This document shows, in pieces, positions 1-64,000 of a stretch of 64,000 nt of DNA; within the stretch, counting starts at the first letter, position 1, and each line of letters opens with the position of its first letter. The notes beneath the pieces were generated by a model. It saw only the letters and a list, made by a program, of their open reading frames with translations, searched no databases and was not told the origin of the DNA. This stretch comes from an uncultured Verrucomicrobiales bacterium (GTDB taxonomy: Bacteria > Verrucomicrobiota > Verrucomicrobiia > Verrucomicrobiales > Akkermansiaceae). The stretch spans positions 62,001-126,000 of the forward strand of contig CALFBI010000004.1 in the NCBI GenBank assembly GCA_937951675.1. Reading direction: 5' to 3'. Both the position numbers and the translations under genes were made by a program.

Positions 1-287
1 TTCGCAGTAATAAACAGCTGACCCTCGGTAATTTCGAATACGACTTCGACCGTGAAATGGTGGTATTTAGACATAGCAATTTATTCGAAAAGGAAAAATA
101 CGACCGCGACATCATCATCTCCATGGTTCATTGCGCCATTGCTGAGCTGGATCGCTTTATCCCTTACGCGGCCACTGTTCAGCAAACAGCCCCCGACTTA
201 CTTGAGGACTTAAGTATTGAGCGCCTCCTGATGAGAGAAGACATGATGCCGCCGATCCCGGAAGATTCTGAAGAAGAAGAGTTCTAA
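1..287 (+). CDS. YbjN-like domain protein, 3' end (partial)
   Basis: The reading frame is open from the left edge (codons in phase with position 3) to a TAA at 285-287, so the gene begins outside the window; the internal ATG at 57 is probably not its start. The visible 95 residues include LGNFEYDFD followed by MVVFRHSN, then a helical stretch with LDRFIPYA. This resembles the C-terminal half of YbjN-type (type III secretion chaperone-like) domains, where a GNFELD...GEIRFR strand pair is followed by a dRy-P helix. The protein ends in a very acidic tail (EDSEEEEF). The stop overlaps by a few bases the stop of the convergent gene to its right. The function of YbjN-like proteins is poorly defined; the family call is moderate. 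Confidence 0.5.
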   Translation, partial: RSNKQLTLGNFEYDFDREMVVFRHSNLFEKEKYDRDIIISMVHCAIAELDRFIPYAATVQQTAPDLLEDLSIERLLMREDMMPPIPEDSEEEEF

Positions 288-1624
288 GGACCTTCTTCAG
301 CTCGCGCCCAAATCTCAGGAAGCTCTTCGTAAGTAGCCAAGAGAATAGAAAAGATTCTCTTTCGCTCACGATTACCAAGATAATCGTATTTATCATCATC
401 TCGCTCCCTCTTGAGGATCTTCCACAGCTTTTCTAAAACATGATCGTGAAGCTCAGGAGGTAACGCTTTAAAAGAATCTGAATAAATCATATACGAACAC
501 CGATACTTAAAGAGGCGTTTATACAAACGCAGATCTCGTAGGGAATGCCCCGCTTGATCGGTCTTTTTTTGAGCGAGCCAATCCTTTCTCACCTTTTCAT
601 CAGAAAAAATCCCCTCGCCTGGTAAAATGGCTTCATCATAGAAAAGAAGGTTTTCTAAAATCACTTCTGAAGTCGTTTCGAGAACTCTACTGACGCTTGT
701 CCCTTTCGCCAGAGGATCTCTCCCTGGAGAAAGTTTTTCAAAAAACCACTGCGCGCGCCGAAAGTCGTAAGCTCCTTTAGTCACCTCATTATGCCAATCA
801 ACTTGATGTGAGAGTAACGTCAACGGCAAGGCATCACTGGTATCAGTCATGTATCGAGAAAAATCCACCAAATCGGAAGCGTTAGCCAGAGTTCCTCCCT
901 CTTGCTCACCCTTAAACTGATTTCCTCGGTGAGCAAACTCCTGCTTCATTCCTGTCACAAACCAACCGGCCCACCGCTTAGAGAACGGGGTCTTTGCTGA
1001 AACACTTAAAGCGGGACTGTTCGCGAGCTCTGTCCCGCTGCGATCAATCGTCACCGAACGCATCAAAAAACCTGGAACCCCTTTGGTCCGAGAGCCTGTA
1101 TGACAAGAAAGACAGGAAGAGTCCCGTTTTAAAATAGGGAGTCTACCCGCAATGGGTGGGGCGATTCGATAAAACAAAGTCCCCTTTTCACCGTCGGCAA
1201 ACATCACTTCTATTTCCCCTCCGGGAACATAACCTACATAATGGTTTTCATTAAAATAAAGAGCACGTGGACTCGTCGGGGCAATCAGGTTTTTTTGAAG
1301 ACTCGTCTTTGACATCACCAAAACTTGAGAATGCTTTGAAATTTCTAATCTCAGTAAAAGCTCCTCCAAAAAAAGCAAAGGGTTTCTCGTCCACACTCCC
1401 CCCTCTTTAGCCGCTTCTTCCATAAGTGAATGAAGCTCATTAGGTGCCTCCTTAGACGAATACCAAATGGGAGCCTCATCGTAATCATCTGCCATTAACG
1501 GAACCACGGGTGTGCCCAATATCAGCAACACCACTAATAGAGCCTTCTGAAATAATAGCCTACCAAAGATCATTAACACTTTCTCATCATGACGAATCCC
1601 AATGGTTTTTCGATCTAATTTCAT
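284..1624 (-). CDS. secreted protein with a CxxCH heme-binding motif
   Basis: A protein of 446 residues if started at the ATG at 1622-1624, which has GAGGTGAT just upstream, a good match to the anti-Shine-Dalgarno sequence; a second ATG at 1571-1573 would leave a more conventional signal peptide. A hydrophobic segment (about residues 28-45) ends in MADD, consistent with export. CLSCH at about residues 171-175 is a single c-type heme attachment motif, and ALYFNENHYVGYVPGG lies before it. The remainder is mostly helical with no domain I can name. Proteins with this arrangement are probably periplasmic mono-heme cytochromes, but no partner oxidase or reductase is adjacent. It converges on the YbjN-like gene with a 4-base overlap. 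The heme motif is clear, the physiological role unknown. Confidence 0.6.
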   Translation of the reverse strand: MKLDRKTIGIRHDEKVLMIFGRLLFQKALLVVLLILGTPVVPLMADDYDEAPIWYSSKEAPNELHSLMEEAAKEGGVWTRNPLLFLEELLLRLEISKHSQVLVMSKTSLQKNLIAPTSPRALYFNENHYVGYVPGGEIEVMFADGEKGTLFYRIAPPIAGRLPILKRDSSCLSCHTGSRTKGVPGFLMRSVTIDRSGTELANSPALSVSAKTPFSKRWAGWFVTGMKQEFAHRGNQFKGEQEGGTLANASDLVDFSRYMTDTSDALPLTLLSHQVDWHNEVTKGAYDFRRAQWFFEKLSPGRDPLAKGTSVSRVLETTSEVILENLLFYDEAILPGEGIFSDEKVRKDWLAQKKTDQAGHSLRDLRLYKRLFKYRCSYMIYSDSFKALPPELHDHVLEKLWKILKRERDDDKYDYLGNRERKRIFSILLATYEELPEIWARAEEGP

Positions 1625-2134
1625 TATCACCTCAGCAAAAAATCCAAAATCCCTTTAAAAAGAAAACAACCCCGCCGACCGAAGCCAGCGAGGCTGCTAT
1701 TCCCCCCAAAAATGTTTTTGCACTCTATGGCCATCTTTAAATCTCGCAAGTGCAAAGTATTTCTTTTTTATTAGCCCCTCTTTTTTATATCCGGTTTCCG
1801 TTTTAGTCATTGATCACGCCATTCATCATAAGAGTCATCTCATTTGATTTGCTGACTGGTTCAAAATAATGCGCTCATAATTCCCCGCCACCCACACACA
1901 CAATTGCGAGATAAGTCGTGTTTCGCGCTTAGGTGATCGTCTCCTATTTCAGCTAAAAAAGCTGTCGGAATCATGGCCCACCCCCACTGGGTCCTAGAGT
2001 TACCAATCGACAAAATCGCTTCGCCGTGATCACTCCCACAAAAATGAGCCTTTTTTTGATCCTGTATACCTCATCCAGCGAATGAATCAAAAATTCTCCT
2101 GTTCATTCTCGACGGAACTTTTAGATTTTCGCGC
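1625..2134. other. intergenic stretch, about 510 bases, no gene recognised
   Basis: This divergent gap should hold promoters for the leftward cytochrome gene and the rightward lysS. I see no ORF with coding character and no recognisable RNA family. Only weak structure is visible, for example AGCC-AGCGA-GGCT near 1681-1695 and a GGCCCA/TGGGTC hairpin near 1976-1993. Confidence 0.4.
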
Positions 2135-3619
2135 ATGAGCAATGAAACTGATCAGCCCCCTCAATCAACAGAGCAAGAACTCATCGCTGTTCGCCGTGAA
2201 AAGCTCGCGAAATTAAGAGAGCTTGGGATCGACCCATTCGGTGGTAAATACACGACGACCACCACTCCAGGAGAGCTCAAAGCGCAGTTTGAAGAGGACC
2301 AAAATGTTAAAATAGCGGGCCGAGTTCTCGCAATTCGTGACATGGGTAAATCAGTCTTTTTCACAATCGGTGATGTCCACGGAAAAATTCAGGGGTATAT
2401 CAATAAGAAAGGAGTCAGCGAAACAGATTGGCAACTCTGGCAACTCATTGATCTTGGCGATTGGGTAGGGCTTGAAGGCCTCACTTTCACCACTGGTAGA
2501 GGTGAACCTTCCGTTAATGTTTCAAGCCTGACCGTCTTGAGTAAATCTTTAAGACCTATGCCTGACAAATGGCACGGCTTAACGGACCGAGAAACCAAAT
2601 ACCGCAAGCGCTACTTAGACTTGATGTCGAATCAAAAAAGCGCTGATCTTTTTGTTCTGCGCTCCAAAATTCTTTCCGAAATCCGCTCTTTCTTAACGGA
2701 CCGAGGTTATTTAGAAGTCGAGACGCCCATGTTACACGATGTGGCAGGTGGAGCTGCCGCGAGACCTTTTGAAACGCACCATAATGCACTCGATATGCCA
2801 TTAACGATGCGGATTGCTCCTGAGCTTCATCTTAAAAGGCTCCTCGTCGGAGGGTTTACAAAGGTTTTTGAACTCAATCGTAACTTCCGTAACGAGGGAA
2901 TTTCTCGTCGCCACAACCCTGAGTTTACGATGCTTGAAGCTTACTCCGCTTTTTCTGATTTTGAGGAAATGGCCGAGCTTGTCGAAGAAATGACCTGTCA
3001 CCTGGCCAACAAATTCTTTGGGACGGAGCAAATCGAACACCATAACGACGAGGGCGAACTGATCCGCACCATCAATCTCTCCAAACCATGGAAAAGAGCC
3101 CGCTACCATGACCTTATCAAAGAAGTGGCTGGAGCTGACTGGTTTGACATCACCCCCGAGCAACGCCGCGAGAGGGCTCAACAAGAACTTAAACTCGAAA
3201 TTGGAGCTCAACTCGAAGACTACGAAGTTTCTCAGCAGGTGTTCGAAAAACTCGTTGAAGAGCATACTTTTGACCCTTGTTTTGTCACCCATGTCTCCAA
3301 AGAGCTTATTCCTCTTGCTAAAACCAACCCGGAAAACCCCAAAGTAATTGACGTTTATGAACTTATCATCAACGGACAAGAAATCTCTCCTGGTTACTCA
3401 GAGCTCAATGACCCCGATGAACAACGTGCGAATTTCATGGCTCAATCTGGTGGAGAAGCTCAAGCCGCAGATGAAGATTTCATTGAATCTCTAGAGCATG
3501 GAATGCCTCCAGCAGGAGGAATCGGAATTGGAATTGACCGATTAATCATGCTCTTGACGGGAGCCCCCACGATTCGCGATGTGGTTCTTTTTCCTCAACT
3601 GAAGCGTAAAGACTCTTAA
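2135..3619 (+). CDS. lysS: lysyl-tRNA synthetase, class II
   Basis: Cytoplasmic enzyme that charges tRNA-Lys with lysine using ATP. The 494 residues match the usual length (about 500). An N-terminal OB-fold anticodon-binding domain occupies about residues 55-145. Class II motif 2 is seen as FELNRNFRNEG, followed by RHNPEFTMLE, and motif 3 as GIGIGIDR at about 462-469, followed by IRDVVLFPQLKR, which is typical of LysS. The ATG at 2135 gives a normal N-terminus (MSNETDQ) with LRELGIDPFGG shortly after. The gene stands alone between a long upstream gap and a strong terminator. Confidence 0.97.
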   Translation: MSNETDQPPQSTEQELIAVRREKLAKLRELGIDPFGGKYTTTTTPGELKAQFEEDQNVKIAGRVLAIRDMGKSVFFTIGDVHGKIQGYINKKGVSETDWQLWQLIDLGDWVGLEGLTFTTGRGEPSVNVSSLTVLSKSLRPMPDKWHGLTDRETKYRKRYLDLMSNQKSADLFVLRSKILSEIRSFLTDRGYLEVETPMLHDVAGGAAARPFETHHNALDMPLTMRIAPELHLKRLLVGGFTKVFELNRNFRNEGISRRHNPEFTMLEAYSAFSDFEEMAELVEEMTCHLANKFFGTEQIEHHNDEGELIRTINLSKPWKRARYHDLIKEVAGADWFDITPEQRRERAQQELKLEIGAQLEDYEVSQQVFEKLVEEHTFDPCFVTHVSKELIPLAKTNPENPKVIDVYELIINGQEISPGYSELNDPDEQRANFMAQSGGEAQAADEDFIESLEHGMPPAGGIGIGIDRLIMLLTGAPTIRDVVLFPQLKRKDS

Positions 3620-3649
3620 TTAGGAGAAACTGTCACTTTGAAACCTCTT

Positions 3650-3684
3650 TCTCCCCCCTTACCTTGTTAAGGGGGGAGTTTTTG
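3650..3684 (+). terminator. rho-independent terminator of lysS
   Basis: A perfect GC-rich stem, CTCCCCCCTT at 3651-3660 pairing with AAGGGGGGAG at 3669-3678, closes a short loop and is followed at once by TTTTTG. It lies 31 bases past the lysS stop. Confidence 0.92.
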
Positions 3685-3745
3685 TTTCTAGGCTTCTCTT
3701 GTGAAAGAAACCTTAAGAATCAGCGTAATCTTTTACACCAGAACC

Positions 3746-3773
3746 TTGATTAATTAAAACTACAGACTAATTT
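3746..3773 (+). promoter_or_regulatory. possible sigma-70-type promoter for the PSCyt1/DUF1549 gene
   Basis: TTGATT at 3746-3751 and TAATTT at 3768-3773 are separated by 16 bases and lie about 30 bases before the ATG, downstream of the lysS terminator. The match is partial and rests on inspection only. Confidence 0.3.
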
Positions 3774-3803
3774 ATGTAAGAAGGGTTTTTCCTTAAGCTA
3801 TCC

Positions 3804-6800
3804 ATGAAACGAGCGATTTCCATTCTATTACCTTGCACTTTGTTACTCTCTGCCTGCTCACGAGAGGATAAGGCTGTTGAAAATTCTGCCCAGCTACCTT
3901 CCGAAGCTGAACTTTCTACTCAAGTCGCTACAAGCACTGACAAAAAATTATCTTTTAACGAAGATATTCAGCCAGTGCTCTCTGAATACTGTTACCATTG
4001 CCACGGACCAGATTCCAGTAGCCGGAAACCAAAAGGTGAGTCTCTTCGTCTTGACCGAGGCGAATACGCTCTCGCGACGCGTAAAAATGGCATCGCCTCT
4101 ATCATCCCCGGGGATGCTGAAAACTCTGAAGTTTACAAACGGCTAATCACCCATGATGCCGATGAGCTCATGCCACCTGCCGAAGCTCACAAGGTCATGA
4201 AACCTGAAGAGATCGAGCTCATTAAAGACTGGATCAACCAAGGAGCTGAATATGAAGAACATTGGGCCTTCATCCCCCCTACTAAATCGGAAACACCAGA
4301 ACTCCAATCTCATCAAACATGGGTCAAACATGAGACCGATTATTTTGTCGCGGCAAAACTAGAAGAGCTCGGACTTCAAGCCGCTGAACAGCAAAATGGT
4401 TCCCGGTTATTTAGACGTTTAAGTTTCGACCTGACGGGGCTCCCGCCGACTCCTGAAGAACTCAAGCAGTTCCTCGAGGAATCCTCGGTTGATTTTGAAA
4501 AAGCTTACCAAGATGCCATCACGCGCATGTTCAGCTCAGACGCTTATGCTGAGAACATGTCACGCCATTGGCTCGATGCCGTGCGCTATGGTGACACACA
4601 CGGGATTCATAATGATAACTTACGTTCTATTTGGCCTTATCGAGATTGGGTTATAAAAGCCTTTCAAGAGAACAAACCTTTTGATGAATTCACGATTGAG
4701 CAAATCGCAGGGGATCTTTTACCTGACGCCCAGCTCGATCAAATGATTGCTACTGGCTATAACCGCTGTATCCCAACCACTGGAGAAGGTGGTGCGATTC
4801 CTGAAGAATATTTGTCAATTTATGCCCAAGACCGGGTCGATACCACTTTTGCGATCTGGCAAGGATTAACGACAGGTTGTGCCGCTTGTCATGATCATAA
4901 ATTTGATCCGTTATCGACTAAGGAAAACTATGAGCTCACTGCCTTTTTCAGAAATTCCACAATGTCGGCTTTAGATGGTAATAATGAGAACCATCCTCCC
5001 TTTATCTTCGTTCCTCAAGAGGAAGATCTTCCTGCTTGGACGGAAACATCCAAACAGCTTAAGTCTGTCCTGAAAGAGAAAAAAGAAATGCTTCAGGCTG
5101 CTATTAAAGAAGGCTCCTACACCCAAGAAGGCAGTATCCAAATCCCTGAAAATATGAACGACCAACTCGCTGTTCATATTCCTTTCAGCCAGGTAAATAA
5201 AGACTCCTTCAAAGCCCTAGTAGATGGAGAAAATATCACGATCGCTCATAAACACGAACTTCGGGATGGGTTATTAGGAGATACTCTAAATGCCAATCAG
5301 CCTCGTGAAGGTAAACATGCTACCATTCCTCTAGGCGAAGATTACGCCCAAATCCCAATGGATGGTCATTTCTCTTACGGGCTTTGGATCCTTCCTGAGT
5401 CCATTATTTCAAATGACCCCATTATCTCTCGTTTCGATTATCGTAAAACAAATGGTAAAACCACTGATAAAGGCTGGGACATTTGGTTAGCGGGAGGAGC
5501 TCCTACCACTCACCTCAGCTCGGGGGACCAGAAAGAGCGCATGACGAAGGTTACTAGTAAAGAAGCCCTTCATCTCAACGAATGGAATCACGTCTTTTTC
5601 ACCTACGATGGCAAAGACAAAGAAAACCCGGTTCGTATTTTCCTTAACGGAATTGAAACGCCTGTCGAGTATCTCCAAAAAAATCTCGATGGCGATCTCA
5701 CAACAGAGGCTCCTCTTGTAGTAGGTGAAAGGTTCGGAGGAGATTCTCTTGAACCCGAGGATGGAAAGGTCATGTTGAATGATTTCCGTCTTTACACTCG
5801 AACTCTTAGCCCAGAGGAAGTCTATAAGGTCTACCAAGTGGGACTCATTCCAGAACTCCGTAAACAACCTGTAGAAGGCCTTAATGAAATTCAAAAAGAA
5901 GCGTATTCCACCGCTTATCTTTCTCAACAAAACACCTCGTTTACTGAAATTGTTACTCAAGAGCTCAAGCTGAAAAAAACCTTATTAGGCTATAACCTCA
6001 AAGGAGTTCCTACCCTCGTAATGGACGAGCGCAAAACTCAAAAACCGAGTGCTCATGTTCTTATCCGAGGGGTCTATTCCGAATTAGGCGAAAAAGTAGA
6101 ACCAGGAGTCCCTGAAATTTTAGGAGCCATGCAAAAAGACGCTCCAAAATCTAGGCTAGGTCTTGCGGAATGGCTCGTGAGTGGAGACAACCCATTAACC
6201 TCAAGAGTGACAGTTAACCGTTACTGGTATTATTTGTTTGGTCAGGGAATTGTCGAAACAACCGAAGATTTCGGAATTATGGGTGGACGCCCTTCCCATC
6301 CGCAATTACTCGATTGGCTTGCGGTCGACTTTGAGGAATCTGGCTGGGACCTCCAACACCTTTTAAGAACTATCGTTTCGACGGCGACATACCGCCAGGA
6401 AGCCATCATTACTAAAGAGAAAAAAGAACTCGACCCGAACAACCTCTATTTCTCTCGTGGTCCTCGCTACAGACTCGATGCTGAACAAATTCGCGACCTC
6501 GCCCTTGTATCAGCTGACATTCTCAACCCAAAAGTAGGAGGAGCTCCTGTCAAACCTTACCAACCGGAAGGCGTCTGGGAGGCGGTCGCGATGCCGTCTT
6601 CCAATACAGCGAAATACAAACAAGACACTGGAGATAAACTCTACCGTCGATCGATTTATACTTTCTTAAAACGCACGGCTCCTCCCGCGAATATGGAAAT
6701 TTTAAATGCTCCAACACGTGAGATTTTCTGTGTGAGACGAGAGCGAACGAACACTCCGCTCCAAGCTTTTGTCACGATGAATGATATTCAGTTTATCGAG

Positions 6801-7094
6801 AGTGCTCGAGTTCTGGCAAGCAAGGCACTAACAGACCAAAGCGACCTTGATTCACAACTCGACTTCATTAGCACCCGAATTCTCAGTCGATTGTTTGACC
6901 AACAAGAGCGAGACATTTTGAAAGCAAGTTATCAACTTCAGCTCGATAACTACCAAGCCAATCCAGAGGAAGCCCAACAACTCATCTCTTACGGGGAAAT
7001 TGACACTGATACCTCACTTGACCCCGCTCAATTAGCAAGCCTCACCATGGTTTGCAGTCAGATTTTCAATCTCGACGAAACCATTAACAAATAA
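3804..7094 (+). CDS. PSCyt1-DUF1549-LamG-DUF1553 lipoprotein
   Basis: Large (1096 residues) exported protein of a family expanded in Planctomycetes and Verrucomicrobia. The N-terminus MKRAISILLPCTLLLSAC has a lipobox with Cys18 as the likely lipidated residue. CYHCH at residues 63-67 is the heme motif of the PSCyt1 domain, with LMPP further on. DUF1549 (PSCyt2) spans roughly 170-380 and ends with CAACHDHKFDP, a second CxxCH. A concanavalin/LamG-like domain sits at about 510-670 (EWNHVFFTYDG, FRLYTRTLSPEEV). DUF1553 (PSD1) spans about 780-1045, with WLVSGDNPLTSRVTVNRYW and later NTPLQAFVTMND. A DUF1501 gene follows within 10 bases, the usual partner. Inferred role: surface or periplasmic heme protein acting on polymers, perhaps glycans bound by LamG; the biochemical activity of the family is not settled. 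Confidence 0.93.
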   Translation: MKRAISILLPCTLLLSACSREDKAVENSAQLPSEAELSTQVATSTDKKLSFNEDIQPVLSEYCYHCHGPDSSSRKPKGESLRLDRGEYALATRKNGIASIIPGDAENSEVYKRLITHDADELMPPAEAHKVMKPEEIELIKDWINQGAEYEEHWAFIPPTKSETPELQSHQTWVKHETDYFVAAKLEELGLQAAEQQNGSRLFRRLSFDLTGLPPTPEELKQFLEESSVDFEKAYQDAITRMFSSDAYAENMSRHWLDAVRYGDTHGIHNDNLRSIWPYRDWVIKAFQENKPFDEFTIEQIAGDLLPDAQLDQMIATGYNRCIPTTGEGGAIPEEYLSIYAQDRVDTTFAIWQGLTTGCAACHDHKFDPLSTKENYELTAFFRNSTMSALDGNNENHPPFIFVPQEEDLPAWTETSKQLKSVLKEKKEMLQAAIKEGSYTQEGSIQIPENMNDQLAVHIPFSQVNKDSFKALVDGENITIAHKHELRDGLLGDTLNANQPREGKHATIPLGEDYAQIPMDGHFSYGLWILPESIISNDPIISRFDYRKTNGKTTDKGWDIWLAGGAPTTHLSSGDQKERMTKVTSKEALHLNEWNHVFFTYDGKDKENPVRIFLNGIETPVEYLQKNLDGDLTTEAPLVVGERFGGDSLEPEDGKVMLNDFRLYTRTLSPEEVYKVYQVGLIPELRKQPVEGLNEIQKEAYSTAYLSQQNTSFTEIVTQELKLKKTLLGYNLKGVPTLVMDERKTQKPSAHVLIRGVYSELGEKVEPGVPEILGAMQKDAPKSRLGLAEWLVSGDNPLTSRVTVNRYWYYLFGQGIVETTEDFGIMGGRPSHPQLLDWLAVDFEESGWDLQHLLRTIVSTATYRQEAIITKEKKELDPNNLYFSRGPRYRLDAEQIRDLALVSADILNPKVGGAPVKPYQPEGVWEAVAMPSSNTAKYKQDTGDKLYRRSIYTFLKRTAPPANMEILNAPTREIFCVRRERTNTPLQAFVTMNDIQFIESARVLASKALTDQSDLDSQLDFISTRILSRLFDQQERDILKASYQLQLDNYQANPEEAQQLISYGEIDTDTSLDPAQLASLTMVCSQIFNLDETINK

Positions 7095-7103
7095 CTTTTG
7101 AAG

Positions 7104-8564
7104 ATGCAAAACATCCAAGACTTTAACGCCGCCGTATCTCGTCGCCAGTTCTTCCGCAAAAATGGAACCGGGCTAGGAGTTGCAGCCTTAACTTCATTAG
7201 TAGGGGGAGAATCTTTTGCTGCTTCGGCTCCACCTGCTGAATTAGAAAAGCTCATTCCCCATATTGCGCCCAAAGCCAAACGGGCCATTTACCTCTCCAT
7301 GATTGGAGCTCCTAGTCAGTATGAAACCTTTGACTACAAGCCCAACCTCAAGGCGGACTACAAGAAAAACATCAAGGACTTCTTAGTCGAATCAGGACAA
7401 AGACTTACTGGAATGACCGCAGCCCAGGCTGAATTCCCAGTGGCTCCGTCTATCTATGATTTTGCTCAATACGGAGAATCAGGAGCTTGGGTCTCAGAAC
7501 TTCTCCCTCACACCGCCCGGATGGTGGATGATCTTTGTATCATTAAGTCTATGAAGACTGACGCTATTAACCATGAACCTGCAAACCAACTGATCTATAC
7601 GGGTTCTATGAATGGTGGTAAGGCTTCCATGGGGTCATGGGTTTCTTATGGTCTGGGTAGTGCCAATGAAGATCTCCCTGCCTTTGTTGTCCTGCATGCC
7701 TATCACACCAGCCCTTTTGCGAATGTTCAGGCCATTTCTTCACGCCTCTGGGGATCGGGATTCCTCCCTGGCGAACATGCTGGAGTGGCTCTGCGCACCA
7801 AAGGAGACCCTGTTCTCTATCTTAAGAATGCGCCTGGAATCTCTTCACAAGCTCGACGCAAAATGCTCGACGGCCTCAACCTTCTCAACCAAAAAACATA
7901 TCAAGCGGTTGGCGATGACGAAATTCAAACTCGGATCCAGCAATACGAAATGGCTTTCCGGATGCAAACAAGTGTCCCTGAATTAGCAGACCTTTCCCAG
8001 GAGCCGGAACACATTCATGAACTTTATGGGCCTGAAAGTAAGAAAAGAGGCTCCTTTGCGAGTTCTTGTCTTATGGCTAGAAGACTTGCCGAACGTGGCA
8101 CTAAATTCATTCAGATCTTCCACCGAGGCTGGGATCAACATAGTGACCTTCCTCGGGACATCAAAGCACAGTGTTATGATATCGACCAAGGATGCTACGC
8201 TTTAATCCAAGATCTCAAGCAACGCGGGATGCTAGAAGACACCCTTGTAATCTGGGGCGGCGAATTTGGACGCACTGTTTATTCTCAGGGAACCTTAACT
8301 GATACAGACTATGGTCGTGATCATCACCCACGTGCGTTCACTATGTGGATGGCCGGGGGAGGAGTCAAACCAGGCGTGCATGGCGAGACGGATGAATATG
8401 GATTCAACGTCACTGAAAACGAAATTCATATTCGCGACCTTCACGCAACCATTCTCAAACAACTAGGCTTAGATAACAACCAACTGAGCTATAAATATCA
8501 AGGGCTAGACCAAAAGCTTACCGGGGTTCACGCGGCGAAGCCCGTTCCTGATATTGTTCTTTAA
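7104..8564 (+). CDS. DUF1501 family protein, Tat-exported
   Basis: A protein of 486 residues from the ATG at 7104; a TTG two codons earlier is possible. The N-terminus carries a twin-arginine signal, SRRQFFRKNG followed by a hydrophobic stretch, so it is probably exported folded. DUF1501 proteins belong to the alkaline phosphatase/sulfatase-like superfamily. Conserved features seen are INHEPANQLIYTGS, WGGEFGRTVYSQG, and GRDHHPRAFTMWMAGGG near the C-terminus, as in the family. It starts only 9 bases after the DUF1549/DUF1553 gene, so the two are almost certainly co-transcribed, as in many PVC genomes. The reaction is unknown; metal-dependent hydrolysis of a sulfate or phosphate ester is an inference from the fold. 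Confidence 0.93.
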   Translation: MQNIQDFNAAVSRRQFFRKNGTGLGVAALTSLVGGESFAASAPPAELEKLIPHIAPKAKRAIYLSMIGAPSQYETFDYKPNLKADYKKNIKDFLVESGQRLTGMTAAQAEFPVAPSIYDFAQYGESGAWVSELLPHTARMVDDLCIIKSMKTDAINHEPANQLIYTGSMNGGKASMGSWVSYGLGSANEDLPAFVVLHAYHTSPFANVQAISSRLWGSGFLPGEHAGVALRTKGDPVLYLKNAPGISSQARRKMLDGLNLLNQKTYQAVGDDEIQTRIQQYEMAFRMQTSVPELADLSQEPEHIHELYGPESKKRGSFASSCLMARRLAERGTKFIQIFHRGWDQHSDLPRDIKAQCYDIDQGCYALIQDLKQRGMLEDTLVIWGGEFGRTVYSQGTLTDTDYGRDHHPRAFTMWMAGGGVKPGVHGETDEYGFNVTENEIHIRDLHATILKQLGLDNNQLSYKYQGLDQKLTGVHAAKPVPDIVL

Positions 8565-8583
8565 CTTTTCAAAGAGAAATTCA

Positions 8584-8613
8584 TAAAAAAGGGAGCTGCA
8601 GCTCCCTTTTTTT
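8584..8613. terminator. bidirectional terminator
   Basis: The perfect palindrome GGGAGCTGCAGCTCCC (8591-8606) is flanked by six A on the left and seven T on the right, so it can end transcription of the DUF1501 gene (+) and of the DUF4190 gene arriving from the other side (-). Confidence 0.92.
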
Positions 8614-8632
8614 GTCTTTTTTTAAACCCTGC

Positions 8633-9180
8633 TCAAGGTGCAGAATGACTTATGAGAGCAGAACCGTCTTTATAAACGACAATCCAGGATCCCGCTTTTG
8701 AAGCTGGAGTCGCCAATAAGGCTTCTTGATTCGGATCAGGATAATAGTCCCACTCCACCGCAGGATCTGTATTAGGAACAATCCATATAGATTTTTCTAA
8801 GTTATTAGCCTCCTTACTCGGGGCAAACTCACCATTATCATCATAATATCGCAAAGATTCTGTAAAAAGCATTTTCCCATGATTCATCTTCGACAGATCA
8901 TTACTCCTATTTAGCGAATTCAAGAAAAACGGAGCAAGCAGAGCTGCTACAACACCCACAAAAGATACCACCAGCATAATATACCCACACACTAATCCAG
9001 CGATGGCTTTCCCTCGCCCTGGTAAGGAAGGAGATTTTTTTGAATGCTTCAGGCCTAAATGACCTGTAACAATAGCAGGTAGAGCTGTAACCCCTCCTAT
9101 GAAACTAAGGAGCCCTAATACAAGAGACCAGACCGCTAGCGGATTTTTTCTACTGGAGACTTTTGATGCGTTGTTGTCAT
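8633..9180 (-). CDS. DUF4190-like membrane protein with an apparent frameshift
   Basis: The uninterrupted downstream frame encodes NPLAVWSLVLGLLSFIGG, then GHLGLKHSKK, GRGKAIAGLVCGY, a second membrane segment, and a soluble C-terminus ending in WIVVYKDGSALISHSAP. This is a DUF4190-type two-helix module. That frame has no ATG upstream of 8993; only a GTG at 8990-8992 inside the domain is available. An ATG at 9178-9180 in another frame gives MTTTHQKSPVEK, a typical lead-in, and then hits a stop at 9136-9138. Adding one A to the A6 run (T6 on the plus strand, 9144-9149) joins the two into a 182-residue protein. This could be a sequencing error, a true pseudogene, or slippage. The gene lies 40 bases downstream of rnc on the same strand. 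Confidence 0.65.
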
Positions 9181-9220
9181 AAGATGAGCACGTTTATCAG
9201 CTCATTTTTTATCCTCAAGC

Positions 9221-9928
9221 TCAAAAAGAATCAGAGCCTTGACGAGATTTCTCCCAAAAACGTTTTTCGAGAGCATCGCTTGCCGCTGCAATTTGAGCGG
9301 CTTTCTTACTTGACCCAAAACCTTTCCCCAACTCAATTTTGTCCCACTCCACCATCGCATAAAAAATCCTCTGATGATCAGGCCCACTATCCTGGCTCAC
9401 GGCATACAGAGGACTCTGAGGCTTTATTTCTTGAAGAATCTCTTGAAGTTCGCCCTTGGGGTTTCTCTCAACCGGCTCTAAATCGACACGGGCGTAATCC
9501 TCCTCGAAAAGACGATTCACTATTTCAAAAGCCTTCTCAATTCCCGAGTCAAGATAGATCGCCCCAATTAAGGCCTCAAAAGCATCGGCTAAATTAGACT
9601 GCCGCCTTCTTCCACCATTCGCGTTTTCTCCCTTTCCTAGAAGTAAATAGCTTCCAAGATCAATTCTTTCAGCAGCTCGCGCAAGAGCTTTGGAAGAGAC
9701 TAACCGAGCTCTTAATTTCGTTAACTGCCCTTCCTTTGAATCCGGGTAGGCCTCGTAAAGGCGGCGAGTCACCACGATTTCAATCACAGCATCTCCAAGA
9801 AATTCCATCCGCTGATTATCCTCCACTTTCTTCTTAGTCTCATAAGCAAGACTAGGGTGAGTCAACGCTGTCCTCAGTAACTCTAAACGAGTAAACTGAT
9901 ACTGAATTTCTTTTTGAAGGGTCTCCAT
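9221..9928 (-). CDS. rnc: ribonuclease III
   Basis: Endonuclease that cuts double-stranded RNA, including rRNA precursors. The signature NQRMEFLGDAVIE (catalytic Glu/Asp) and DAFEALIGAIYLD mark the N-terminal endonuclease domain (about residues 5-150), and a dsRNA-binding domain follows (NPKGELQEIL, FGSSKKAAQIAAASDAL). The start is set at the ATG at 9926-9928, giving METLQKEIQYQF and 235 residues, as in other RNase III proteins. The longer frame to 9979 would need a TTG and would run to the tRNA-His gene. It lies just downstream of tRNA-His on the same strand. Confidence 0.95.
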   Translation of the reverse strand: METLQKEIQYQFTRLELLRTALTHPSLAYETKKKVEDNQRMEFLGDAVIEIVVTRRLYEAYPDSKEGQLTKLRARLVSSKALARAAERIDLGSYLLLGKGENANGGRRRQSNLADAFEALIGAIYLDSGIEKAFEIVNRLFEEDYARVDLEPVERNPKGELQEILQEIKPQSPLYAVSQDSGPDHQRIFYAMVEWDKIELGKGFGSSKKAAQIAAASDALEKRFWEKSRQGSDSF

Positions 9929-9997
9929 GCTTTGACCTATATCATCAGATTTCGCCCTTTTAAAAAACACGAACTCCAAATGAGCTACGAGTTAAAA

Positions 9998-10074
9998 TGG
10001 GGTGACCGACGGGGCTTGAACCCGCGACAACCGGAATCACAATCCGGGGCTCTACCAACTGAGCTACGGCCACC
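9998..10074 (-). tRNA. tRNA-His (GTG anticodon)
   Basis: Read on the minus strand, the acceptor stem is GTGGCCG/CGGTCAC, preceded by the extra 5' G (-1) opposite C73 that identifies tRNA-His. The D arm is GCTC-AGTTGGTA-GAGC, the anticodon loop contains GTG, the T arm has GGTTCAAGCC, and the 3' CCA is encoded (TGG at 9998-10000 on the plus strand). Confidence 0.95.
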
Positions 10075-10139
10075 ATTTAAGGGGGTGGAAGGTCGGGATT
10101 GATAACGAGCAAATTCGTCGAAGACAAGCGAAAAATAGC

Positions 10140-10760
10140 TTAGTTTTCTTCAAAAGAAGAAACCGCCGTTTTTTTATTGAGTAGAATAAGAGCTAAAATC
10201 GGATAGAGGCAGGTGGCTAGATAGAAAAGTGCGGTGCCCAACACCGTAAAATGAATGATGACCTCCATGATTTCATCCATTTCTTGCTGAGGAAGCCCCC
10301 CTGCCTCTAGGGACATCATACCAGTCATGTATGGAGGGAGATGCCGATACATAATGGAGACCGAAAAAGCCGCGAGCACTATTTTTGAAAGAATTGATAA
10401 CCAAGCGTATCGATTCGACCACTTCAAGCCGGCCTTTTGCGACTTTATCAACTTTCTCCCCGAAATGATCAGAATAAGTCCCAACAAAAATAAAGAAGCT
10501 GATGAATACAACGTCAGTGGCTGCACCGCTTTATTGAAAGTCATCATGATTTCCTGCATGGCTTTCACTTCCTCTGCTGATGAACCATTAGAATTAACAG
10601 TAAAACTCCATTCCGTAATTTTTTCTTGGAACGCCATTGAAACCAGGAATAAACCCGCAAATAGAATCCCTAAAATCCCGAAAGTCAGGTGTAGAAGACC
10701 AAAAACCTGAATCACAGGTGTTCGCGGACTTTGGGAAGGGGAAAGGTTCGAAGCGCTCAT
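10140..10760 (-). CDS. hypothetical four-helix membrane protein
   Basis: 206 residues with a polar N-terminus and about four predicted membrane helices: residues 22-42, 82-100, 122-138 and 172-195. The segment between helices 1 and 2 (Ser/Gly/Asn-rich, then charged) would form a loop. I recognise no family, catalytic motif or signature. It is divergent from tyrS and probably transcribed alone; tRNA-His and rnc follow on the same strand. Confidence 0.6.
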   Translation of the reverse strand: MSASNLSPSQSPRTPVIQVFGLLHLTFGILGILFAGLFLVSMAFQEKITEWSFTVNSNGSSAEEVKAMQEIMMTFNKAVQPLTLYSSASLFLLGLILIISGRKLIKSQKAGLKWSNRYAWLSILSKIVLAAFSVSIMYRHLPPYMTGMMSLEAGGLPQQEMDEIMEVIIHFTVLGTALFYLATCLYPILALILLNKKTAVSSFEEN

Positions 10761-10872
10761 AAGAAAACTCAGAATGATAAAAGCACCCTCATTTGTCCAG
10801 ACTTCGACATAAAAGCAGTCATTTTTTCATAATCCGGCTTGCTCTCAAACGGAGAGGTTTTACAAGAAAGTC

Positions 10873-12060
10873 ATGCCTATGAACGTATCTGAAACACTCG
10901 AGCTTCTCGCTGCCGGAACGGACCGCGTGATTTCCATCGATCATCTTCGTAAAAAACTCGAAGAAGGCCGCCCTCTAAGAATCAAACTCGGAGTCGATCC
11001 TACGGCCCCTGACATTCATTTCGGGCACACTGTTGCTCTCGAAAAACTCCGCCAATTCCAATCCTTGGGTCATACCGCTATTCTCATCATTGGAGATTTC
11101 ACCGCCACGATTGGAGATCCTTCCGGCCGATCTGCGACACGCCCCCCTCTCACCCGTGAAGAAGTGCTTCTCAACGCCAAAACTTACACCGAGCAAGCGT
11201 TCAAAATCCTCGATCGTGACACAACCGAGGTTGTTTACAATGGAGACTGGTTCCGAAAAATGACTTACGAAGAAGTCCTCAAGCTCAATAGTCGTGTAAC
11301 CATGCAGCAGATGCTTCAGCGTGAAGATTTCAAAACTCGGATTGAAAAAGGACAAGAAGTGCGTCTTCATGAAATCCAATACCCCATTATGCAAGGGTGG
11401 GATTCCGTCGAAATTAAATCAGACGTCGAAATTGGAGGCACCGACCAACTTTTTAACATTTTAGTCGGCCGAGACCTACAAAAAGAAGAAGGGCTTGACC
11501 CCCAAGTTGTCATGCTGGTTCCTCTTTTAGAAGGGCTCGATGGAGTCAAAAAGATGTCGAAATCTTACGGGAACTACATTGGTGTGAATGAGGACCCTCA
11601 AGAAATGTTCGGCAAAATCATGAGCACCTCAGATAAGCTGATGGATCGCTACTACCTCCTCTTACTAGGCGACGCTCGAGACCAATCACTCCACCCAATG
11701 GAAGCGAAGAAACAACTCGCTCATAAATTGACAGCTCGCTATCACGACGACGCTAGCGCCATAGAAGCTCGCCAGACATGGGAAGCCCGCTTTTCACAAC
11801 GTGACTCTTCTGCCGGAGCAAAAGAAATTTCTCTCAGCCAATTTTCAGGCGAACGCACTCTGCTCGAGCTTTGCTCTGCTGTTTATGAAACGGTCTTCGA
11901 AATTCAAAAATCAAATGGAGAACTCCGGAAGCAATTTATTAATACGGGGGCCGTTCAACTGAATGGATCAAAAATGACGGACCCTCACATGCCAATCACT
12001 TTGAGTGAAGGCGACCTCTTGCGCCTTTCTAAAAAGCATACGGCCAAGTTCACCGCCTGA
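10873..12060 (+). CDS. tyrS: tyrosyl-tRNA synthetase
   Basis: Class I enzyme that charges tRNA-Tyr. The HIGH-type motif is HFGH at about residues 49-52, followed by GDFTATIGDPSGRS, and the KMSKS motif is KMSKSYGNYI at about residue 227. The C-terminus (about 335-395) is an S4-like RNA-binding domain (INTGAVQLNG, LSEGDLLRLSKK). At 395 residues with HFGH and this layout it resembles the TyrZ/type 2 group more than the E. coli form. MPMNVSE offers two ATG starts, at 10873 and 10879. Confidence 0.96.
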   Translation: MPMNVSETLELLAAGTDRVISIDHLRKKLEEGRPLRIKLGVDPTAPDIHFGHTVALEKLRQFQSLGHTAILIIGDFTATIGDPSGRSATRPPLTREEVLLNAKTYTEQAFKILDRDTTEVVYNGDWFRKMTYEEVLKLNSRVTMQQMLQREDFKTRIEKGQEVRLHEIQYPIMQGWDSVEIKSDVEIGGTDQLFNILVGRDLQKEEGLDPQVVMLVPLLEGLDGVKKMSKSYGNYIGVNEDPQEMFGKIMSTSDKLMDRYYLLLLGDARDQSLHPMEAKKQLAHKLTARYHDDASAIEARQTWEARFSQRDSSAGAKEISLSQFSGERTLLELCSAVYETVFEIQKSNGELRKQFINTGAVQLNGSKMTDPHMPITLSEGDLLRLSKKHTAKFTA

Positions 12061-12108
12061 AGCTGGCTTGCTTTCAATTCTTCTTTCTGCTTCATTCAGT
12101 CATTAATC

Positions 12109-13071
12109 ATGAAGAAGCTTTTAGAGGTATTTTCTCTTTTTTCCTTTGGGGTTCTTTTCTTATGCCAGTGCGCTACGAAGCCTGTCATTGATTCGAGTAA
12201 CCGCAGAGCCTCTTCATTGAGTCAATTAGGATACGAAGCGATCCCTCTCCTCAACAAAGTAAAAAAAGATAAACGTCTCAGCCAAGAATTTCTTGTCAAT
12301 TCTCGTAAGGTTCATTTTTTAATCGATACTGGCGCGACCATGACAAGCCTCAAAGAGAGGCTCGAATGGCCCCTGGGTTTACTCAGAAACGAAAGTCACA
12401 ACCGGATTGTGACGAGTGCATTCGGCCAGTCAATGGAAACACCTACCGCCTACGGGACACTCCAAATAGGAAAAACAATCACCTCCCGTAAACTCTTTGA
12501 ACTCGCTCCCTTTACCGAAAATGAAAACTCACGGAAGCAATATGGCGGGTTACTTGGTGTTGATGCTTTGATAGCCTCTGGAGCCTTAATCGATTTAGAG
12601 AATTCAGCGCTTTGGATCCCTCGCCACCAGCCCTCGAATCATCAGCTAGCCAAAATCACGAAACATTCTGTTTCAATCTCCCCGATGCCAGGCAATCAAC
12701 TCCTCAGCATCACGACTCTTGTAAAAGGCCAACGTCTAGTTTGGCAACTTGATACAGGTTCGGAGGTTTCCCTGCTTCAAACAAATAAAGCAAAATCTCT
12801 TGCTCTCAAACTAGAGACCACTCCTTACCGAGTCATCGATACCAGCGGAACTGTCCTCCACTCAAAAAAAGCCACTCTTCCCTCTCTACAATGTGGCAGC
12901 CTCGTTGTGCAAAACCTCACAACTCAAGTGGTTCCTCTTTGGCAAGGGGATCAAAAACTCCTCAATCAAAGAGGAGAAAGGGTCAATGGTATTTTAGGGA
13001 TCGATTTTTTAAGACACACCAAGGCGCTGATCGACCCCCAAAACAATAAGATTTACTTTGGCAGTAGGTAG
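12109..13071 (+). CDS. double retropepsin-like aspartic protease, probable lipoprotein
   Basis: 320 residues with an N-terminal hydrophobic segment ending LFLCQCATK, a lipoprotein-like but imperfect lipobox. Two pepsin/retropepsin-like halves are visible, each with the catalytic triplet and the paired hydrophobic-Gly motif: FLIDTGATMTS (Asp about 73) with GLLGVDAL, and WQLDTGSEVSLLQ (Asp about 215) with GILGIDFL. The arrangement gives both active-site aspartates in one chain. The likely role is an envelope-anchored aspartyl protease; the substrate is unknown. It starts 48 bases after tyrS and converges with the TonB-dependent receptor 10 bases further on. Confidence 0.75.
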   Translation: MKKLLEVFSLFSFGVLFLCQCATKPVIDSSNRRASSLSQLGYEAIPLLNKVKKDKRLSQEFLVNSRKVHFLIDTGATMTSLKERLEWPLGLLRNESHNRIVTSAFGQSMETPTAYGTLQIGKTITSRKLFELAPFTENENSRKQYGGLLGVDALIASGALIDLENSALWIPRHQPSNHQLAKITKHSVSISPMPGNQLLSITTLVKGQRLVWQLDTGSEVSLLQTNKAKSLALKLETTPYRVIDTSGTVLHSKKATLPSLQCGSLVVQNLTTQVVPLWQGDQKLLNQRGERVNGILGIDFLRHTKALIDPQNNKIYFGSR

Positions 13072-13081
13072 AAAAAGTTCT

Positions 13082-14923
13082 TCAGAAATGTAACTTAACT
13101 CCTCCAAAGATCCCTCTCCCTCTTGCGAGCTCAGGTGTCCCAAAGTTACTCAGTTCGTATCTCTCATTGAGAATATTTTCAAATCTCACATAAAGTTCTC
13201 TAGATTCGCTAACTTGGACATTTATAGCACATCCGATATCAAAGTAGCTATCTAACTCAGATCCTGCTAGTTCACGTGTTCCTACATACTGCCCTGTTAA
13301 AGATAATAGAACAGGCTCCATAGGTTTATACCAAACTTGAGCTTTCACCGCATCATCTAGCTGCACCCCAAGAGAGTTCGTTTGATGAGTCCATGAAACA
13401 CTATAACCGACTAGGTCTTCGTATGAATTAGAAATTTCAAACTCAAATCCATGGAGCTTCGTTTCCCCGTCAACATTCCGGTTTTGTGATTCAACAAAGC
13501 CAGTTAAGGGGTTGAGTCCCTGTGACTCAAGAGTGATGGCATCTTCGATAAAATTAAAAAAGTAAGTGAATTTTACATTTTGTCCGAATAATTCCTGCTC
13601 TAACCCAAAATCCACTCCAATCGATTCTTCCGGATCTAAACTAGGATTTGGCAGCTGCCGAGAAGGAAAAGGAACAAACGGAGGAAACGCCGGAGAATCA
13701 AACGTATTAATCTCCTGAAAAGTAGGAGCACGATACCCCGTTCCCAATGAAGCAAAAACCTTCGTCCCCGTTTGATCGAAAGAATAATTAACACCTGCTT
13801 GTGCACTGACAAAATCCCCATAATTAGAATCATTTTCATAGCGAACTCCTAAGTCCCAATGAAACGATTCTGTAACACTTCCGGAATGATTCACATACAG
13901 AGAAAACAGCTCCGAATCTTCTTTAAATGTAAAAAAGGCATTACTATCTCTTCTCGTCATCTCCAGAGTAGCTCCGAAAACAGTGGTGTGAGCATCATTC
14001 CAAGTAAGCGTATTGAGCGAATCTAGCGAAAAATGGTTTGTTAACCGGTTCATTACCGAATCAATCGTATACTCTTCGCGGTAATGACCAAAAGTGACCT
14101 TTGAGCTGACGACATCATTCCACGTGATATCGGAGAATAAGGTTACTAAAGAGAAATCATTTTCAAAAAGTTGCCCGTTGTCGTAGTCACTTTGAGAATA
14201 ACGTATTGTAGATCCCAATGCTACCGTATCATTAAGACGGTAATCAAACCTCAAGGCCGTATTAAAGGTGTCAAAATCTTGAACCCTTCCTGGTGCTGGT
14301 GAGTTTTCAGTATCTTCATAGTTCGCTTGCAGTTGATATGAAAAATCTCCTGCAATTCCTTGGTGCTGCAATCCATAGCGTGATGTCCTAAAAGTCCCCC
14401 TCTCTGAGTTCCAAGTAGTGCCTCCTTTTTCAACTTTCTCTAGAGAAATACCTACTGCGCCACTAATAGAATCTGATCCATACAATGCCGATTGAGGCCC
14501 TTTAAGAATTTCAAGGCGATCATTTCCCTGCAGAGACAAGGTCCCCAAAAGAGATCCTAACTCTAAGTTCTGTCCAGAAAGCCTAATTCCGTCGACCCGT
14601 AAATGGGCATGATCCGAGCTTCCCCCGCGAATGAAAAGTGAACCTGTATTACCACGCTGTCCTGCAAAAGAAGTTGAATAGACTCCAGGAACCGTTTGTA
14701 AAGCATCTTGAAGAGTATGAACTCCTCGCTGCTCCAAGTCCTCTTCTGTCAAAACAGTCAAAGAGCTAGAGACTTTATCGACCTCTGTCTCGATTCGATT
14801 CGCGAACACGGTCACCTCCTTTTGTTCACTGGGAGGAGCCTTTTCAGGTTGTTGAGCTGATAATGGTAATGCTGAACACGCCGCCCCTAATAGACTAATA
14901 GTAGTTAATTGATATTTATTCAT
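13082..14923 (-). CDS. TonB-dependent outer-membrane receptor, BtuB-like (vitamin B12 uptake)
   Basis: 613 residues. A signal peptide ends near LPLSAQ, then a TonB-box-like EVTVFANR. The plug domain (about residues 45-155) has TVLTEEDLEQRGVHTLQDAL, VPGVYS, SLFIRGG and RLEILKGPQSALYGSDSI. The rest is a 22-strand-type barrel with GTGYRAPTFQEI (the family's GYRAPT motif) and ends in Phe (GIFGGVKLHF), the usual outer-membrane insertion signal. A cobalamin riboswitch lies directly upstream on the same strand, which makes B12 or another corrinoid the likely ligand. No btuC, btuD or btuF is in the window. Confidence 0.9.
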   Translation of the reverse strand: MNKYQLTTISLLGAACSALPLSAQQPEKAPPSEQKEVTVFANRIETEVDKVSSSLTVLTEEDLEQRGVHTLQDALQTVPGVYSTSFAGQRGNTGSLFIRGGSSDHAHLRVDGIRLSGQNLELGSLLGTLSLQGNDRLEILKGPQSALYGSDSISGAVGISLEKVEKGGTTWNSERGTFRTSRYGLQHQGIAGDFSYQLQANYEDTENSPAPGRVQDFDTFNTALRFDYRLNDTVALGSTIRYSQSDYDNGQLFENDFSLVTLFSDITWNDVVSSKVTFGHYREEYTIDSVMNRLTNHFSLDSLNTLTWNDAHTTVFGATLEMTRRDSNAFFTFKEDSELFSLYVNHSGSVTESFHWDLGVRYENDSNYGDFVSAQAGVNYSFDQTGTKVFASLGTGYRAPTFQEINTFDSPAFPPFVPFPSRQLPNPSLDPEESIGVDFGLEQELFGQNVKFTYFFNFIEDAITLESQGLNPLTGFVESQNRNVDGETKLHGFEFEISNSYEDLVGYSVSWTHQTNSLGVQLDDAVKAQVWYKPMEPVLLSLTGQYVGTRELAGSELDSYFDIGCAINVQVSESRELYVRFENILNERYELSNFGTPELARGRGIFGGVKLHF

Positions 14924-14939
14924 AAATGGTATGGATAAG

Positions 14940-14958
14940 CTCTAGAAATCCGCTAGAG
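14940..14958 (-). promoter_or_regulatory. hairpin between riboswitch and receptor start
   Basis: CTCTAG (14940-14945) pairs with CTAGAG (14953-14958) across a 7-base loop, 17 bases upstream of the receptor ATG. With no T-tract behind it, it would more likely act on translation than on termination. It is a candidate expression-platform hairpin of the cobalamin riboswitch. Confidence 0.4.
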
Positions 14959-14964
14959 ATTCTC

Positions 14965-15100
14965 TCACTTATCAAGGCTGGTGACCTGGCTTACATCTAG
15001 ACTCTTACATAGAGCCTAAACATTCACAGTGGCGGGACCGCGTTAGAATTAGCATTAAAAATGCCTCACCAACTTTCCCATCTATTTCCTGCCCGTGCGA
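14965..15100 (-). promoter_or_regulatory. cobalamin (B12) riboswitch
   Basis: On the minus strand, in order: GGGAAAGTTGGTGA (15079 leftward), a small variable hairpin, GCGGTCCCGCCACTGTGA (the hallmark core), a further stem, and AAGCCAGGTCACCAGCC (ending about 14975). This is the order of the conserved blocks of the cobalamin riboswitch family. It precedes only the BtuB-like receptor, so the predicted effect is repression of corrinoid uptake when B12 is plentiful. Confidence 0.9.
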
Positions 15101-15213
15101 CGAGCTTCCCTGAAAAGGCTTTCCTCCTTCAAGAGAAGCAAAGCGGATGCAAACTACCGAAGACTCCTTTTTTTAAAAGCCCAAAAACCATTTATTCCAT
15201 TCCTCCGTGGACC

Positions 15214-15771
15214 TCAATAGCACGCTCTAATCTGAGCGTGCTTTTCCTCAAACTCAATATCAGACAATACAGGGTTTGATAGCATCCCCTGATAACTCTC
15301 TATTGGTAAATCAACCCAACTTCGGCACCCCCCATACTTTTTCTCATAAGAAAGCATCAGAGGCTCTTTTAACCGAGAAACTCGCACCACAGCGAGATGA
15401 AGTGACCCTTCACTCATTCCTCGCCCTTCCCACTCGAAACGTTGACGAAGAGTCTCTTCCGTCCAAATATGATGCTCTTTCAGAGCCTCAATTTTTTTCC
15501 AATCCTTAAGCTCCACGGTCTCTACTAACTCGGCAAAAGCATCGAGCTGAATCTCATCACCCACTTGCCATTCAGGTAAAGGCTCACAAAAATCAGTCTT
15601 TACAGCCTCTCCTTGAGCATGGAAATGGGTCGGGAAAAGCCAAAATTGCCGGTGCTGAAACGTAAAACTGGCTTCATGAATCCCTCCTTTTCGTAAAATA
15701 AGAGTTTGGCGACCTTCCATAAGGGCTTCACAAATCACCTTCCACTCCTTGAACGCCACCGACTCAGACAT
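15214..15771 (-). CDS. DUF1802 family protein
   Basis: 185 residues from the ATG at 15769-15771. The sequence FKEWKVICEALMEGRQ, LILRKGGIHE, then FWLFPTHFH is the DUF1802 signature (EW..v..aL..G.Q...lRKGGI.E...F...H..F.L.PT..HQ). DUF1802 proteins are cytoplasmic and of unknown biochemistry, common in cyanobacteria and some PVC bacteria. It is divergent from metX, 43 bases away, so their promoters must overlap. The gene ends about 115 bases before the riboswitch of the neighbouring receptor gene, on the same strand. Confidence 0.85.
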   Translation of the reverse strand: MSESVAFKEWKVICEALMEGRQTLILRKGGIHEASFTFQHRQFWLFPTHFHAQGEAVKTDFCEPLPEWQVGDEIQLDAFAELVETVELKDWKKIEALKEHHIWTEETLRQRFEWEGRGMSEGSLHLAVVRVSRLKEPLMLSYEKKYGGCRSWVDLPIESYQGMLSNPVLSDIEFEEKHAQIRACY

Positions 15772-15814
15772 AGACAAGATCCTGCCTAGATTGCGATTCT
15801 TGTCAAAATAATCC

Positions 15815-16996
15815 GTGTTCTTTCAGACCTCCAATGCTAAAGATTTTTATGTGACCCAAGCGCAAATCACTACCCAGCAATACGAACACGAACAGGAAAT
15901 CCTTCTTCATGATGGAGGATCTCTCCCGCGGTATCGTCTCGCCTATGAAACATGGGGCACTCTCAACCCGGACAAAACCAACGTCATCCTACTCTTTCAC
16001 GCCCTTTCCGGGAGTCATCACGCGAAAGGATACAACCCAAGTGCGCCCACTCCTTTATGGACTGAAGAGCTTCATGAAGGCTGGTGGGAAGAAATGATTG
16101 GCCCGGGTAAAGCGCTTGATACTGATGAATACTTTATCATCTGCCCTAATTATCTCGGCGGTTGCTATGGCTCCACTGGTCCTGCCAGCACCAACCCCAA
16201 AACAGGCCAAGCCTATGGATCTGAATTCCCCCACCTTTGTGTTGCTGACCAAGCTCTAGCATCTTCTCACTTACTAGACTTTCTCGGCATCAATAAACTA
16301 CATGGCGTTGTCGGCCCTTCTGTCGGAGGACTCTGTGCCCTGAGTTTTGCTACCCTATATGCCGAACGCGTTCAAAATGTGATTCTTATCGCCAGCGGGA
16401 TTAAAACAACAATCTTGAATAGGCTCACGCTTTTCGAGCAAATCATCGCGATTGAGAATGACCCACACTTCTGCGGTGGCGACTACTATGAAAGCAAAAA
16501 ACCAGAGCTCGGTCTCGCCCTAGCTCGTATGATTTCTCACAAAACCTTTGTTCATCTTGATAACTTTGAGCGCCGAGCCAGGAAAGATCTTGTCGAACAA
16601 AATGACATCCTCTCCTGGTATAAAGTTCGGGATCAATTTCAGAGCTACATGCTTTACCAAGGCAGCAAATTCGTCAAACGGTTCGATCCTAATACTTACT
16701 TAAGAATCATCGACATGTGGTCTCGTTTCAATGCCGCTACCGAAGCGGGGTGCGAGAACTACCGAGAACTTTTCTTGCGATCAAAAAAAGCTGGGCACCG
16801 GTATCTTGTTTTCTCGATCGATTCCGATTTCTGCTTCTACCCAGAAGAACAAGCTGAAATCGTCCAAGGGCTTGAATCAGCTGAAGTTGAAGTTTCTCAT
16901 CTCACGGTTCACTCCGATAAAGGACATGATTCATTTTTACTAGAGCCTCACTTATACAGCCCTCAAATAAAATATCTTTTGAACCAGGCTCAATAA
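15815..16996 (+). CDS. metX: homoserine O-acetyltransferase (MetX)
   Basis: Alpha/beta-hydrolase-fold enzyme that acetylates homoserine with acetyl-CoA, an early step of methionine synthesis. The 393 residues fit the family. Hallmarks: LAYETWGTLN, LLFHALSGSHH, GPGKALDTDEYFIICPN, nucleophile Ser169 in GPSVGG, Asp in SIDSDFCFYP, and His in SDKGHDSFLLEP. The only reasonable starts are GTG codons at 15815 and 15851, both before the conserved core; the second would shorten the protein by 12 residues. Some members of this fold act as succinyltransferases, so the acyl donor is inferred. Confidence 0.93.
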   Translation: MFFQTSNAKDFYVTQAQITTQQYEHEQEILLHDGGSLPRYRLAYETWGTLNPDKTNVILLFHALSGSHHAKGYNPSAPTPLWTEELHEGWWEEMIGPGKALDTDEYFIICPNYLGGCYGSTGPASTNPKTGQAYGSEFPHLCVADQALASSHLLDFLGINKLHGVVGPSVGGLCALSFATLYAERVQNVILIASGIKTTILNRLTLFEQIIAIENDPHFCGGDYYESKKPELGLALARMISHKTFVHLDNFERRARKDLVEQNDILSWYKVRDQFQSYMLYQGSKFVKRFDPNTYLRIIDMWSRFNAATEAGCENYRELFLRSKKAGHRYLVFSIDSDFCFYPEEQAEIVQGLESAEVEVSHLTVHSDKGHDSFLLEPHLYSPQIKYLLNQAQ

Positions 16997-17014
16997 AACT
17001 TACAAATACAAAGA

Positions 17015-17089
17015 TGGTAGCAGAGGGCGGATTTGAACCGCCGACAAAAGGCTTATGAGTCCTCTGCTCTACCCCTGAGCTACTCTGCC
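17015..17089 (-). tRNA. tRNA with CAT anticodon (tRNA-Met, or tRNA-Ile2)
   Basis: On the minus strand: acceptor GGCAGAG/CTCTGCT (with a terminal G-T pair), D arm GCTC-AGGGGTA-GAGC, anticodon loop CTCATAA, T arm GGCGG-TTCAAAT-CCGCC, discriminator A and encoded CCA. The anticodon CAT with a paired first base excludes the initiator type. An A-G mismatch closes the anticodon stem. Elongator Met and lysidine-modified Ile cannot be separated reliably by eye. Confidence 0.88.
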
Positions 17090-17268
17090 GCTAACCTTTG
17101 TGGAATGATATCTTTCAATATCAGGGCAATTTGTCTAAACAGAGAAGCCGCTCCTGTCCACTGAAAAAGCAATCGAATCTCTATCTTTCTAGAAAAAATA
17201 GATTCTTTTGACAAATCTTATGAGATCAGAGAGAAACAGCTTATTATTTAACTTCCCCCTTTGACCCA

Positions 17269-18636
17269 TTGGTTTTAAAAAACATATCCTCGCATGAAGG
17301 CATCGGAGCCAGCTCTTACCTAATGAGTTACCAAGGAGATAACATTCTCCTTGATTCTGGAATGAGCCCGAAAGAAGAAGGGCCAGAGGCCGTTGCTGAT
17401 ACAAACCAAACACGAGACCTTCACCTCGAAGCTGCTGTCATCACACACGCACACCTCGATCACGTAGGAGGACTTCCCACCATGCTGCGCCAGCACTCCG
17501 AAGCGAGAGCTTTCATGACTGCTCCTACCGCTTCATTAGCAGAGGCTCTACTCCACAATTCTGTCAATGTGATGTCGAGCAAGCGACTCGAACATGGCAT
17601 TACAGAATACCCTCTCTTTACTCATAGTGAAGTGGAGGAACAAATGTTCCGTTGGGAGGCTCGCTCTTACAAGGAAACCTTCAATCTGACAGAACATATC
17701 AACGCGACCTTTTACGATGCAGGTCACGTTTTAGGATCTGCTAGCGTCCTTTTAGAAGCTGGAGGTAAACGAGTTCTTTATACGGGCGATGTTCAGTTCG
17801 ATGACCAAAGCCTTATTCTTGGTGCAGACCTTCCAGAAGAGATCGAGCTCGATGCTCTCATCATGGAAACCACTCGTGGCAATCGAGGGCGAGACCCCAA
17901 GTTTACAAGAGCCAATGAAGAAAGCCGACTTGCGGCAAGAATTCAAAATATTTTCGACCAAGGTGGTTCTGTTTTAATTCCCGTTTTTGCGATGGGTAAA
18001 ACGCAAGAACTCATGACGATGCTTCAACGGTTTAAAGATGATAACCTCATTAATAAAGAGGCTCCCATTCACATCGGAGGATTGAGCACGAAAATGACAA
18101 TGCTCTATGATGCCTTTGCAAAAGAAAGCAGACGTAGTCGCCCAGGTTTCCAAATCCTCCGGGACATGGACCTCATCGGAACCAAGAAAACAAAACGCAA
18201 CCGCACTCGCGAACCTATTCCTTACCACCCAGGCCGCATTTATGCCCTTTCTAGTGGAATGATGACGGCTAAAACAATTTCAAATCAATTTGCTCGAGGG
18301 TTTCTTTCTAACCCTAACAACGGCCTCTTTTTCGTTGGCTATGCCGACCCAGAAGAACCAGGGGGTAAAATTAAGGCCGCCTCCCGTGGAGACGTGATCA
18401 AACTTGATCGTAGTCACCCTGGCGAAGCCCTCTTATGTGAAGTCGAAGACTTCGACTTCAGTGGACACGCCCCAAGGGGACAGCTCTTGGAATACGCTTG
18501 CAAGGTAAAGCCAAACAAAATCTTCCTCGTGCATGGCGATACCGAATCTAAGGCTTGGTTTAAAGAAGAGCTCTCCAAACGACTTCCTGACACTCAGATT
18601 TTCATTCCTGAGTTCGAAGCCGAATACGAAGTTTAA
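17269..18636 (+). CDS. beta-CASP metallo-beta-lactamase-fold RNase-like protein
   Basis: 455 residues of the RNA-processing MBL family (CPSF73/Ysh1-like). Zinc ligands lie in HAHLDHVGGLP (residues 60-65), in ATFYDAGHVLGSASVLL and in YTGDVQFDD. The beta-CASP region has METTRGNR, then VLIPVFAMGKTQELM, and the C-terminal RMMBL part has FDFSGHAPRGQLLEY and KIFLVHGDTES with the last histidines. No ATG lies before the conserved core; the start is taken as TTG at 17269, 45 bases after an in-frame stop. Likely an endo- or exoribonuclease. The gene is isolated, downstream of a divergent tRNA. Confidence 0.88.
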   Translation: MVLKNISSHEGIGASSYLMSYQGDNILLDSGMSPKEEGPEAVADTNQTRDLHLEAAVITHAHLDHVGGLPTMLRQHSEARAFMTAPTASLAEALLHNSVNVMSSKRLEHGITEYPLFTHSEVEEQMFRWEARSYKETFNLTEHINATFYDAGHVLGSASVLLEAGGKRVLYTGDVQFDDQSLILGADLPEEIELDALIMETTRGNRGRDPKFTRANEESRLAARIQNIFDQGGSVLIPVFAMGKTQELMTMLQRFKDDNLINKEAPIHIGGLSTKMTMLYDAFAKESRRSRPGFQILRDMDLIGTKKTKRNRTREPIPYHPGRIYALSSGMMTAKTISNQFARGFLSNPNNGLFFVGYADPEEPGGKIKAASRGDVIKLDRSHPGEALLCEVEDFDFSGHAPRGQLLEYACKVKPNKIFLVHGDTESKAWFKEELSKRLPDTQIFIPEFEAEYEV

Positions 18637-18640
18637 AAGA

Positions 18641-19642
18641 TTAATCTCGAACCAAAGGAGCTTTGCCCCAAATCCGAGTATTAAGGTCTAATTCTTCCAC
18701 AAGGTTCAGAAGCTCTACTAACTCCTCAAAGATTCTTCTTACCTCGGTTTTATTTGTCGCGACGCTCTTATAATGAGGTTCCAAAAAGTTTTCATTACGT
18801 GAAAGCGCTATCCAAAGCTTCGAGTCTTTGAAAAGGAATCGAACATTCGACTTTCCGAATTTTTGTTGAATCCCGAGCATTCGCTCCATAAAGGAAGGAG
18901 TTAATAAATAACGACATTCCACTTCATCTGAGGTGTAGACTACAAAGCTCTTTTCAAACTCTGGATGATCGAGCTGGGATAAAACCGTTCCACTTCGTCT
19001 TCCTAATTTCTGAAGCTTTCGGCCGAATCTACCCAGCATTGATTCGGCGATATCAGGAAGAACAAAAGTCTCTCCCTTACAATCTTTATTGAAATCAACT
19101 ACCATGAAAACTCCCTTAAAAAAGGTCACATAGGAAGTTTTCGTATTCCCTTTTGAATCCCTGCTTTGCTCCCTTTTTTCGGCATGCACTTCTGAAAGAT
19201 GAACCTCAGTGTCACCATAAAACCCTGAAATAAAATCTTCGGAATGATAACGATCCGGGTTGGTTTGATAAAGCCGTGAGGCGACGAACATTTTTCGCCC
19301 CATTCCTCTTCCCTGTTCGAACCGAAGGCTCTCATCGATTTCCTTTAGCAGAGAAGGGATCAAACTCTCTTTATAAGCTTCTCGATAACGTCGACGAGGC
19401 CCAGAGATCATCAAGAACCGAACCACGATTAAGATCACAAAAGGAAAAAGAGCAACCCACCACATTAAAACGGGCACCCCTTTTACCAGCAGCCATGAAG
19501 TGATAAAACCTGAAACCAACAAAGCCCAAAATCCACCAACAATCAAAATACGCTTCGATTTCAAAAGAAGAGCCTGCCGACTATGCTCGATATTTTCCAG
19601 AACAGGTAGAACCGCCTGATAAACTTTATCAGAAGAAATCAT
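18641..19642 (-). CDS. DUF3137 family membrane protein
   Basis: 333 residues with two hydrophobic helices (about 30-50 and 57-77), then GPRRRYREAYKESLIPSLL, a soluble domain with FISGFYGDTEVHLSEVHAE, FFKGVFMVVDFNK, and a C-terminal helix. This is the layout of DUF3137 (galanin-like) proteins, which are regularly encoded next to lemA. The start overlaps the lemA stop as TAATG, so the two are translationally coupled. The function is unknown; an envelope-associated role is inferred from the pairing and the membrane helices. Confidence 0.85.
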   Translation of the reverse strand: MISSDKVYQAVLPVLENIEHSRQALLLKSKRILIVGGFWALLVSGFITSWLLVKGVPVLMWWVALFPFVILIVVRFLMISGPRRRYREAYKESLIPSLLKEIDESLRFEQGRGMGRKMFVASRLYQTNPDRYHSEDFISGFYGDTEVHLSEVHAEKREQSRDSKGNTKTSYVTFFKGVFMVVDFNKDCKGETFVLPDIAESMLGRFGRKLQKLGRRSGTVLSQLDHPEFEKSFVVYTSDEVECRYLLTPSFMERMLGIQQKFGKSNVRFLFKDSKLWIALSRNENFLEPHYKSVATNKTEVRRIFEELVELLNLVEELDLNTRIWGKAPLVRD

Positions 19643-20193
19643 TAAAAATGAATGGATACAGACTCTCGCTCATCTTCTAAGATTTCAAAATAATCCTGAG
19701 ACCTAAACCCAAAGCATTTTGCTAAAAGGCTCGAAGGAAAACTCTCAACACTCGTATTAAAACTCATCACAGCACTATTAAAAGCCCTTCGTGCGGCAGA
19801 AATCTGTTCTTCGACCTCGGTTAAGTGACGCTGCAAATAAAGGAATTGTTGATCTGCCTTGAGCTCAGGATAATCCTCCGACAAGGCAAGGGCTTGCTGG
19901 AGTGATTGGTTCATTTTCTTCTCCACCGGAAGACGCTTATGAACATCAATTTCACGTAATAAAGAGCTACGTATAGCTTCCAAGGACTCTAATAATTCTC
20001 TTTCATGAGCCGCATACCCTTTCACCACTTCCACAAGTTCAGGAATAAGGTCAAAGCGTTTTTTAAGCTGAACCTCTATCGAACTAAAACACATTCTCAT
20101 CATGTTCCGCTGATTCACAAAACTATTATACTTATACACACACGCAAATAAGAGCACAATAGCTGACCCAAGTAGTAAATACATATCACTCAC
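19642..20193 (-). CDS. lemA: LemA family protein
   Basis: 183 residues, with an N-terminal membrane anchor (about 4-20) and then an extended helical domain: YNSFVNQRNMM, RFDLIPELVEVVKGYA, YPELKADQQFLYLQ and FNSAVMSFNTSVESFPSS, all classic LemA segments. The start is GTG at 20191-20193, because a full AGGAGGTGATTC sits immediately upstream at good spacing; the ATG at 20182-20184 is too far. This is one of the best ribosome-binding sites in the window. Paired with the DUF3137 gene. The LemA family role is not established. Confidence 0.93.
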   Translation of the reverse strand: MSDMYLLLGSAIVLLFACVYKYNSFVNQRNMMRMCFSSIEVQLKKRFDLIPELVEVVKGYAAHERELLESLEAIRSSLLREIDVHKRLPVEKKMNQSLQQALALSEDYPELKADQQFLYLQRHLTEVEEQISAARRAFNSAVMSFNTSVESFPSSLLAKCFGFRSQDYFEILEDERESVSIHF

Positions 20194-20239
20194 GAATCAC
20201 CTCCTAACACTCTTCCAGAACCCCCCAGTGAATGCCGTC

Positions 20240-21286
20240 TTAATCTTGAAGATTTTGTTCGATCTCTTCGATCCTGGCTTTGAGATCGCGAAGCTCATTA
20301 GCCATCTTCGGAAGCCGCTTAACGAAAGCTCTACTACGTTGTGATTCTTTCATCGGAATAGCGGGGTAACCCAAGTAGACCTGATTCCCTTCTAAGGATT
20401 TGGAAACACCACTCCGAGCCCCGACCACCGTTTGGTCACCAAGTTCGACATGCCCAGTAACTCCTGTCTGCGCGGCTAGAGTCACATAATCTCCTAGTTT
20501 ACTCGAACCTGCTATTCCAGATTGGGCCGCCATGAGGCAATGCTTCCCGAACTCAACATTATGAGCAATCTGATTTAAATTATCAATCTTGGTCCCTTCT
20601 CCGATAAAAGTCTTACCAAACCGAGCACGGTCAACTATCGAATTCGCCCCGATCTCTACATCGTCTTCAATAACGACAATCCCAACCTGTGGAATCTTTT
20701 CATGTTTCCCGTTAATGAGTTCGAACCCAAACCCATCAGAGCCGATCACAGCATTAGGTTGTAACACCACTCGGTCTCCAAGTTCGCATTGTTCACGAAC
20801 AACCGCGTTAGCATGTAATAGGCAGTCTTTACCCACTTTTGCCATCGGCTCGATCACCACTCCTGGACGAAGGGTCGTCCCCTCCCCGATCGTTGCTCCT
20901 GCACCTACCACCACTCCTGCAGCGATTGAAACCTTAGCAGGGTTTAGAATCGCTTCTGGGTCGATATAGGCTCCTGAAGAAACTCCGAGCGGGTATTGGA
21001 CTGTATCCCCCACTAAAGAAGCCATTACTTGAGAAAAGGCAAAAGAGGGGTTTGCAACCGGAATTAAGGTCACCCCATCTGGACCGTCCTTTATCTCGGA
21101 AGGCACTAAAACAGCCGAAGCTTTCGTCTCTCGAAATTGAGGAAGGTATTTTTCATTCCCCAAAAAGCTTAATTGCCCAGCTTCAGCTTGCTCAAGAGAA
21201 GCCACTGAAGTGATCTGGGTAGAAAAATTGCCGCCAATAGGAGAAGCTCCTAAGGTGGCGGCAATGTCAGAAATGGTATATCCCAC
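20240..21286 (-). CDS. lpxD: UDP-3-O-(3-hydroxyacyl)glucosamine N-acyltransferase
   Basis: Adds the second 3-hydroxyacyl chain to UDP-acyl-GlcN in lipid A synthesis. 348 residues: an N-terminal uridine-binding domain (about 1-105), then many left-handed beta-helix hexapeptide repeats, with the catalytic His in NLNQIAHNVEFGKH, and a C-terminal helix (LKARIEEIEQ). The only usable start is GTG at 21284-21286, since the frame closes upstream. It follows two skp/ompH-like genes, the usual order in Gram-negative genomes, though bamA is not present. Confidence 0.95.
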   Translation of the reverse strand: MGYTISDIAATLGASPIGGNFSTQITSVASLEQAEAGQLSFLGNEKYLPQFRETKASAVLVPSEIKDGPDGVTLIPVANPSFAFSQVMASLVGDTVQYPLGVSSGAYIDPEAILNPAKVSIAAGVVVGAGATIGEGTTLRPGVVIEPMAKVGKDCLLHANAVVREQCELGDRVVLQPNAVIGSDGFGFELINGKHEKIPQVGIVVIEDDVEIGANSIVDRARFGKTFIGEGTKIDNLNQIAHNVEFGKHCLMAAQSGIAGSSKLGDYVTLAAQTGVTGHVELGDQTVVGARSGVSKSLEGNQVYLGYPAIPMKESQRSRAFVKRLPKMANELRDLKARIEEIEQNLQD

Positions 21287-21316
21287 GTATTTTTCGGTGG
21301 ATCAAATCAAATGATT

Positions 21317-21925
21317 TTACTCAGCAGCAGCTGGAGCTTTTGCCGCTTCGACCTCAGGCGCGTCTTCATTTAACACCGTGAGGATTGAACCTGTAATTTC
21401 AACAGAGTCTTTTGAGTAAAGAAGGAAAGGAACCTGTGTCGCACTGCGACCGGACTTATCAAAAACGTAGTCGAAAGATTCTTCTTTAGCATGTTCTTCA
21501 ACGAGCTTACGAATTTCTTCAAAAATCCCACGCATGCGTTGTCCGATTTTTTCCTGGAGGGCCGCGGTGCGACGCTGAAGGTAATCACGGCGCTCACGAT
21601 CAAGAGAAATGCCCTCTTGCTGCTTCGTTTTAAATTCTTTAAACAGCTCTTCTTTGCGCTTATCAATAAGAGTAGGGTCTTCTAATTTCTTACGAAGGTC
21701 CTGAAGCTCTGTTTCCAATTCGCGGATACGCCCCAAACGCTCGTTATTCTCTTTCTGGATACGAGCACGCTCCACATTCATTTCTTTTTGGGCTTCTTTC
21801 GTGCGATAATATTCGCCCCAGAGTTTTTGCATATCAACTGTCGCTACTTTCAATTGCCCTTGTGAAAAGGCAGGAAGGGACAGAATAGGGAGAATGGCGA
21901 GGATAAGGAGTAAAGCTCGTTTCAT
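21317..21925 (-). CDS. OmpH/Skp-like periplasmic chaperone
   Basis: 202 residues from the ATG at 21923-21925. A signal peptide (MKRALLLILAILPILSLPAF) precedes LKVATVDMQKLWGEYY, the first strand of OmpH/Skp. A long, strongly charged coiled coil follows (about 45-150, rich in E, K, R, Q), then a return to FDYVFDKSGRSATQVPFLLYSK, the conserved last strand. In the E. coli system Skp holds unfolded outer-membrane proteins in the periplasm. It lies directly upstream of lpxD and downstream of a second paralogue. The C-terminus is Ala/Pro/Glu-rich. Confidence 0.88.
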   Translation of the reverse strand: MKRALLLILAILPILSLPAFSQGQLKVATVDMQKLWGEYYRTKEAQKEMNVERARIQKENNERLGRIRELETELQDLRKKLEDPTLIDKRKEELFKEFKTKQQEGISLDRERRDYLQRRTAALQEKIGQRMRGIFEEIRKLVEEHAKEESFDYVFDKSGRSATQVPFLLYSKDSVEITGSILTVLNEDAPEVEAAKAPAAAE

Positions 21926-22016
21926 GGTAATAATTCTTAAAAAGAGAAGGCTCAGAAGATGAAGACTTCTTAACAAGACGTCAACGACCATTCTTAGATG
22001 AGGACATTTCTTCTTT

Positions 22017-22601
22017 CTATTTTTGCGCTTTAAAATGAAGGATCAAGTCTTCCGTAATATCAGTCGCGCCTTTCACATACAAAACAGAAGGAACGTGTGA
22101 GGTATTGAGCCCTGAGGTATCAAAAACCAAGGTATACCCCTCCTCTTTTGCAAATTGTTGCACCTGCTGATGAAGTTTTGCCAAAATGGTCTTCATCCTC
22201 GCCATCATTTTGTCATTTAGCTGAAGGTTCAGACGTTCAAGCGCTTGCTTGCGAGCTGCATCTTTTTCCTGACGTAAGCGAAATTGGTTCAAAAATTCCG
22301 CATGCAGCTTTTTTCGCTCTTCCTCGCTGATAGCCTCACTCTGTTGCCGAACGAGAAGCTCATTAATCACTTTGTCGACCGCTAAGATTGCATCAACATT
22401 TTTAGCATCATCTTTTTGCAACTTTGACCGTTCATTACGAATTTGATTCTGAGCTGCTTCTGTCACAGGTAATGATTGGAAGACTTTCTGAAACTGCACC
22501 AACGCCACTTTTGATGTGGATGAGTCTCCCTGCACAGAGATAACCATCAGGAAAAAAAGACCTATTACTCCACCGTATTCTTGAATCTTTTTAGAGAGCA
22601 T
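22017..22601 (-). CDS. OmpH/Skp-like periplasmic chaperone, second copy
   Basis: 194 residues from the ATG at 22599-22601 (MLSKKIQEYGG), which gives a signal-type hydrophobic stretch ending near ISVQGD. The longer frame to 22691 would overlap the start of the divergent panC and is unlikely. The mature protein begins KVALVQFQKVFQSLP, contains a charged coiled coil (about 50-140), and ends with YTLVFDTSGLNTSHVPSVLY, mirroring the neighbouring paralogue. Sequence identity between the two is low but the plan is the same, which suggests an old tandem duplication. Confidence 0.8.
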   Translation of the reverse strand: MLSKKIQEYGGVIGLFFLMVISVQGDSSTSKVALVQFQKVFQSLPVTEAAQNQIRNERSKLQKDDAKNVDAILAVDKVINELLVRQQSEAISEEERKKLHAEFLNQFRLRQEKDAARKQALERLNLQLNDKMMARMKTILAKLHQQVQQFAKEEGYTLVFDTSGLNTSHVPSVLYVKGATDITEDLILHFKAQK

Positions 22602-22674
22602 TTGATTATTAATATGCCTAAACTCTGAGATTCGGCCTAGTAAAAAAAGATTCGAATGCGATAGGTTATTCCTC

Positions 22675-23529
22675 ATGGTTATTACCTCCAACTCGCAAAA
22701 CTTTCAGGAACTGTGTGCGCAAGCTGGGAAAAAAATCTATTTTGTCCCCACCATGGGCGCTTTACATAGAGGCCACACCGCTCTCATGAAGGAAGCTCGT
22801 CGCCTGGCAGGGAGCGAAGGCACTGTCGCCGTAAGTATCTTTGTCAACCCTCTCCAATTCGACCGCTCCGAAGACCTCGATTCCTACCCTCACTCAAAAG
22901 AAAAGGACCTTCAGGCCTGTGAAACAGCAGGAGTAGACATTGTCTTCATCCCTCTCGCGGAACAATTTTATGAGCCGAATCATTCCATTGAAATTCGTGA
23001 AACAAGCCTCAGTAAAAGGCTCTGCGGAGCTTCTCGACCAGGTCATTTTAATGGAGTTTGTGCCGTGGTCCTTAAACTATTCATGCTTGCAAGCCCACAA
23101 GCCGCCCTTTTTGGGAAAAAAGACTTTCAACAACTGGCCATTATTCGGCGCCTTGCAAGAGACCTCTCCCTTCCGACCACGATCATTGGTCATGACACCG
23201 TGCGAGAAGACAACGGCCTCGCTCTCTCATCCCGTAATGCCCTTCTGACAGAGGAGGAAAAAAAAGATGCGGCTCGACTTTACCGAGCTCTTCAAAAAGC
23301 AAAATCGAACGCTTTGAAAGGAACGGCCGCTCACTTGGTTTTAAAACAAACAAAAGAAGCGATCGAATCTTCCTCTTACAAAGTGAAAATTGACTACCTT
23401 GAACTTGTCAATCAAGAGACCCTCGAAAAAGTTGATTCCTTTTCAGCCCCCTCTCTTCTTGCTCTTGCTGTCTTTTATGGAGACAAAGTAAGGCTCATTG
23501 ATTCGATGGAAATTCCTTCACAAAAATAA
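22675..23529 (+). CDS. panC: pantothenate synthetase (pantoate--beta-alanine ligase)
   Basis: Joins pantoate and beta-alanine with ATP to make pantothenate, the precursor of CoA. 284 residues with VPTMGALHRGH (HxGH nucleotide motif), SIFVNPLQF, LCGASRPGHFNGV, GKKDFQQLAIIRR, DGLALSSRN-type LALSSRNALL, and a C-terminal domain with KIDYLELVN. The ATG at 22675 is the only sensible start. It leads a short operon: nadB starts 73 bases after its stop. Confidence 0.95.
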   Translation: MVITSNSQNFQELCAQAGKKIYFVPTMGALHRGHTALMKEARRLAGSEGTVAVSIFVNPLQFDRSEDLDSYPHSKEKDLQACETAGVDIVFIPLAEQFYEPNHSIEIRETSLSKRLCGASRPGHFNGVCAVVLKLFMLASPQAALFGKKDFQQLAIIRRLARDLSLPTTIIGHDTVREDNGLALSSRNALLTEEEKKDAARLYRALQKAKSNALKGTAAHLVLKQTKEAIESSSYKVKIDYLELVNQETLEKVDSFSAPSLLALAVFYGDKVRLIDSMEIPSQK

Positions 23530-23601
23530 GATCACCCTTTCCAAAAAAATTGGATGATTGCCAACTCGAGGAATTTGAGCTCAAAATCACTTATTCTCAC
23601 C

Positions 23602-25218
23602 ATGAAATCTGATTTTCTTGTCATTGGCTCAGGAATTGCTGGCCTCTCTTTCGCTCTCCGAGCGGCTAAACACGGCTCCGTTACGGTCATTTGCAAAGAC
23701 GAAGCCCTCGATTCCAATACCAACTGGGCTCAAGGAGGAATCTCTGCGGTTCTACCCGAAAACCTTCGAGATCAAGGCGACAGCAATCAGGAACATATCA
23801 ACGATACACTCGACGCTGGAGCAGGGCTCTGTAACCCAGAGGCTGTCGCAGCCATTATCAAGGAAGGCGCTGCCACCATTGAAGAACTCATTCAATGGGG
23901 CGTCGATTTCGATCAAGACGAAAATGGAAAGTTTTCTCTCGGAAAAGAAGGCGGCCATACTTCACGTCGTATCCTTCATTCGAAAGATACGACTGGTCAC
24001 GAAATTGCGACCTCTTTACTTGAGCAAGCCCGAAAACACCCTCAAATCCAGATTCTAGAAAATCACTTTGCGATCGACTTGATCACCAGTGCTCGGCTGG
24101 GCTCCTCCACAGATGATCGGGTGTTGGGGGCTTATGTTTTAGACCAAGAAAGTGAAAGTATCCATACCTTCAAATCAAATCGAGTTGTGCTTGCGACAGG
24201 AGGGTGCGGTAAAGTCTATCTTTATACAACCAACCCAGATAGCGCTACTGGTGATGGCGTCGCGATGGCCTGGCGCGCAGGTGCCTCGATTGCTAATATG
24301 GAGTTTGTTCAATTCCATCCGACCTGCTTCTATAACCCTTCTGCCACTGGGCCTGAAGCGCGTTCTTTCCTGGTCTCAGAAGCGGTTCGTGGTGAAGGAG
24401 CTAAACTGATCGATCGTCACGGTCGAGAATTCATGTTCGAATACGATGAACGAGGTTCCCTTGCTCCTCGTGATATCGTAGCGCGAGCGATTGATCACGA
24501 AATCAAGAAAACAGGAGCTCCTTGTGTCTTTTTAGATACGACGCATTATCCAAAAGGATTCATGAAAGAGCGGTTTCCTCATATTCATCAAACCCTCGAA
24601 TCTTTTGGGCATGATTGCGAAGTCGACCCCATTCCTGTTGTTCCTGCCGCGCACTATATGTGTGGAGGAGTGGTAACAGACCTTCACGGTAAAACGACGA
24701 TCCGAGGTTTATTTGCGGTTGGAGAATCTGCCTGCACGGGCCTCCATGGAGCAAATCGCCTTGCTTCAAATAGTCTCCTTGAAGGAAATGTGATGGCTCG
24801 CCGAGCTTTCGATGAAATGATGCGCCTTTACCCTCCAGGGAAAGAGACCCCTACGACTCCTCCCATTCCTGAATGGGAATATGGAGACACTACGACGCCA
24901 GACGAACTTGTTGTCATCTATCACAATTGGGATGAAATTCGGCGATCAATGTGGGATTATGTGTCGATTGTCAGGACTGATAATCGTCTCAAAAGAGCCG
25001 GCTACCGGCTTCAAAACTTAAGAAAAGAAGTGCGTGAATTCTATTGGGGGCACCGAGTCACTCGCGATATTTTAGAATTACGTAACCTGGTGACAGTGGC
25101 CTCACTCATTGTTGACAGCGCGGTATGGAGAAAGGAATCACGGGGAATTCATTACACCCTCGATCACCCAGAACGTGTCTCTAAGTTTGAAGTCGACACG
25201 GTTCTTAGAAAATTTTAA
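23602..25218 (+). CDS. nadB: L-aspartate oxidase
   Basis: FAD enzyme that oxidises L-aspartate to iminoaspartate, the first step of de novo NAD synthesis. 538 residues from the ATG at 23602. The dinucleotide-binding motif is LVIGSGIAGLSFALRAA (residues about 5-22). Other hallmarks are NTNWAQGGISAVL, SRRILHSKDTTGHEI, ATGGCGKVYLYTTNP, FVQFHPTCF, SEAVRGEGAKLIDRHG, AAHYMCGGVVTDLHG, and GANRLASNSLLEG. The C-terminal helical domain has WDYVSIVR. It lies in line with panC; nadA and nadC are not in the window. Confidence 0.95.
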   Translation: MKSDFLVIGSGIAGLSFALRAAKHGSVTVICKDEALDSNTNWAQGGISAVLPENLRDQGDSNQEHINDTLDAGAGLCNPEAVAAIIKEGAATIEELIQWGVDFDQDENGKFSLGKEGGHTSRRILHSKDTTGHEIATSLLEQARKHPQIQILENHFAIDLITSARLGSSTDDRVLGAYVLDQESESIHTFKSNRVVLATGGCGKVYLYTTNPDSATGDGVAMAWRAGASIANMEFVQFHPTCFYNPSATGPEARSFLVSEAVRGEGAKLIDRHGREFMFEYDERGSLAPRDIVARAIDHEIKKTGAPCVFLDTTHYPKGFMKERFPHIHQTLESFGHDCEVDPIPVVPAAHYMCGGVVTDLHGKTTIRGLFAVGESACTGLHGANRLASNSLLEGNVMARRAFDEMMRLYPPGKETPTTPPIPEWEYGDTTTPDELVVIYHNWDEIRRSMWDYVSIVRTDNRLKRAGYRLQNLRKEVREFYWGHRVTRDILELRNLVTVASLIVDSAVWRKESRGIHYTLDHPERVSKFEVDTVLRKF

Positions 25219-25225
25219 GCAACTG

Positions 25226-25987
25226 ATGATGAATCGAATCGTGGCCTTGATGATCATGAGTGTTTTGCTCACCTGTTTCCTTCCCATGGCAGGAACCGCA
25301 GAGCCTCAAGTGCGGATGAGAACTTCTCCTCAAAGCCCTCTTCATCTGTCTAAAAAGCGTTACCCTTGGCGCTTGGGGATTACTGCCACTATTTTTTGGA
25401 TCGGCGAATCACCCACCGCCAACAACCCAACTCCTAATGACAAGTCTTCTTGGAATCAGCGGTGGCAGGAAGAATATGGAGGTTTTGATGACCCAAGCCC
25501 TACCGGAAGACGTGGCTATTTCCCTAAAAAATTCAAACCCGGGCTCAATCCTTTTTATATCGCGCTCCCTTACAACGATTCTGTAAAATATAATCAACAC
25601 TGCCCTCAAGCTCGGCGAGTGATTCCTTGGTTTCGGCAATACCGGCCCAAACCCGGAAAATCAGTTTGCCATAACCGGTGGGTGCAAATTGTTCGCAATC
25701 AAAAAATTTGTTACGCACAATGGTCTGACTGCGGCCCCTTTGTTACCGATGATTGGGAATACGTTTTTGGAAATAAACCTCCCAAAAACAAAAAAAACAA
25801 ACAGGCCGGAATCGATATTTCCCCTGCCATTCGTGACTTTTTAAAAATTAAATCCGGGCAAAAAGTGCATTGGCGATTTGTCGAGCTATCACAAGTGCCT
25901 AAAGGGCCTTGGTCTCGATATGGAAAGAATAATCCTTTTGTAAACCCTGAGGAGGCCAAAAAGCATTCTTTTTCTAGAAGCAGGTAA
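25226..25987 (+). CDS. secreted protein with a possible double-psi beta-barrel (RlpA-like) domain
   Basis: 253 residues from the ATG at 25226 (another at 25229), 7 bases after the nadB stop. A signal peptide (about 1-24, ending near GTAEP) is clear. The mature part has RLGITATIFWIGE, a Pro/Trp/Gly-rich middle, and a C-terminal block WVQIVRNQKICYAQWSDCGP, then AGIDISPAIRDFL and HWRFVEL. The order 'T-G-A..., DCGPF, DIS.a....l' recalls RlpA/expansin-type barrels, where the last Asp helps cut peptidoglycan glycans. The relation is by pattern only and remains tentative. The tail is Lys/Ser/Arg-rich. Confidence 0.5.
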   Translation: MMNRIVALMIMSVLLTCFLPMAGTAEPQVRMRTSPQSPLHLSKKRYPWRLGITATIFWIGESPTANNPTPNDKSSWNQRWQEEYGGFDDPSPTGRRGYFPKKFKPGLNPFYIALPYNDSVKYNQHCPQARRVIPWFRQYRPKPGKSVCHNRWVQIVRNQKICYAQWSDCGPFVTDDWEYVFGNKPPKNKKNKQAGIDISPAIRDFLKIKSGQKVHWRFVELSQVPKGPWSRYGKNNPFVNPEEAKKHSFSRSR

Positions 25988-26037
25988 CTCTGAGCGAAAT
26001 CGCCCTAAAAAAGTTAAAGGGCGCTCAAAATGTGACT

Positions 26038-26066
26038 TTATAAGTAGAATTCCTGTCTACTTATAA
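26038..26066. repeat. perfect 11-bp inverted repeat (long hairpin)
   Basis: TTATAAGTAGA (26038-26048) pairs perfectly with TCTACTTATAA (26056-26066) around the 7-base loop ATTCCTG. It lies between the DPBB-like gene and the small ORF. A weaker CGCCCT/AGGGCG hairpin is at 26001-26023. No T-run follows, so terminator function is uncertain; a protein-binding site is equally possible. Confidence 0.6.
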
Positions 26067-26084
26067 TAAGCCCCCTTTTGAATC

Positions 26085-26243
26085 ATGATCTCCATTCGCG
26101 CGCTCTTTTTGACATTTTTATTAATCTTATTCGCTACTCTGTATGGCGCGCCTCAGACACCTAAAACATTAAAAAACAAAAAATTACACACCTTTGCCTA
26201 TTCTAATCTCTTAGAAAACATCGATCGCAGAGCTCTTCACTGA
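26085..26243 (+). CDS. possible 52-residue secreted peptide
   Basis: A short ORF from the ATG at 26085 to TGA at 26241-26243. It begins MISIRALFLTFLLILFATLY, a signal-peptide-like run, followed by GAPQTPKTLKNKKL, a basic stretch, and ends NIDRRALH. A strong hairpin lies 19 bases upstream and the PEP-CTERM gene begins 20 bases after its stop, so it could be the first gene of that unit. No good ribosome-binding site is visible. It may be spurious. Confidence 0.35.
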   Translation: MISIRALFLTFLLILFATLYGAPQTPKTLKNKKLHTFAYSNLLENIDRRALH

Positions 26244-26263
26244 AAAACATTAATCCTCCCACC

Positions 26264-27061
26264 ATGACCTTTTCTCCTATTTCGCCCTTGATGGTTACCT
26301 CTCTCTTATGCTCGACATTAATGAGCTACGGGCAGGGACCTGGTTTTGTGACTGATTATATTCAAATTAGCTCTGGTGGTGGTGCCACCGACACCCAAAT
26401 CAACACGACCACAGAAGCTCTCGCCATCTATAATGCTTCGGTCTCTCTTGGTGATGGCCAAACGGGATCCGTTAATGTCGGAAGCGCTGTTTACAATGTT
26501 GTCGAAGTTGTTAGAGGACACACCTCCCCTAATATTAATTTTGGAAACCAAGTTGCTACTTTTTCTGGAAATGACGATTGGCCCAGTCAAGACGCTATTA
26601 TCGGGGGGTCCGACTTTCTCGCCCGAACGACTAGCTCCTTAATCATTCCCGCCGGAACTTGGCAAATTGCTTTCGGCAGTGATGACGGAGCTTTCATTAA
26701 ACTTCCTGGTATTAATTTCAGTAATGAGTTCAACGAAAACGGAGGCACCTCGGGAGATGACACAATCTTTTATAACCCTCCCCGTGGCCATGCCTGGACA
26801 GGAGGAACAATCACTCTAGCGTCTGATACTACTGTTCTACTAGAAGCTCTCGTCTTCGAACGAGGAGGAGGAGACACTCTTGAAATCGCAATCCGCGATG
26901 CTAGTGCAGGATCTATCAGCTCTGTCAACTCAACTAACTGGGATCTATTAGAAAACGGACAATTAGGCTGGAATGTCACACAACCCATCCCTGAACCCAC
27001 TTCACTTGCTCTCTGCGCCTTAACAGCTCTCGTGGGTTTAGCACGTCGTTCTCGTATATAA
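26264..27061 (+). CDS. PEP-CTERM sorting-domain protein
   Basis: 265 residues. N-terminal signal region (about 1-24), then a Gly/Ser/Thr-rich beta-type secreted domain with GTWQIAFGSDDGAFIKLPG, reminiscent of PA14-like folds. The C-terminus is a full PEP-CTERM tail: IPEPTSLALCALTALVGLA (PEP at residues 243-245), then the basic RRSRI. Such tails are recognised and cut by exosortase at the inner membrane during export. An exosortase is encoded about 23 kb to the right. The last 24 bases, which encode the tail end, overlap the 3' end of the convergent PhyH-family gene. Confidence 0.9.
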   Translation: MTFSPISPLMVTSLLCSTLMSYGQGPGFVTDYIQISSGGGATDTQINTTTEALAIYNASVSLGDGQTGSVNVGSAVYNVVEVVRGHTSPNINFGNQVATFSGNDDWPSQDAIIGGSDFLARTTSSLIIPAGTWQIAFGSDDGAFIKLPGINFSNEFNENGGTSGDDTIFYNPPRGHAWTGGTITLASDTTVLLEALVFERGGGDTLEIAIRDASAGSISSVNSTNWDLLENGQLGWNVTQPIPEPTSLALCALTALVGLARRSRI

Positions 27062-27829
27062 AACGGGAGACACTCTCTCATCGGTGTAATCAGGAGCACC
27101 ATCACTTTTCTTTCTCATTAGCCGCTCGTTAATGTGGCTGAAATTCCCTTGCTCTCTAAATTGATTCTCACTTGGCGCGAGGTGAACTGCCATGCCTCTT
27201 CTGATCTCCGAAGATTTGTTTTGCCCATTTCCATGCACGAGACGGCAATGCTGAAAGCTCACCTGACCTCGCTGAATAGTCATGACTTGACGCGGTCGAT
27301 CTCCGGGGTCCCAGTCATTAGGAAGGTCTAAAAAATGTTCGTGATGAGACTTTGGCAACAACGTAATGGGCTCCATTTCCACCGAACAATCCTGAAAAGG
27401 AATCCACGCTGTAATCATGTTCTCTGAAGAACAATTCTTCCAACGTGACCTCTCCGTATGCCACGCATAATGGTGGCTTTTATGCTGATCTGGCTCGGCA
27501 TACAGAAGCTGGTCTTGCCAAAGCCGTATTTCACTCTCCCCCGTAAGAAGGCTCGCAATCTCTCCCAGAAGTGGATGCTGGGCAATCGCCGCAAGTGATG
27601 TTTGATAAAAAGAGGCATAAGGATGCTTTCTCATCGAGCTCGTGCTCACTCGAGGTCGAGGCCACTTAAACGCAGGGCTTGAATCGTAGGCTCCTTGATA
27701 AAAACGCTCCTGAGATTCCAATGCCGCCTCAATCTCGTTTTGACTCAAGATGATAGGAGAAACCCAATACCCTTCCTCTGCAAAAAAGGTGCAGTCTTTA
27801 GGAGTTGGAAGTGGGAATTCTGAAATCAT
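27038..27829 (-). CDS. phytanoyl-CoA dioxygenase (PhyH) family protein
   Basis: 263 residues from the ATG at 27827-27829, which has AAGGAAG at good spacing; the frame open to 27865 begins only with TTG and overlaps the previous stop. The Fe(II)/2-oxoglutarate oxygenase pattern is visible: FFAEEGYWVSP at the N-terminus, LWQDQLLYAEP, YAWHTERSRW (first metal His with a Glu in place of the commoner Asp), LLPKSHH, and CRLVHGNGQNKS with the distal His, then RRGMAVHLAP. Substrate unknown. It is the last gene of the leftward waaA operon and overlaps the PEP-CTERM gene end by 24 bases. Confidence 0.8.
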   Translation of the reverse strand: MISEFPLPTPKDCTFFAEEGYWVSPIILSQNEIEAALESQERFYQGAYDSSPAFKWPRPRVSTSSMRKHPYASFYQTSLAAIAQHPLLGEIASLLTGESEIRLWQDQLLYAEPDQHKSHHYAWHTERSRWKNCSSENMITAWIPFQDCSVEMEPITLLPKSHHEHFLDLPNDWDPGDRPRQVMTIQRGQVSFQHCRLVHGNGQNKSSEIRRGMAVHLAPSENQFREQGNFSHINERLMRKKSDGAPDYTDERVSPVLYTRTTC

Positions 27830-27861
27830 CGCTGCTTCCTTAAAAACATGAGCTGAAAAAA

Positions 27862-28587
27862 TCAAGAGATAGAATCAAAGTTCCCTCTCTTTAAAAAATG
27901 AATCACCGCCTCACTCACTCGCGAATCCGTCATAATCAAGGTATGATCAACCGGTAAGATTTTGAATTCTTCACCATCATCGAGTTTCCCTTTTTGGGCT
28001 GATACAATTCCATCGTTATCTTCAGATAGCAGCTTTTTGAAAAAAGGAATCAAAGGTCGATTTCCCATTAACACCCCTAGAGGAATTTGCTCATTAAAAG
28101 CAGGCACCCATTTAGAAATGTCTCTCGTGCTCATCCTCATCCCCCCAGGACCAAGCACCGCTCGCCCCACAACTTTACCCTGTAACCAATCAATGATTTC
28201 GCTCCCCTGATTGGGAGGAGCCAGCATCACCGAACTTGCGAGCGAAAAATGCGAGTTTTTTTGGCTAAGAAGACACCTCAAAATAATCCCTCCCATAGAA
28301 TGAGTCACAAAATGCACCGCTTCCCCCTTATCGAGGTAATGGTCTAAAATCTGATTCACCTCTTGTGTCAACGCAGGTAAATCCTTCCTAAACGATGGGT
28401 AAGGAATATTGAGAGTATCAAAACCTTGCTCATACAAGACGCTCGCTAAAGAATCCATCGATTCCATACTCCGCCATAAGCCGTGCAGTAGCACAACCTT
28501 AGGCTGCTTACTTTCATGCCTGCGATAACGAGGCCGATGCCAAGGCAGCGGTGGACACAATGCTTTCACTTTAAAATCAGGTTTCAT
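27862..28587 (-). CDS. alpha/beta-hydrolase, lipase-like
   Basis: 241 residues. VVLLHGLWRSMESMD forms the oxyanion strand (HG), and VHFVTHSMGGIILR is the nucleophile elbow, with Ser in THSMGG. SSVMLAPPNQGS and NDGIVS (likely Asp) and VDHTLIM (likely His) complete a plausible catalytic triad. No signal peptide, so it acts in the cytoplasm. The start overlaps the waaA stop as ATGA, so the gene is translationally coupled to Kdo transferase. A role in lipid or acyl-ester turnover is inferred only. Confidence 0.82.
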   Translation of the reverse strand: MKPDFKVKALCPPLPWHRPRYRRHESKQPKVVLLHGLWRSMESMDSLASVLYEQGFDTLNIPYPSFRKDLPALTQEVNQILDHYLDKGEAVHFVTHSMGGIILRCLLSQKNSHFSLASSVMLAPPNQGSEIIDWLQGKVVGRAVLGPGGMRMSTRDISKWVPAFNEQIPLGVLMGNRPLIPFFKKLLSEDNDGIVSAQKGKLDDGEEFKILPVDHTLIMTDSRVSEAVIHFLKRGNFDSIS

Positions 28588-29831
28588 GATTGTTGTAAAA
28601 ATTGAATCGTTTTCAGTGTCGCTCCTTGATGTTTCTTGAGGACTTCAAGCGCGATCCGGGTTTGTTGCTCAAGACGTTCCGAGCTCTCTAAAACCTGTTT
28701 TAATTGAAACCTGAGTTGGGACTGATCCGAAATTTCGATCACTCCTCCAGCGGCAATAAGCTCTTGTATCAAAGGCTGAAAATTTTCCATATGAGGACCT
28801 ACTATTACAGGTATTTCAGCATGAATGGCCTCACAAGGGTTTTGCCCTCCTTTTGATAAAATACTCTTCCCGATCATGGTAACATCCACCATTTGAGTCC
28901 ATTCGCTTAATTCTCCCGTAGAATCGAGGAGGACATGATCTTCTCCTGAATAAGGCCCCTTACTACGCTGCCAAATCGAAGAACTGACGAGCTCTTTCAT
29001 GATCTCGTCCCCTCGTTCTGCGTGCCTTGGAACAATAAGGAGAGAATACCCTTCCTCATGAAGAGCCTCATAAAACCACTTCTCCTCCTCTCCGTGCGAA
29101 CTCGCCAAAAGAACAATAGGCGCTTTTTTCCGTAATTGCTCACAAATCAGCGCGACCTCAGAAGAGGGGCTGGGGTGAGCTGAAAAAGGCTGATCAAACT
29201 TAATGCTTCCCGTGATATGGATCTGATCTTTGCTCACTCCCAATTCAAGCCACTGCTCTGCTCCTAACGAATCCTGCACCAAGACATGGTCAAGATGAGA
29301 AAAGAACATTTCTCTCACTGCGGGATATTTACGGTAACGCTGAAAAGAGGTTGGCGATAACCGCGCATTCACCACCGTTATGGGAATCTTTTTTCCTGCT
29401 ACAACCCGAAGAGTGTTTGGCCAAAAATCAGATTCTATCAATAAAAATTGTTGAGGCTGATATCGAACCAAACAACGTCTCACTACAAAAGGGATATCAA
29501 AAGGTGCGTAAATCACCTCAACCCCTGGCAAAGAAGCGTCTTGCGCTACCTTTTTCCCCGTCGAGGTCGTCACAAGCAATACAAACTCCTGCTGCGTATC
29601 CTCTTCTTTCCAGCGGCGAATCAGCTTTAAGGCTAAATTAACTTCACCTACGCTCACCGCATTCATCATGATCGCCCCTAGCTTCACTTCTTTGAAGCTA
29701 GAGTAACGACCAAACCTTTCCGAAAGGCCTGACCCCTTCCCTCCTCTGCGGCACATTTTAAAATACCATTTGGGAATCCCTAGTAATAAAAGAGGGAAAA
29801 ACAATATTTGATAAAGAAAAGATAATATCAT
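28584..29831 (-). CDS. waaA: 3-deoxy-D-manno-octulosonic acid (Kdo) transferase
   Basis: Adds Kdo from CMP-Kdo to lipid A precursor at the inner face of the cytoplasmic membrane. 415 residues with an N-terminal membrane anchor (about 1-20, MILSFLYQILFFPLLLLGIP), then the GT-B halves: GAIMMNAVSVGEVNLALKLI, VIYAPFDIPFVVRRCL, QFLLIESDFWPNTLR, and in the C-terminal half LLASSHGEEEKWFYEAL, IVPRHAERG and GGQNPCEAIHAEIPVIVGP. The protein is a full-length WaaA/KdtA. It lies 3 bases after rsmD. Confidence 0.95.
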   Translation of the reverse strand: MILSFLYQILFFPLLLLGIPKWYFKMCRRGGKGSGLSERFGRYSSFKEVKLGAIMMNAVSVGEVNLALKLIRRWKEEDTQQEFVLLVTTSTGKKVAQDASLPGVEVIYAPFDIPFVVRRCLVRYQPQQFLLIESDFWPNTLRVVAGKKIPITVVNARLSPTSFQRYRKYPAVREMFFSHLDHVLVQDSLGAEQWLELGVSKDQIHITGSIKFDQPFSAHPSPSSEVALICEQLRKKAPIVLLASSHGEEEKWFYEALHEEGYSLLIVPRHAERGDEIMKELVSSSIWQRSKGPYSGEDHVLLDSTGELSEWTQMVDVTMIGKSILSKGGQNPCEAIHAEIPVIVGPHMENFQPLIQELIAAGGVIEISDQSQLRFQLKQVLESSERLEQQTRIALEVLKKHQGATLKTIQFLQQS

Positions 29832-29834
29832 TTT

Positions 29835-30374
29835 TCAGCGATAAAAACAAAGGCTACTCCCACCATAATCCCTCCGGTCAATAAGACTCCCCTTACCCCA
29901 TAAAGGCGAAGCTAACTCTGAAGGGATCTCTATGATTAAGAGTCCTTCTTTATCTAAAATCTCCCGAAGCATACTGCCCTCTAGTAAGAGCGCCACCAAA
30001 TCGTCTTGTCCTCCTCGAGCATAAGGGGGATCCATGAAGATGACATCATAATTTTTCTTGCAGCGTTCCAAATACTTAAGCGCGTCCAATGCATGGTAAC
30101 AAGCGCCCTCCAGACGACACTTTTTCACATTTTCTTTTAAAACACTCAAAGCCCTCCGATCATTTTCTACAAAATCACAGGTTTGTGCTCCACGGCTCAA
30201 TGCTTCAATGCCTAGAGCTCCAGACCCTGCAAAAAAATCCAAAACTATCGCATCTTCCATATTAGCATGAATCATAGAAAACAGAGATTCCTTCACTCGG
30301 TCAGAAGTCGGCCGAGTCCCTTCCGCCGGGCTATTAAGACGAACTCCTCGAGCTAATCCACTAATTACACGCAT
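29835..30374 (-). CDS. rsmD: 16S rRNA (guanine-N2)-methyltransferase RsmD
   Basis: 179 residues that methylate G966 of 16S rRNA with S-adenosylmethionine. Hallmarks: MRVISGLARGVRLNSP, EGTRPTSDRVKESLFSMI, the SAM site VLDFFAGSGALGIEALSRGA, and the catalytic VIFMDPPYARGG. The C-terminus has LIIEIPSE. It sits between an unrecognised large envelope protein and waaA, 2-3 bases from each, inside one leftward operon. Confidence 0.95.
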   Translation of the reverse strand: MRVISGLARGVRLNSPAEGTRPTSDRVKESLFSMIHANMEDAIVLDFFAGSGALGIEALSRGAQTCDFVENDRRALSVLKENVKKCRLEGACYHALDALKYLERCKKNYDVIFMDPPYARGGQDDLVALLLEGSMLREILDKEGLLIIEIPSELASPLWGKGSLIDRRDYGGSSLCFYR

Positions 30375-30376
30375 GA

Positions 30377-31879
30377 TTAATTTTCCTCTGACATTTCCCG
30401 GATAGCAAATGCTTTTATTTTAGAGACGACCGATTCTAGATTTTCCCACTGGTCTGGCCGCCCAGAATTCATCCAAACCTGAGCTCCCTCAGATTTAAAA
30501 TGAAAATCTCTAAAATAGCGATCGCGGTTTCCTTCTAAAGGGTAAAGCCATCGTGAAGTCCACCTGGTTAAAAGGCTTCCCATTCCAAAACGAGTAAAAA
30601 CCTCGCTCCACCGATCATTTGCGACAATTCGGACCACTCCTCTTCCCCTTCTTTGAAAAAGAGATTCATAACCATTCCCCATCAACACAAGTTCAGGTTG
30701 ATAAACTTTGACCAAGGGCACCTGTATCAGCCCGTTCCGCATGAGAGCTTTTAGCTGAGCGTATTCAAAGTGATAATTCCCACCTCGCTTTTGATGCCGA
30801 AGCGTGAAAGGACCTACCCGAGCGTCCGCATAAAGTTTCATCTGAGTAAGCTGGAGTAAAGAACCAGCCCCTTGAAGAGTGAGTTGAGCCTGATCAAGAT
30901 CAACTCCAAACCCGGACCATTCAAACAATAAATAATGGTGTGGTTCTGAATGAGTCAAACTCACTCCTCCCTTCACTAAATAAGGCGGTCTCGACATCAA
31001 CGAGAAATCATACTGATAACGCAGAGCGCTTCCTTTCACTTCCTTGCCTTTTGCTGAAATTTGATTCTGCTTCCAAACGAGGGGAAGTCTTTTGGGAGCC
31101 CTCAGCTCCTGCTCACCGATCAGCAACCTTTCATATTCAATAAAACTCCTCTCTTCTTGATCGGTGCTAAGATGCAGCGCAATCTCATCGATTTCAATCA
31201 CAGGCAGATCACTTGAAACCTTCGTGAGCCCTATTTTTATTTTTCCTTTATTTATTTTAATCTTTCTGTGCGCCTGAACTAAGGGGGCTTGCTTCCCTTT
31301 CTGTTCATGAAGCGCTTTAGGACTGAGAGGTGACTTGTTCTCGCCCCCTTTTTTAACCAAAGGTTTTTGTTTTTGGACGGGTTCCCCTTTTTGCTTAGGA
31401 ACAGACAAATCTAACTTATTTTTTTGAGGAGCACGTAACTGTTCTTTTATTAATGGAAGAGTTTGATGATCTGTAACTTGAGTGAAAGACGGTTGATCAA
31501 TAAGCGTCTCTAATAACTCCTGAAGCTGCTTTTCAGAAAGATCCAAAAAAGGGGCCTCGATCGAAATAGACTTAAAAGGCCGTTTTTCTTCTTTAAACAA
31601 ACTTCTAAAATTGAGTGCTATTTCCATTTTCTCGATGGAAAGAAACTGGTTTTTCGAATCTCGATACCGACAAGTTGTTTCACCTACAATGATTTTAGAT
31701 TCAAAGGGGTTAATCACCACCGTTCCTAAGTTTGCCTTCACCCCTATTCTCTGCAAAATCATCTTCTCTACTCGTCCCTTTACTAACGGTGAGTTCACAA
31801 TTCCCCACCCTAAAGCCACTAGACTTACCCCAATGAAAAATGCCCAGCGTAAATACCGACCTAGGTTCTTTCTCGTCAT
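30377..31879 (-). CDS. unrecognised membrane-anchored envelope protein, AsmA-like
   Basis: 500 residues. A single N-terminal helix (about 10-28) is followed by VNSPLVKGRVEKMILQRIG and VKANLGTVVINPF, then IEKMEIALNFRSLF, a pattern common at the start of AsmA/DUF748-type repeats that bridge the periplasm. A Lys/Gln/Pro-rich linker (about 150-205) separates it from a beta-rich domain (IKINKGKIKIGL, LTLQGAGSLLQLTQ) and a final basic segment with WTSRWLYPL. The architecture suggests an inner-membrane protein reaching into the periplasm. The family call is a guess. Its stop is 2 bases before rsmD. Confidence 0.5.
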   Translation of the reverse strand: MTRKNLGRYLRWAFFIGVSLVALGWGIVNSPLVKGRVEKMILQRIGVKANLGTVVINPFESKIIVGETTCRYRDSKNQFLSIEKMEIALNFRSLFKEEKRPFKSISIEAPFLDLSEKQLQELLETLIDQPSFTQVTDHQTLPLIKEQLRAPQKNKLDLSVPKQKGEPVQKQKPLVKKGGENKSPLSPKALHEQKGKQAPLVQAHRKIKINKGKIKIGLTKVSSDLPVIEIDEIALHLSTDQEERSFIEYERLLIGEQELRAPKRLPLVWKQNQISAKGKEVKGSALRYQYDFSLMSRPPYLVKGGVSLTHSEPHHYLLFEWSGFGVDLDQAQLTLQGAGSLLQLTQMKLYADARVGPFTLRHQKRGGNYHFEYAQLKALMRNGLIQVPLVKVYQPELVLMGNGYESLFQRRGRGVVRIVANDRWSEVFTRFGMGSLLTRWTSRWLYPLEGNRDRYFRDFHFKSEGAQVWMNSGRPDQWENLESVVSKIKAFAIREMSEEN

Positions 31880-32577
31880 TTTTTAGAAATAGGAAACCTC
31901 ACAATAGAGCTTTTATCGTAAAGGCGGCGACCTGATGCCGAGACCTCCTGCAACCGATAAACAATCAGGGCATATTCACCCCCTGCTTGAATTCCTATTG
32001 CGATATTTTCTTTTGTAATACTAAAAGAACTCTCTTCGAAAAACTTCCACTCTTTCCCCTTCCAAGCACCCAGCGGACTATCTTCAGGGGCATCAATATT
32101 ATCGATTCTTACTAAAGCGCCATTAGGCGATTGGAAGTAATCACCCTTTGGGTGATATTGAAGAAGGGAAATATGACTTGCCGAACCGCTTGCTCGAATC
32201 ACCCAATTTCCATTCGAGTTCTCTTCTAAATGTAAGTTAACGGGCCCTATTTCTTTAAATTTTCGAGCCTTCCACAGTTCAGCATACTCTTTATATTCTT
32301 TGGGCGTTAAGCCCAATTTTTTATCATATAGTAACGCTCTCCCTAGAGGAGTTTTCTTCTTATGATCCCGAAACCATTCAGGGTCTTCACTCGCTGCGAT
32401 TTGAAGCTTTTGGAGAAGTGGTGCTATTTGCTTCGGAGGCAGCATCACAACTAATGCTCCTTTCACCTTTTTATCCTTTCCAAAAATTTCTTTGAAAGCT
32501 TCAGGTTCGGCATGAAGTGCCATGGATAACAAAACAGTTACCGCCATCAACTCCACTAATATAAATACTTGTCTCAT
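31876..32577 (-). CDS. unrecognised secreted protein
   Basis: 233 residues with a signal-like N-terminus (MRQVFILVELMAVTVLLSMA, cleavage likely after LHA). The first half is basic and helical (KDKKVKGALVVMLPPKQ, YKEYAELWKARKF); the second is beta-type (WVIRASGSASHISLL, FQSPNGALVRIDNID, YALIVYRLQEV). Nothing matches a family I know. The start abuts the upstream 4-helix protein gene and its stop overlaps the next start (ATGA type), so it is coupled to both. Confidence 0.55.
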   Translation of the reverse strand: MRQVFILVELMAVTVLLSMALHAEPEAFKEIFGKDKKVKGALVVMLPPKQIAPLLQKLQIAASEDPEWFRDHKKKTPLGRALLYDKKLGLTPKEYKEYAELWKARKFKEIGPVNLHLEENSNGNWVIRASGSASHISLLQYHPKGDYFQSPNGALVRIDNIDAPEDSPLGAWKGKEWKFFEESSFSITKENIAIGIQAGGEYALIVYRLQEVSASGRRLYDKSSIVRFPISKK

Positions 32578-32982
32578 TTAATCTCGCGACTGAAACGATT
32601 TCAAAAGCAGCCCTGCCCCGGCCGCAATCAGCAATAAAATTAACAATAAGTGAGTTAATTTCGTATTCATCACAAAACGAACTCGACTTAAAATCTCTAC
32701 AACAATGAGCATAAGACCTAAGCCTGATAAGACCCAACCCCACTTTGATTTCGACTTATAAAATAAACGAATCGCTCCTATCATAAATGGAGCAAATACA
32801 ATTCCCATAGAAGTCGTCTCTGATAAGCCCGACCGGTGATGAAACATGCCTGAAAAAGCCCCAAAGTCACCCGAGACTACTCTAACTGAGTCTAAAAACA
32901 GATAGAGACCTAGCCCTAGTAATACGGCACCCCATCCAAGAGTGGCCACTCCCGAACCTCCTTCTGTTCCGCCTGGTTTCAT
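32578..32982 (-). CDS. unrecognised small membrane protein
   Basis: 134 residues with about four hydrophobic helices: 13-30, 57-71, 79-96 and 108-123, joined by short loops (MFHHRSGLSETTSMG and YKSKSK). The first 11 residues are Gly-rich and the C-terminus is LLKSFQSRD. No recognisable family. The ATG overlaps the stop of the upstream gene by 4 bases, and its stop directly abuts the next start. Confidence 0.55.
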   Translation of the reverse strand: MKPGGTEGGSGVATLGWGAVLLGLGLYLFLDSVRVVSGDFGAFSGMFHHRSGLSETTSMGIVFAPFMIGAIRLFYKSKSKWGWVLSGLGLMLIVVEILSRVRFVMNTKLTHLLLILLLIAAGAGLLLKSFQSRD

Positions 32983-34025
32983 GGTGTTTTAGAGGGGCGT
33001 TCACTTTCATCCAACATAAGCCACCTTTGACAAATCACTTTTTCAATTAAAAACCCCCGCGGGTGAGTCGTGTTTGGCTGATGCTTCAAAGTAAGAATAA
33101 AAGCAATGGGCCGATAAGTATTTGTTTTCTGAAGATAAGTGAAAATATTCACCAACTTCATAAAATCGGGGTTATCTCGTCTAATATAGCCTATCCCTTC
33201 CCGATCTGCACCAGGAGTCGACATTTTGAAAGCATGGTAAACTTCCGAGTCTTCATACTCAAAAGCATAATAGTTATCCGGAAAAACATTCACTCTGAAA
33301 TCAAGTGGCTCTTCTATTTGCTGCTCGATAAATTCATTCCAGTCCATTGGTTGATAAGCCACTGATGTCTCCCAATCGATTTTCAAAGAGTCCTTACCTT
33401 CGACTAAACAGAAATGATACATACTCCCATCTTCTGCATGGATCACGGCCGTATGGATTTCTTTACCTTGGATAAGGTCGAGGGAGTAATCACTAATGTA
33501 ATCAAACTTTTTGGGCTCGAGTTGGTTCTTTTCATAATGCCCCTGCATCAATGGTAAGACACGATTAGGGTCTCTCACTAGTGGCAGCATATCCTCGATG
33601 CTTTGTGCACTCATAAAATCCGCCGCTCTTTGCTCTACTCTCGCGAGAATTTCTTCTGCTTGTTCTTTACTCACTTCCGATTGGACTCCTTTTTCTTCAG
33701 ACTTTTGCTTCTCTAAGCCCTGGTCCACAGGAGACGCGTCCGCCCTCTTATTTCGATTATGATTATTATACATCAAAACCCCTATTCCTAAGAATGCTAA
33801 GAGCACAAAAGAAGACAGCCACCAGATCGGACTCTTATTGGCTTTTTTAGATAACGCCACTTCTTTCCCTTCGCCCCATTGCTCCTCACTACCTTTAGGT
33901 TCTTCGGCAGGAGGGACTTTAGATTGAAACGTCACCTTCCCTGATCTCTCTGCTTTGCGAGTTTCAGTTGGATTCGTTAACCGCACTACTTGGTCTTTTT
34001 TTTCGGATGAAGGGTCGAGGCTCAA
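32979..34025 (-). CDS. unrecognised membrane-anchored protein
   Basis: 348 residues. A charged, disordered cytoplasmic N-terminus (about 1-65) is followed by one helix (WWLSSFVLLAFLGIGVLMY) and a periplasmic domain. The start is TTG at 34023-34025, as no ATG precedes it and the frame runs further upstream. The soluble part begins with a coiled coil (EVSKEQAEEILARVEQRA) and continues with EDMLPLVRDPNRVLP, a beta-rich region with YHFCLVEGKDSLKIDWETS, and a final KVICQRWLMLDE. This is the first gene of the operon leading to rsmD and waaA; no domain is recognised. Confidence 0.55.
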   Translation of the reverse strand: MSLDPSSEKKDQVVRLTNPTETRKAERSGKVTFQSKVPPAEEPKGSEEQWGEGKEVALSKKANKSPIWWLSSFVLLAFLGIGVLMYNNHNRNKRADASPVDQGLEKQKSEEKGVQSEVSKEQAEEILARVEQRAADFMSAQSIEDMLPLVRDPNRVLPLMQGHYEKNQLEPKKFDYISDYSLDLIQGKEIHTAVIHAEDGSMYHFCLVEGKDSLKIDWETSVAYQPMDWNEFIEQQIEEPLDFRVNVFPDNYYAFEYEDSEVYHAFKMSTPGADREGIGYIRRDNPDFMKLVNIFTYLQKTNTYRPIAFILTLKHQPNTTHPRGFLIEKVICQRWLMLDESERPSKTP

Positions 34026-34132
34026 ATCAATAGGTTGGAATTGGGATAAGCATAGAGAGATGAGATCCGACCCTCAAGTCGAGAGTTTTTTTATCACTTG
34101 CAGAACCTTCCCAACTCCTCTGCATTACTGAC

Positions 34133-34738
34133 ATGAAATATGACGCTATTTTAGTGGATATCGGGAATGTCTTAATGACTTTCGATTTCTTACCAGCCAT
34201 GAAGGAACTGGCTCCTTCATTTGGAGATGACTTCGAGGCTCCATTCGAGCTCCTCATGGAAAAAAAAGATGATTTCGAAAGAGGGCTTTTATCTGAAACG
34301 GAATATATCACTTGGGCTTCAGATATTCTCCGTTTTACCGGCACTCATGATGAATTCAAGACTGCTTGGAATTCTATATTTACCCCTAATCAATTAATGT
34401 GGAATGATTTGAAAATCTCTATGGAGCTCGGATTGAAACATGTGATTTTCTCTAATACGAATGCGATTCACGCCCCTTGGTTAATGAAAAATTGCCCTCT
34501 ATTACCCAAATTCGATGGTTATGTCTTTTCTCATCAAGTCGGGGCTATCAAGCCTCAAGCACCTATTTATCAATACGCGATCGAGCAATTTAACCTAGAT
34601 CCGTCTAAAACACTCTACATTGATGACCTTCTGCCCAATATCATTCAAGGCCAAGAATGGGGACTCCACTCACATCGTTATGACCCAAAGAATCATTCAG
34701 CATTTAAGCGTTGGTTTGACGAAAAACTCGACGCCTGA
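34133..34738 (+). CDS. HAD-superfamily hydrolase
   Basis: 201 residues of the HAD family, subclass with helical cap, similar in length to YihX-like phosphatases. Motif I is AILVDIGNVLMTF with nucleophile Asp9, motif II HVIFSNTNA, motif III Lys in VGAIKPQAPIYQYA, and motif IV TLYIDDLLPNI. A sugar or nucleotide phosphate is the probable substrate. The last 35 bases overlap the 3' end of the convergent DUF4126 gene. It is divergent from the envelope operon, 107 bases away. Confidence 0.88.
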   Translation: MKYDAILVDIGNVLMTFDFLPAMKELAPSFGDDFEAPFELLMEKKDDFERGLLSETEYITWASDILRFTGTHDEFKTAWNSIFTPNQLMWNDLKISMELGLKHVIFSNTNAIHAPWLMKNCPLLPKFDGYVFSHQVGAIKPQAPIYQYAIEQFNLDPSKTLYIDDLLPNIIQGQEWGLHSHRYDPKNHSAFKRWFDEKLDA

Positions 34739-35339
34739 CTTTCCCTAGAGAAGAACGAAGACCTCCATAGGATTTTTTGATAACTTGGATAAATTGACGA
34801 CTCAAAAAGAGGCAAAAAATGAGCAGGATCGCTGATACCACAAAGGCTAGCACCGGAGAAAAAGCAATTAGCCCTAACCCTGCGATAACCATCCCGTCTT
34901 CACTCACACTTGCAATGGTATTTGAAACAGGCTCTGGAGAGAGGTTGATTAATAATCGGCCACTTGCCTTAGCGGTATGAGTCGTAAGAGCCGCTCCTCC
35001 GGCAAGTAAGGTTGATATAACCGAAAGCACTGGATCGACATCCCCTAAAACCGATAAGGAAAGTAACACGGCTCCGATCGGTCGAATCACCGTGTGAAAA
35101 GAATCCCAAAAAGAATCAACCCAAGGGATCTTATCCGCAAAAAACTCTACCACAAAAAGCCCCCCTGCAACAAAGAGCACCCACTCGTTTCCAAGAATTT
35201 GAAGGGATTCATATTTTTGAGTCAGGCTGAGTAAATCGAACCTCACCACGAGACCCGTCAATAAAACAGTTAAATAGAGATTAATCCCCGCTAACGTTGC
35301 TAAGCCCAGCGCGGCACCAAGCATTTCAATCATTTCCAT
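34704..35339 (-). CDS. DUF4126 family membrane protein
   Basis: 211 residues with several hydrophobic helices. The N-terminal LGAALGLATLAGINLYLTVL, then VVEFFADKIPWVDSFWD and FHTVIRPIGAVLLSLS, matches the DUF4126 signature (ADKiP..D...d.ihtfiRp). A second half with SVSEDGMVIAGLGLIAFSP is also typical. Integral membrane, function unknown. It overlaps the HAD gene end by 35 bases in the opposite orientation. Confidence 0.85.
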   Translation of the reverse strand: MEMIEMLGAALGLATLAGINLYLTVLLTGLVVRFDLLSLTQKYESLQILGNEWVLFVAGGLFVVEFFADKIPWVDSFWDSFHTVIRPIGAVLLSLSVLGDVDPVLSVISTLLAGGAALTTHTAKASGRLLINLSPEPVSNTIASVSEDGMVIAGLGLIAFSPVLAFVVSAILLIFCLFLSRQFIQVIKKSYGGLRSSLGKVRRRVFRQTNA

Positions 35340-35424
35340 CCCTTATTATTTAATAGAAGCTCGAAACCGGCGATGATAAAACGAGCGGATCTTTCTCATC
35401 ATCTCATCACACTTCCTGTCTTTA

Positions 35425-36771
35425 TTATTTACGGTGAAACATCTGTTGAATCGAATCCATATATCGCTCGATTTCACTCCTTCTCTTTTGTGCTTGGTTC
35501 GAAGTATTCAACTCATCTTTGAGCCGAATATAATCATCAAAATTTCCTGAAACTTCCTGATTTGAAGTGATTTGGAACCAATCTAAGTAATTTTCTAATT
35601 TTTGCTGCCTTTCGATTGAAGTTTCTCGAAATTTCTCCATTTCTAGACGATTTTGATTCCATTTTTCGGCCTCTTTCAGAGAGCGAACTTCTCCCATCGC
35701 CTCAAAATAAGCTTTCACAATACTTCGATAAGGGGGGAAGGCTTTCAAATACAGATTCGACAGCTCTAGCTGAGCTTCGAGCACTGCCGGCCGAACGCTC
35801 TGAACAGGCAGCTGGCCCAGTTCTAAATACTCTTCAGGTGAGATCTGGAAAAGCTCACCCTCGTGCTCAAACCTCACTGTCACAGCTTGAGCTAATAATT
35901 TCTCGGTTTCAGCCAAAGAATAGGACTGCATCAAAGGAATCTCAGAGAGTTTAGCCATTTGTAATAACCACCACTTTGCCAAGCTTTTCTCCGAAAGGTT
36001 TAACTCCGGGAATGAAGCCATCAAAAGGTCCATTTCTTCCCCTTCATAGTTAACTCTCCGGATCAGGTATTCACGAAAGGATGCTTGAGCACCTTTCTGA
36101 GCCAAGAGAGTCATCACAAGCGCGCCCGTTGAAGCTCGGTAAGCCACCTTCCCGGTTGAATAGCCTAACGACTCATCGCCTTCCTTTAAAAGATCTTCGA
36201 TACTAAGAAGCATTCCTGAAGAAAACAGAGCCTCATAAATACGATAATCAGATTGTCCCTTTTTCCAATTGATCGCTTCTAAAAAACCTTCAAGTAGCCA
36301 TTCAGGGAAATCAATTGCTGCCCCTTCCTTAAAGGTCTCTTTTTTTCCAATCACTCGTCGTAAAAGAAGCCCCCTGAGAAGCTCTTTTTCAATGAGAGGT
36401 CGCTTTAACCCCTCTTCCAATGACAATTCGATTTGTAGACGATACTTCCCGCCAACAGCATAAAATCTTTTCTGTATTTGCGGTTTCCCCGCACTCAAAG
36501 AGGCATGAGTTTCGACAACAATACCCAGCATAGATCGTCCCGACCCTTTCCCTAATAGCAAAGTCAGTTGATCATCTAAATTTTGGGCAACTGAACCTAT
36601 CGCCTCTCGCACAGACAGCTGATCAGAATAAACAAGAAGACCTAAATCATCGTAATCACTCAGCCGAGCTTCTTGCCCATACGCCGAACCCAACATCAAT
36701 AATAGCCCAGCGACATTTCTCGCGCCTCTTTTAAGACACACGAGAGCATTACTGATTGGCTTTCTGAACAT
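35425..36771 (-). CDS. unrecognised secreted protein, peptidase-MA-like plan
   Basis: 448 residues from the ATG at 36769-36771. A basic N-terminus and hydrophobic run end in GSAYGQEA, a likely signal cleavage site. The middle has FYAVGGKYRLQIELS, LLRGLLLRRVIG and IDFPEWLLEGFLEAINW, like the pW..EG segment of gluzincin-type MA peptidases. The usual HExxH is absent: the aligned helix reads KELLRGLLLRRV, so it would be inactive as a zinc protease. The C-terminal third is a charged helix (LENYLDWFQ, ERYMDSIQQ). Its start overlaps the end of the upstream gene. Confidence 0.5.
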   Translation of the reverse strand: MFRKPISNALVCLKRGARNVAGLLLMLGSAYGQEARLSDYDDLGLLVYSDQLSVREAIGSVAQNLDDQLTLLLGKGSGRSMLGIVVETHASLSAGKPQIQKRFYAVGGKYRLQIELSLEEGLKRPLIEKELLRGLLLRRVIGKKETFKEGAAIDFPEWLLEGFLEAINWKKGQSDYRIYEALFSSGMLLSIEDLLKEGDESLGYSTGKVAYRASTGALVMTLLAQKGAQASFREYLIRRVNYEGEEMDLLMASFPELNLSEKSLAKWWLLQMAKLSEIPLMQSYSLAETEKLLAQAVTVRFEHEGELFQISPEEYLELGQLPVQSVRPAVLEAQLELSNLYLKAFPPYRSIVKAYFEAMGEVRSLKEAEKWNQNRLEMEKFRETSIERQQKLENYLDWFQITSNQEVSGNFDDYIRLKDELNTSNQAQKRRSEIERYMDSIQQMFHRK

Positions 36772-37342
36772 TAGCAATCAAGAGTAACTTACCTTCTTCA
36801 AAGCGAAAGGAATCAAAACGCTTTGTTATTAAATTCACTTCAGTTTGATATCTCGCCGCAATAGACTCAAAGCCATTCATCACAAGCAGTAGGTGTCCCG
36901 ATAAAATAGCGACTTGCCCCAGCCTTCCTCCCGGGTATGACACATAACGACCAATTCCGCCATCATCCTTGATTTCAATATACATCGAAACAGTCTGCTT
37001 TCGACCAAAAAATTCTCTTTCAATAATAAGCTCCGCTCGATCTTGCGTAAGACTAACCCATAAACCTTTGACCTCGGTATAAGAACTCAAAAAGCCTTCT
37101 TGGCTTAATTTAATTGATTTCGCGAGATACAAATTCAGCTCTTCCTCGGAAAGAGATAGATCTCGACGATTATCAATCGCACTCATCATCACTTTACGCA
37201 AATTACGAACCGAAATCTCTTCTTCTCCTATACGCTGTTCATACCCACCAAGATCTTTCAGAGATTGATTCCCAAAAGTTAAGTAAAGTAGGCCGACAAT
37301 GGCAAAGGTCACAACCCAACCGATTTGCTTCAGGAATTTCAT
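36749..37342 (-). CDS. unrecognised membrane-anchored protein
   Basis: 197 residues: one N-terminal helix (about 7-24, IGWVVTFAIVGLLYLTFG) and an extracytoplasmic domain with RNLRKVMMSAIDNRRDLSLS, ELNLYLAKSIKL, then mostly beta-type sequence (RAELIIEREFFGRKQTVSMY, GRYVSYPGG) and a last MNGFESIAARYQ. It ends within the start of the peptidase-MA-like gene (23 bases overlap), so the two form a small operon, separated from ssb by a terminator. Unknown function. Confidence 0.55.
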   Translation of the reverse strand: MKFLKQIGWVVTFAIVGLLYLTFGNQSLKDLGGYEQRIGEEEISVRNLRKVMMSAIDNRRDLSLSEEELNLYLAKSIKLSQEGFLSSYTEVKGLWVSLTQDRAELIIEREFFGRKQTVSMYIEIKDDGGIGRYVSYPGGRLGQVAILSGHLLLVMNGFESIAARYQTEVNLITKRFDSFRFEEGKLLLIANVQKANQ

Positions 37343-37375
37343 CGATTCATCTTAAGGAATTCTCAGACAATGACA

Positions 37376-37412
37376 GTAAAAAAGCCTTTCTCCACTCAGG
37401 AAAAAGGCTTTA
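37376..37412 (-). terminator. terminator downstream of ssb
   Basis: On the minus strand AAAGCCTTTTTC and GAGAAAGGCTTT form a stem around TGAGTG, followed by a run of T (seen as A on the plus strand at 37378-37383). It lies just after the ssb stop. It has T on both sides, so it may also work in the other direction. Confidence 0.75.
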
Positions 37413-37433
37413 AAAAAAATTCAGGTGATCCTC

Positions 37434-37901
37434 TTAAAAAGGAATATCATCATCTTCGTCAGGCAAGCTCGAAATCGGAGAAGCCGAACCTCCTTGGGAA
37501 GGTGCTTGATAAGAGCTCTGAGCCGGAGATGGATCCACAGGCGCAGGGTTTCCACCTTGCTGACCTCCGCCACTTCCTAAGAACTGCATATTTTCTCCGA
37601 CCACTTTTAATTTAGTTCTTTTTTGACCGGTTGCTTTGTCGTCCCAACTGTCCATTTGAAGGCGTCCTTCAATCATGACAGGACGTCCTTTTACCAAATA
37701 TTGCCCAGCAAGCTCTGCTTGACGTCCCCAGAGCGTCACATCAACAAACGTTGTTTCTTCAGTCCGGTTTCCGCCCGCATCTTTTCCGATCCGGTTGATA
37801 GCCATTCCTAAATCTGTGACCGCTGTGCCTTTGGGAGTGTAACGGACTTCGGGATCTCGAGTGAGGTTCCCCATCAAAATTACTTTATTTAAATTTGCCA
37901 T
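37434..37901 (-). CDS. ssb: single-stranded DNA-binding protein
   Basis: 155 residues. The OB-fold (1-110) starts NKVILMGNLTRDPEVRYTPK and has FVDVTLWGRQAELAGQYLVK and GRPVMIEGRLQMDSW. A Gly/Gln/Pro/Ser-rich flexible tail follows and ends with the acidic tip DEDDDIPF, which in SSB proteins binds partner repair and replication proteins. It lies between rpsF and a terminator, on the same strand, an arrangement (rpsF-ssb) found in many bacteria. Confidence 0.96.
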   Translation of the reverse strand: MANLNKVILMGNLTRDPEVRYTPKGTAVTDLGMAINRIGKDAGGNRTEETTFVDVTLWGRQAELAGQYLVKGRPVMIEGRLQMDSWDDKATGQKRTKLKVVGENMQFLGSGGGQQGGNPAPVDPSPAQSSYQAPSQGGSASPISSLPDEDDDIPF

Positions 37902-38008
37902 TAGTTAAAGAATACGTTGCATACTTCCCTATCCAAGTAAATAAGAGATCTTATATCTACCTGGATATAATAAAATTTAAGCTGATCAAATAGACCTCTT
38001 TTTACCCC

Positions 38009-38296
38009 TTAGGATAAACGCTGGTAATATTGTTGATGAACAACGTCATTCAACTTCAAACGATCTTGAATCGCATTGAGCTGAGTTGGATTTGCTTCGA
38101 AGAAGAAGTTTACGTAATGACCAGCTTCAAGCTTTTGGGCATTGTAGGCGAATTCACGACGCCCCATGTGTTTGACTTCTTCTAATTTAGCACCTTCTGC
38201 TTCAAGGTCTTTACCAATTGCTGTAGCAAGGGTTTCTACACTATCTTCTTGTCCTTTGGTGTTGAGGACGATTAAACCGTCATATTTTCTGCTCAT
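38009..38296 (-). CDS. rpsF: 30S ribosomal protein S6
   Basis: 95 residues from the ATG at 38294-38296 (MSRKYDGLIVLNTKG). A longer frame to 38404 only reads through the 3' end of pth. The ferredoxin-like S6 core shows RKYDGLIVLNTKGQ, EEVKHMGRREFAYNAQK, GHYVNFFFEANP and a final NDVVHQQYYQRLS. It overlaps the last 17 bases of pth and precedes ssb, so pth-rpsF-ssb are probably one transcript. Confidence 0.93.
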   Translation of the reverse strand: MSRKYDGLIVLNTKGQEDSVETLATAIGKDLEAEGAKLEEVKHMGRREFAYNAQKLEAGHYVNFFFEANPTQLNAIQDRLKLNDVVHQQYYQRLS

Positions 38297-38891
38297 CTTC
38301 TTGTATGTTGGATGGATGATCTTTTTTTCGAGTATTAAATTCGTTAGCCGCGGCTGAGAAACCACGCGAACGGGCAAACTGCACCGCATCGCATGCTGTT
38401 GCAAGCGTGTTTTGCAAGAGTTGCCCTTCTTCTTGCGAAAATTTGCCTAAAACATGCCCTACCAGATGGTTTGACCGTGCCACACCGATTCCAAACTTCA
38501 GGCGAGGGAACTCTTCACTCCCAAAATGCTGAATAAGAGATTTGATGCCATTGTGCCCGCCAGCACTCCCTTTTGCCTTAAATTTAATGGTTCCTAGATC
38601 AAAGGCCGTGTCATCATAAATTACCAAAACCTGCTCTGGGCTCATTTTGAAATAACGAGCAATTGCTGATACCGCCCTGCCGCTATGATTCATAAAGGTT
38701 TGAGGCTTACAATAAATCACTCCTCCTGGAGCCTTTGCTGTGACCGCCTGCCAACGCATCGATTTTTCGAATCCGATCCCATCTCTCCGGGCAAGTTCAT
38801 CTAAAATCATGAACCCCGCGTTATGCCGCGTGTTTTCATATTGCATCCCGGGGTTTCCCAAGCCGCAAATAAGTTTCAAATCAGATTCCAT
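38280..38891 (-). CDS. pth: peptidyl-tRNA hydrolase
   Basis: Releases tRNA from stalled peptidyl-tRNA. 203 residues from the ATG at 38889-38891. Hallmarks: LICGLGNPGMQYENTRHNAG with the catalytic His in TRHNAG, KPQTFMNHSGRAV, VIYDDTAFDLG, and GSAGGHNGIKSL. The upstream extension to 39071 runs through the rplY terminator and is not coding. The C-terminus (FNTRKKDHPSNIQEDEQKI) overlaps the rpsF start. Confidence 0.95.
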   Translation of the reverse strand: MESDLKLICGLGNPGMQYENTRHNAGFMILDELARRDGIGFEKSMRWQAVTAKAPGGVIYCKPQTFMNHSGRAVSAIARYFKMSPEQVLVIYDDTAFDLGTIKFKAKGSAGGHNGIKSLIQHFGSEEFPRLKFGIGVARSNHLVGHVLGKFSQEEGQLLQNTLATACDAVQFARSRGFSAAANEFNTRKKDHPSNIQEDEQKI

Positions 38892-38910
38892 TAAACCTTT
38901 GATAGCATGA

Positions 38911-38948
38911 ATAAAAAAAGACCCCAGAGTAAATCTCTGAGGCCTTTT
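38911..38948 (-). terminator. terminator of rplY
   Basis: Minus-strand GGCCTCAGAG-ATTTA-CTCTGGGGTC stem followed by TTTTTTT. It lies between rplY and pth, 26 bases past the rplY stop. Confidence 0.85.
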
Positions 38949-38973
38949 AAAAAATGAATAAAACTCCTTGAAA

Positions 38974-39588
38974 TTAAGCAGCGCCTTCTGCGCTTTCTCC
39001 TTCTCCTCCTGAAGCATCAGCACTTTGTGCCGCACGAGTTTTCGCAACAAGCGCGAGAACAACGTCTGCATTCAAAGTAGAACGAACACCTTCTGGGAAA
39101 GTGACTTCTTTCACTTTGACGACTTGACCTACTGAGAGGTGCTCCACGTTGATTGGAATACCTTCTGGTAAATGCTTTGGAAGGCATGCAACTTTTACGT
39201 CATACTTAAGCTGCTGTAGGAGACCTCCAAGCTTTACGCCTTCAGGCTCACCTTCGAGAATGACAGGAAGTGTGGCACGGATTTCACGTGTTTCATCTAA
39301 AGCAAGAAAATCTACATGAATCATATCTCCTGAGAGTGGTTCACGCTGAATTCCTTGAATAAAGGATTTCACTACTTTCCCGTCGACTTCGAGATCAACG
39401 ATAATATTTGATGAAGGAGCATTCTGAAGCATATCAGAGAGGGCTTTGGTATTCACCTTGACGTTTTGGTTTTCTTTTTGGTCACCGTAAACGACTGAAG
39501 GGAGCCATCCCTCGCGACGCATTTGCTTGAGCACACCTGATCCTGTGCGCTGGCGGGATTCCGCTTTGAGTGAGTATGTTTGAGACAT
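38974..39588 (-). CDS. rplY: 50S ribosomal protein L25 (Ctc form)
   Basis: 204 residues, the long form with a general-stress-protein Ctc-type C-terminal domain. The N-terminal 5S rRNA-binding domain has LKAESRQRTGSGVLKQMR and GWLPSVVYG, then FIQGIQREPLSGDMIHVDF. The second domain has LPVILEGEPEGVKLGGLLQQ and FPEGVRSTLNADVVLALVA. The tail is Ala/Glu/Gly-rich. It is transcribed leftward after prs, with a terminator behind it, and precedes pth, the classic prs-rplY-pth order. Confidence 0.96.
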   Translation of the reverse strand: MSQTYSLKAESRQRTGSGVLKQMRREGWLPSVVYGDQKENQNVKVNTKALSDMLQNAPSSNIIVDLEVDGKVVKSFIQGIQREPLSGDMIHVDFLALDETREIRATLPVILEGEPEGVKLGGLLQQLKYDVKVACLPKHLPEGIPINVEHLSVGQVVKVKEVTFPEGVRSTLNADVVLALVAKTRAAQSADASGGEGESAEGAA

Positions 39589-39659
39589 GATTCTTTGAAT
39601 GATTCAGATGTTAAAAGATCTCCGCAAATTGCTTTAATAAACAGTGCGGGGCGAGGTGC

Positions 39660-40604
39660 TTAACGCACTTCTGGGGCAATGTCAAAGAGAGATGTTACAG
39701 ATTCTCCATGATGGATTCTCCGAATCGCTTCTCCCAAGAGCTCTGCGATACACAAAGAGGTGATCTTTTTCGTCTTAGGTAATGGGGTTGAGTTTGTTGT
39801 GATGACTTGCTCAATCTCAGAATCTTCAATTCGCTTTCTTCCCATTTCACCTATCACAGCATGCGAGACCCCTGCAAAAATTCGAGCCGCTCCTTGTTCT
39901 TTAAGAATTTTAGCGGCGGCACAGAGAGTTCCAGCGGTTTCTGTCATATCATCTACGATGAAGACATCTCGCCCTTTCACATCTCCGATCACATACATTG
40001 GCTCGACCTTAGTTGCTGAAACACGATGCTTCGCTACGATGGCGAGCTCTGCATCAAGCACTTCCGCGAACCCTCTAGCCATTTTCACAGCTCCTACATC
40101 TGGAGAAACAACAGTCAACTCGCGCTCTTTACGATCAAGATACGTGCGGAGATGATTAATAAGGACTGGTTTCGCGTAAAGATGGTCTACAGGGATATCG
40201 AAAAACCCCTGAATCTGGGGTGCATGTAAATCCATCGTTAAAACACGATTAACACCTGCTGCCGACAGAAGATTTGCTACTAATTTCGCGGTGATAGGGA
40301 CCCGCGGCTGATCTTTCCGATCTTGGCGCGCATAACCGAAAAAAGGAATCACTGCGGTGATACGTCCTGCACTCGAACGCTTCACGGCATCAACCATGAT
40401 TAATAACTCCATCAAGTTATGATTTGTAGGAGGGCAAGTCGGTTGAATAATAAAAACGTCTTCTCCTCGAATGTTTTCATTAATTTTCACAAACGTTTCT
40501 CCGTCAGGAAATGCGGTGACAGTCACATCAACTAGATGCGTCTCAAGTTCTTGAGCGATACTTTCTGCAAGAACGGGGTGGGCGGTGCCGCTGATAAGTT
40601 TCAT
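39660..40604 (-). CDS. prs: ribose-phosphate pyrophosphokinase
   Basis: Makes PRPP from ribose-5-phosphate and ATP, for nucleotides, histidine, tryptophan and NAD. 314 residues. Hallmarks: FPDGETFVKI, the ATP site VIPFFGYARQDRKDQPRVPI, MDLHAPQIQGFFDIPVDHLYA, VVSPDVGAVKMARGFAEVLDA, and the PRPP-loop IVDDMTETAGTLCAAA. It lies 71 bases from the start of the polysaccharide operon's last gene and heads prs-rplY-pth-rpsF-ssb. Confidence 0.97.
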   Translation of the reverse strand: MKLISGTAHPVLAESIAQELETHLVDVTVTAFPDGETFVKINENIRGEDVFIIQPTCPPTNHNLMELLIMVDAVKRSSAGRITAVIPFFGYARQDRKDQPRVPITAKLVANLLSAAGVNRVLTMDLHAPQIQGFFDIPVDHLYAKPVLINHLRTYLDRKERELTVVSPDVGAVKMARGFAEVLDAELAIVAKHRVSATKVEPMYVIGDVKGRDVFIVDDMTETAGTLCAAAKILKEQGAARIFAGVSHAVIGEMGRKRIEDSEIEQVITTNSTPLPKTKKITSLCIAELLGEAIRRIHHGESVTSLFDIAPEVR

Positions 40605-40674
40605 AAATCAGTGAGAATACAGTGAATTTGGGAGCATGGTCAGATTTAAGAGAGATAGGCAAGCCTAAGCAGCA

Positions 40675-42081
40675 TCACTTTGCTCCTCTTCCAAAAAACA
40701 CAGCAGGAACCGTCTTTAATAAAAGCTTAAAATCGAGCCACAGAGACCAATTATCGATGTAATCAAGATCCATTTTCACCCAGTCTTCAAAGTCGGTAAT
40801 CTTATTACGCCCTTCCACTTGCCAAATACAGGTGATTCCTGGCTTAACGCTCAGGCGGCGACGGTGCGCTGATTTTTCAAATTCCTCCACCTCGTAAAGA
40901 GGAAGTGGGCGCGGACCGACCAGGCTCATATCACCTAGGAATACATTAAGAAGTTGAGGAAGCTCGTCGATGCTCGTCCTTCTGAGAAAGCTCCCAAATT
41001 TAAAAACGCGAGGATCCTCTTGTAATTTAAAAACAGGACCCGACATTTCGTTACCTGAATCTTCCTTCACCTTATTCAAAAGACCTTCTGCATCAGGGAC
41101 CATCGTTCTAAATTTCCACATTGCAAAAGGCATTCCATAACGTCCGGCTCGTTGTTGCTGGAAAAAAGCACTTCCCTGAGGACTACTTAATTTAATGCCT
41201 AAAAAGGCTATCAACCACAAAGGAAAAGAAATAACAATTAAGCAAAAGGCCGCGAACCGATCAAAAAAATCTTTCGCCATAACCGCCCAAGACAACTCCG
41301 GAGTAGAACGGAGCACGATCATTGGCCGCCCATTAAAATTATCAAAATCTGGCCGTGCAATCTGGGTGTGGATAAAGCCCGCTGAAATCCAGGCTTCAAT
41401 TCCTTGAATTTCACAAATACTGACCAATTTCCCCACCGTTCCGAAATCAGTATCTCGAGCGACAAAAACAACTCTCCCCACCGAATTTTGAATCAATAAC
41501 TCTTCGAAATCGGCCAAGCTTCGCTTTTCCGGAATAAATTCGTGCACAATTTTTACTGATGACTGCGCCGTAGAAGTTAGATTCTCTTTAAATTCTACAA
41601 TTTGAGCCTCTGAACCCACCACCATAATAGGCTCTCTTGATTTTGCTCTTTTCCCCTTTTTTTGATAGTAAGTAAATAGAGCTAGTTGCCTAAACGTGAT
41701 CAGCATAGAGGTCAGCAACATCGCGGTCCCGAATACCAATCTCGAATCTAAAGATACTTTTTTCAGTGCTAATACCGTCGTCGTCGTCATCGCTACTAAA
41801 GCGGTAGCTTTCAACATTTGCCCAATCGCTCGAGATAAAGACTGACTTTTTAAATGTCGATAGAAACCGAAACACTCCAGAACAAGCGGCACCGAAGGAA
41901 TCGCGACAAACAGAACCGTCGTCAGATTATCAAGCCCTGTATTATTCGTTACAGAAAACCCAAAAAATTCTTGGAGAGGCGCTTTGAGTTGAGCTGCTAT
42001 CCAAAATGCTACCCATACAAGAACCGCATCAATCATCTGCAGAATTTGAACTGAATAGGACTCTTTTCGGCGAGTATTCAT
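40675..42081 (-). CDS. undecaprenyl-phosphate sugar phosphotransferase (polyprenyl glycosylphosphotransferase)
   Basis: 468 residues. An N-terminal part with four to five helices (to about residue 145), a cytoplasmic nucleotide-binding-like domain, then a further helix (FAAFCLIVISFPLWLIAFLG) and the catalytic bacterial sugar-transferase domain: FQQQRAGRYGMPFAMWKFR, TMVPDAE, FLRRTSIDELPQLLNV, MSLVGPRP and KPGITCIWQVEGR. Such proteins start a polysaccharide repeat by transferring sugar-1-phosphate to undecaprenyl phosphate. The exopolysaccharide-type full-length layout (not the short WbaP form) fits an exosortase-linked locus. It is the last gene of the long leftward operon. Confidence 0.93.
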   Translation of the reverse strand: MNTRRKESYSVQILQMIDAVLVWVAFWIAAQLKAPLQEFFGFSVTNNTGLDNLTTVLFVAIPSVPLVLECFGFYRHLKSQSLSRAIGQMLKATALVAMTTTTVLALKKVSLDSRLVFGTAMLLTSMLITFRQLALFTYYQKKGKRAKSREPIMVVGSEAQIVEFKENLTSTAQSSVKIVHEFIPEKRSLADFEELLIQNSVGRVVFVARDTDFGTVGKLVSICEIQGIEAWISAGFIHTQIARPDFDNFNGRPMIVLRSTPELSWAVMAKDFFDRFAAFCLIVISFPLWLIAFLGIKLSSPQGSAFFQQQRAGRYGMPFAMWKFRTMVPDAEGLLNKVKEDSGNEMSGPVFKLQEDPRVFKFGSFLRRTSIDELPQLLNVFLGDMSLVGPRPLPLYEVEEFEKSAHRRRLSVKPGITCIWQVEGRNKITDFEDWVKMDLDYIDNWSLWLDFKLLLKTVPAVFFGRGAK

Positions 42082-42097
42082 TTGAGTGAGTTAGGAA

Positions 42098-43990
42098 TTA
42101 CTCTGCTTCAAACCCGAAGTCAATCTTAGCAGGCTGAATGCCCGCTTCTTCTAAAAACTGAATATGCTTTTTGAGCGCTATCATATACTTTCTTTTAGGA
42201 AGCCCTTTAAATTTTCCAAAATTGGAAGCTTTCACTAATAATAAAGACTGTTGGAACAAAGTTAAGGCTTCTTCTGGCTGGCGCAATGATTGCCACTTAT
42301 AAAGAGCTAAAAGATAATAATGCTGAGACAAATGAGCCTTAGGGCCATAGACGCTTTCTCTCATTCCTGCTAATTCTAATACTTTAATATGTAATGGCTG
42401 TGCTAACTCAAACTCTTTCATCCAGTCATGAATTCTTGCCTTATTTGAGACAATCTCAACATCATAAGGGTTCGCTTGATACGCCTTTTTATAAAGCTCC
42501 TTTAACTCTACCAGTTTTTTTTGTTTTCCCTGCCCTTGAAGAGAACTCGCTAAATAGTTTTCTATCTCTAATCTTCCATAGTATCTCAAATTCTCAAAAC
42601 TCGGGTCTCTCTGTGCTATTTCACGCATGAGCAACAAATCATCGTTCAGCGACAATAATCCTCCCCCCCCTTTTGTATCTCGATCAAACCGGTAAGGAAG
42701 AGCTCTCAAATGCGGTAAAGACACGAACAACCCCGTTCCCGCAGCCAAAGTCAAAAGCTGCATTAGCCCAACTCCCGCAGTCTTACTTGGTGCAACAGCG
42801 TTTTGAGCACCTGAAGCTAGACCTAAGATTAAAGCAAAAAAAGCGGTGTTTGCGAAAAAATGAAAATTAAAACTGAAAACCGCCTGCACTAAGTAAGCAC
42901 ACAAAACGCCTGTTGCCGCCAGCTGAATTAGTCCTCGCGACTGCTGAGAAGATAAAAATAATGATACTAACCTTTGAAAGAAAAACGTAAGCCCCCCAAT
43001 AATCAACAACATCCCAACCAAGCCGTAATCTAAAAAAGCTTGGAGATATTCATTATGAATATAATGAAGGTCCCCAAGCCAGCTACCTATTTGCGACCAG
43101 ACAGTTAAATATTGAAAACTGTAACTATTGGAGCCATTCCCCCATAAATGAGGGAGCTCGATCAATCTCCACGCCATAGACCAATACGGAACCCTATCCC
43201 CCAAAAGAAAGGCGCTATCAACACTCATGCCTCGTTTTGCAAACATCGCTCCTACTAACAGAAAAGATAAAACTGCCACCCCGACGGTATAAGTTAGCAG
43301 CACAATTCCGGCCGATTTTTTATGTTCAATAAAACGTTTGGCTAATACCAAAAAAACAATAACAGCAGCTCCTACCATCATCGCAAAAAGCCCCCCTCGA
43401 GACAAACTCGCTAATACGAGCCCGAACCCGCCTAAACTAATCAACCGGTAAGCCCATTTTCTCACCGCAGCTTGATCAAAAGAAACAAGCATCAGTGCTA
43501 ACGAAGCCGCCCCCACAAAAGAGGCCATCGCATTTTTATGCACAAACAAACCTGAGAGGCCGATCCCAGGATCTCCTCTTCTTAAAAACAATCCTTTATC
43601 AAATTGTTGATAAACCCCAAACAGGATATTCATCACAATTAAAAAACTCATAACATCCCAAACGAGAGTTACCATTTGAGGGCTTTTTCGTAGCAACAAG
43701 CCTAAAGAGAAAAAAAGCACCATTCCTGATAAAATAACCAAATCTTCAGCAGCAAGGCTCATCACAGGCGAAAGAAAAGCGCGAACGCTTAAATAAAGAA
43801 AAGGAATGCTAACCATTATTAAATCACATTTCCGAATTCCGCCCCGAAATCCTAAATGAGATAATGAAAGACACGCCCCAAAGGCTAAAATAATCCCTAC
43901 TCCTTGACGGTCCAAAGTAGGAGAAACACATAAGCCCATCGACCACACCATTGCTAAGGCCACTAAAATCTTTTGTAAAAGTTGATTCAT
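42098..43990 (-). CDS. O-antigen ligase/polymerase (WaaL/Wzy type) with C-terminal helical domain
   Basis: 630 residues, with about 11-12 membrane helices over residues 1-420 and the ligase-type periplasmic loop near LSRGGLFAMMVGAAVIVF and the conserved HNEYLQAFLDYGLVGM. Both are typical of the Wzy_C/O-antigen ligase family. The last ~190 residues are soluble and helical, with motifs such as YKKAYQANPYDVEIVSNKA and FQQSLLLV that look like TPR repeats, similar to O-antigen ligase proteins of other phyla. It overlaps the stop of the FAD oxidoreductase by 4 bases. A second polymerase-type protein lies at 56.1-57.5 kb. Confidence 0.85.
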   Translation of the reverse strand: MNQLLQKILVALAMVWSMGLCVSPTLDRQGVGIILAFGACLSLSHLGFRGGIRKCDLIMVSIPFLYLSVRAFLSPVMSLAAEDLVILSGMVLFFSLGLLLRKSPQMVTLVWDVMSFLIVMNILFGVYQQFDKGLFLRRGDPGIGLSGLFVHKNAMASFVGAASLALMLVSFDQAAVRKWAYRLISLGGFGLVLASLSRGGLFAMMVGAAVIVFLVLAKRFIEHKKSAGIVLLTYTVGVAVLSFLLVGAMFAKRGMSVDSAFLLGDRVPYWSMAWRLIELPHLWGNGSNSYSFQYLTVWSQIGSWLGDLHYIHNEYLQAFLDYGLVGMLLIIGGLTFFFQRLVSLFLSSQQSRGLIQLAATGVLCAYLVQAVFSFNFHFFANTAFFALILGLASGAQNAVAPSKTAGVGLMQLLTLAAGTGLFVSLPHLRALPYRFDRDTKGGGGLLSLNDDLLLMREIAQRDPSFENLRYYGRLEIENYLASSLQGQGKQKKLVELKELYKKAYQANPYDVEIVSNKARIHDWMKEFELAQPLHIKVLELAGMRESVYGPKAHLSQHYYLLALYKWQSLRQPEEALTLFQQSLLLVKASNFGKFKGLPKRKYMIALKKHIQFLEEAGIQPAKIDFGFEAE

Positions 43991-45294
43991 TTCAAATATT
44001 CTGAAATTTCGTTCGAGGCTTTTCCCCCTTCTCTCACCGCATAATTCACCCCTCGATCTTCTGGGTAAATCTGAGAGAAATGATACAAAAATCGACCATC
44101 ATCAGAAGGGTGGTGTAATGGAATAGAGTCATGATAGCTTGCATCTACAACATGCTGCGCTTTTGAAAACCGTGTTAACTTTTCTTCCGAAATAATAGAA
44201 CGATCAAAATCGGGGAATAAATGTTTCAAATAATGATACCAACGCTCTTTGATCAACTCATCTGTCTCTGACCAGTTCACATCTCTATCATCACAATAGG
44301 CCCCAATATAATACACTTGTTTCCCTCCGTAGCGCTCCTTGGGGACCATTTCAGTATGTTTGATAAAGACCAAAAATGGGGCATTCGCCTCATTAATATT
44401 ATTCCAGTAATATTCACCCAATTCTTGCTCACTACTAAAAAGGAGGCAAACCGCATTTAAATACTTCGTTTTTTGAGAAGCTAAAGATCCTTGGTCACAA
44501 TCTTGGCTCAAATAATGATACACCGAATCTGGCGCTGCCACTAAAACAGCGTCAAAACGCTCCTCCACAGAATCCTGAGTAGCAATGCCCCACTGTTCCC
44601 CCTCTTGACGAAAAGGTTCCACTTTTGCCCCCAGACGAAAGACCACTCCTTTCTTTATCAAATCAGCCGAGAGAGCTTCTAAAAAGCAACGCGTTCCACC
44701 ATTCAAATATCCTAACAGCTCTGCCGATTGATTTTCTCTAGAATTCACTCTCACATGTAATCGAGCCCAAAGCCAAGCCATCGAAATATGAGAAAAGTCT
44801 TTTCCAAATTTCCCCTTAAGAAGAGGTCCCCAAATCGAATCAGCTGAACTTTGACCACATTTCCGAGTCATCCACTCTAAGGCACTTAGTGACCGGTATT
44901 GTTCCCAGCTTTTTGTTTTTTTAAGATGCAGAGCCGTGAGGCCTGTTCGAATTCGATCAACAAAGCCACAGGGCGAGAAATTAAGTAAGTCTCGAGGGCT
45001 CATAAATGGCCAAAACTTCCCTTGCACAAAAATAGAAACCGAACTCTCAAACCATTCTAACTTCTTCGAAAGCCCTAGCTCATTTATTAACGATAAGAGG
45101 TCTTGATCCGTTTTAAAAAAGTGATGGTAGGCTGCCTCAATGGGTTCTCCCTCGATAGAGACCGAACTTGCCAAACCACCGATAGCTTCATTTTTCTCAA
45201 AAATAACAACCTTAAATCCCTCTTGAGCCAAATTCCTGGCAGCGACAAGGCCCGTTACCCCTCCTCCAATAATGGCCACTTTTTTATTTTTCAT
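43987..45294 (-). CDS. FAD-dependent oxidoreductase (amine-oxidase/protoporphyrinogen-oxidase-like)
   Basis: 435 residues. The N-terminal dinucleotide fold is KVAIIGGGVTGLVAARNLA, with VVIFEKNEAIGGLASS (second FAD-binding Glu). The middle has AYHHFFKTDQDLLSLI and a substrate domain with LNGGTRCFLEALSADL; the C-terminus has the YAVREGGKASNEISEYL flavin contact. Members in surface polysaccharide loci are usually annotated as flavin amine oxidoreductases and may act on nucleotide or lipid-linked sugars, UDP-galactopyranose mutase-like. The exact reaction is unclear. It is coupled to the GtrA gene (11-base overlap). Confidence 0.82.
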   Translation of the reverse strand: MKNKKVAIIGGGVTGLVAARNLAQEGFKVVIFEKNEAIGGLASSVSIEGEPIEAAYHHFFKTDQDLLSLINELGLSKKLEWFESSVSIFVQGKFWPFMSPRDLLNFSPCGFVDRIRTGLTALHLKKTKSWEQYRSLSALEWMTRKCGQSSADSIWGPLLKGKFGKDFSHISMAWLWARLHVRVNSRENQSAELLGYLNGGTRCFLEALSADLIKKGVVFRLGAKVEPFRQEGEQWGIATQDSVEERFDAVLVAAPDSVYHYLSQDCDQGSLASQKTKYLNAVCLLFSSEQELGEYYWNNINEANAPFLVFIKHTEMVPKERYGGKQVYYIGAYCDDRDVNWSETDELIKERWYHYLKHLFPDFDRSIISEEKLTRFSKAQHVVDASYHDSIPLHHPSDDGRFLYHFSQIYPEDRGVNYAVREGGKASNEISEYLK

Positions 45295-45685
45295 TATTCC
45301 GAGAAGTTATCGAATGAAATGACCAATAATGGTTGGTTAAAAACTGAGCTAATACAACTAAGGGGATCGTCACTATCTTAGATGACATTGCAGAAAACCC
45401 CAATTGCTCTGTCAGTAAAAAAAGAAGTCCGGCCGAAATAGCCCAGCCTCCCATTCCGACGAGATAGAAACAGCTCAACGCTTTCTTATGACTAACTTTT
45501 ATCTGATAATTAAAGCGAGCGTTAAGATAATAGTTATTCAGAATCCCGGCAGAAACTGACAACCAATTCGCCCACTGCATTGGAACTAAAAAATGAATCA
45601 GCCCAGCATAGAGCACAAAATCTATCATGACTCCACTACCTCCAATGAGACTGTATTTTATCAAATGGCTCTTAAATGGACTCAT
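45284..45685 (-). CDS. GtrA family membrane protein
   Basis: 133 residues from the ATG at 45683-45685. Four helices: YSLIGGSGVMIDFVLYAGL, VPMQWANWLSVSAGIL, LSCFYLVGMGGWAISAGLL and MSSKIVTIPLVVLAQFL, with NYYLNARFNY after the second and the ending NHYWSFHS. This is the GtrA/DPMS-like fold thought to help move lipid-linked sugars. It starts inside the last codons of the GtrB-type glycosyltransferase (14-base overlap), the usual partner. Confidence 0.9.
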   Translation of the reverse strand: MSPFKSHLIKYSLIGGSGVMIDFVLYAGLIHFLVPMQWANWLSVSAGILNNYYLNARFNYQIKVSHKKALSCFYLVGMGGWAISAGLLFLLTEQLGFSAMSSKIVTIPLVVLAQFLTNHYWSFHSITSRNNEK

Positions 45686-46643
45686 CCTTAGTCGAAGCAA
45701 GGTTCAATTTTTCTGACACCAGCCAAGCGGGGCGACCCTTAACTTCATCGTAAATCCGACCTAAATACTCCCCCAGAATCCCTAAACAAATGAGCTGAAT
45801 CCCTCCGAGAAAAAGAATTGAAATGACAATCGTTGCAAACCCCGGCCCTGGAGCCATTCCAAACCGGTCAAAAAAGTTAGGGAACATTCTTTGCACAAAA
45901 GTAAACACCGTTGCTAAAAGAGCGATCACTGACACCCAAAGCCCAAAATGGGAAGCCATCGCTAGAGGAAGAGCCGAAAATGAAAACACCCCATCAAGAG
46001 CCAATTTCAGAGATTTTCTAAAGGTGTATTTAGGCTCTCCTGCTAATCTTTCATCCCGGTCAAAATTGACAGGCTGATGCTTAAACCCACACCAAACTCT
46101 TAGCCCTCTTAGGTATCGGTTCCGCTCTGGTAATTGATTCAAAACATCAACTACTTTTCGATCCAACAAACAAAAATCACCTGCATCGAGAGGGATCTTA
46201 ATATGACTGAGCTTATTAAGAATACGATAAAAACCCCAGGCAAATAGCTTTTTAAAGGACCGATCTAAACGAGTATTTCTCACTCCATAAACAACTTCGT
46301 TCCCCTCTTGCCAAGCTGCCCAAAACTTTTTGAGTGCCTCTGGAGGGTCCTGTAAATCAGCATCAATGATACAAACGGCCGCACCTGACGAATATTTAAG
46401 TCCCGCACTGACCGCGTTCTGATGCCCAAAATTTCTTGAAAGGCGTAATGATTTCCACCGAGGGTCCTTACTACTCAAAGCTGAAAGCTTCTCCCAAGTT
46501 TCGTCACCAGACCCATCATCAACACAAATCACTTCATAATTCATCCCTTCCAATGCTTGATTCATCCGCTGATACAAATGATCAAGAACCAGAGATTCAT
46601 TATAACAAGGAACGACCACAGTCATTAAGGCGTCTATGCTCAT
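45672..46643 (-). CDS. GtrB/ArnC-like glycosyltransferase, family 2
   Basis: 323 residues. GT2 N-terminal domain: TVVVPCYNESLVLDHLY, VICVDDGSGDETWE, RNFGHQNAVSAGLKY and IIDADLQDPPEALKKF (the DxD-type aspartates), then a conserved KLFAWGFYRILN and LDAGDFCLLDRK. Two C-terminal helices (LWVSVIALLATVFTFVQRMF and ATIVISILFLGGIQLICLGI) anchor it. Polyprenyl-phosphate sugar synthase of the GtrB/ArnC/DPM1 type: makes Und-P-hexose for later transfer. Paired with the GtrA gene. Confidence 0.93.
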   Translation of the reverse strand: MSIDALMTVVVPCYNESLVLDHLYQRMNQALEGMNYEVICVDDGSGDETWEKLSALSSKDPRWKSLRLSRNFGHQNAVSAGLKYSSGAAVCIIDADLQDPPEALKKFWAAWQEGNEVVYGVRNTRLDRSFKKLFAWGFYRILNKLSHIKIPLDAGDFCLLDRKVVDVLNQLPERNRYLRGLRVWCGFKHQPVNFDRDERLAGEPKYTFRKSLKLALDGVFSFSALPLAMASHFGLWVSVIALLATVFTFVQRMFPNFFDRFGMAPGPGFATIVISILFLGGIQLICLGILGEYLGRIYDEVKGRPAWLVSEKLNLASTKDESI

Positions 46644-46655
46644 AAGAAATTTATT

Positions 46656-48401
46656 TTACAGTTTAGAAATATCAAAAATGAAAGGGTATTCGGAAACATA
46701 GTAAGTCTCCTCAGGCGAAAGAGAAGCCATATCAAATTCTCCGATCACTTTCATCTTCTTCTGAAGATTTACCGAATCTGGTAAAGGATTTTTTTCATCC
46801 TGAAAAGTATTCGCAGGAAAGCTAATAAGGTAGTGCCCCTTCAACCTCTCTCTCCTTTGTTTCAAGATTGCATAAGGTATTACATAATACCCCATTCCTC
46901 CCTTCGAAAGCTTTTTGACCCAATCAATCTCTAGGGCTTCCTTCGTATGAACAGAATGTCCTGAATCGTATTCAAACACGTGATATCCTTGCTCACTTCC
47001 TTTCAAACTTAAATTTTCAGGAGGAACTTCTATGGCACTTCCCCCGTCATTAGGATTTCCTCTTAAGACTGACCTCGAGTCAAACAAAACCCGGGAGGGC
47101 GCAATTTGCTGGGAGCCTTCACCCTGATATCTAGTTTGATTCACTAATTTAAAATAAGAAGCTAAACTACTATTCACAGAATAATTTTCATGTGATGAGT
47201 CCTCCCCTAAAACTGACCTCCACATCTTCCAAAACCTTTGGTTATGATCAATAGGATCAGAGGATACGTGCGCAAGCCGCTGATGAAAATGATAGAAACC
47301 ACCCATAGGCCATTTTCCGTCAGCAGTTGGATAAAGGGTTGGAACTCGGCCTAACCGAAGAGCTTGAAGCCCCTGATTAACATTCAGCCCACATAACCAA
47401 AAAGCAAAGCTCACAGCTAAAAATCCGACCATAACTACTCGGCTAACTTTCGCCTCAACATGTGATAACAAAAAATCGCGCGACACCACTATTAACAAGC
47501 CGAATAGTCCTAAAATCCAATACCTTGGGCTAAACAAAAAAAACGAATAAAATACAAAAGGTAAAACAAGAACCGCAATAAGAAAGCCTTTCCCAAACCA
47601 CTTTTCAGAATGATTTCTGGCTACAAGCATTAAGACATAAGCAAAAGTCACCACAGCAGGTCCCATCCCGAACAAGAAATAAGCCGCCACAATTTTCGGT
47701 CTTATCATTGGCGAAGATAACAAAGCTCCCTCATTCCCACCCAGTAATTCTCCTGCCAAAATTGCCAATAAGGCCCCACCACCGATCAACCCAATCCTGA
47801 AAAAAGCAATTCCCTTTGTTTCCTTCCAAAGAATAAGGCTCACTAAAGGTAACACTAAAACAGAGTCTGTTCTGGCACCGACCATCAAAAACGCGAGGAC
47901 AAAAACACACCCATTTCCCAACCATCTACCTCTTTCATAACCTCTGCTCAAAACGCTCCATAGCAACAAACCGAAAGAAACAGAAACTACCGCAGAGGAG
48001 ACGTAAGGAACCGAAAACAACAACGCCGGAGCGGTAAAACAAGTCAGTAATAAAACAAAGCGAGAAAAACTCCACTTCTTCACACTCCACAAAAAGCACC
48101 CCAAAGCACTTAAAAATAAAAAGACTTGAGCTAAATTTCCATGTCGGACCAGAGCCTCTGCATTAGCGGGGAACAAACCATCATTATGAATGGCATAACA
48201 AGCACTCAAAAAAAGATACGTCACAAAAGACTTATCTCCCATGTAATAAGTAGGAAGACCATCTAAGCTCTTCGAGTTAACGATTTCCCAAGCCCCTAAA
48301 ATAAAAGAAGCCTGATCACTCTCTCGCATCACCGAATGATCAACAGTAAGTAAAAAAATACTGCAAAACGCCAGAATAAGCAGTGGGTAAAAGCGACTCA
48401 T
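46656..48401 (-). CDS. large multi-helix membrane protein, glycosyltransferase-like
   Basis: 581 residues with about nine or ten helices in residues 5-390. An early acidic loop (DHSVMRESDQASFILGAWEI) resembles the catalytic Asp loop of GT-C enzymes such as ArnT/PMT. The C-terminal ~190 residues are soluble (VNQTRYQGEGSQQIAPSRV, GYHVFEYDSGHSVHTKEAL). No signature is strong enough to name the family. A polyprenol-sugar-dependent transferase that uses the product of the adjacent GtrB protein is a reasonable inference. It lies 24 bases after epsI. Confidence 0.6.
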   Translation of the reverse strand: MSRFYPLLILAFCSIFLLTVDHSVMRESDQASFILGAWEIVNSKSLDGLPTYYMGDKSFVTYLFLSACYAIHNDGLFPANAEALVRHGNLAQVFLFLSALGCFLWSVKKWSFSRFVLLLTCFTAPALLFSVPYVSSAVVSVSFGLLLWSVLSRGYERGRWLGNGCVFVLAFLMVGARTDSVLVLPLVSLILWKETKGIAFFRIGLIGGGALLAILAGELLGGNEGALLSSPMIRPKIVAAYFLFGMGPAVVTFAYVLMLVARNHSEKWFGKGFLIAVLVLPFVFYSFFLFSPRYWILGLFGLLIVVSRDFLLSHVEAKVSRVVMVGFLAVSFAFWLCGLNVNQGLQALRLGRVPTLYPTADGKWPMGGFYHFHQRLAHVSSDPIDHNQRFWKMWRSVLGEDSSHENYSVNSSLASYFKLVNQTRYQGEGSQQIAPSRVLFDSRSVLRGNPNDGGSAIEVPPENLSLKGSEQGYHVFEYDSGHSVHTKEALEIDWVKKLSKGGMGYYVIPYAILKQRRERLKGHYLISFPANTFQDEKNPLPDSVNLQKKMKVIGEFDMASLSPEETYYVSEYPFIFDISKL

Positions 48402-48424
48402 TTGGATATCAAAAACACCTAATT

Positions 48425-49171
48425 TTATTGAACGGCAAAACTTAAATTCCCCTTAAACGAATCATACAAATCTTGATCGAAATACTCCTTCATGAAAAGA
48501 GATCCGTAGTTCTCAATAAAATCATAAGCCCGTTTTTGCGCCTTTTCTTGCCCATCTTCCCCTTGACTGAAGACCATCACACTCGGGTATCCCCAACGAC
48601 TATTACGATTCAAAAACATATTATCTAAAGCGGTATGTAATTTTCGCTGCAAAGAAGAATGAGTCGTCCGCCCCTTCCCTACCCACCAATAGACATAATG
48701 AGCGTTTGTCTTTCTTAAGCTCTTATCCTTTTGCTGATCGAATCTCTCTAAATGAAGATCTCGAACCTCTAACCGTTTGCCTCCGATTTCTAAAGGAACA
48801 ACCACACTTTGAGTCACTGTCCATCCTTGAGCATCTAAACAAACTTCAGGGCGATGAAGACTTCTTTGATCATTCCCGCTTAAAATTAAAGTTAGAGAAA
48901 CAGAGCGGGCATAAGCCTCTTCAGCAGATAAAGCGTCTTTAGGGTAATAGACTCGCTTATTAATCCTTGTATCCGGTGGAAGCCACTCTTTTTCCAATTC
49001 GCTGACCTTGCGTTCCACTCCTTGGTAATTTTGCAACTGACTCGGGAGTGGCAATCGATCAACCATACCAGATTCAGGATCCGTCGCGGCATTAGGAAAC
49101 TTGAAACATAAAAAACAAGTCACCGCTGCTATTCCAACAAAAAATAACAACTTTAAATATAAAACTTTCAT
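48425..49171 (-). CDS. EpsI-like exosortase-associated protein
   Basis: 248 residues with an N-terminal signal or anchor (about 5-23). The hallmark of EpsI-type proteins, RSLHRPEVCLDAQGWTV, is present at about residues 104-120, followed by YVYWWVGKGRTTHSSLQRK. EpsI proteins are regularly coupled to exosortase (as separate genes or fused at its C-terminus) in polysaccharide loci and are exported; the function is not fully defined. It follows the exosortase by 9 bases. Confidence 0.88.
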   Translation of the reverse strand: MKVLYLKLLFFVGIAAVTCFLCFKFPNAATDPESGMVDRLPLPSQLQNYQGVERKVSELEKEWLPPDTRINKRVYYPKDALSAEEAYARSVSLTLILSGNDQRSLHRPEVCLDAQGWTVTQSVVVPLEIGGKRLEVRDLHLERFDQQKDKSLRKTNAHYVYWWVGKGRTTHSSLQRKLHTALDNMFLNRNSRWGYPSVMVFSQGEDGQEKAQKRAYDFIENYGSLFMKEYFDQDLYDSFKGNLSFAVQ

Positions 49172-49180
49172 CTTTAATTC

Positions 49181-50119
49181 TTATTTTTTCGTAACTTTGA
49201 CTAACTGTTTTTTCCTGGGGCTTAACCAATGCCCAATCGCAAACATACCGAACAGAGCTATCACGAACACCATCAAACCCGCCATGATATGATAAGTTGA
49301 AGGATCGTGCTCACCTCTCCCGATGGCGAACTCTGATCCAAAACTAATTGTTCCTACATATAAAATCATCATTCTCACAAAATTTCCGAGCACTGCGAGA
49401 GGAACCGCCATCAGAAACATCACTAGCACCTTCGAATTACTCTTAAGCAGCCAATAACCATATGAAATTGAAATCATCACCAAAGCAAACAGTGATCTCA
49501 GTCCGCTACAGGGAGCTGCCACTTTGAGGGAAAATCGTTCTCCAGCAGCCATGCCACCAGAAGGAGCTGACATGACAGCCGTCCCATCTTTGATGACATC
49601 CTCTCCGATCAACCTCAACGCTCCATAAGTGAGCTGTGACATAATCTTCTGCAAAGGAAAACTAATGGGCTCAATAAGGAAGGTCCACGGCCACATCATC
49701 CCTAGTAAAACCCATAACCAGAAAGCCTTCCCGAAAAAACGGATACCTAGAAAGAATATCACGATCCCAGCAACTAAAAGCTGAAGTGAAGCATACCCTA
49801 CAAATTTTTCATTCGCCTTATACCCTCCAAAATAGATGAAAAAAGCGATGAATAAAATCACCCCACCTACCCAACTCTTTTCGCATCCTCGCCAACAGCC
49901 CAGCCACCTCTTCCAAGTCAACCCAAAAAGTCCGGCAACAATAAAGGGAACAAAGTAACCAAAAGACCATTCCCCCTGATCAACCTGATAGCCCGCCCTC
50001 ATTCTTCCCCAAATGGTCGAACGCTCAGACATATAACCTGATGCGTATGGAAGCTTTATAACCAAGTATAAAAAAACTATACAAATAATACTTCCTATTG
50101 AATATTTAATTTTACTCAT
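49181..50119 (-). CDS. exosortase/archaeosortase-family protease-transpeptidase
   Basis: 312 residues from the ATG at 50117-50119. An integral membrane protein with about eight helices. The catalytic triad is in place: Cys204 in APCSGLRS, Arg249 in GNFVRMM, and His277 in STYHIMAG. Exosortases cleave or transfer PEP-CTERM proteins at the inner membrane; a candidate substrate is encoded at 26.3-27.1 kb. The start overlaps the stop of the upstream GT4 by 8 bases, and epsI follows, so sorting and polysaccharide genes are in one operon. Confidence 0.95.
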   Translation of the reverse strand: MSKIKYSIGSIICIVFLYLVIKLPYASGYMSERSTIWGRMRAGYQVDQGEWSFGYFVPFIVAGLFGLTWKRWLGCWRGCEKSWVGGVILFIAFFIYFGGYKANEKFVGYASLQLLVAGIVIFFLGIRFFGKAFWLWVLLGMMWPWTFLIEPISFPLQKIMSQLTYGALRLIGEDVIKDGTAVMSAPSGGMAAGERFSLKVAAPCSGLRSLFALVMISISYGYWLLKSNSKVLVMFLMAVPLAVLGNFVRMMILYVGTISFGSEFAIGRGEHDPSTYHIMAGLMVFVIALFGMFAIGHWLSPRKKQLVKVTKK

Positions 50120-51302
50120 TTTGGTGATTTCTAATTGTTTTGTTAACAATCATCTGAAAATCATTCTTCCAACGTTCTGGCGAAGCTTTTTCCAATAACC
50201 ATTTTCTACCAGATTGCCCCATTTTAACTCGGTCAGCTGAAGAAAGTTGCTCCATTTGACATACTGAGTTAGCGATTGAATCAATATTACCAGGAATATG
50301 ATGAAACCCTGTAACCCCTTCCTCAACAGTTTCTTTTAGCCCACCAACGGCGGCAGCAATCACGGGCTTAGCATAATCGTAAGCTTCATAAGTCACTAAT
50401 CCTAGAGGCTCCCACCAAACCGAAGGAACAATCAACGCTCGGCAATTAGCTATTAATTCAGATTTTCGATTTTTATCTACAAAACCTACGTATTCAATAG
50501 ATGAATAGTTCTTGTCAGCTTCTTCAACTTCTTTTTGTAATAAACCTACACCAGCGATAACTAATTTTGGGCAATTAGGCTGTTGTGATAATTTCTTCCA
50601 TGCTTCCAAACATTCCCTAATGCCTTTTTCTGGTATCAACCTTGCCAAAAGAAGATAATATTTGCCATCTTCAATAATTGGTAATTTTTCTAAAGCGTCC
50701 CATGAATGCCTTAACAAAAAAATTTTTTCTTCTGGAACCCCAGCTTCAATAAAAGTTTCTTTCATAAAGCCCGAAATGGCAATCCAACTCGTCACTTGCT
50801 CAAAATACTTACTTTTAGTAAACTTTTTAAGCGCCAAACTCATCAAGAACGATTTGATAACCGAAGACTGCCATGAACCCGCTTTAATTTCTTTCCAATG
50901 CCTTCCTTTTAAGCCATCTGCACAAACCTTGTCATTCACCCAAAAACTTGCTCCAACTGAAAATGGGCGGAAATTATGTATATACTGAATAACTGGAATC
51001 TTTTCTCTGTATGCATATTTATAAAGAGATGGCGAAATCACAGGAAACACATTATGCACAACTAAGGCATCACAATCACCGTATTTCTTCAGGTCTATTA
51101 TTGTATCCTTATTATGAAAAAATTTTACTAACTGATTAAGTTTATTTGGAGCATTTTTTCCCGACCACTTTGAACTGTTAACAAGATAACGCTTGAACAC
51201 AAAAAGATCTGAACCGTGCTTAAAAATACGGTCTACAGATTTTTCTTCTCCTCCTCTTTCAAGGTATTGATTAAAAACTTGAAGAAGTTTGATTTTACTC
51301 AC
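50112..51302 (-). CDS. GT4-type glycosyltransferase
   Basis: 396 residues, GT-B fold. The N-terminal half has ERGGEEKSVDRIF and IPVIQYIHNFRPF; the C-terminal half has YYLLLARLIPEKGIRECLEA and the donor-site PSVWWEPLGLVTYEA, with YAKPVIAAAVGGLKE and VEEGVTGFH after it, as in GT4 retaining enzymes. The start is GTG at 51300-51302, overlapping the previous stop by 4 bases. Donor and acceptor unknown; part of the repeat-unit assembly set. Confidence 0.93.
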   Translation of the reverse strand: MSKIKLLQVFNQYLERGGEEKSVDRIFKHGSDLFVFKRYLVNSSKWSGKNAPNKLNQLVKFFHNKDTIIDLKKYGDCDALVVHNVFPVISPSLYKYAYREKIPVIQYIHNFRPFSVGASFWVNDKVCADGLKGRHWKEIKAGSWQSSVIKSFLMSLALKKFTKSKYFEQVTSWIAISGFMKETFIEAGVPEEKIFLLRHSWDALEKLPIIEDGKYYLLLARLIPEKGIRECLEAWKKLSQQPNCPKLVIAGVGLLQKEVEEADKNYSSIEYVGFVDKNRKSELIANCRALIVPSVWWEPLGLVTYEAYDYAKPVIAAAVGGLKETVEEGVTGFHHIPGNIDSIANSVCQMEQLSSADRVKMGQSGRKWLLEKASPERWKNDFQMIVNKTIRNHQNE

Positions 51303-52504
51303 CTTTTAACTGATTTGTATGCTTTATAAGGTAAACGAATAAGATCAAATAGAACAGTATTCTTAAACTCATATGTTTGCACCTTTTGAACTAAACTCTC
51401 GCAGACCAATCTTTTTTCAGTATTAGAAAAAATAATATCAATCTTTTCGTCATTAGTAGACCAATCAAAATTAGCTAAGGCATGATCACGCGATATTTTT
51501 TTAAGTTTTGATATCTCGCTCTCACTCATTGCAGAATAAAACTCTATCGCTTCTATTACTGATTTTTCGTCGACATCACACTGCGGCCAATAATATCCGT
51601 CAGACCTTGAATACTGTCTCGAAACTTTGAGAAGTAAACCTGTCACATCATTTTTTACAAATTCGGACATCGGGGGCTGAGATGGCGTAATAATTTGCAA
51701 GCCTGAACTAGCCGCCTCAACAAGGGTTAGTCCAATTCCGTCTAATTTAGATAAATAGCAATAAACATCACCCCTGTGATAGAGGCCGGGAGCAGAAACT
51801 GTTTCATCAACCTCCTCCAGGCGCCCTTCTTTTTTCATTTGAGATATCAAACCCTTTAGTTCAGGGTAAAATTGCGACAAATTAATTTGTGTGTGAACTA
51901 GTAGTTTCGATTTTTTATTTTTCACTTTCGCAAAAGCCCTAAGAAGTGGGGCACCACCTTTCCGCTCAGGATTCATTCCTAAAGATGCAAAGAATACAAT
52001 TTTCTCTTTATCTATCTCATTTTTTATACCTGGTTTGTAGAGGTTTATGTTTGTCCCCCACGGCACATAATAAGCATTAGGGTGCCATTTAAAAGCACTT
52101 AAATGCCTTTTAGTATTACATATCAAAAAATCAAATAACTCAAATAACGGGATAGTTTCTTCCGTGTAGTAATCTATATAAGACCCTATTCTCACCCCCT
52201 CTTTCTTAGCCCATAAAACTGGAGGCCACCATTGTTGCTCATTAAAAAATAAAACATCTATATTGTTATTTCGGATCCATTTAACAAAGTCTCTTTTATT
52301 AATTGGGCTATTATTTACCTGAAATAAGGTTTTAGCTCCCCACTTCACATTCGAAAAATCCCAAATAGGATTTCCTTTTGCGTAACTTTCTCCTCCACGA
52401 GCATAAACAAAGACTTCATGGTTTTCCTGTAAAGATTCCATATATTGCTTAGACACATAGGCTGCTCCTCTTTCAAACCACGTCGTAACAATCCCTACAT
52501 TCAT
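51299..52504 (-). CDS. GT4-type glycosyltransferase
   Basis: 401 residues. N-terminus VGIVTTWFERGAAYVSKQYM and C-terminal FASLGMNPERKGGAPLLRAF, YLSKLDGIGLTLVEAASSGL with the GT4 glutamate, and VKNDVTGLLL. It lies between wecB and the next GT4, each with 4-base overlaps. The middle region carries IDYYTEETIPLFELFDFLIC. Clearly a glycosyltransferase; the sugar is not predictable. Confidence 0.9.
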   Translation of the reverse strand: MNVGIVTTWFERGAAYVSKQYMESLQENHEVFVYARGGESYAKGNPIWDFSNVKWGAKTLFQVNNSPINKRDFVKWIRNNNIDVLFFNEQQWWPPVLWAKKEGVRIGSYIDYYTEETIPLFELFDFLICNTKRHLSAFKWHPNAYYVPWGTNINLYKPGIKNEIDKEKIVFFASLGMNPERKGGAPLLRAFAKVKNKKSKLLVHTQINLSQFYPELKGLISQMKKEGRLEEVDETVSAPGLYHRGDVYCYLSKLDGIGLTLVEAASSGLQIITPSQPPMSEFVKNDVTGLLLKVSRQYSRSDGYYWPQCDVDEKSVIEAIEFYSAMSESEISKLKKISRDHALANFDWSTNDEKIDIIFSNTEKRLVCESLVQKVQTYEFKNTVLFDLIRLPYKAYKSVKR

Positions 52505-53706
52505 AAGTTTTCTTTATTAAGGTGTTCAATGCAGGCATCCAAAATTCGACCAGAAGCTTTTCCATCACCATACGGGTTTACGGCACCAGCCATTTTTATA
52601 TACTCTTCTCCGCTGATAAGCACTTTAGAAACTGATTCAAAAATAACATCTGATTTGGTTCCTACTAATTTAACCGTCCCTGCATCGACAGCCTCAGGCC
52701 TCTCCGTTGTGTCTCGCATAACAAAAACAGGTTTACCCAAACTAGGAGCCTCTTCTTGGATACCTCCAGAATCAGTTAAGACTACAGCGCTCAACTTCAA
52801 CACCTCTACAAACTCCAAATAGCCTAGCGGTAATGTTAAAATAATATTTTCGGGAAGCTCCCCTAAATCTTTCGAAAGTAAATTCGTCACCGTGTTTCTA
52901 ATGTTCGGATTAGGATGAACTGGATACAGAAAATCACATTGAGGAAAACTATCGGCCAGTCTTGCAATACCCTCACACATATTTTCGAATCCCCGCCCAA
53001 AATTTTCTCGGCGGTGTCCGGTGATCAAAACTAACCGGCGAGTCCCCTCACTCCATTGACTCAATAATGCTTCACAGATATCATTACCTTGTAGCCCTTC
53101 CCTTATTTCTTGCCGGATCAATGAATCTTTCTCTATACGATCAACTGTCATCTGAAGGGCATCAATAACGGTATTACCAGTTACTGTGATCTTATCATTT
53201 AAGACATTTTCCTTAATAAGATTTTCTTCACTTAAAGGAGTAGGAGCAAAATGAAGAGTGGCAATTCTTCCTGTGATCTGGCGATTGACTTCTTCAGGCC
53301 AAGGACTATAGATATCATGCGTTCTGAGACCTGCCTCCACATGTCCGACTGGAATGTGCTTGTAAAAAGAAGCCAAAGCCGAAGCCATCGAAGTAGTTGT
53401 ATCTCCGTGAACAAGAACCAAATCCGGCTTTTCTTTTTCTAAAACTCCCCCTACTCCTATCAATATTTTTGAAGTAACATCATCTAGATTTTGGCCGGGC
53501 TGCATTAAACTCAAATCATAATCTGTTTTGATTTCAAAAACATCTAACACACTATTTAAAATTTCCTTATGCTGACCGGTCGAGCAAACTATCGTCTCAA
53601 AAGAGCCTCTTCGCTTCAGCATCTCCTTGATAACTGGCGCCATCTTAATGGCTTCTGGTCGCGTCCCAAAAACAACTAAAATTTTAAAAAAATGCTTTTC
53701 ACTCAT
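52501..53706 (-). CDS. wecB: UDP-N-acetylglucosamine 2-epimerase (non-hydrolysing)
   Basis: 401 residues. Interconverts UDP-GlcNAc and UDP-ManNAc in the cytoplasm. Hallmarks: VVFGTRPEAIKMAPVI, VLVHGDTTTSMASALASFY (catalytic Asp), VGHVEAGLRT (Glu), SPWPEEVNRQ (Glu), ITGHRRENFG (His), TDSGGIQEEAPSLGKPVFVM and RDTTERPEA. Its presence suggests that ManNAc or a derivative (such as ManNAcA) is a component of the polymer; no UDP-ManNAc dehydrogenase is in the window. Four-base overlap with the next glycosyltransferase. Confidence 0.96.
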   Translation of the reverse strand: MSEKHFFKILVVFGTRPEAIKMAPVIKEMLKRRGSFETIVCSTGQHKEILNSVLDVFEIKTDYDLSLMQPGQNLDDVTSKILIGVGGVLEKEKPDLVLVHGDTTTSMASALASFYKHIPVGHVEAGLRTHDIYSPWPEEVNRQITGRIATLHFAPTPLSEENLIKENVLNDKITVTGNTVIDALQMTVDRIEKDSLIRQEIREGLQGNDICEALLSQWSEGTRRLVLITGHRRENFGRGFENMCEGIARLADSFPQCDFLYPVHPNPNIRNTVTNLLSKDLGELPENIILTLPLGYLEFVEVLKLSAVVLTDSGGIQEEAPSLGKPVFVMRDTTERPEAVDAGTVKLVGTKSDVIFESVSKVLISGEEYIKMAGAVNPYGDGKASGRILDACIEHLNKENL

Positions 53707-53710
53707 AATG

Positions 53711-54877
53711 TTAATTCAATATTGAAACTATTTTTCTTCGACCGAAATCAGCTATTTGAAAAAATTTAAAAATCAATCCAACACTTCCATTTTTGACTAA
53801 TTTCATCTTTGATAATTCATTCCCTTCTTCCATATAGGGAAGGTAATAGACTTCATCATCTAAATTCAAATTTTGAAATTCTTGCATTAATTCATTTTCT
53901 GATACTTTTTTTATATCGGAATGCTTAATCACTTTTCCTCCTCGCTCCTCATAAAGGCTTGTCACTTTTTCCGCGTATGCAATTGGCAACACAGGAATGT
54001 TTAATTTTTGCCACAGTATATTAGCATGATAACGCGAAGCTATCGCTTTTTTGACTGAGCAAAATGAACTCAAGAAAAAATCTAAAGAATCCTTACCATA
54101 TGTTATAATCTCTACGGAAACACCCCTTTCACTTAAAAGGTTTGAGATCTTATTCGCATATTCAAGTTCTTCGGTGCTGTAGACCTGGTATTCAAAAACG
54201 AACAGGCGGCAAGTGAGATTCTCTCTTAAACAGATTGATGAGATAAGATTAACCACATCATCGCAATTCAGGTCTTCCCAATCTCTAATAGAACATCCCA
54301 ACACTTCTTCAGGGCTTTCTTTTTTAAAAATACCTGTGTTATAACTAGTTCCCGCTACGATATCAGGAGCGATTGAAATAGAGCCTTTGCCTTCGTTAAA
54401 CCATTCTTTAGAATCTTTATCTCGCACCTGAATGTGCTGAAATCTTTCTGATACGTATTTTAGATATCGCTTATTGAAGTCATGTTTAATCGGGCCGACG
54501 CCAACACCCAAAAGATACGCACTTTTTTTAAGGTTCGATAAAGAAAACGCAAACCGGGTGAATAAATAAGGAGTAAACGGTCGATGTTTGTCCTGTAAAA
54601 GGCCTCCGCCTCCTACAATGATTACAGAACTTTTTCGAAGCTCTTTTCTTAACATTAACCAACTAGAACACCACCCGGACATATTTTTAACCCAAGGGAG
54701 AGGCTGCATCTTAATTTTCGAAGAGTCGGGATACAGACCTTTCTCTAAAAATGGAAAATGGAGCACTGTGATCGATTCGCAATCTTCAAGCTTCAAAAGT
54801 TCTCTTGAAAGAAAAGCGGAAATCAAATCATCTCCAAGATTCCCCGCTCCTGCCATGGCCATTACAATGAACTTCAT
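53711..54877 (-). CDS. polysaccharide pyruvyl transferase family protein
   Basis: 388 residues. N-terminal AMAGAGNLGDDLISAFLSRE (the GNxGD start), IIVGGGGLLQDKHRP, LLGVGVGPIKHDF, QVRDKDSKEWF and IAPDIV in order, and the C-terminal AIASRYHANILWQKLNIPV, which is the CsaB/PssM-type pattern. It transfers pyruvate from PEP to make a ketal on a sugar, adding negative charge. Overlaps the preceding GT by 4 bases. A decorated polymer is inferred. Confidence 0.92.
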   Translation of the reverse strand: MKFIVMAMAGAGNLGDDLISAFLSRELLKLEDCESITVLHFPFLEKGLYPDSSKIKMQPLPWVKNMSGWCSSWLMLRKELRKSSVIIVGGGGLLQDKHRPFTPYLFTRFAFSLSNLKKSAYLLGVGVGPIKHDFNKRYLKYVSERFQHIQVRDKDSKEWFNEGKGSISIAPDIVAGTSYNTGIFKKESPEEVLGCSIRDWEDLNCDDVVNLISSICLRENLTCRLFVFEYQVYSTEELEYANKISNLLSERGVSVEIITYGKDSLDFFLSSFCSVKKAIASRYHANILWQKLNIPVLPIAYAEKVTSLYEERGGKVIKHSDIKKVSENELMQEFQNLNLDDEVYYLPYMEEGNELSKMKLVKNGSVGLIFKFFQIADFGRRKIVSILN

Positions 54878-56061
54878 CTGCTACCTTTTATTAATTTTTT
54901 ATATATATCCGAAATGGTCTCAGCCCACTCCTCTGGTGAACATGAAGAAGGCTTCATATTCACCTCCATATCGTAGCACTCCTCATATTGATCTTGTGTT
55001 TGCTTCAAAACATTCGCCAAATCATCGGAATCACGATTTTCTATAATGACCACTTGTTTATTAACGGCTAAAAGATCAGCCCCAAAATAATTTCCTAACA
55101 CACATGGAAGCCCCATAGCACAGGCCTCCTGCGCCACATTTGCGCAAGAATCAAAATAAGAAGGAAATAAAAAACAATCAGAAGCACTTAGAAAATATTC
55201 TAATTTTTTCGTAGGCTCTATAAAATGTATCCATTCTTCCCAAGAATTAACATTCTCATCTAAAAAGTCCTGAGCTCTTTTCTTCACTTTTTTATTAAAA
55301 CCTACTACAAGGAGATGAGATTTTTTCCCTCCAGAACGCTTCCTAAGATTTTCAATAGAAAACACAGCATCAAACCAACCTTTACGAGCCATATGTCCCT
55401 GGCTAGCAAACATAAAGACATAGTCCTCTCTCCCAAAATTTAAATCTGCTCGTGATTGCTCTCTATATTGATTCCGGATTTCAGGACTAAACCGATTTTC
55501 GTTAATTTGATTCTTAACAAAAAGGCAACTTTGCGAGTCATACCCATAGCGCTTTATAAGTTTTGCACGCAATCCGTTTGAGTTCGCGATAATAACCTCA
55601 GCCTTAAAAAACCTCATTTCTATTGATTCCCACAAAGCAGCATTCAGAGCCATTGGGATTTTCAACCAGTCCGAGGCTAACTTATGCTTTAATTTGAAAA
55701 ATATTTTCAGCCATTCCACTCCAGAAAAGTTATGACTCGATATATCTGCGCCGAATGCACACCCTTTGGTTGCATGATAGATGACTCCCTTTCTACCTCT
55801 CATTTTTTCACTCCATAAACGAGCCGTCGTCATTAACATGAAAGACCGCGTAATACCCTCTAGCTTATAAGGGCCTGCTAAAATCTTCACTACTTTATCT
55901 GCCTTCTTAGAAAAATCGCTATCTGCAGAAGAGCACCACACTTCTATTGTCCAACCTTGGGCTTTAAAATGATCAATAGAGGCGCAAAATCTTTGCATAA
56001 TTGGACTTTCAGGTGAGAATTTTCGATCCACCCAAACTATCGTCTGTTTATCAGCCTTCAT
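54874..56061 (-). CDS. GT4-type glycosyltransferase
   Basis: 395 residues. The N-terminal half has IVWVDRKFSPESPIMQRF and IEVWCSSADSDFSKKAD; the C-terminal half has FASQGHMARKGWFDAVFSI, LLVVGFNKK, FLSASDCFLFPSYFDSCANV with AQEACAMGLPCVLGNY (GT4 acidic pair), and VIIENRDSDDL. Retaining GT-B enzyme. Separated from the upstream polymerase by a 52-base gap, the largest in the operon. Confidence 0.93.
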   Translation of the reverse strand: MKADKQTIVWVDRKFSPESPIMQRFCASIDHFKAQGWTIEVWCSSADSDFSKKADKVVKILAGPYKLEGITRSFMLMTTARLWSEKMRGRKGVIYHATKGCAFGADISSHNFSGVEWLKIFFKLKHKLASDWLKIPMALNAALWESIEMRFFKAEVIIANSNGLRAKLIKRYGYDSQSCLFVKNQINENRFSPEIRNQYREQSRADLNFGREDYVFMFASQGHMARKGWFDAVFSIENLRKRSGGKKSHLLVVGFNKKVKKRAQDFLDENVNSWEEWIHFIEPTKKLEYFLSASDCFLFPSYFDSCANVAQEACAMGLPCVLGNYFGADLLAVNKQVVIIENRDSDDLANVLKQTQDQYEECYDMEVNMKPSSCSPEEWAETISDIYKKLIKGSR

Positions 56062-56113
56062 TTACTAAAATGATTTATATATGGCTTATTTCAGCTTGAA
56101 GAGTGGGCTCATG

Positions 56114-57541
56114 TCACACCCTTTTCTTCTGTCTGACAACGGTCACTAAAACCATGCCAACGAAGCACCAAAAGTAAAAAACTACAGGGAAGATTCGAAT
56201 ACCTCCTCCGGAAATAATACTGCCAAAAAGAAGAGAGAAAATAACCGCCAAGACAAATGCGACAAAAGACCGATCTTCCAAAGACTTAATTTTGAAAACA
56301 GCACGGTGTGAGAATACTAATATTCCTATGATCAAACATATGACTAAGACTAAAAATACAATTCCATAGCTCACATAAACCTCTCCTAACATGTCATGAA
56401 TAAATGTTTCGCTTTTCTCTGCTTCACTCAAACCAAACCAAGAAAAATATGTAGGGTCTGTAGTCCAATTCTTTATACTATCGGTTCTCGATGTGAATGT
56501 CCCAACTGTTAAAGCCCTTTCACTCCAAGCCCCTTGAGCTTTCCCTGACAAAGCTGACCCTCCTTTTTCGATCAAACTATCTCCTGCGGTAAATAGGATT
56601 AAAAGAATGGCTGACGCAACACTATAAAGAAGGACCGTGCTCGCCTTCTTTCTGAAAGCGTAATTACTTAATAAAATAATTAAGGCCATGGCCCACCCTG
56701 TCCTTCCTGCTCCCGGGATCAAGCTCGCTAAACAAAGGAGACCATATAATCGAGTCACGCTTACTCTCGCCTTGATTTGATTTTTAAAAGCGACCAAACA
56801 ATATGTGCCTACAATAATCGCCATCATACCGTAAGCTCCTGATGAACTCATCGTAGAAAATATGCGATAATACTCAATCCGCCCTTCAAGCAGTGGATTT
56901 TGAACAATTGTAAGCCCCGAAAGGGCATAATCATACTCAATATCAGAATACCCAAAAATAAGTTGCCAATAGGCATAAGCAGCAACGGGTATAAAAGCAG
57001 TAGCTGTGAAATTAAAAAACTTTAAACACTCTTGCCGAGTCTTTAAGTAATAAAATGACAGCCACGTAGCTAAAACATAAGCCGCCTGTGCCCCTCCTTG
57101 AGCCAAGGCTGTGAGAGAACCTCCATTATTCACATAAGAAAGAACCAGAATAGTTGAAGACGCGGCAGTCCCTAGAAGTAAAACCATAAGCTCTTGCTTT
57201 GCAATCTTACCTTCCTTCATAATCAGTTTTAAAAATTGCCCAATGAGAATACCGGCAAAAGTAATTGGAGCTAAAGCCAGCACCTGGATCAGATCTCTTT
57301 GACTCACGAAGGTCTCGACAACTAAAAACCTCTTCATCAAATCCAGATAAAAACCTATCACTATTACCCCATAAAAAGTTACCTTGGGCTTAATAACACC
57401 ACAAATAAAACCAAATATTCCTAAATAAAGAAATAGGTTTCCAATTGAGTTTCCTCCACTGGCTAATACTTTCTGGATAATTATTAACCCCAGTATTAAT
57501 AACGATATTATTAATACAATTTGCGAAATTTTTCTATTCAT
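56114..57541 (-). CDS. Wzy-type O-antigen polymerase-like membrane protein
   Basis: 475 residues with about twelve helices and a large periplasmic loop after the middle (about 325-385, SLIEKGGSALSGKAQGAW, then LTVGTFTSRTDSIKNWTTDP). This is the plan of Wzy polymerases, which join lipid-linked repeats at the periplasmic face. The sequence is AT-rich and has no single conserved motif, as is usual for Wzy. It overlaps the methyltransferase stop by 8 bases. The second such protein in the locus (42.1-44.0 kb) is closer to WaaL ligase. Confidence 0.78.
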   Translation of the reverse strand: MNRKISQIVLIISLLILGLIIIQKVLASGGNSIGNLFLYLGIFGFICGVIKPKVTFYGVIVIGFYLDLMKRFLVVETFVSQRDLIQVLALAPITFAGILIGQFLKLIMKEGKIAKQELMVLLLGTAASSTILVLSYVNNGGSLTALAQGGAQAAYVLATWLSFYYLKTRQECLKFFNFTATAFIPVAAYAYWQLIFGYSDIEYDYALSGLTIVQNPLLEGRIEYYRIFSTMSSSGAYGMMAIIVGTYCLVAFKNQIKARVSVTRLYGLLCLASLIPGAGRTGWAMALIILLSNYAFRKKASTVLLYSVASAILLILFTAGDSLIEKGGSALSGKAQGAWSERALTVGTFTSRTDSIKNWTTDPTYFSWFGLSEAEKSETFIHDMLGEVYVSYGIVFLVLVICLIIGILVFSHRAVFKIKSLEDRSFVAFVLAVIFSLLFGSIISGGGIRIFPVVFYFWCFVGMVLVTVVRQKKRV

Positions 57542-58250
57542 TAGCGTGTAAAACCTTTCTAGCTACTAGGATAAGCCCCATTGGTCGTTGTCCTAAGCGC
57601 TCTTCAGGGCTTATCTTCATTTCTTTCACTTTAAACAAAAATTTAGGCAAGAAAATTTTCTTTTTAGTCCACTTCCTAAGGAAAGAACGAAGTTTCTGTG
57701 TTTCTTCCGTATAGAACCAATCCAGTCTTAACACTTCCATACCTTTTGATTCAAAAAGCATAGAGAATTCTTCTTCAGTATATCCATCTCGGACGTGCTC
57801 CGCCTGTGGCAAAGCAACAGGCGACCTAGGAACACTTACCACTATAACGCCTTGATTTTTAAGGCAATCAACAAGCTTTTGAGCTGCTTTATGATCATCT
57901 TCTATATGTTCCAATACTTGGTTACAAATTACTGCGTCAACTGAGTTTCTCTCGATCGGAGTTTCTTCTAGGTAGCATTTATGCGTCGTGATATTATCGC
58001 CATACTTTTGGGTTCTTTGCTCCAGAATTGCATAATTATAGCTATCGGCCTCCACAGCTATTGCCTTTTTTGCTATCTTCCTCTTGATAATCTCTACCGT
58101 ATAACCACCGCCTCCTGCTCCTGCATCTAATAATGTTTCAAATGGCCCCTCTTTCTCTAAATGCTGAAAAACTAATTCTCCTTCTAAATCATGCCTCAGG
58201 GAATTTGGTGTGTAGCAGTGTTTTTTTATGAAATCTCTAATGAAGCTCAT
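57534..58250 (-). CDS. SAM-dependent class I methyltransferase
   Basis: 238 residues. The SAM site reads FETLLDAGAGGGGYTVEIIK (GxGxG), followed by KAIAVEADSYNYAIL, then VDAVICNQVLEHIEDDHKAA (motif of Methyltransf_11) and GVIVVSVPRSPVALP. The C-terminal region is basic and helical (KWTKKKIFLPKFLFKVKE). Likely methylates a sugar in the repeat unit or a lipid intermediate. Start and stop are coupled to the neighbouring genes (1-base and 8-base overlaps). Confidence 0.9.
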   Translation of the reverse strand: MSFIRDFIKKHCYTPNSLRHDLEGELVFQHLEKEGPFETLLDAGAGGGGYTVEIIKRKIAKKAIAVEADSYNYAILEQRTQKYGDNITTHKCYLEETPIERNSVDAVICNQVLEHIEDDHKAAQKLVDCLKNQGVIVVSVPRSPVALPQAEHVRDGYTEEEFSMLFESKGMEVLRLDWFYTEETQKLRSFLRKWTKKKIFLPKFLFKVKEMKISPEERLGQRPMGLILVARKVLHANE

Positions 58251-59305
58251 TATACTTTGGTTTTGGGAAACTTAAAAATGAAATCAATACTTTTTCCAAA
58301 TAGCTTGTTCCAAAAACATTCCATTTTTTTTTCAACTATGAAATGAATTAAATAAGAAATCAAAATGATTAACGTAATTACCACTAAATATATCACTATT
58401 TTATTTGATTCGTTAGCTAAATTATCAATAAGCGCATAACCAACATGAGCATGGATCAAGTATATTGGATAAGTCAATGCTCCTAATAGAGCTGCTTTTG
58501 GTAACTTTATTTTTTTACCGTTACCGGCCTCAATCCATATAAAAAAAAGAAAAAATGATACTGTAATTGCTGCTAATATTAGTGGCTCGGTGTCAATAAA
58601 TTGAGCCTTACTAATAGTAACTCCTTGATCTAAAATCTTATTCAAACAAAAGAAAAAATTCAAAATTAAGCTCCCAATCAAGGCTTTACTTTTTTTGTTC
58701 GATAAAATTGCGAATAATGCTCCAGCAGAAAAATAATAATAGTGACCTCCTAAAAATTCTACATCGCTCAATTGAAACCAATATGCGATCAAAAAGATTA
58801 CAGGCCAGACTAAGAACACCCTCTCTAAATACTCTTTAAGAGGACTCATGAGTAATAAAAAAACTAAAAAGTAAAACTTAAGCTCTACTAATAAAGTCCA
58901 ATAAACACCATCTACATTGGGGTATCCTAAATACCCTTGGAGCATTGTTAAATTAGCTAAAATTTGTAAGAGGCTTACCCTCATTGCCTCACTTCCTATT
59001 AGCGCTAATACCACTGAAGTAATTAATACTGAAACCCAATATGCTGGGTATAATCTTTTCATTCTAGAGAAAATAAATTTTTTAGGATCTTTAGACTGAG
59101 CTGACCAAAAAATAACATAGCCACTAATCATAAAAAAAAAGTGAACCCCAAAGTAGCCATACTGGCTGACATTCCTTAAATTTTCATTAATTTCAATAGA
59201 GCTAATTTTGCCCGTATTAAATCCATGACAACAGTAATGAAAAAATAACACGCTTATCGCAGCTATAAATCTAGCGTAATCTAAAGTTTCAATACGGCTC
59301 CTCAT
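58250..59305 (-). CDS. acyltransferase 3 family protein (OafA/YrhL type)
   Basis: 351 residues from the ATG at 59303-59305; the frame open to 59386 runs over the previous gene. About ten helices. Hallmarks: IETLDYARFIAAISVLFFHY with the catalytic His in the first helix, YFGVHFFFMISGYVIFWS, KFIFSRMKRLYPAYWVSV and GVYWTLLVELKFYFLVFLLL. It O-acetylates (or otherwise acylates) sugars in the periplasm. The gene is one of the most AT-rich of the locus. Confidence 0.92.
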   Translation of the reverse strand: MRSRIETLDYARFIAAISVLFFHYCCHGFNTGKISSIEINENLRNVSQYGYFGVHFFFMISGYVIFWSAQSKDPKKFIFSRMKRLYPAYWVSVLITSVVLALIGSEAMRVSLLQILANLTMLQGYLGYPNVDGVYWTLLVELKFYFLVFLLLMSPLKEYLERVFLVWPVIFLIAYWFQLSDVEFLGGHYYYFSAGALFAILSNKKSKALIGSLILNFFFCLNKILDQGVTISKAQFIDTEPLILAAITVSFFLFFIWIEAGNGKKIKLPKAALLGALTYPIYLIHAHVGYALIDNLANESNKIVIYLVVITLIILISYLIHFIVEKKMECFWNKLFGKSIDFIFKFPKTKV

Positions 59306-59306
59306 T

Positions 59307-61061
59307 TTATTTTTTGCCCTTAAGCCATTTCTTAACCCCAATAATGTTATAAATAATATCAATATTAATATTTTTATAATATTCAAGGGGATGCAAAGTT
59401 GCTTCTTTAAATAAATCTGCTAAATAAGGATCATTTTTAAAACCCTCTAATTCTTTTTTTAATTGATCTTGCTGCTTTAATAAGGCCTTATAATTAGGCC
59501 ACGAACTATTAGAGATCCCTCTTTTTTTCTTAAATGCTTTTTCAGTTAATAACTTTAGGTAGCATATTGTTTTTTTGTATTTACCTGCCCCCATTGGAGA
59601 TCCGTAGTTACAGTTCTTAATTTTCAGATACTCTTTCCCTATCACAGACATCACCGCTTTCTCATAATAGGCATGCTCCATTTTCATTTGTGCTGGGATC
59701 CTCCACATGATGTCAATTAAATCTCGGCTATAAAACAATGGGTCCCAAGGCAGCGTCCTCGCCATAGTTGTCCTGAATGCTGAATCTATTTCCCGGGAAA
59801 GAGGAAGAACCCTACTAATTTCTAATAAATTAGGATCACTTTCATTCTCAGAGGTCTTATACCTTTGAAGTCTTTCATCCCAACGCTTTTCGATCAATTT
59901 CGATAGCTCGCTATCATTATTCAAAAAACGTTTGGGCATCTTCATGTAATCTCCTTTAAGCTTAGGTAAAGGTAATGATTTCCCTAGTAAAACAGGTCGT
60001 CTTTTTGGCAAAAAAACTGATTTAAAAAAATAATCTCCGTGACAACCAGTTAATAACGAATGCGCTTTTTTAAATCGATTACTCTTTATAAGGTGTAATA
60101 TATGATTGTCCATCGGAGAACCAAATCCTCCACAAATTGACATTACTTCATCCGAAGTTTTCACATAATGATCTGGGTCTCTAATAATTACTTCATGGCT
60201 AACGCATCCTATATTGGCTATCGTTGATGCTACATCTGACTCTTGGTTCTTTTTATCAACGAGTGTTATTGCTTCGGTTGAGGATGATGACAGGTTAGCG
60301 CCCAAAATAAGTCTTGAATCAGCTCCTCCCGAAAGAAGGACTATTTTTGGCTGTTTATTCCCAGTTCTTAATTCAACCGCTTGTTTGAGAGCTGAAGCTA
60401 AGCTCTCCTGAGATTTTTTATATGTATAATCACTCCCTATTTTAGGTCGCCAAAATACATTTTCCTCAACAAGTTCAATCCCTTTTTTTAGATCAAATAA
60501 ATAACGAGAAGCTTCTCTCATTTCTCTCATTTCTTTATAGAAAGTGTAAGGAGGAGACACTGAACTATGAAACATTTGCTCCACTAAACTAACCTCATCT
60601 AAAGAAAGATCTTCTTCAACAACTTCGGCTAACCAATCCGAATGAGTGCTTAAAACAGAATGTTTTTTTTCTATCTTAAATACAGGATAAAGGCCTAGGA
60701 GATCTGTAACCACCTCAAGAGTTTCTTTCCGAGAGTCATATAAAAAAAGAGTAGCTCCCCCATCAGAGTTCAAAACAAGTTTACTTAAACTTTCATGCTC
60801 TAAATAGCCATTTAAAAGTGTTTGAGCTATATTTTCTGCTCCTCTGGGCTTCCCTTGATAAAAAGGTCTGCCTTCAACCCACAAATGGTAGCGCCCGCAA
60901 TGAGATACAGCTCTCCCCCAAACAGCTTCTTCATCATACCTGATTTGAGTGACCCGAATAGCCTCCAACTTATCTACTTTCTCCCAAAAATTTGGATATT
61001 GTCTAAGGGTTTTTTTAACAGGGCCCTCTCTAGAACTAGAGTCTTTTTCTATTAAAATCAT
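59307..61061 (-). CDS. asparagine-synthase-like protein without the N-terminal catalytic Cys
   Basis: 584 residues. The C-terminal ATP-pyrophosphatase domain is clear: VLLSGGADSRLILGANL (SGGxDS loop, about residues 241-246), LTGCHGDYFFKS, and FRTTMARTLPWDPLFYSRDL. The N-terminal part keeps the shape of a glutaminase-like domain (SDGGATLFLYDSRKETLEV, LLGLYPVFKIEKKH) but begins MILIEKDSSS, with no Cys at position 2, so glutamine hydrolysis by the usual route is not expected. Similar proteins in O-antigen loci amidate uronic acids. Overlaps the CapA-type gene by 4 bases. Confidence 0.85.
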   Translation of the reverse strand: MILIEKDSSSREGPVKKTLRQYPNFWEKVDKLEAIRVTQIRYDEEAVWGRAVSHCGRYHLWVEGRPFYQGKPRGAENIAQTLLNGYLEHESLSKLVLNSDGGATLFLYDSRKETLEVVTDLLGLYPVFKIEKKHSVLSTHSDWLAEVVEEDLSLDEVSLVEQMFHSSVSPPYTFYKEMREMREASRYLFDLKKGIELVEENVFWRPKIGSDYTYKKSQESLASALKQAVELRTGNKQPKIVLLSGGADSRLILGANLSSSSTEAITLVDKKNQESDVASTIANIGCVSHEVIIRDPDHYVKTSDEVMSICGGFGSPMDNHILHLIKSNRFKKAHSLLTGCHGDYFFKSVFLPKRRPVLLGKSLPLPKLKGDYMKMPKRFLNNDSELSKLIEKRWDERLQRYKTSENESDPNLLEISRVLPLSREIDSAFRTTMARTLPWDPLFYSRDLIDIMWRIPAQMKMEHAYYEKAVMSVIGKEYLKIKNCNYGSPMGAGKYKKTICYLKLLTEKAFKKKRGISNSSWPNYKALLKQQDQLKKELEGFKNDPYLADLFKEATLHPLEYYKNINIDIIYNIIGVKKWLKGKK

Positions 61062-62236
61062 TTTTCGTTAATATAATTGATAACTGCACCACTCAATTTA
61101 TTTTCCGTTGGTTCTAGCTGATTTGATATATAAGTATTTAAAAATTCTTGGTGTGCTGGAGTTCCAACAAAAGCTCGAAGCCCTTTATTTCCTTTTTTAA
61201 TTCTAAAAGGCATCAATAGTAATTTAATTAAAAGAAAGAGGTTTATTTTGAATGATACTTTACCTTTTCGGCATGACTCATACGCCCAAGATTTCATTAT
61301 CACTTCTTGACTCACCACATATAAAGCACCCTCTTTAAGTCTATCGTATATAAAATCCCCCTTGGGACAAATTTCCAGATACCTTTCTTTTTCGAAAAAA
61401 GGAACTGCGTAAACGACATCACTAGAATCACCTTTATTTTTTTCAAAAATAATAGCTAACCCTTTTTCTTCTAATGAGCTTTTACTCCCATAATCAAACA
61501 AAGAGTTTCCGATACTATAAAATATAGGAACACCTTCATGCAATTCCCAAGGTTGAGGAACGTGAGGGTGATGCCCTATTATTAAATCTGCTCCTAGCTC
61601 AGCAAAATTTCTTAGCATTTTTTGAATATATGGAGGAGGTAAATTAACTCTCTCCCTACCTCCATGAAAAACAACTACAACGATCTTATTGTGTTTCTTA
61701 TTTGAAACAATAAGGTTAGCTACCCTTCCCACTTCATATCCAGCAACACCCCCAACTCCTAGTCGGGCTGAGGAGTCATCCTCACCCTCACTAAAGTTAA
61801 TGACTACAACAGTTCTTTCACCGTCTTTATTAAAAACACCTTCTCTCCAAGCTTCTTTTTCATTTAGACCAGCCCCAATATAATTAATATTTTTTTGTTT
61901 CAGTAAACTTATAGTGTCATTAAGTCCTTCAATCCCATAATCTAAAACATGATTATTAGACAATGTCACCCACATGTCTGTATTCCCTCGAAGTAAAAAA
62001 TCCAAGCTACTTTCGTTCATTTTTAGACAAGGCCCTGCTTTAAGCCTCTTTTTTAACGACCGACCTGAAACACACCCTTCAAGATTACAGATAACATGAT
62101 CGACTTCAAAGCCTCGGAATTCTTCATTCCATGATGGTCCTCTATTGTCATCTTTCAAAAACCAGTCCCCAAAAAAACAAAACCTTGTGCTACCTTTTTT
62201 TTTAGGTGGTAACTTATCTGAAAAAACTATTTTCAT
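61058..62236 (-). CDS. CapA/PgsA-type poly-gamma-glutamate-synthesis-like metallophosphatase
   Basis: 392 residues. Core of the CapA family: FCFFGDWFLKDD, VDHVICNLEGCVSGR, DMWVTLSNNHVLDYGIEGL (metal-binding Asn/His), VVVFHGGRERV, LGADLIIGHHPHVPQPWEL and VPIFYSIGNSLFDYG. CapA-type proteins are calcineurin-like enzymes linked to capsule or polyglutamate assembly. No transmembrane signal is evident at the N-terminus, unlike Gram-positive CapA, which suggests a cytoplasmic or loosely attached protein. Coupled to neighbours on both sides by 4-base overlaps. Confidence 0.9.
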   Translation of the reverse strand: MKIVFSDKLPPKKKGSTRFCFFGDWFLKDDNRGPSWNEEFRGFEVDHVICNLEGCVSGRSLKKRLKAGPCLKMNESSLDFLLRGNTDMWVTLSNNHVLDYGIEGLNDTISLLKQKNINYIGAGLNEKEAWREGVFNKDGERTVVVINFSEGEDDSSARLGVGGVAGYEVGRVANLIVSNKKHNKIVVVVFHGGRERVNLPPPYIQKMLRNFAELGADLIIGHHPHVPQPWELHEGVPIFYSIGNSLFDYGSKSSLEEKGLAIIFEKNKGDSSDVVYAVPFFEKERYLEICPKGDFIYDRLKEGALYVVSQEVIMKSWAYESCRKGKVSFKINLFLLIKLLLMPFRIKKGNKGLRAFVGTPAHQEFLNTYISNQLEPTENKLSGAVINYINEK

Positions 62237-63318
62237 TTAGATACTATATTTACTCGTTCACAGAAAAGGTCCCATTGCTTCGAAGTGATTTTCAAATTGC
62301 TACAAAATTGATTTCTATTTAACAATAAGCCACTCGTTTCGTTATATTTTTTTCCAAAAACTTTTTTAGCTAACTTTAATATTTTTGAAAAAATGAACCA
62401 AAGAGGCCTGACTTCATATATTAATTTCATGAACCTCACGAACCGCTCGCCCGATCCGGCAAGCTTACATTGCCTCAGACATTCAGCAAATCCCTCTCTA
62501 TTATTTCTAGGTAAAGCCGATTGGTAAGCGTTTTTTCTATAAAGGTATGGAGCCTTTATCCTTAACTCCTCTCCTATTTCTTCTAATTGAGAAACATTCA
62601 GATCCTCTCCTAATTCTTTCATCGCCATCCAATAAGGAACATGATTCAGTTCCAGGTAATCAGTGTGAGATGTGTTTTCTGAATGCAGTAGACGAGTCCC
62701 AAAAAACTCAGGCCTTTCGACGACCTTCCCTATGAAACTTTGGTGATACATCAATAATGCATCTGAAACTCTCGAGTTCTTTTTAAAAAAAGGATAACCC
62801 TTTTTTTCCTTTCTGAAAATATAAGATGTGCAACCGTAACGAGGAAAAGTTGGCTGCTTCTGGCTTTCAATCCAACACCCTTGATTGAATACACTTCTTC
62901 GAGGAAAGGAAATTGTATCATAACAATTCATGCTAGGAGCAATCACTCGAATATGGCCTCCAGTAACAAGGCAAACTTCCGGATCCCGTGTGAACTCTTC
63001 TCGAGCTATTTCAAGTAACTGAGAATGGTAAATTTCATCGTCATGAATAAATACGCATTCTTCATAAACTGCCTTGCTGATAGCAAAATCCCAATGTTCG
63101 TAAATATTTAGTTTGGTTTCTGTTGTAAAAATCGACAAATTTATTGCTCTCAAAACCGATTCATACTCTGAAATTACTTTTAGTGTTTCTCCAGTATTTT
63201 CACTATTAATCGATATCACTAATTGGTCCCCTTTCTTTAGCTGAGGGATAATCGACTCTAATGGAGATTTCAGTAACGCTCCTCTATTTACTGTTGGTAA
63301 AATTAATGACAGGTTCAT
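62233..63318 (-). CDS. GT2-type glycosyltransferase
   Basis: 361 residues from the ATG at 63316-63318 (MNLSLILPTVNRGALLK); a TTG two codons earlier is also open. GT2 pattern: LSLILPTVNRGALLKSPLE, DQLVISINSENTGET, CVFIHDDEIYHSQLLEIA (DDx metal site), followed by VCLVTGGHIRV and ISFPRRSVFNQG. The C-terminal 120 residues are helical and basic. A transferase acting on the repeat unit, acceptor unknown. AT-rich. Confidence 0.85.
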   Translation of the reverse strand: MNLSLILPTVNRGALLKSPLESIIPQLKKGDQLVISINSENTGETLKVISEYESVLRAINLSIFTTETKLNIYEHWDFAISKAVYEECVFIHDDEIYHSQLLEIAREEFTRDPEVCLVTGGHIRVIAPSMNCYDTISFPRRSVFNQGCWIESQKQPTFPRYGCTSYIFRKEKKGYPFFKKNSRVSDALLMYHQSFIGKVVERPEFFGTRLLHSENTSHTDYLELNHVPYWMAMKELGEDLNVSQLEEIGEELRIKAPYLYRKNAYQSALPRNNREGFAECLRQCKLAGSGERFVRFMKLIYEVRPLWFIFSKILKLAKKVFGKKYNETSGLLLNRNQFCSNLKITSKQWDLFCERVNIVSK

Positions 63319-63320
63319 TT

Positions 63321-64000
63321 TCAATTTCTAACTCGAAAAAGCATTTTAAAATTGGGGAATGGTAACAATGCCGATTTCAATACTATTTTTTGACTTTTCT
63401 TCCCTCTTTCTAAAAAAGCATAAGGAACTAAAAGGTAGCCTATCACTGAAGCTATTAACGACGCCATAGCGGCTCCTTTTGCCCCATAATCTCTTACAAA
63501 GAGACATCCTAATAAAACTGTGAAAAAGGCCCCTGTCACATCGGCAATCATAATTTTATTATAAGCTCGATCTTTAGCAAAATAGACTGTTCTTGCCGCG
63601 CCAACACTTAAGGGAATAAGCATTATTGCTAGAATTTTCAATGGCATTATTGAATCTTTATATTCTTCACCCAAGATCACTGGGGTAATCACATCACCCC
63701 ATAACAAAAAGAAACAAGCTACGGAATAGCCAAACAACCAAAGTAATTTAAATAGTTCTCTCTCTATTTTCTCAGCCTCTTCTTTTCCATAATGTTCTTT
63801 CTTAGAAATAACCACTGGTAAAAAAGTCTTACAAATAATTGCAGGAATGAACTGCAACACCATTACAAGGCGCAGTGCCGCTGCATAAACGCCTGTTTCC
63901 TCAGGCGTCGACAAAGCTTTAAGTATCAAAACACCAGCTCCTTGGATCAAGGTAACTACAATTGCTGACAAAAATAACCATTTACCTCCATCAATTAGCA
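63321..64000 (-). CDS. polysaccharide flippase (Wzx/MATE-like), C-terminal part
   Basis: The frame is open to the right edge of the window, so the N-terminal part of the gene is missing. The visible ~226 residues hold about six helices: ALRLVMVLQFIPAIICKTFL, LFKLLWLFGYSVACFFLLWG, LKILAIMLIPLSVGAARTVY, MIADVTGAFFTVLLGCLFV and MASLIASVIGYLLVPYAFL. This is the repeat of the polysaccharide transport (Wzx, MOP) family, with EETGVYAAALRLV in the usual place. It would flip lipid-linked repeats across the inner membrane. Its TGA is two bases before the GT2 start. Confidence 0.85.
   Translation of the reverse strand, partial: LIDGGKWLFLSAIVVTLIQGAGVLILKALSTPEETGVYAAALRLVMVLQFIPAIICKTFLPVVISKKEHYGKEEAEKIERELFKLLWLFGYSVACFFLLWGDVITPVILGEEYKDSIMPLKILAIMLIPLSVGAARTVYFAKDRAYNKIMIADVTGAFFTVLLGCLFVRDYGAKGAAMASLIASVIGYLLVPYAFLERGKKSQKIVLKSALLPFPNFKMLFRVRN

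Follow-up and report, generated by a model that had tools for sequence, protein, structure and literature searches.

Four consecutive genes precede rsmD and waaA on the minus strand of an uncultured Akkermansiaceae bacterium (genome assembly of 2.05 Mb in 28 contigs), which raises the question of whether they make up a single envelope module and what role its members could have. Here we refer to them as A, B, C and D, and to the whole analysed stretch of 64,000 nt as the window. A first-pass annotation had described four leftward ORFs with starts at 34025, 32982, 32577 and 31879, joined by overlaps or abutment and followed by rsmD and waaA, and both the coordinates and the strand matched in our analysis. 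The features of the locus are as follows:

34133..34738, plus strand: HAD-family hydrolase, the divergent neighbour accompanying A (PF00702, 1.5e-9)
34025-32979, minus strand: A, 348 aa, single-TM protein whose extracytoplasmic domain is conserved, one of a group of paralogs, going with the HAD gene; TTG start
32982-32578, minus strand: B, 134 aa, small and hydrophobic, about four TM segments, an optional member found in unrelated contexts too; 4-nt overlap with A
32577-31876, minus strand: C, 233 aa, secreted, from a family not described before, with a predicted calycin (lipocalin/FABP-like) barrel; abuts B
31879-30377, minus strand: D, 500 aa, short AsmA-family (DUF748-type) protein; 4-nt overlap with C
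30374-29835, minus strand: rsmD, 16S rRNA (guanine966-N2)-methyltransferase (TIGR00095); 2 nt after D
29831-28584, minus strand: waaA (kdtA), Kdo transferase (PF04413); 3 nt after rsmD
28587-27862, minus strand: alpha/beta hydrolase, 3′ of waaA in the same run (PF12697, 9.5e-8)
27865-27038, minus strand: PhyH dioxygenase, the final gene of the run (PF05721, 3e-15)

The identities given earlier to rsmD and waaA were borne out by TIGR00095 (E 2.2e-42, 144.9 bits against a cut-off of 117.5) and PF04413 (E 8.4e-50), respectively; the best NCBIfam match of waaA was PRK05749 (E 3e-79), under its equivalog cut-off. The run extends beyond waaA with the alpha/beta hydrolase and the PhyH dioxygenase, each overlapping its neighbours, and these two had no counterpart among the loci of relatives and are not conserved beside C-D. 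A scan of the locus for promoters and terminators was uninformative (3 promoter-like sites, with 12 expected by chance). Relatives carry homologues of A, B, C and D in the same order (identities of 23-47% for C and 44-62% for B), and since all four proteins are encoded by them, the four ORFs are real genes. The named relatives, whose loci were retrieved through B, are labelled Akkermansiaceae, Verrucomicrobiales or Roseibacillus and are placed by the NCBI taxonomy within Verrucomicrobiales. Our literature search found no description of the A-B-C-D-rsmD-waaA gene order.

The four products had been taken for envelope proteins, and their predicted topologies agree with this: one TM segment in A (67-85), preceded by a 66-residue N-terminal part, about four in B, a signal-like N-terminus in C and an N-terminal TM segment in D. 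That none of them belongs to a nameable family held for A, B and C, for which the Pfam/NCBIfam scan returned no curated family and the orthologs yielded only scattered, chance-level matches; D, on the other hand, can be named as a member of the AsmA family. Weak matches of B to LiaF-TM and YitT were judged to be due to chance.

A is one of a set of paralogs, as many as seven in a genome, and this set extends to neighbouring families. Its closest relatives mostly adjoin a divergent HAD gene, with C nearby or not, and A and the HAD gene stay paired in genomes where C-D-rsmD-waaA sits elsewhere. At one locus where A and C are apart (L187), an MGDG-synthase-like glycosyltransferase (PF06925, 5.6e-19) lies between HAD and A, and other such loci have a protein of the same size in the same place. 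Some genomes encode a membrane protein of about 720 residues with a sulfatase fold after A (PF00884, 1.1e-34); in three genomes this gene lies between A and C. B was detected in only a minority of genomes. In 13 loci it adjoins C; two genomes have it together with A at a distance from C, and seven loci carry it near neither. The complete A-B-C-D order, with its stop/start overlaps, was found in the window and in six other loci. Since A tracks the HAD gene and B occurs elsewhere, alone or with A, the four genes are not the one module that the first-pass annotation had proposed. A-B-C-D is instead two fused blocks, HAD|A(-B) and C-D-rsmD-waaA, with a lineage-specific junction, and the first heads the second only in the lineage of the window and in some relatives.

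Within the second block, D lies directly after C (gap of at most 152 nt) in 32 of the 40 C-bearing loci, and all strong D matches in 36 genomes of the family adjoin C (the contig of G026 is interrupted within D). Of the 38 assessable C loci, 35 have rsmD downstream. The coupling to rsmD-waaA noted earlier is conserved for C and D; A and B sit elsewhere with the HAD gene in several genomes. Constant adjacency of the genes to waaA did not hold either, as waaA is absent downstream in five loci retaining C and rsmD, and 8 of the 40 C loci lack D. C occurs without D in a genus of many species that is probably Akkermansia and also in G018, G022 and G028, and in the probable Akkermansia and others it stands beside rsmD without D, sometimes as a tandem duplicate. 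As C persists where D is absent, C does not need D.

Class-wide, a D-like match was detected in 87 of 113 genomes, many of the matches being only partial. Among the best 30 loci, rsmD is directly downstream of the D-like gene in 19, and waaA falls inside the fetched flank in nine of these. Chance cannot give this D-rsmD linkage, because it involves a 3-kb neighbourhood within genomes of 2-7 Mb; a short AsmA gene directly 5′ of rsmD in 19 of the best 30 loci points to an old association of D with rsmD(-waaA). Upstream of rsmD, other families carry an unrelated gene (sulfatase, GH32, esterase, rhomboid or LpxB). Against a functional link speaks that RsmD is an rRNA enzyme without an envelope role, so that the neighbourhood by itself may reflect shared expression.

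Judged by its sequence, D belongs among the short proteins of the AsmA family, a known kind of lipid-moving envelope protein; the first-pass annotation had already called it AsmA-like. Residues 4-121 matched PF05359 (DUF748) with an E-value of 4.4e-10, at a score under the Pfam gathering cut-off. In a Pfam scan of 24 D orthologs, DUF748 was matched by 20, AsmA by five and YhdP by four, the best matches to the latter two being 1.7e-6 and 3e-11, respectively. D-like proteins encoded 5′ of rsmD in two other families scored 36.3 and 45.7 bits with AsmA (cut-off 29.8), and one such protein scored 50.4 bits with DUF748 (cut-off 50). With hhalign, the D profile matched AsmA-like proteins of other families at 99.9% (E 6.6e-31), and since this profile-profile match spans 445 columns, the relation covers the full length of D; the single E. 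coli AsmA sequence, compared directly, matched the profile only weakly (34%, E 4e-4, over 94 N-terminal columns). Identity between D sequences falls to 14-22%. D does not score as TamB, and this assignment was rejected, because a TamB search of the window's own genome gave no match.

In AsmA-like proteins, which are proposed phospholipid transporters, an N-terminal TM anchor helix of about 22 aa is followed by a chorein-N region (some 120 residues) and then by the AsmA region, which is 425-1125 residues long and forms a groove with a hydrophobic lining (PMC8593681). D has one N-terminal TM segment (hydrophobic at 10-28; helix 3-28 in the model), and in the position of chorein-N the model has a helix at 31-45, strands at 48-114 and a helix at 116-127, with a local pLDDT of only about 56-77. 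As to the AsmA/TamB-type groove looked for in D, residues 300-500 were well predicted as a long-strand beta meander, confident from about 320, while the AlphaFold2 model as a whole was poor (pLDDT 62.9, pTM 0.45, with residues ~123-300 mostly <50). The beta region of about 295 residues (206-500, its strands confident only from about 320) is below the published range of the AsmA region. The structural matches of the model were mostly beta-barrels, the best Z-scores going to ApoB and outer-membrane barrels. Matches to the N-terminal fragment of Vps13 (6cbc, Z 7.8 over 31-341), LPD-3 (Z 7.6, 301 residues) and Atg2 (Z 6.7), at Z 6.4-7.8, are consistent with the AsmA identity of D and not decisive; the structural matches listed included no bacterial AsmA/TamB chain, which proves nothing.

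C represents, on sequence grounds, a new, hitherto undescribed secreted family restricted to the Akkermansiaceae-type family of the window. It was present in 32 of 289 genomes of the phylum, that is, in 32/32 sampled genomes of this family and in 0/257 outside it. As C has no cysteine, it is not a lipoprotein. Its sequence has no stretch conserved enough for a degenerate pattern, and the invariant residues in the alignment are E176, W177, E190 and Y207. The AF2 model was good (pLDDT 89.6, pTM 0.79), with one strand, a helical insert and a meander of antiparallel strands, in this order. Comparison with known structures by VIA-align gave values near background (best Z 8.9, rmsd 4-6), the top matches being the spirocyclases OlmO/OssO (Z 8.9 and 8.8), with nitrobindins, a DUF3598 protein, the CRL and CpeS lyases, NanoLuc and many fatty-acid-binding proteins among the others. 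Nearly all of the best matches were calycin-type barrels, and because these near-background matches agree with one another, a calycin-like barrel is our best guess for the fold of C and a fairly probable one.

Foldseek searches against the PDB gave no match under E 0.05 for the C model and none under E 0.02 for the C and D models; RNA polymerase I and MaoC-like (4ffu) matches from these searches were rejected as noise. Profiles of A, C and D against the sequences of PDB chains returned nothing usable. None of the Pfam/NCBIfam matches of C or D was to an Lpt family, a result that a remote relation could have escaped.

We lean towards a reading in which the short AsmA groove of D, with C as a possible partner, takes part in outer-membrane lipid homeostasis; the block of C and D is the one joined here to the separate HAD|A(-B) block. 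The likeliest role of D would be inner-membrane-anchored lipid transfer serving this homeostasis, because D belongs to the AsmA family and published work points to AsmA-like proteins carrying phospholipid jointly (PMC8593681, PMC10900882). As we infer them, the lipid transfer, the hand-off from D to C, the co-transcription and any role of A and B would run as follows. D would be anchored in the inner membrane through its N-terminal helix, with the chorein-N-like segment and the beta-meander groove in the periplasm, where they would take up acyl chains of membrane lipids. At a length of 500 residues, D probably cannot reach across the periplasm unaided and would therefore have to hand its lipid to another carrier; Levine has argued that AsmA-like proteins too short for the periplasm must do so (PMC6791001), and the same need is set out in PMC10900882. 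C, which could bind an amphipathic ligand as a soluble protein of the periplasm, is the best candidate partner for D in the family of the window. We hypothesize that C is a natural candidate for this carrier because of its predicted ligand-binding-type barrel and its position beside D. Co-transcription with waaA may match the supply of outer-membrane lipid to LPS synthesis. A, a membrane-anchored protein, and B, a small membrane protein, head this putative operon only in the lineage of the window and in some relatives. The stricter form, in which carrying lipid through the periplasm is the dedicated task of a soluble C and lipid is relayed in two steps from the short AsmA groove to the calycin barrel, we consider unlikely.

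Perhaps C and D are simply envelope proteins placed ahead of an essential operon for its expression, with no joint mechanism. C would then be an independent periplasmic protein, possibly a calycin-fold enzyme, as its invariant E176, E190, W177 and Y207 and the spirocyclases, which are enzymes, at the head of its structural matches would allow, and D would act by itself or together with further AsmA proteins. Such an arrangement fits with RsmD lacking any part in the envelope and with C persisting by rsmD without D, sometimes tandemly duplicated. However, C and D are strictly adjacent in all D-bearing genomes despite the divergence of D, and this makes a mere neighbourhood somewhat doubtful.

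The first-pass annotation had read the Kdo transferase as a sign of an LPS or outer-membrane function. The LPS step would still have to be inferred, and the AsmA identity of D points rather to phospholipid or outer-membrane lipid transfer. If D and C, instead of transferring phospholipid, served the export of WaaA-made Kdo-lipid A in the manner of an Lpt bridge or accessory, one would expect D-like genes to be linked to rsmD-waaA, as they are in many families, and AsmA grooves to resemble the Lpt bridge, as they do (PMC8593681). But WaaA acts in the cytoplasm, D remains beside rsmD where waaA has moved, D matches AsmA, DUF748 and YhdP and no Lpt family, and those AsmA members that have been studied to date are tied to phospholipids (PMC8593681, PMC10900882), so that this route is improbable. 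A single envelope machine made of all four proteins, which the overlapping A-B-C-D order in seven loci including the window would favour, was already weakened by the gene-order data and is highly improbable: several genomes that keep C-D-rsmD have A and B elsewhere with the HAD gene, B occupies unrelated places and is present in only a minority of genomes, and A has many paralogs.

Phospholipid transport to the outer membrane is not yet fully explained, and the short proteins of the AsmA family pose a puzzle, being unable to bridge the periplasm alone. For the preferred reading, with D as lipid-transfer groove and C as possible partner, what is new is the conserved setting of a short AsmA gene beside rsmD-waaA across much of the class, the AsmA kind itself being known. 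The conserved secreted C, with its predicted lipid-carrier-like fold, is a concrete candidate hand-off partner for D. If the relay from D to C were true, C would be, to our knowledge, the first soluble shuttle partner of an AsmA-family protein, and the relay would explain how AsmA members too short for the periplasm work. The study also names conserved genes that match no curated family today, in a family that probably includes the gut bacterium Akkermansia.

Calycin barrels have 8-10 antiparallel strands around an internal ligand cavity. C is predicted to resemble members of this superfamily (nitrobindin, the OlmO/OssO spirocyclases, FABPs and the CpeS/CRL lyases) in its strand, helical insert and antiparallel meander, whereas it has no detected sequence similarity to them (Z of at most 8.9), a larger helical insert, other invariant residues and a secreted location. 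For D, the closest described parallel is PA2708 of Pseudomonas aeruginosa, a short DUF748 protein of 361 aa judged unable to cross the periplasm; D is longer, and PA2708 is dispensable for growth, with its role not known (PMC10900882). Like the AsmA-like clan as a whole (AsmA, YicH, YhjG, YdbH, YhdP and TamB; PF05170, PF05359 and PF13116), D has an N-terminal TM anchor and, in its model, a long beta meander and what may be a chorein-N-like N-terminus, and it differs from the clan in its length of only 500 aa, its low-complexity linker, its place directly 5′ of rsmD-waaA and, in the family of the window, the presence of C ahead of it.

Two genes overlap the end of waaA and one another, and a secreted protein is encoded on the opposite strand:

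window 27038-28587, minus strand, alpha/beta hydrolase and PhyH dioxygenase
window 26264-27061, plus strand, secreted protein whose C-terminus carries a PEP-CTERM-like motif (PF07589, E 0.0036, slightly under the cut-off)

No relatives of the hydrolase or the dioxygenase were found near the adjacent pair C-D (secreted C, predicted to be calycin-like, and short AsmA-family D) in the loci of other genomes. The PEP-CTERM-like motif, its match being under the cut-off, hints that the window's genome may possess an exosortase sorting system.

TamB (PF04357) gave no match in the whole of the window's own genome and was matched in 7 of the 11 family genomes tested. A second AsmA-type ORF of the window's genome was identified on another contig:

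C14 (L194 3803-6598), AsmA-type ORF, ~931-950 aa

Tandem duplication of C was also seen (loci L151 5988-7797 and L041 8660-10255); the duplicated C adjoins rsmD-waaA in genome G191 and lies apart from them in G018.

Where the single-TM protein A does not adjoin C, an MGDG-synthase-like glycosyltransferase is encoded between A and its linked HAD-family hydrolase gene. A membrane protein with a sulfatase-fold domain recurs after A:

L187 5425-6537, MGDG-synthase-like glycosyltransferase (PF06925, 5.6e-19)
L185 7961-10162, L044 7034-9220, L054 10631-12799, L192 and L193, sulfatase-fold membrane protein, ~720 aa (PF00884)

In size and layout, we take the latter to be like the LtaS/EptA-type phosphoglycerol or phosphoethanolamine transferases.
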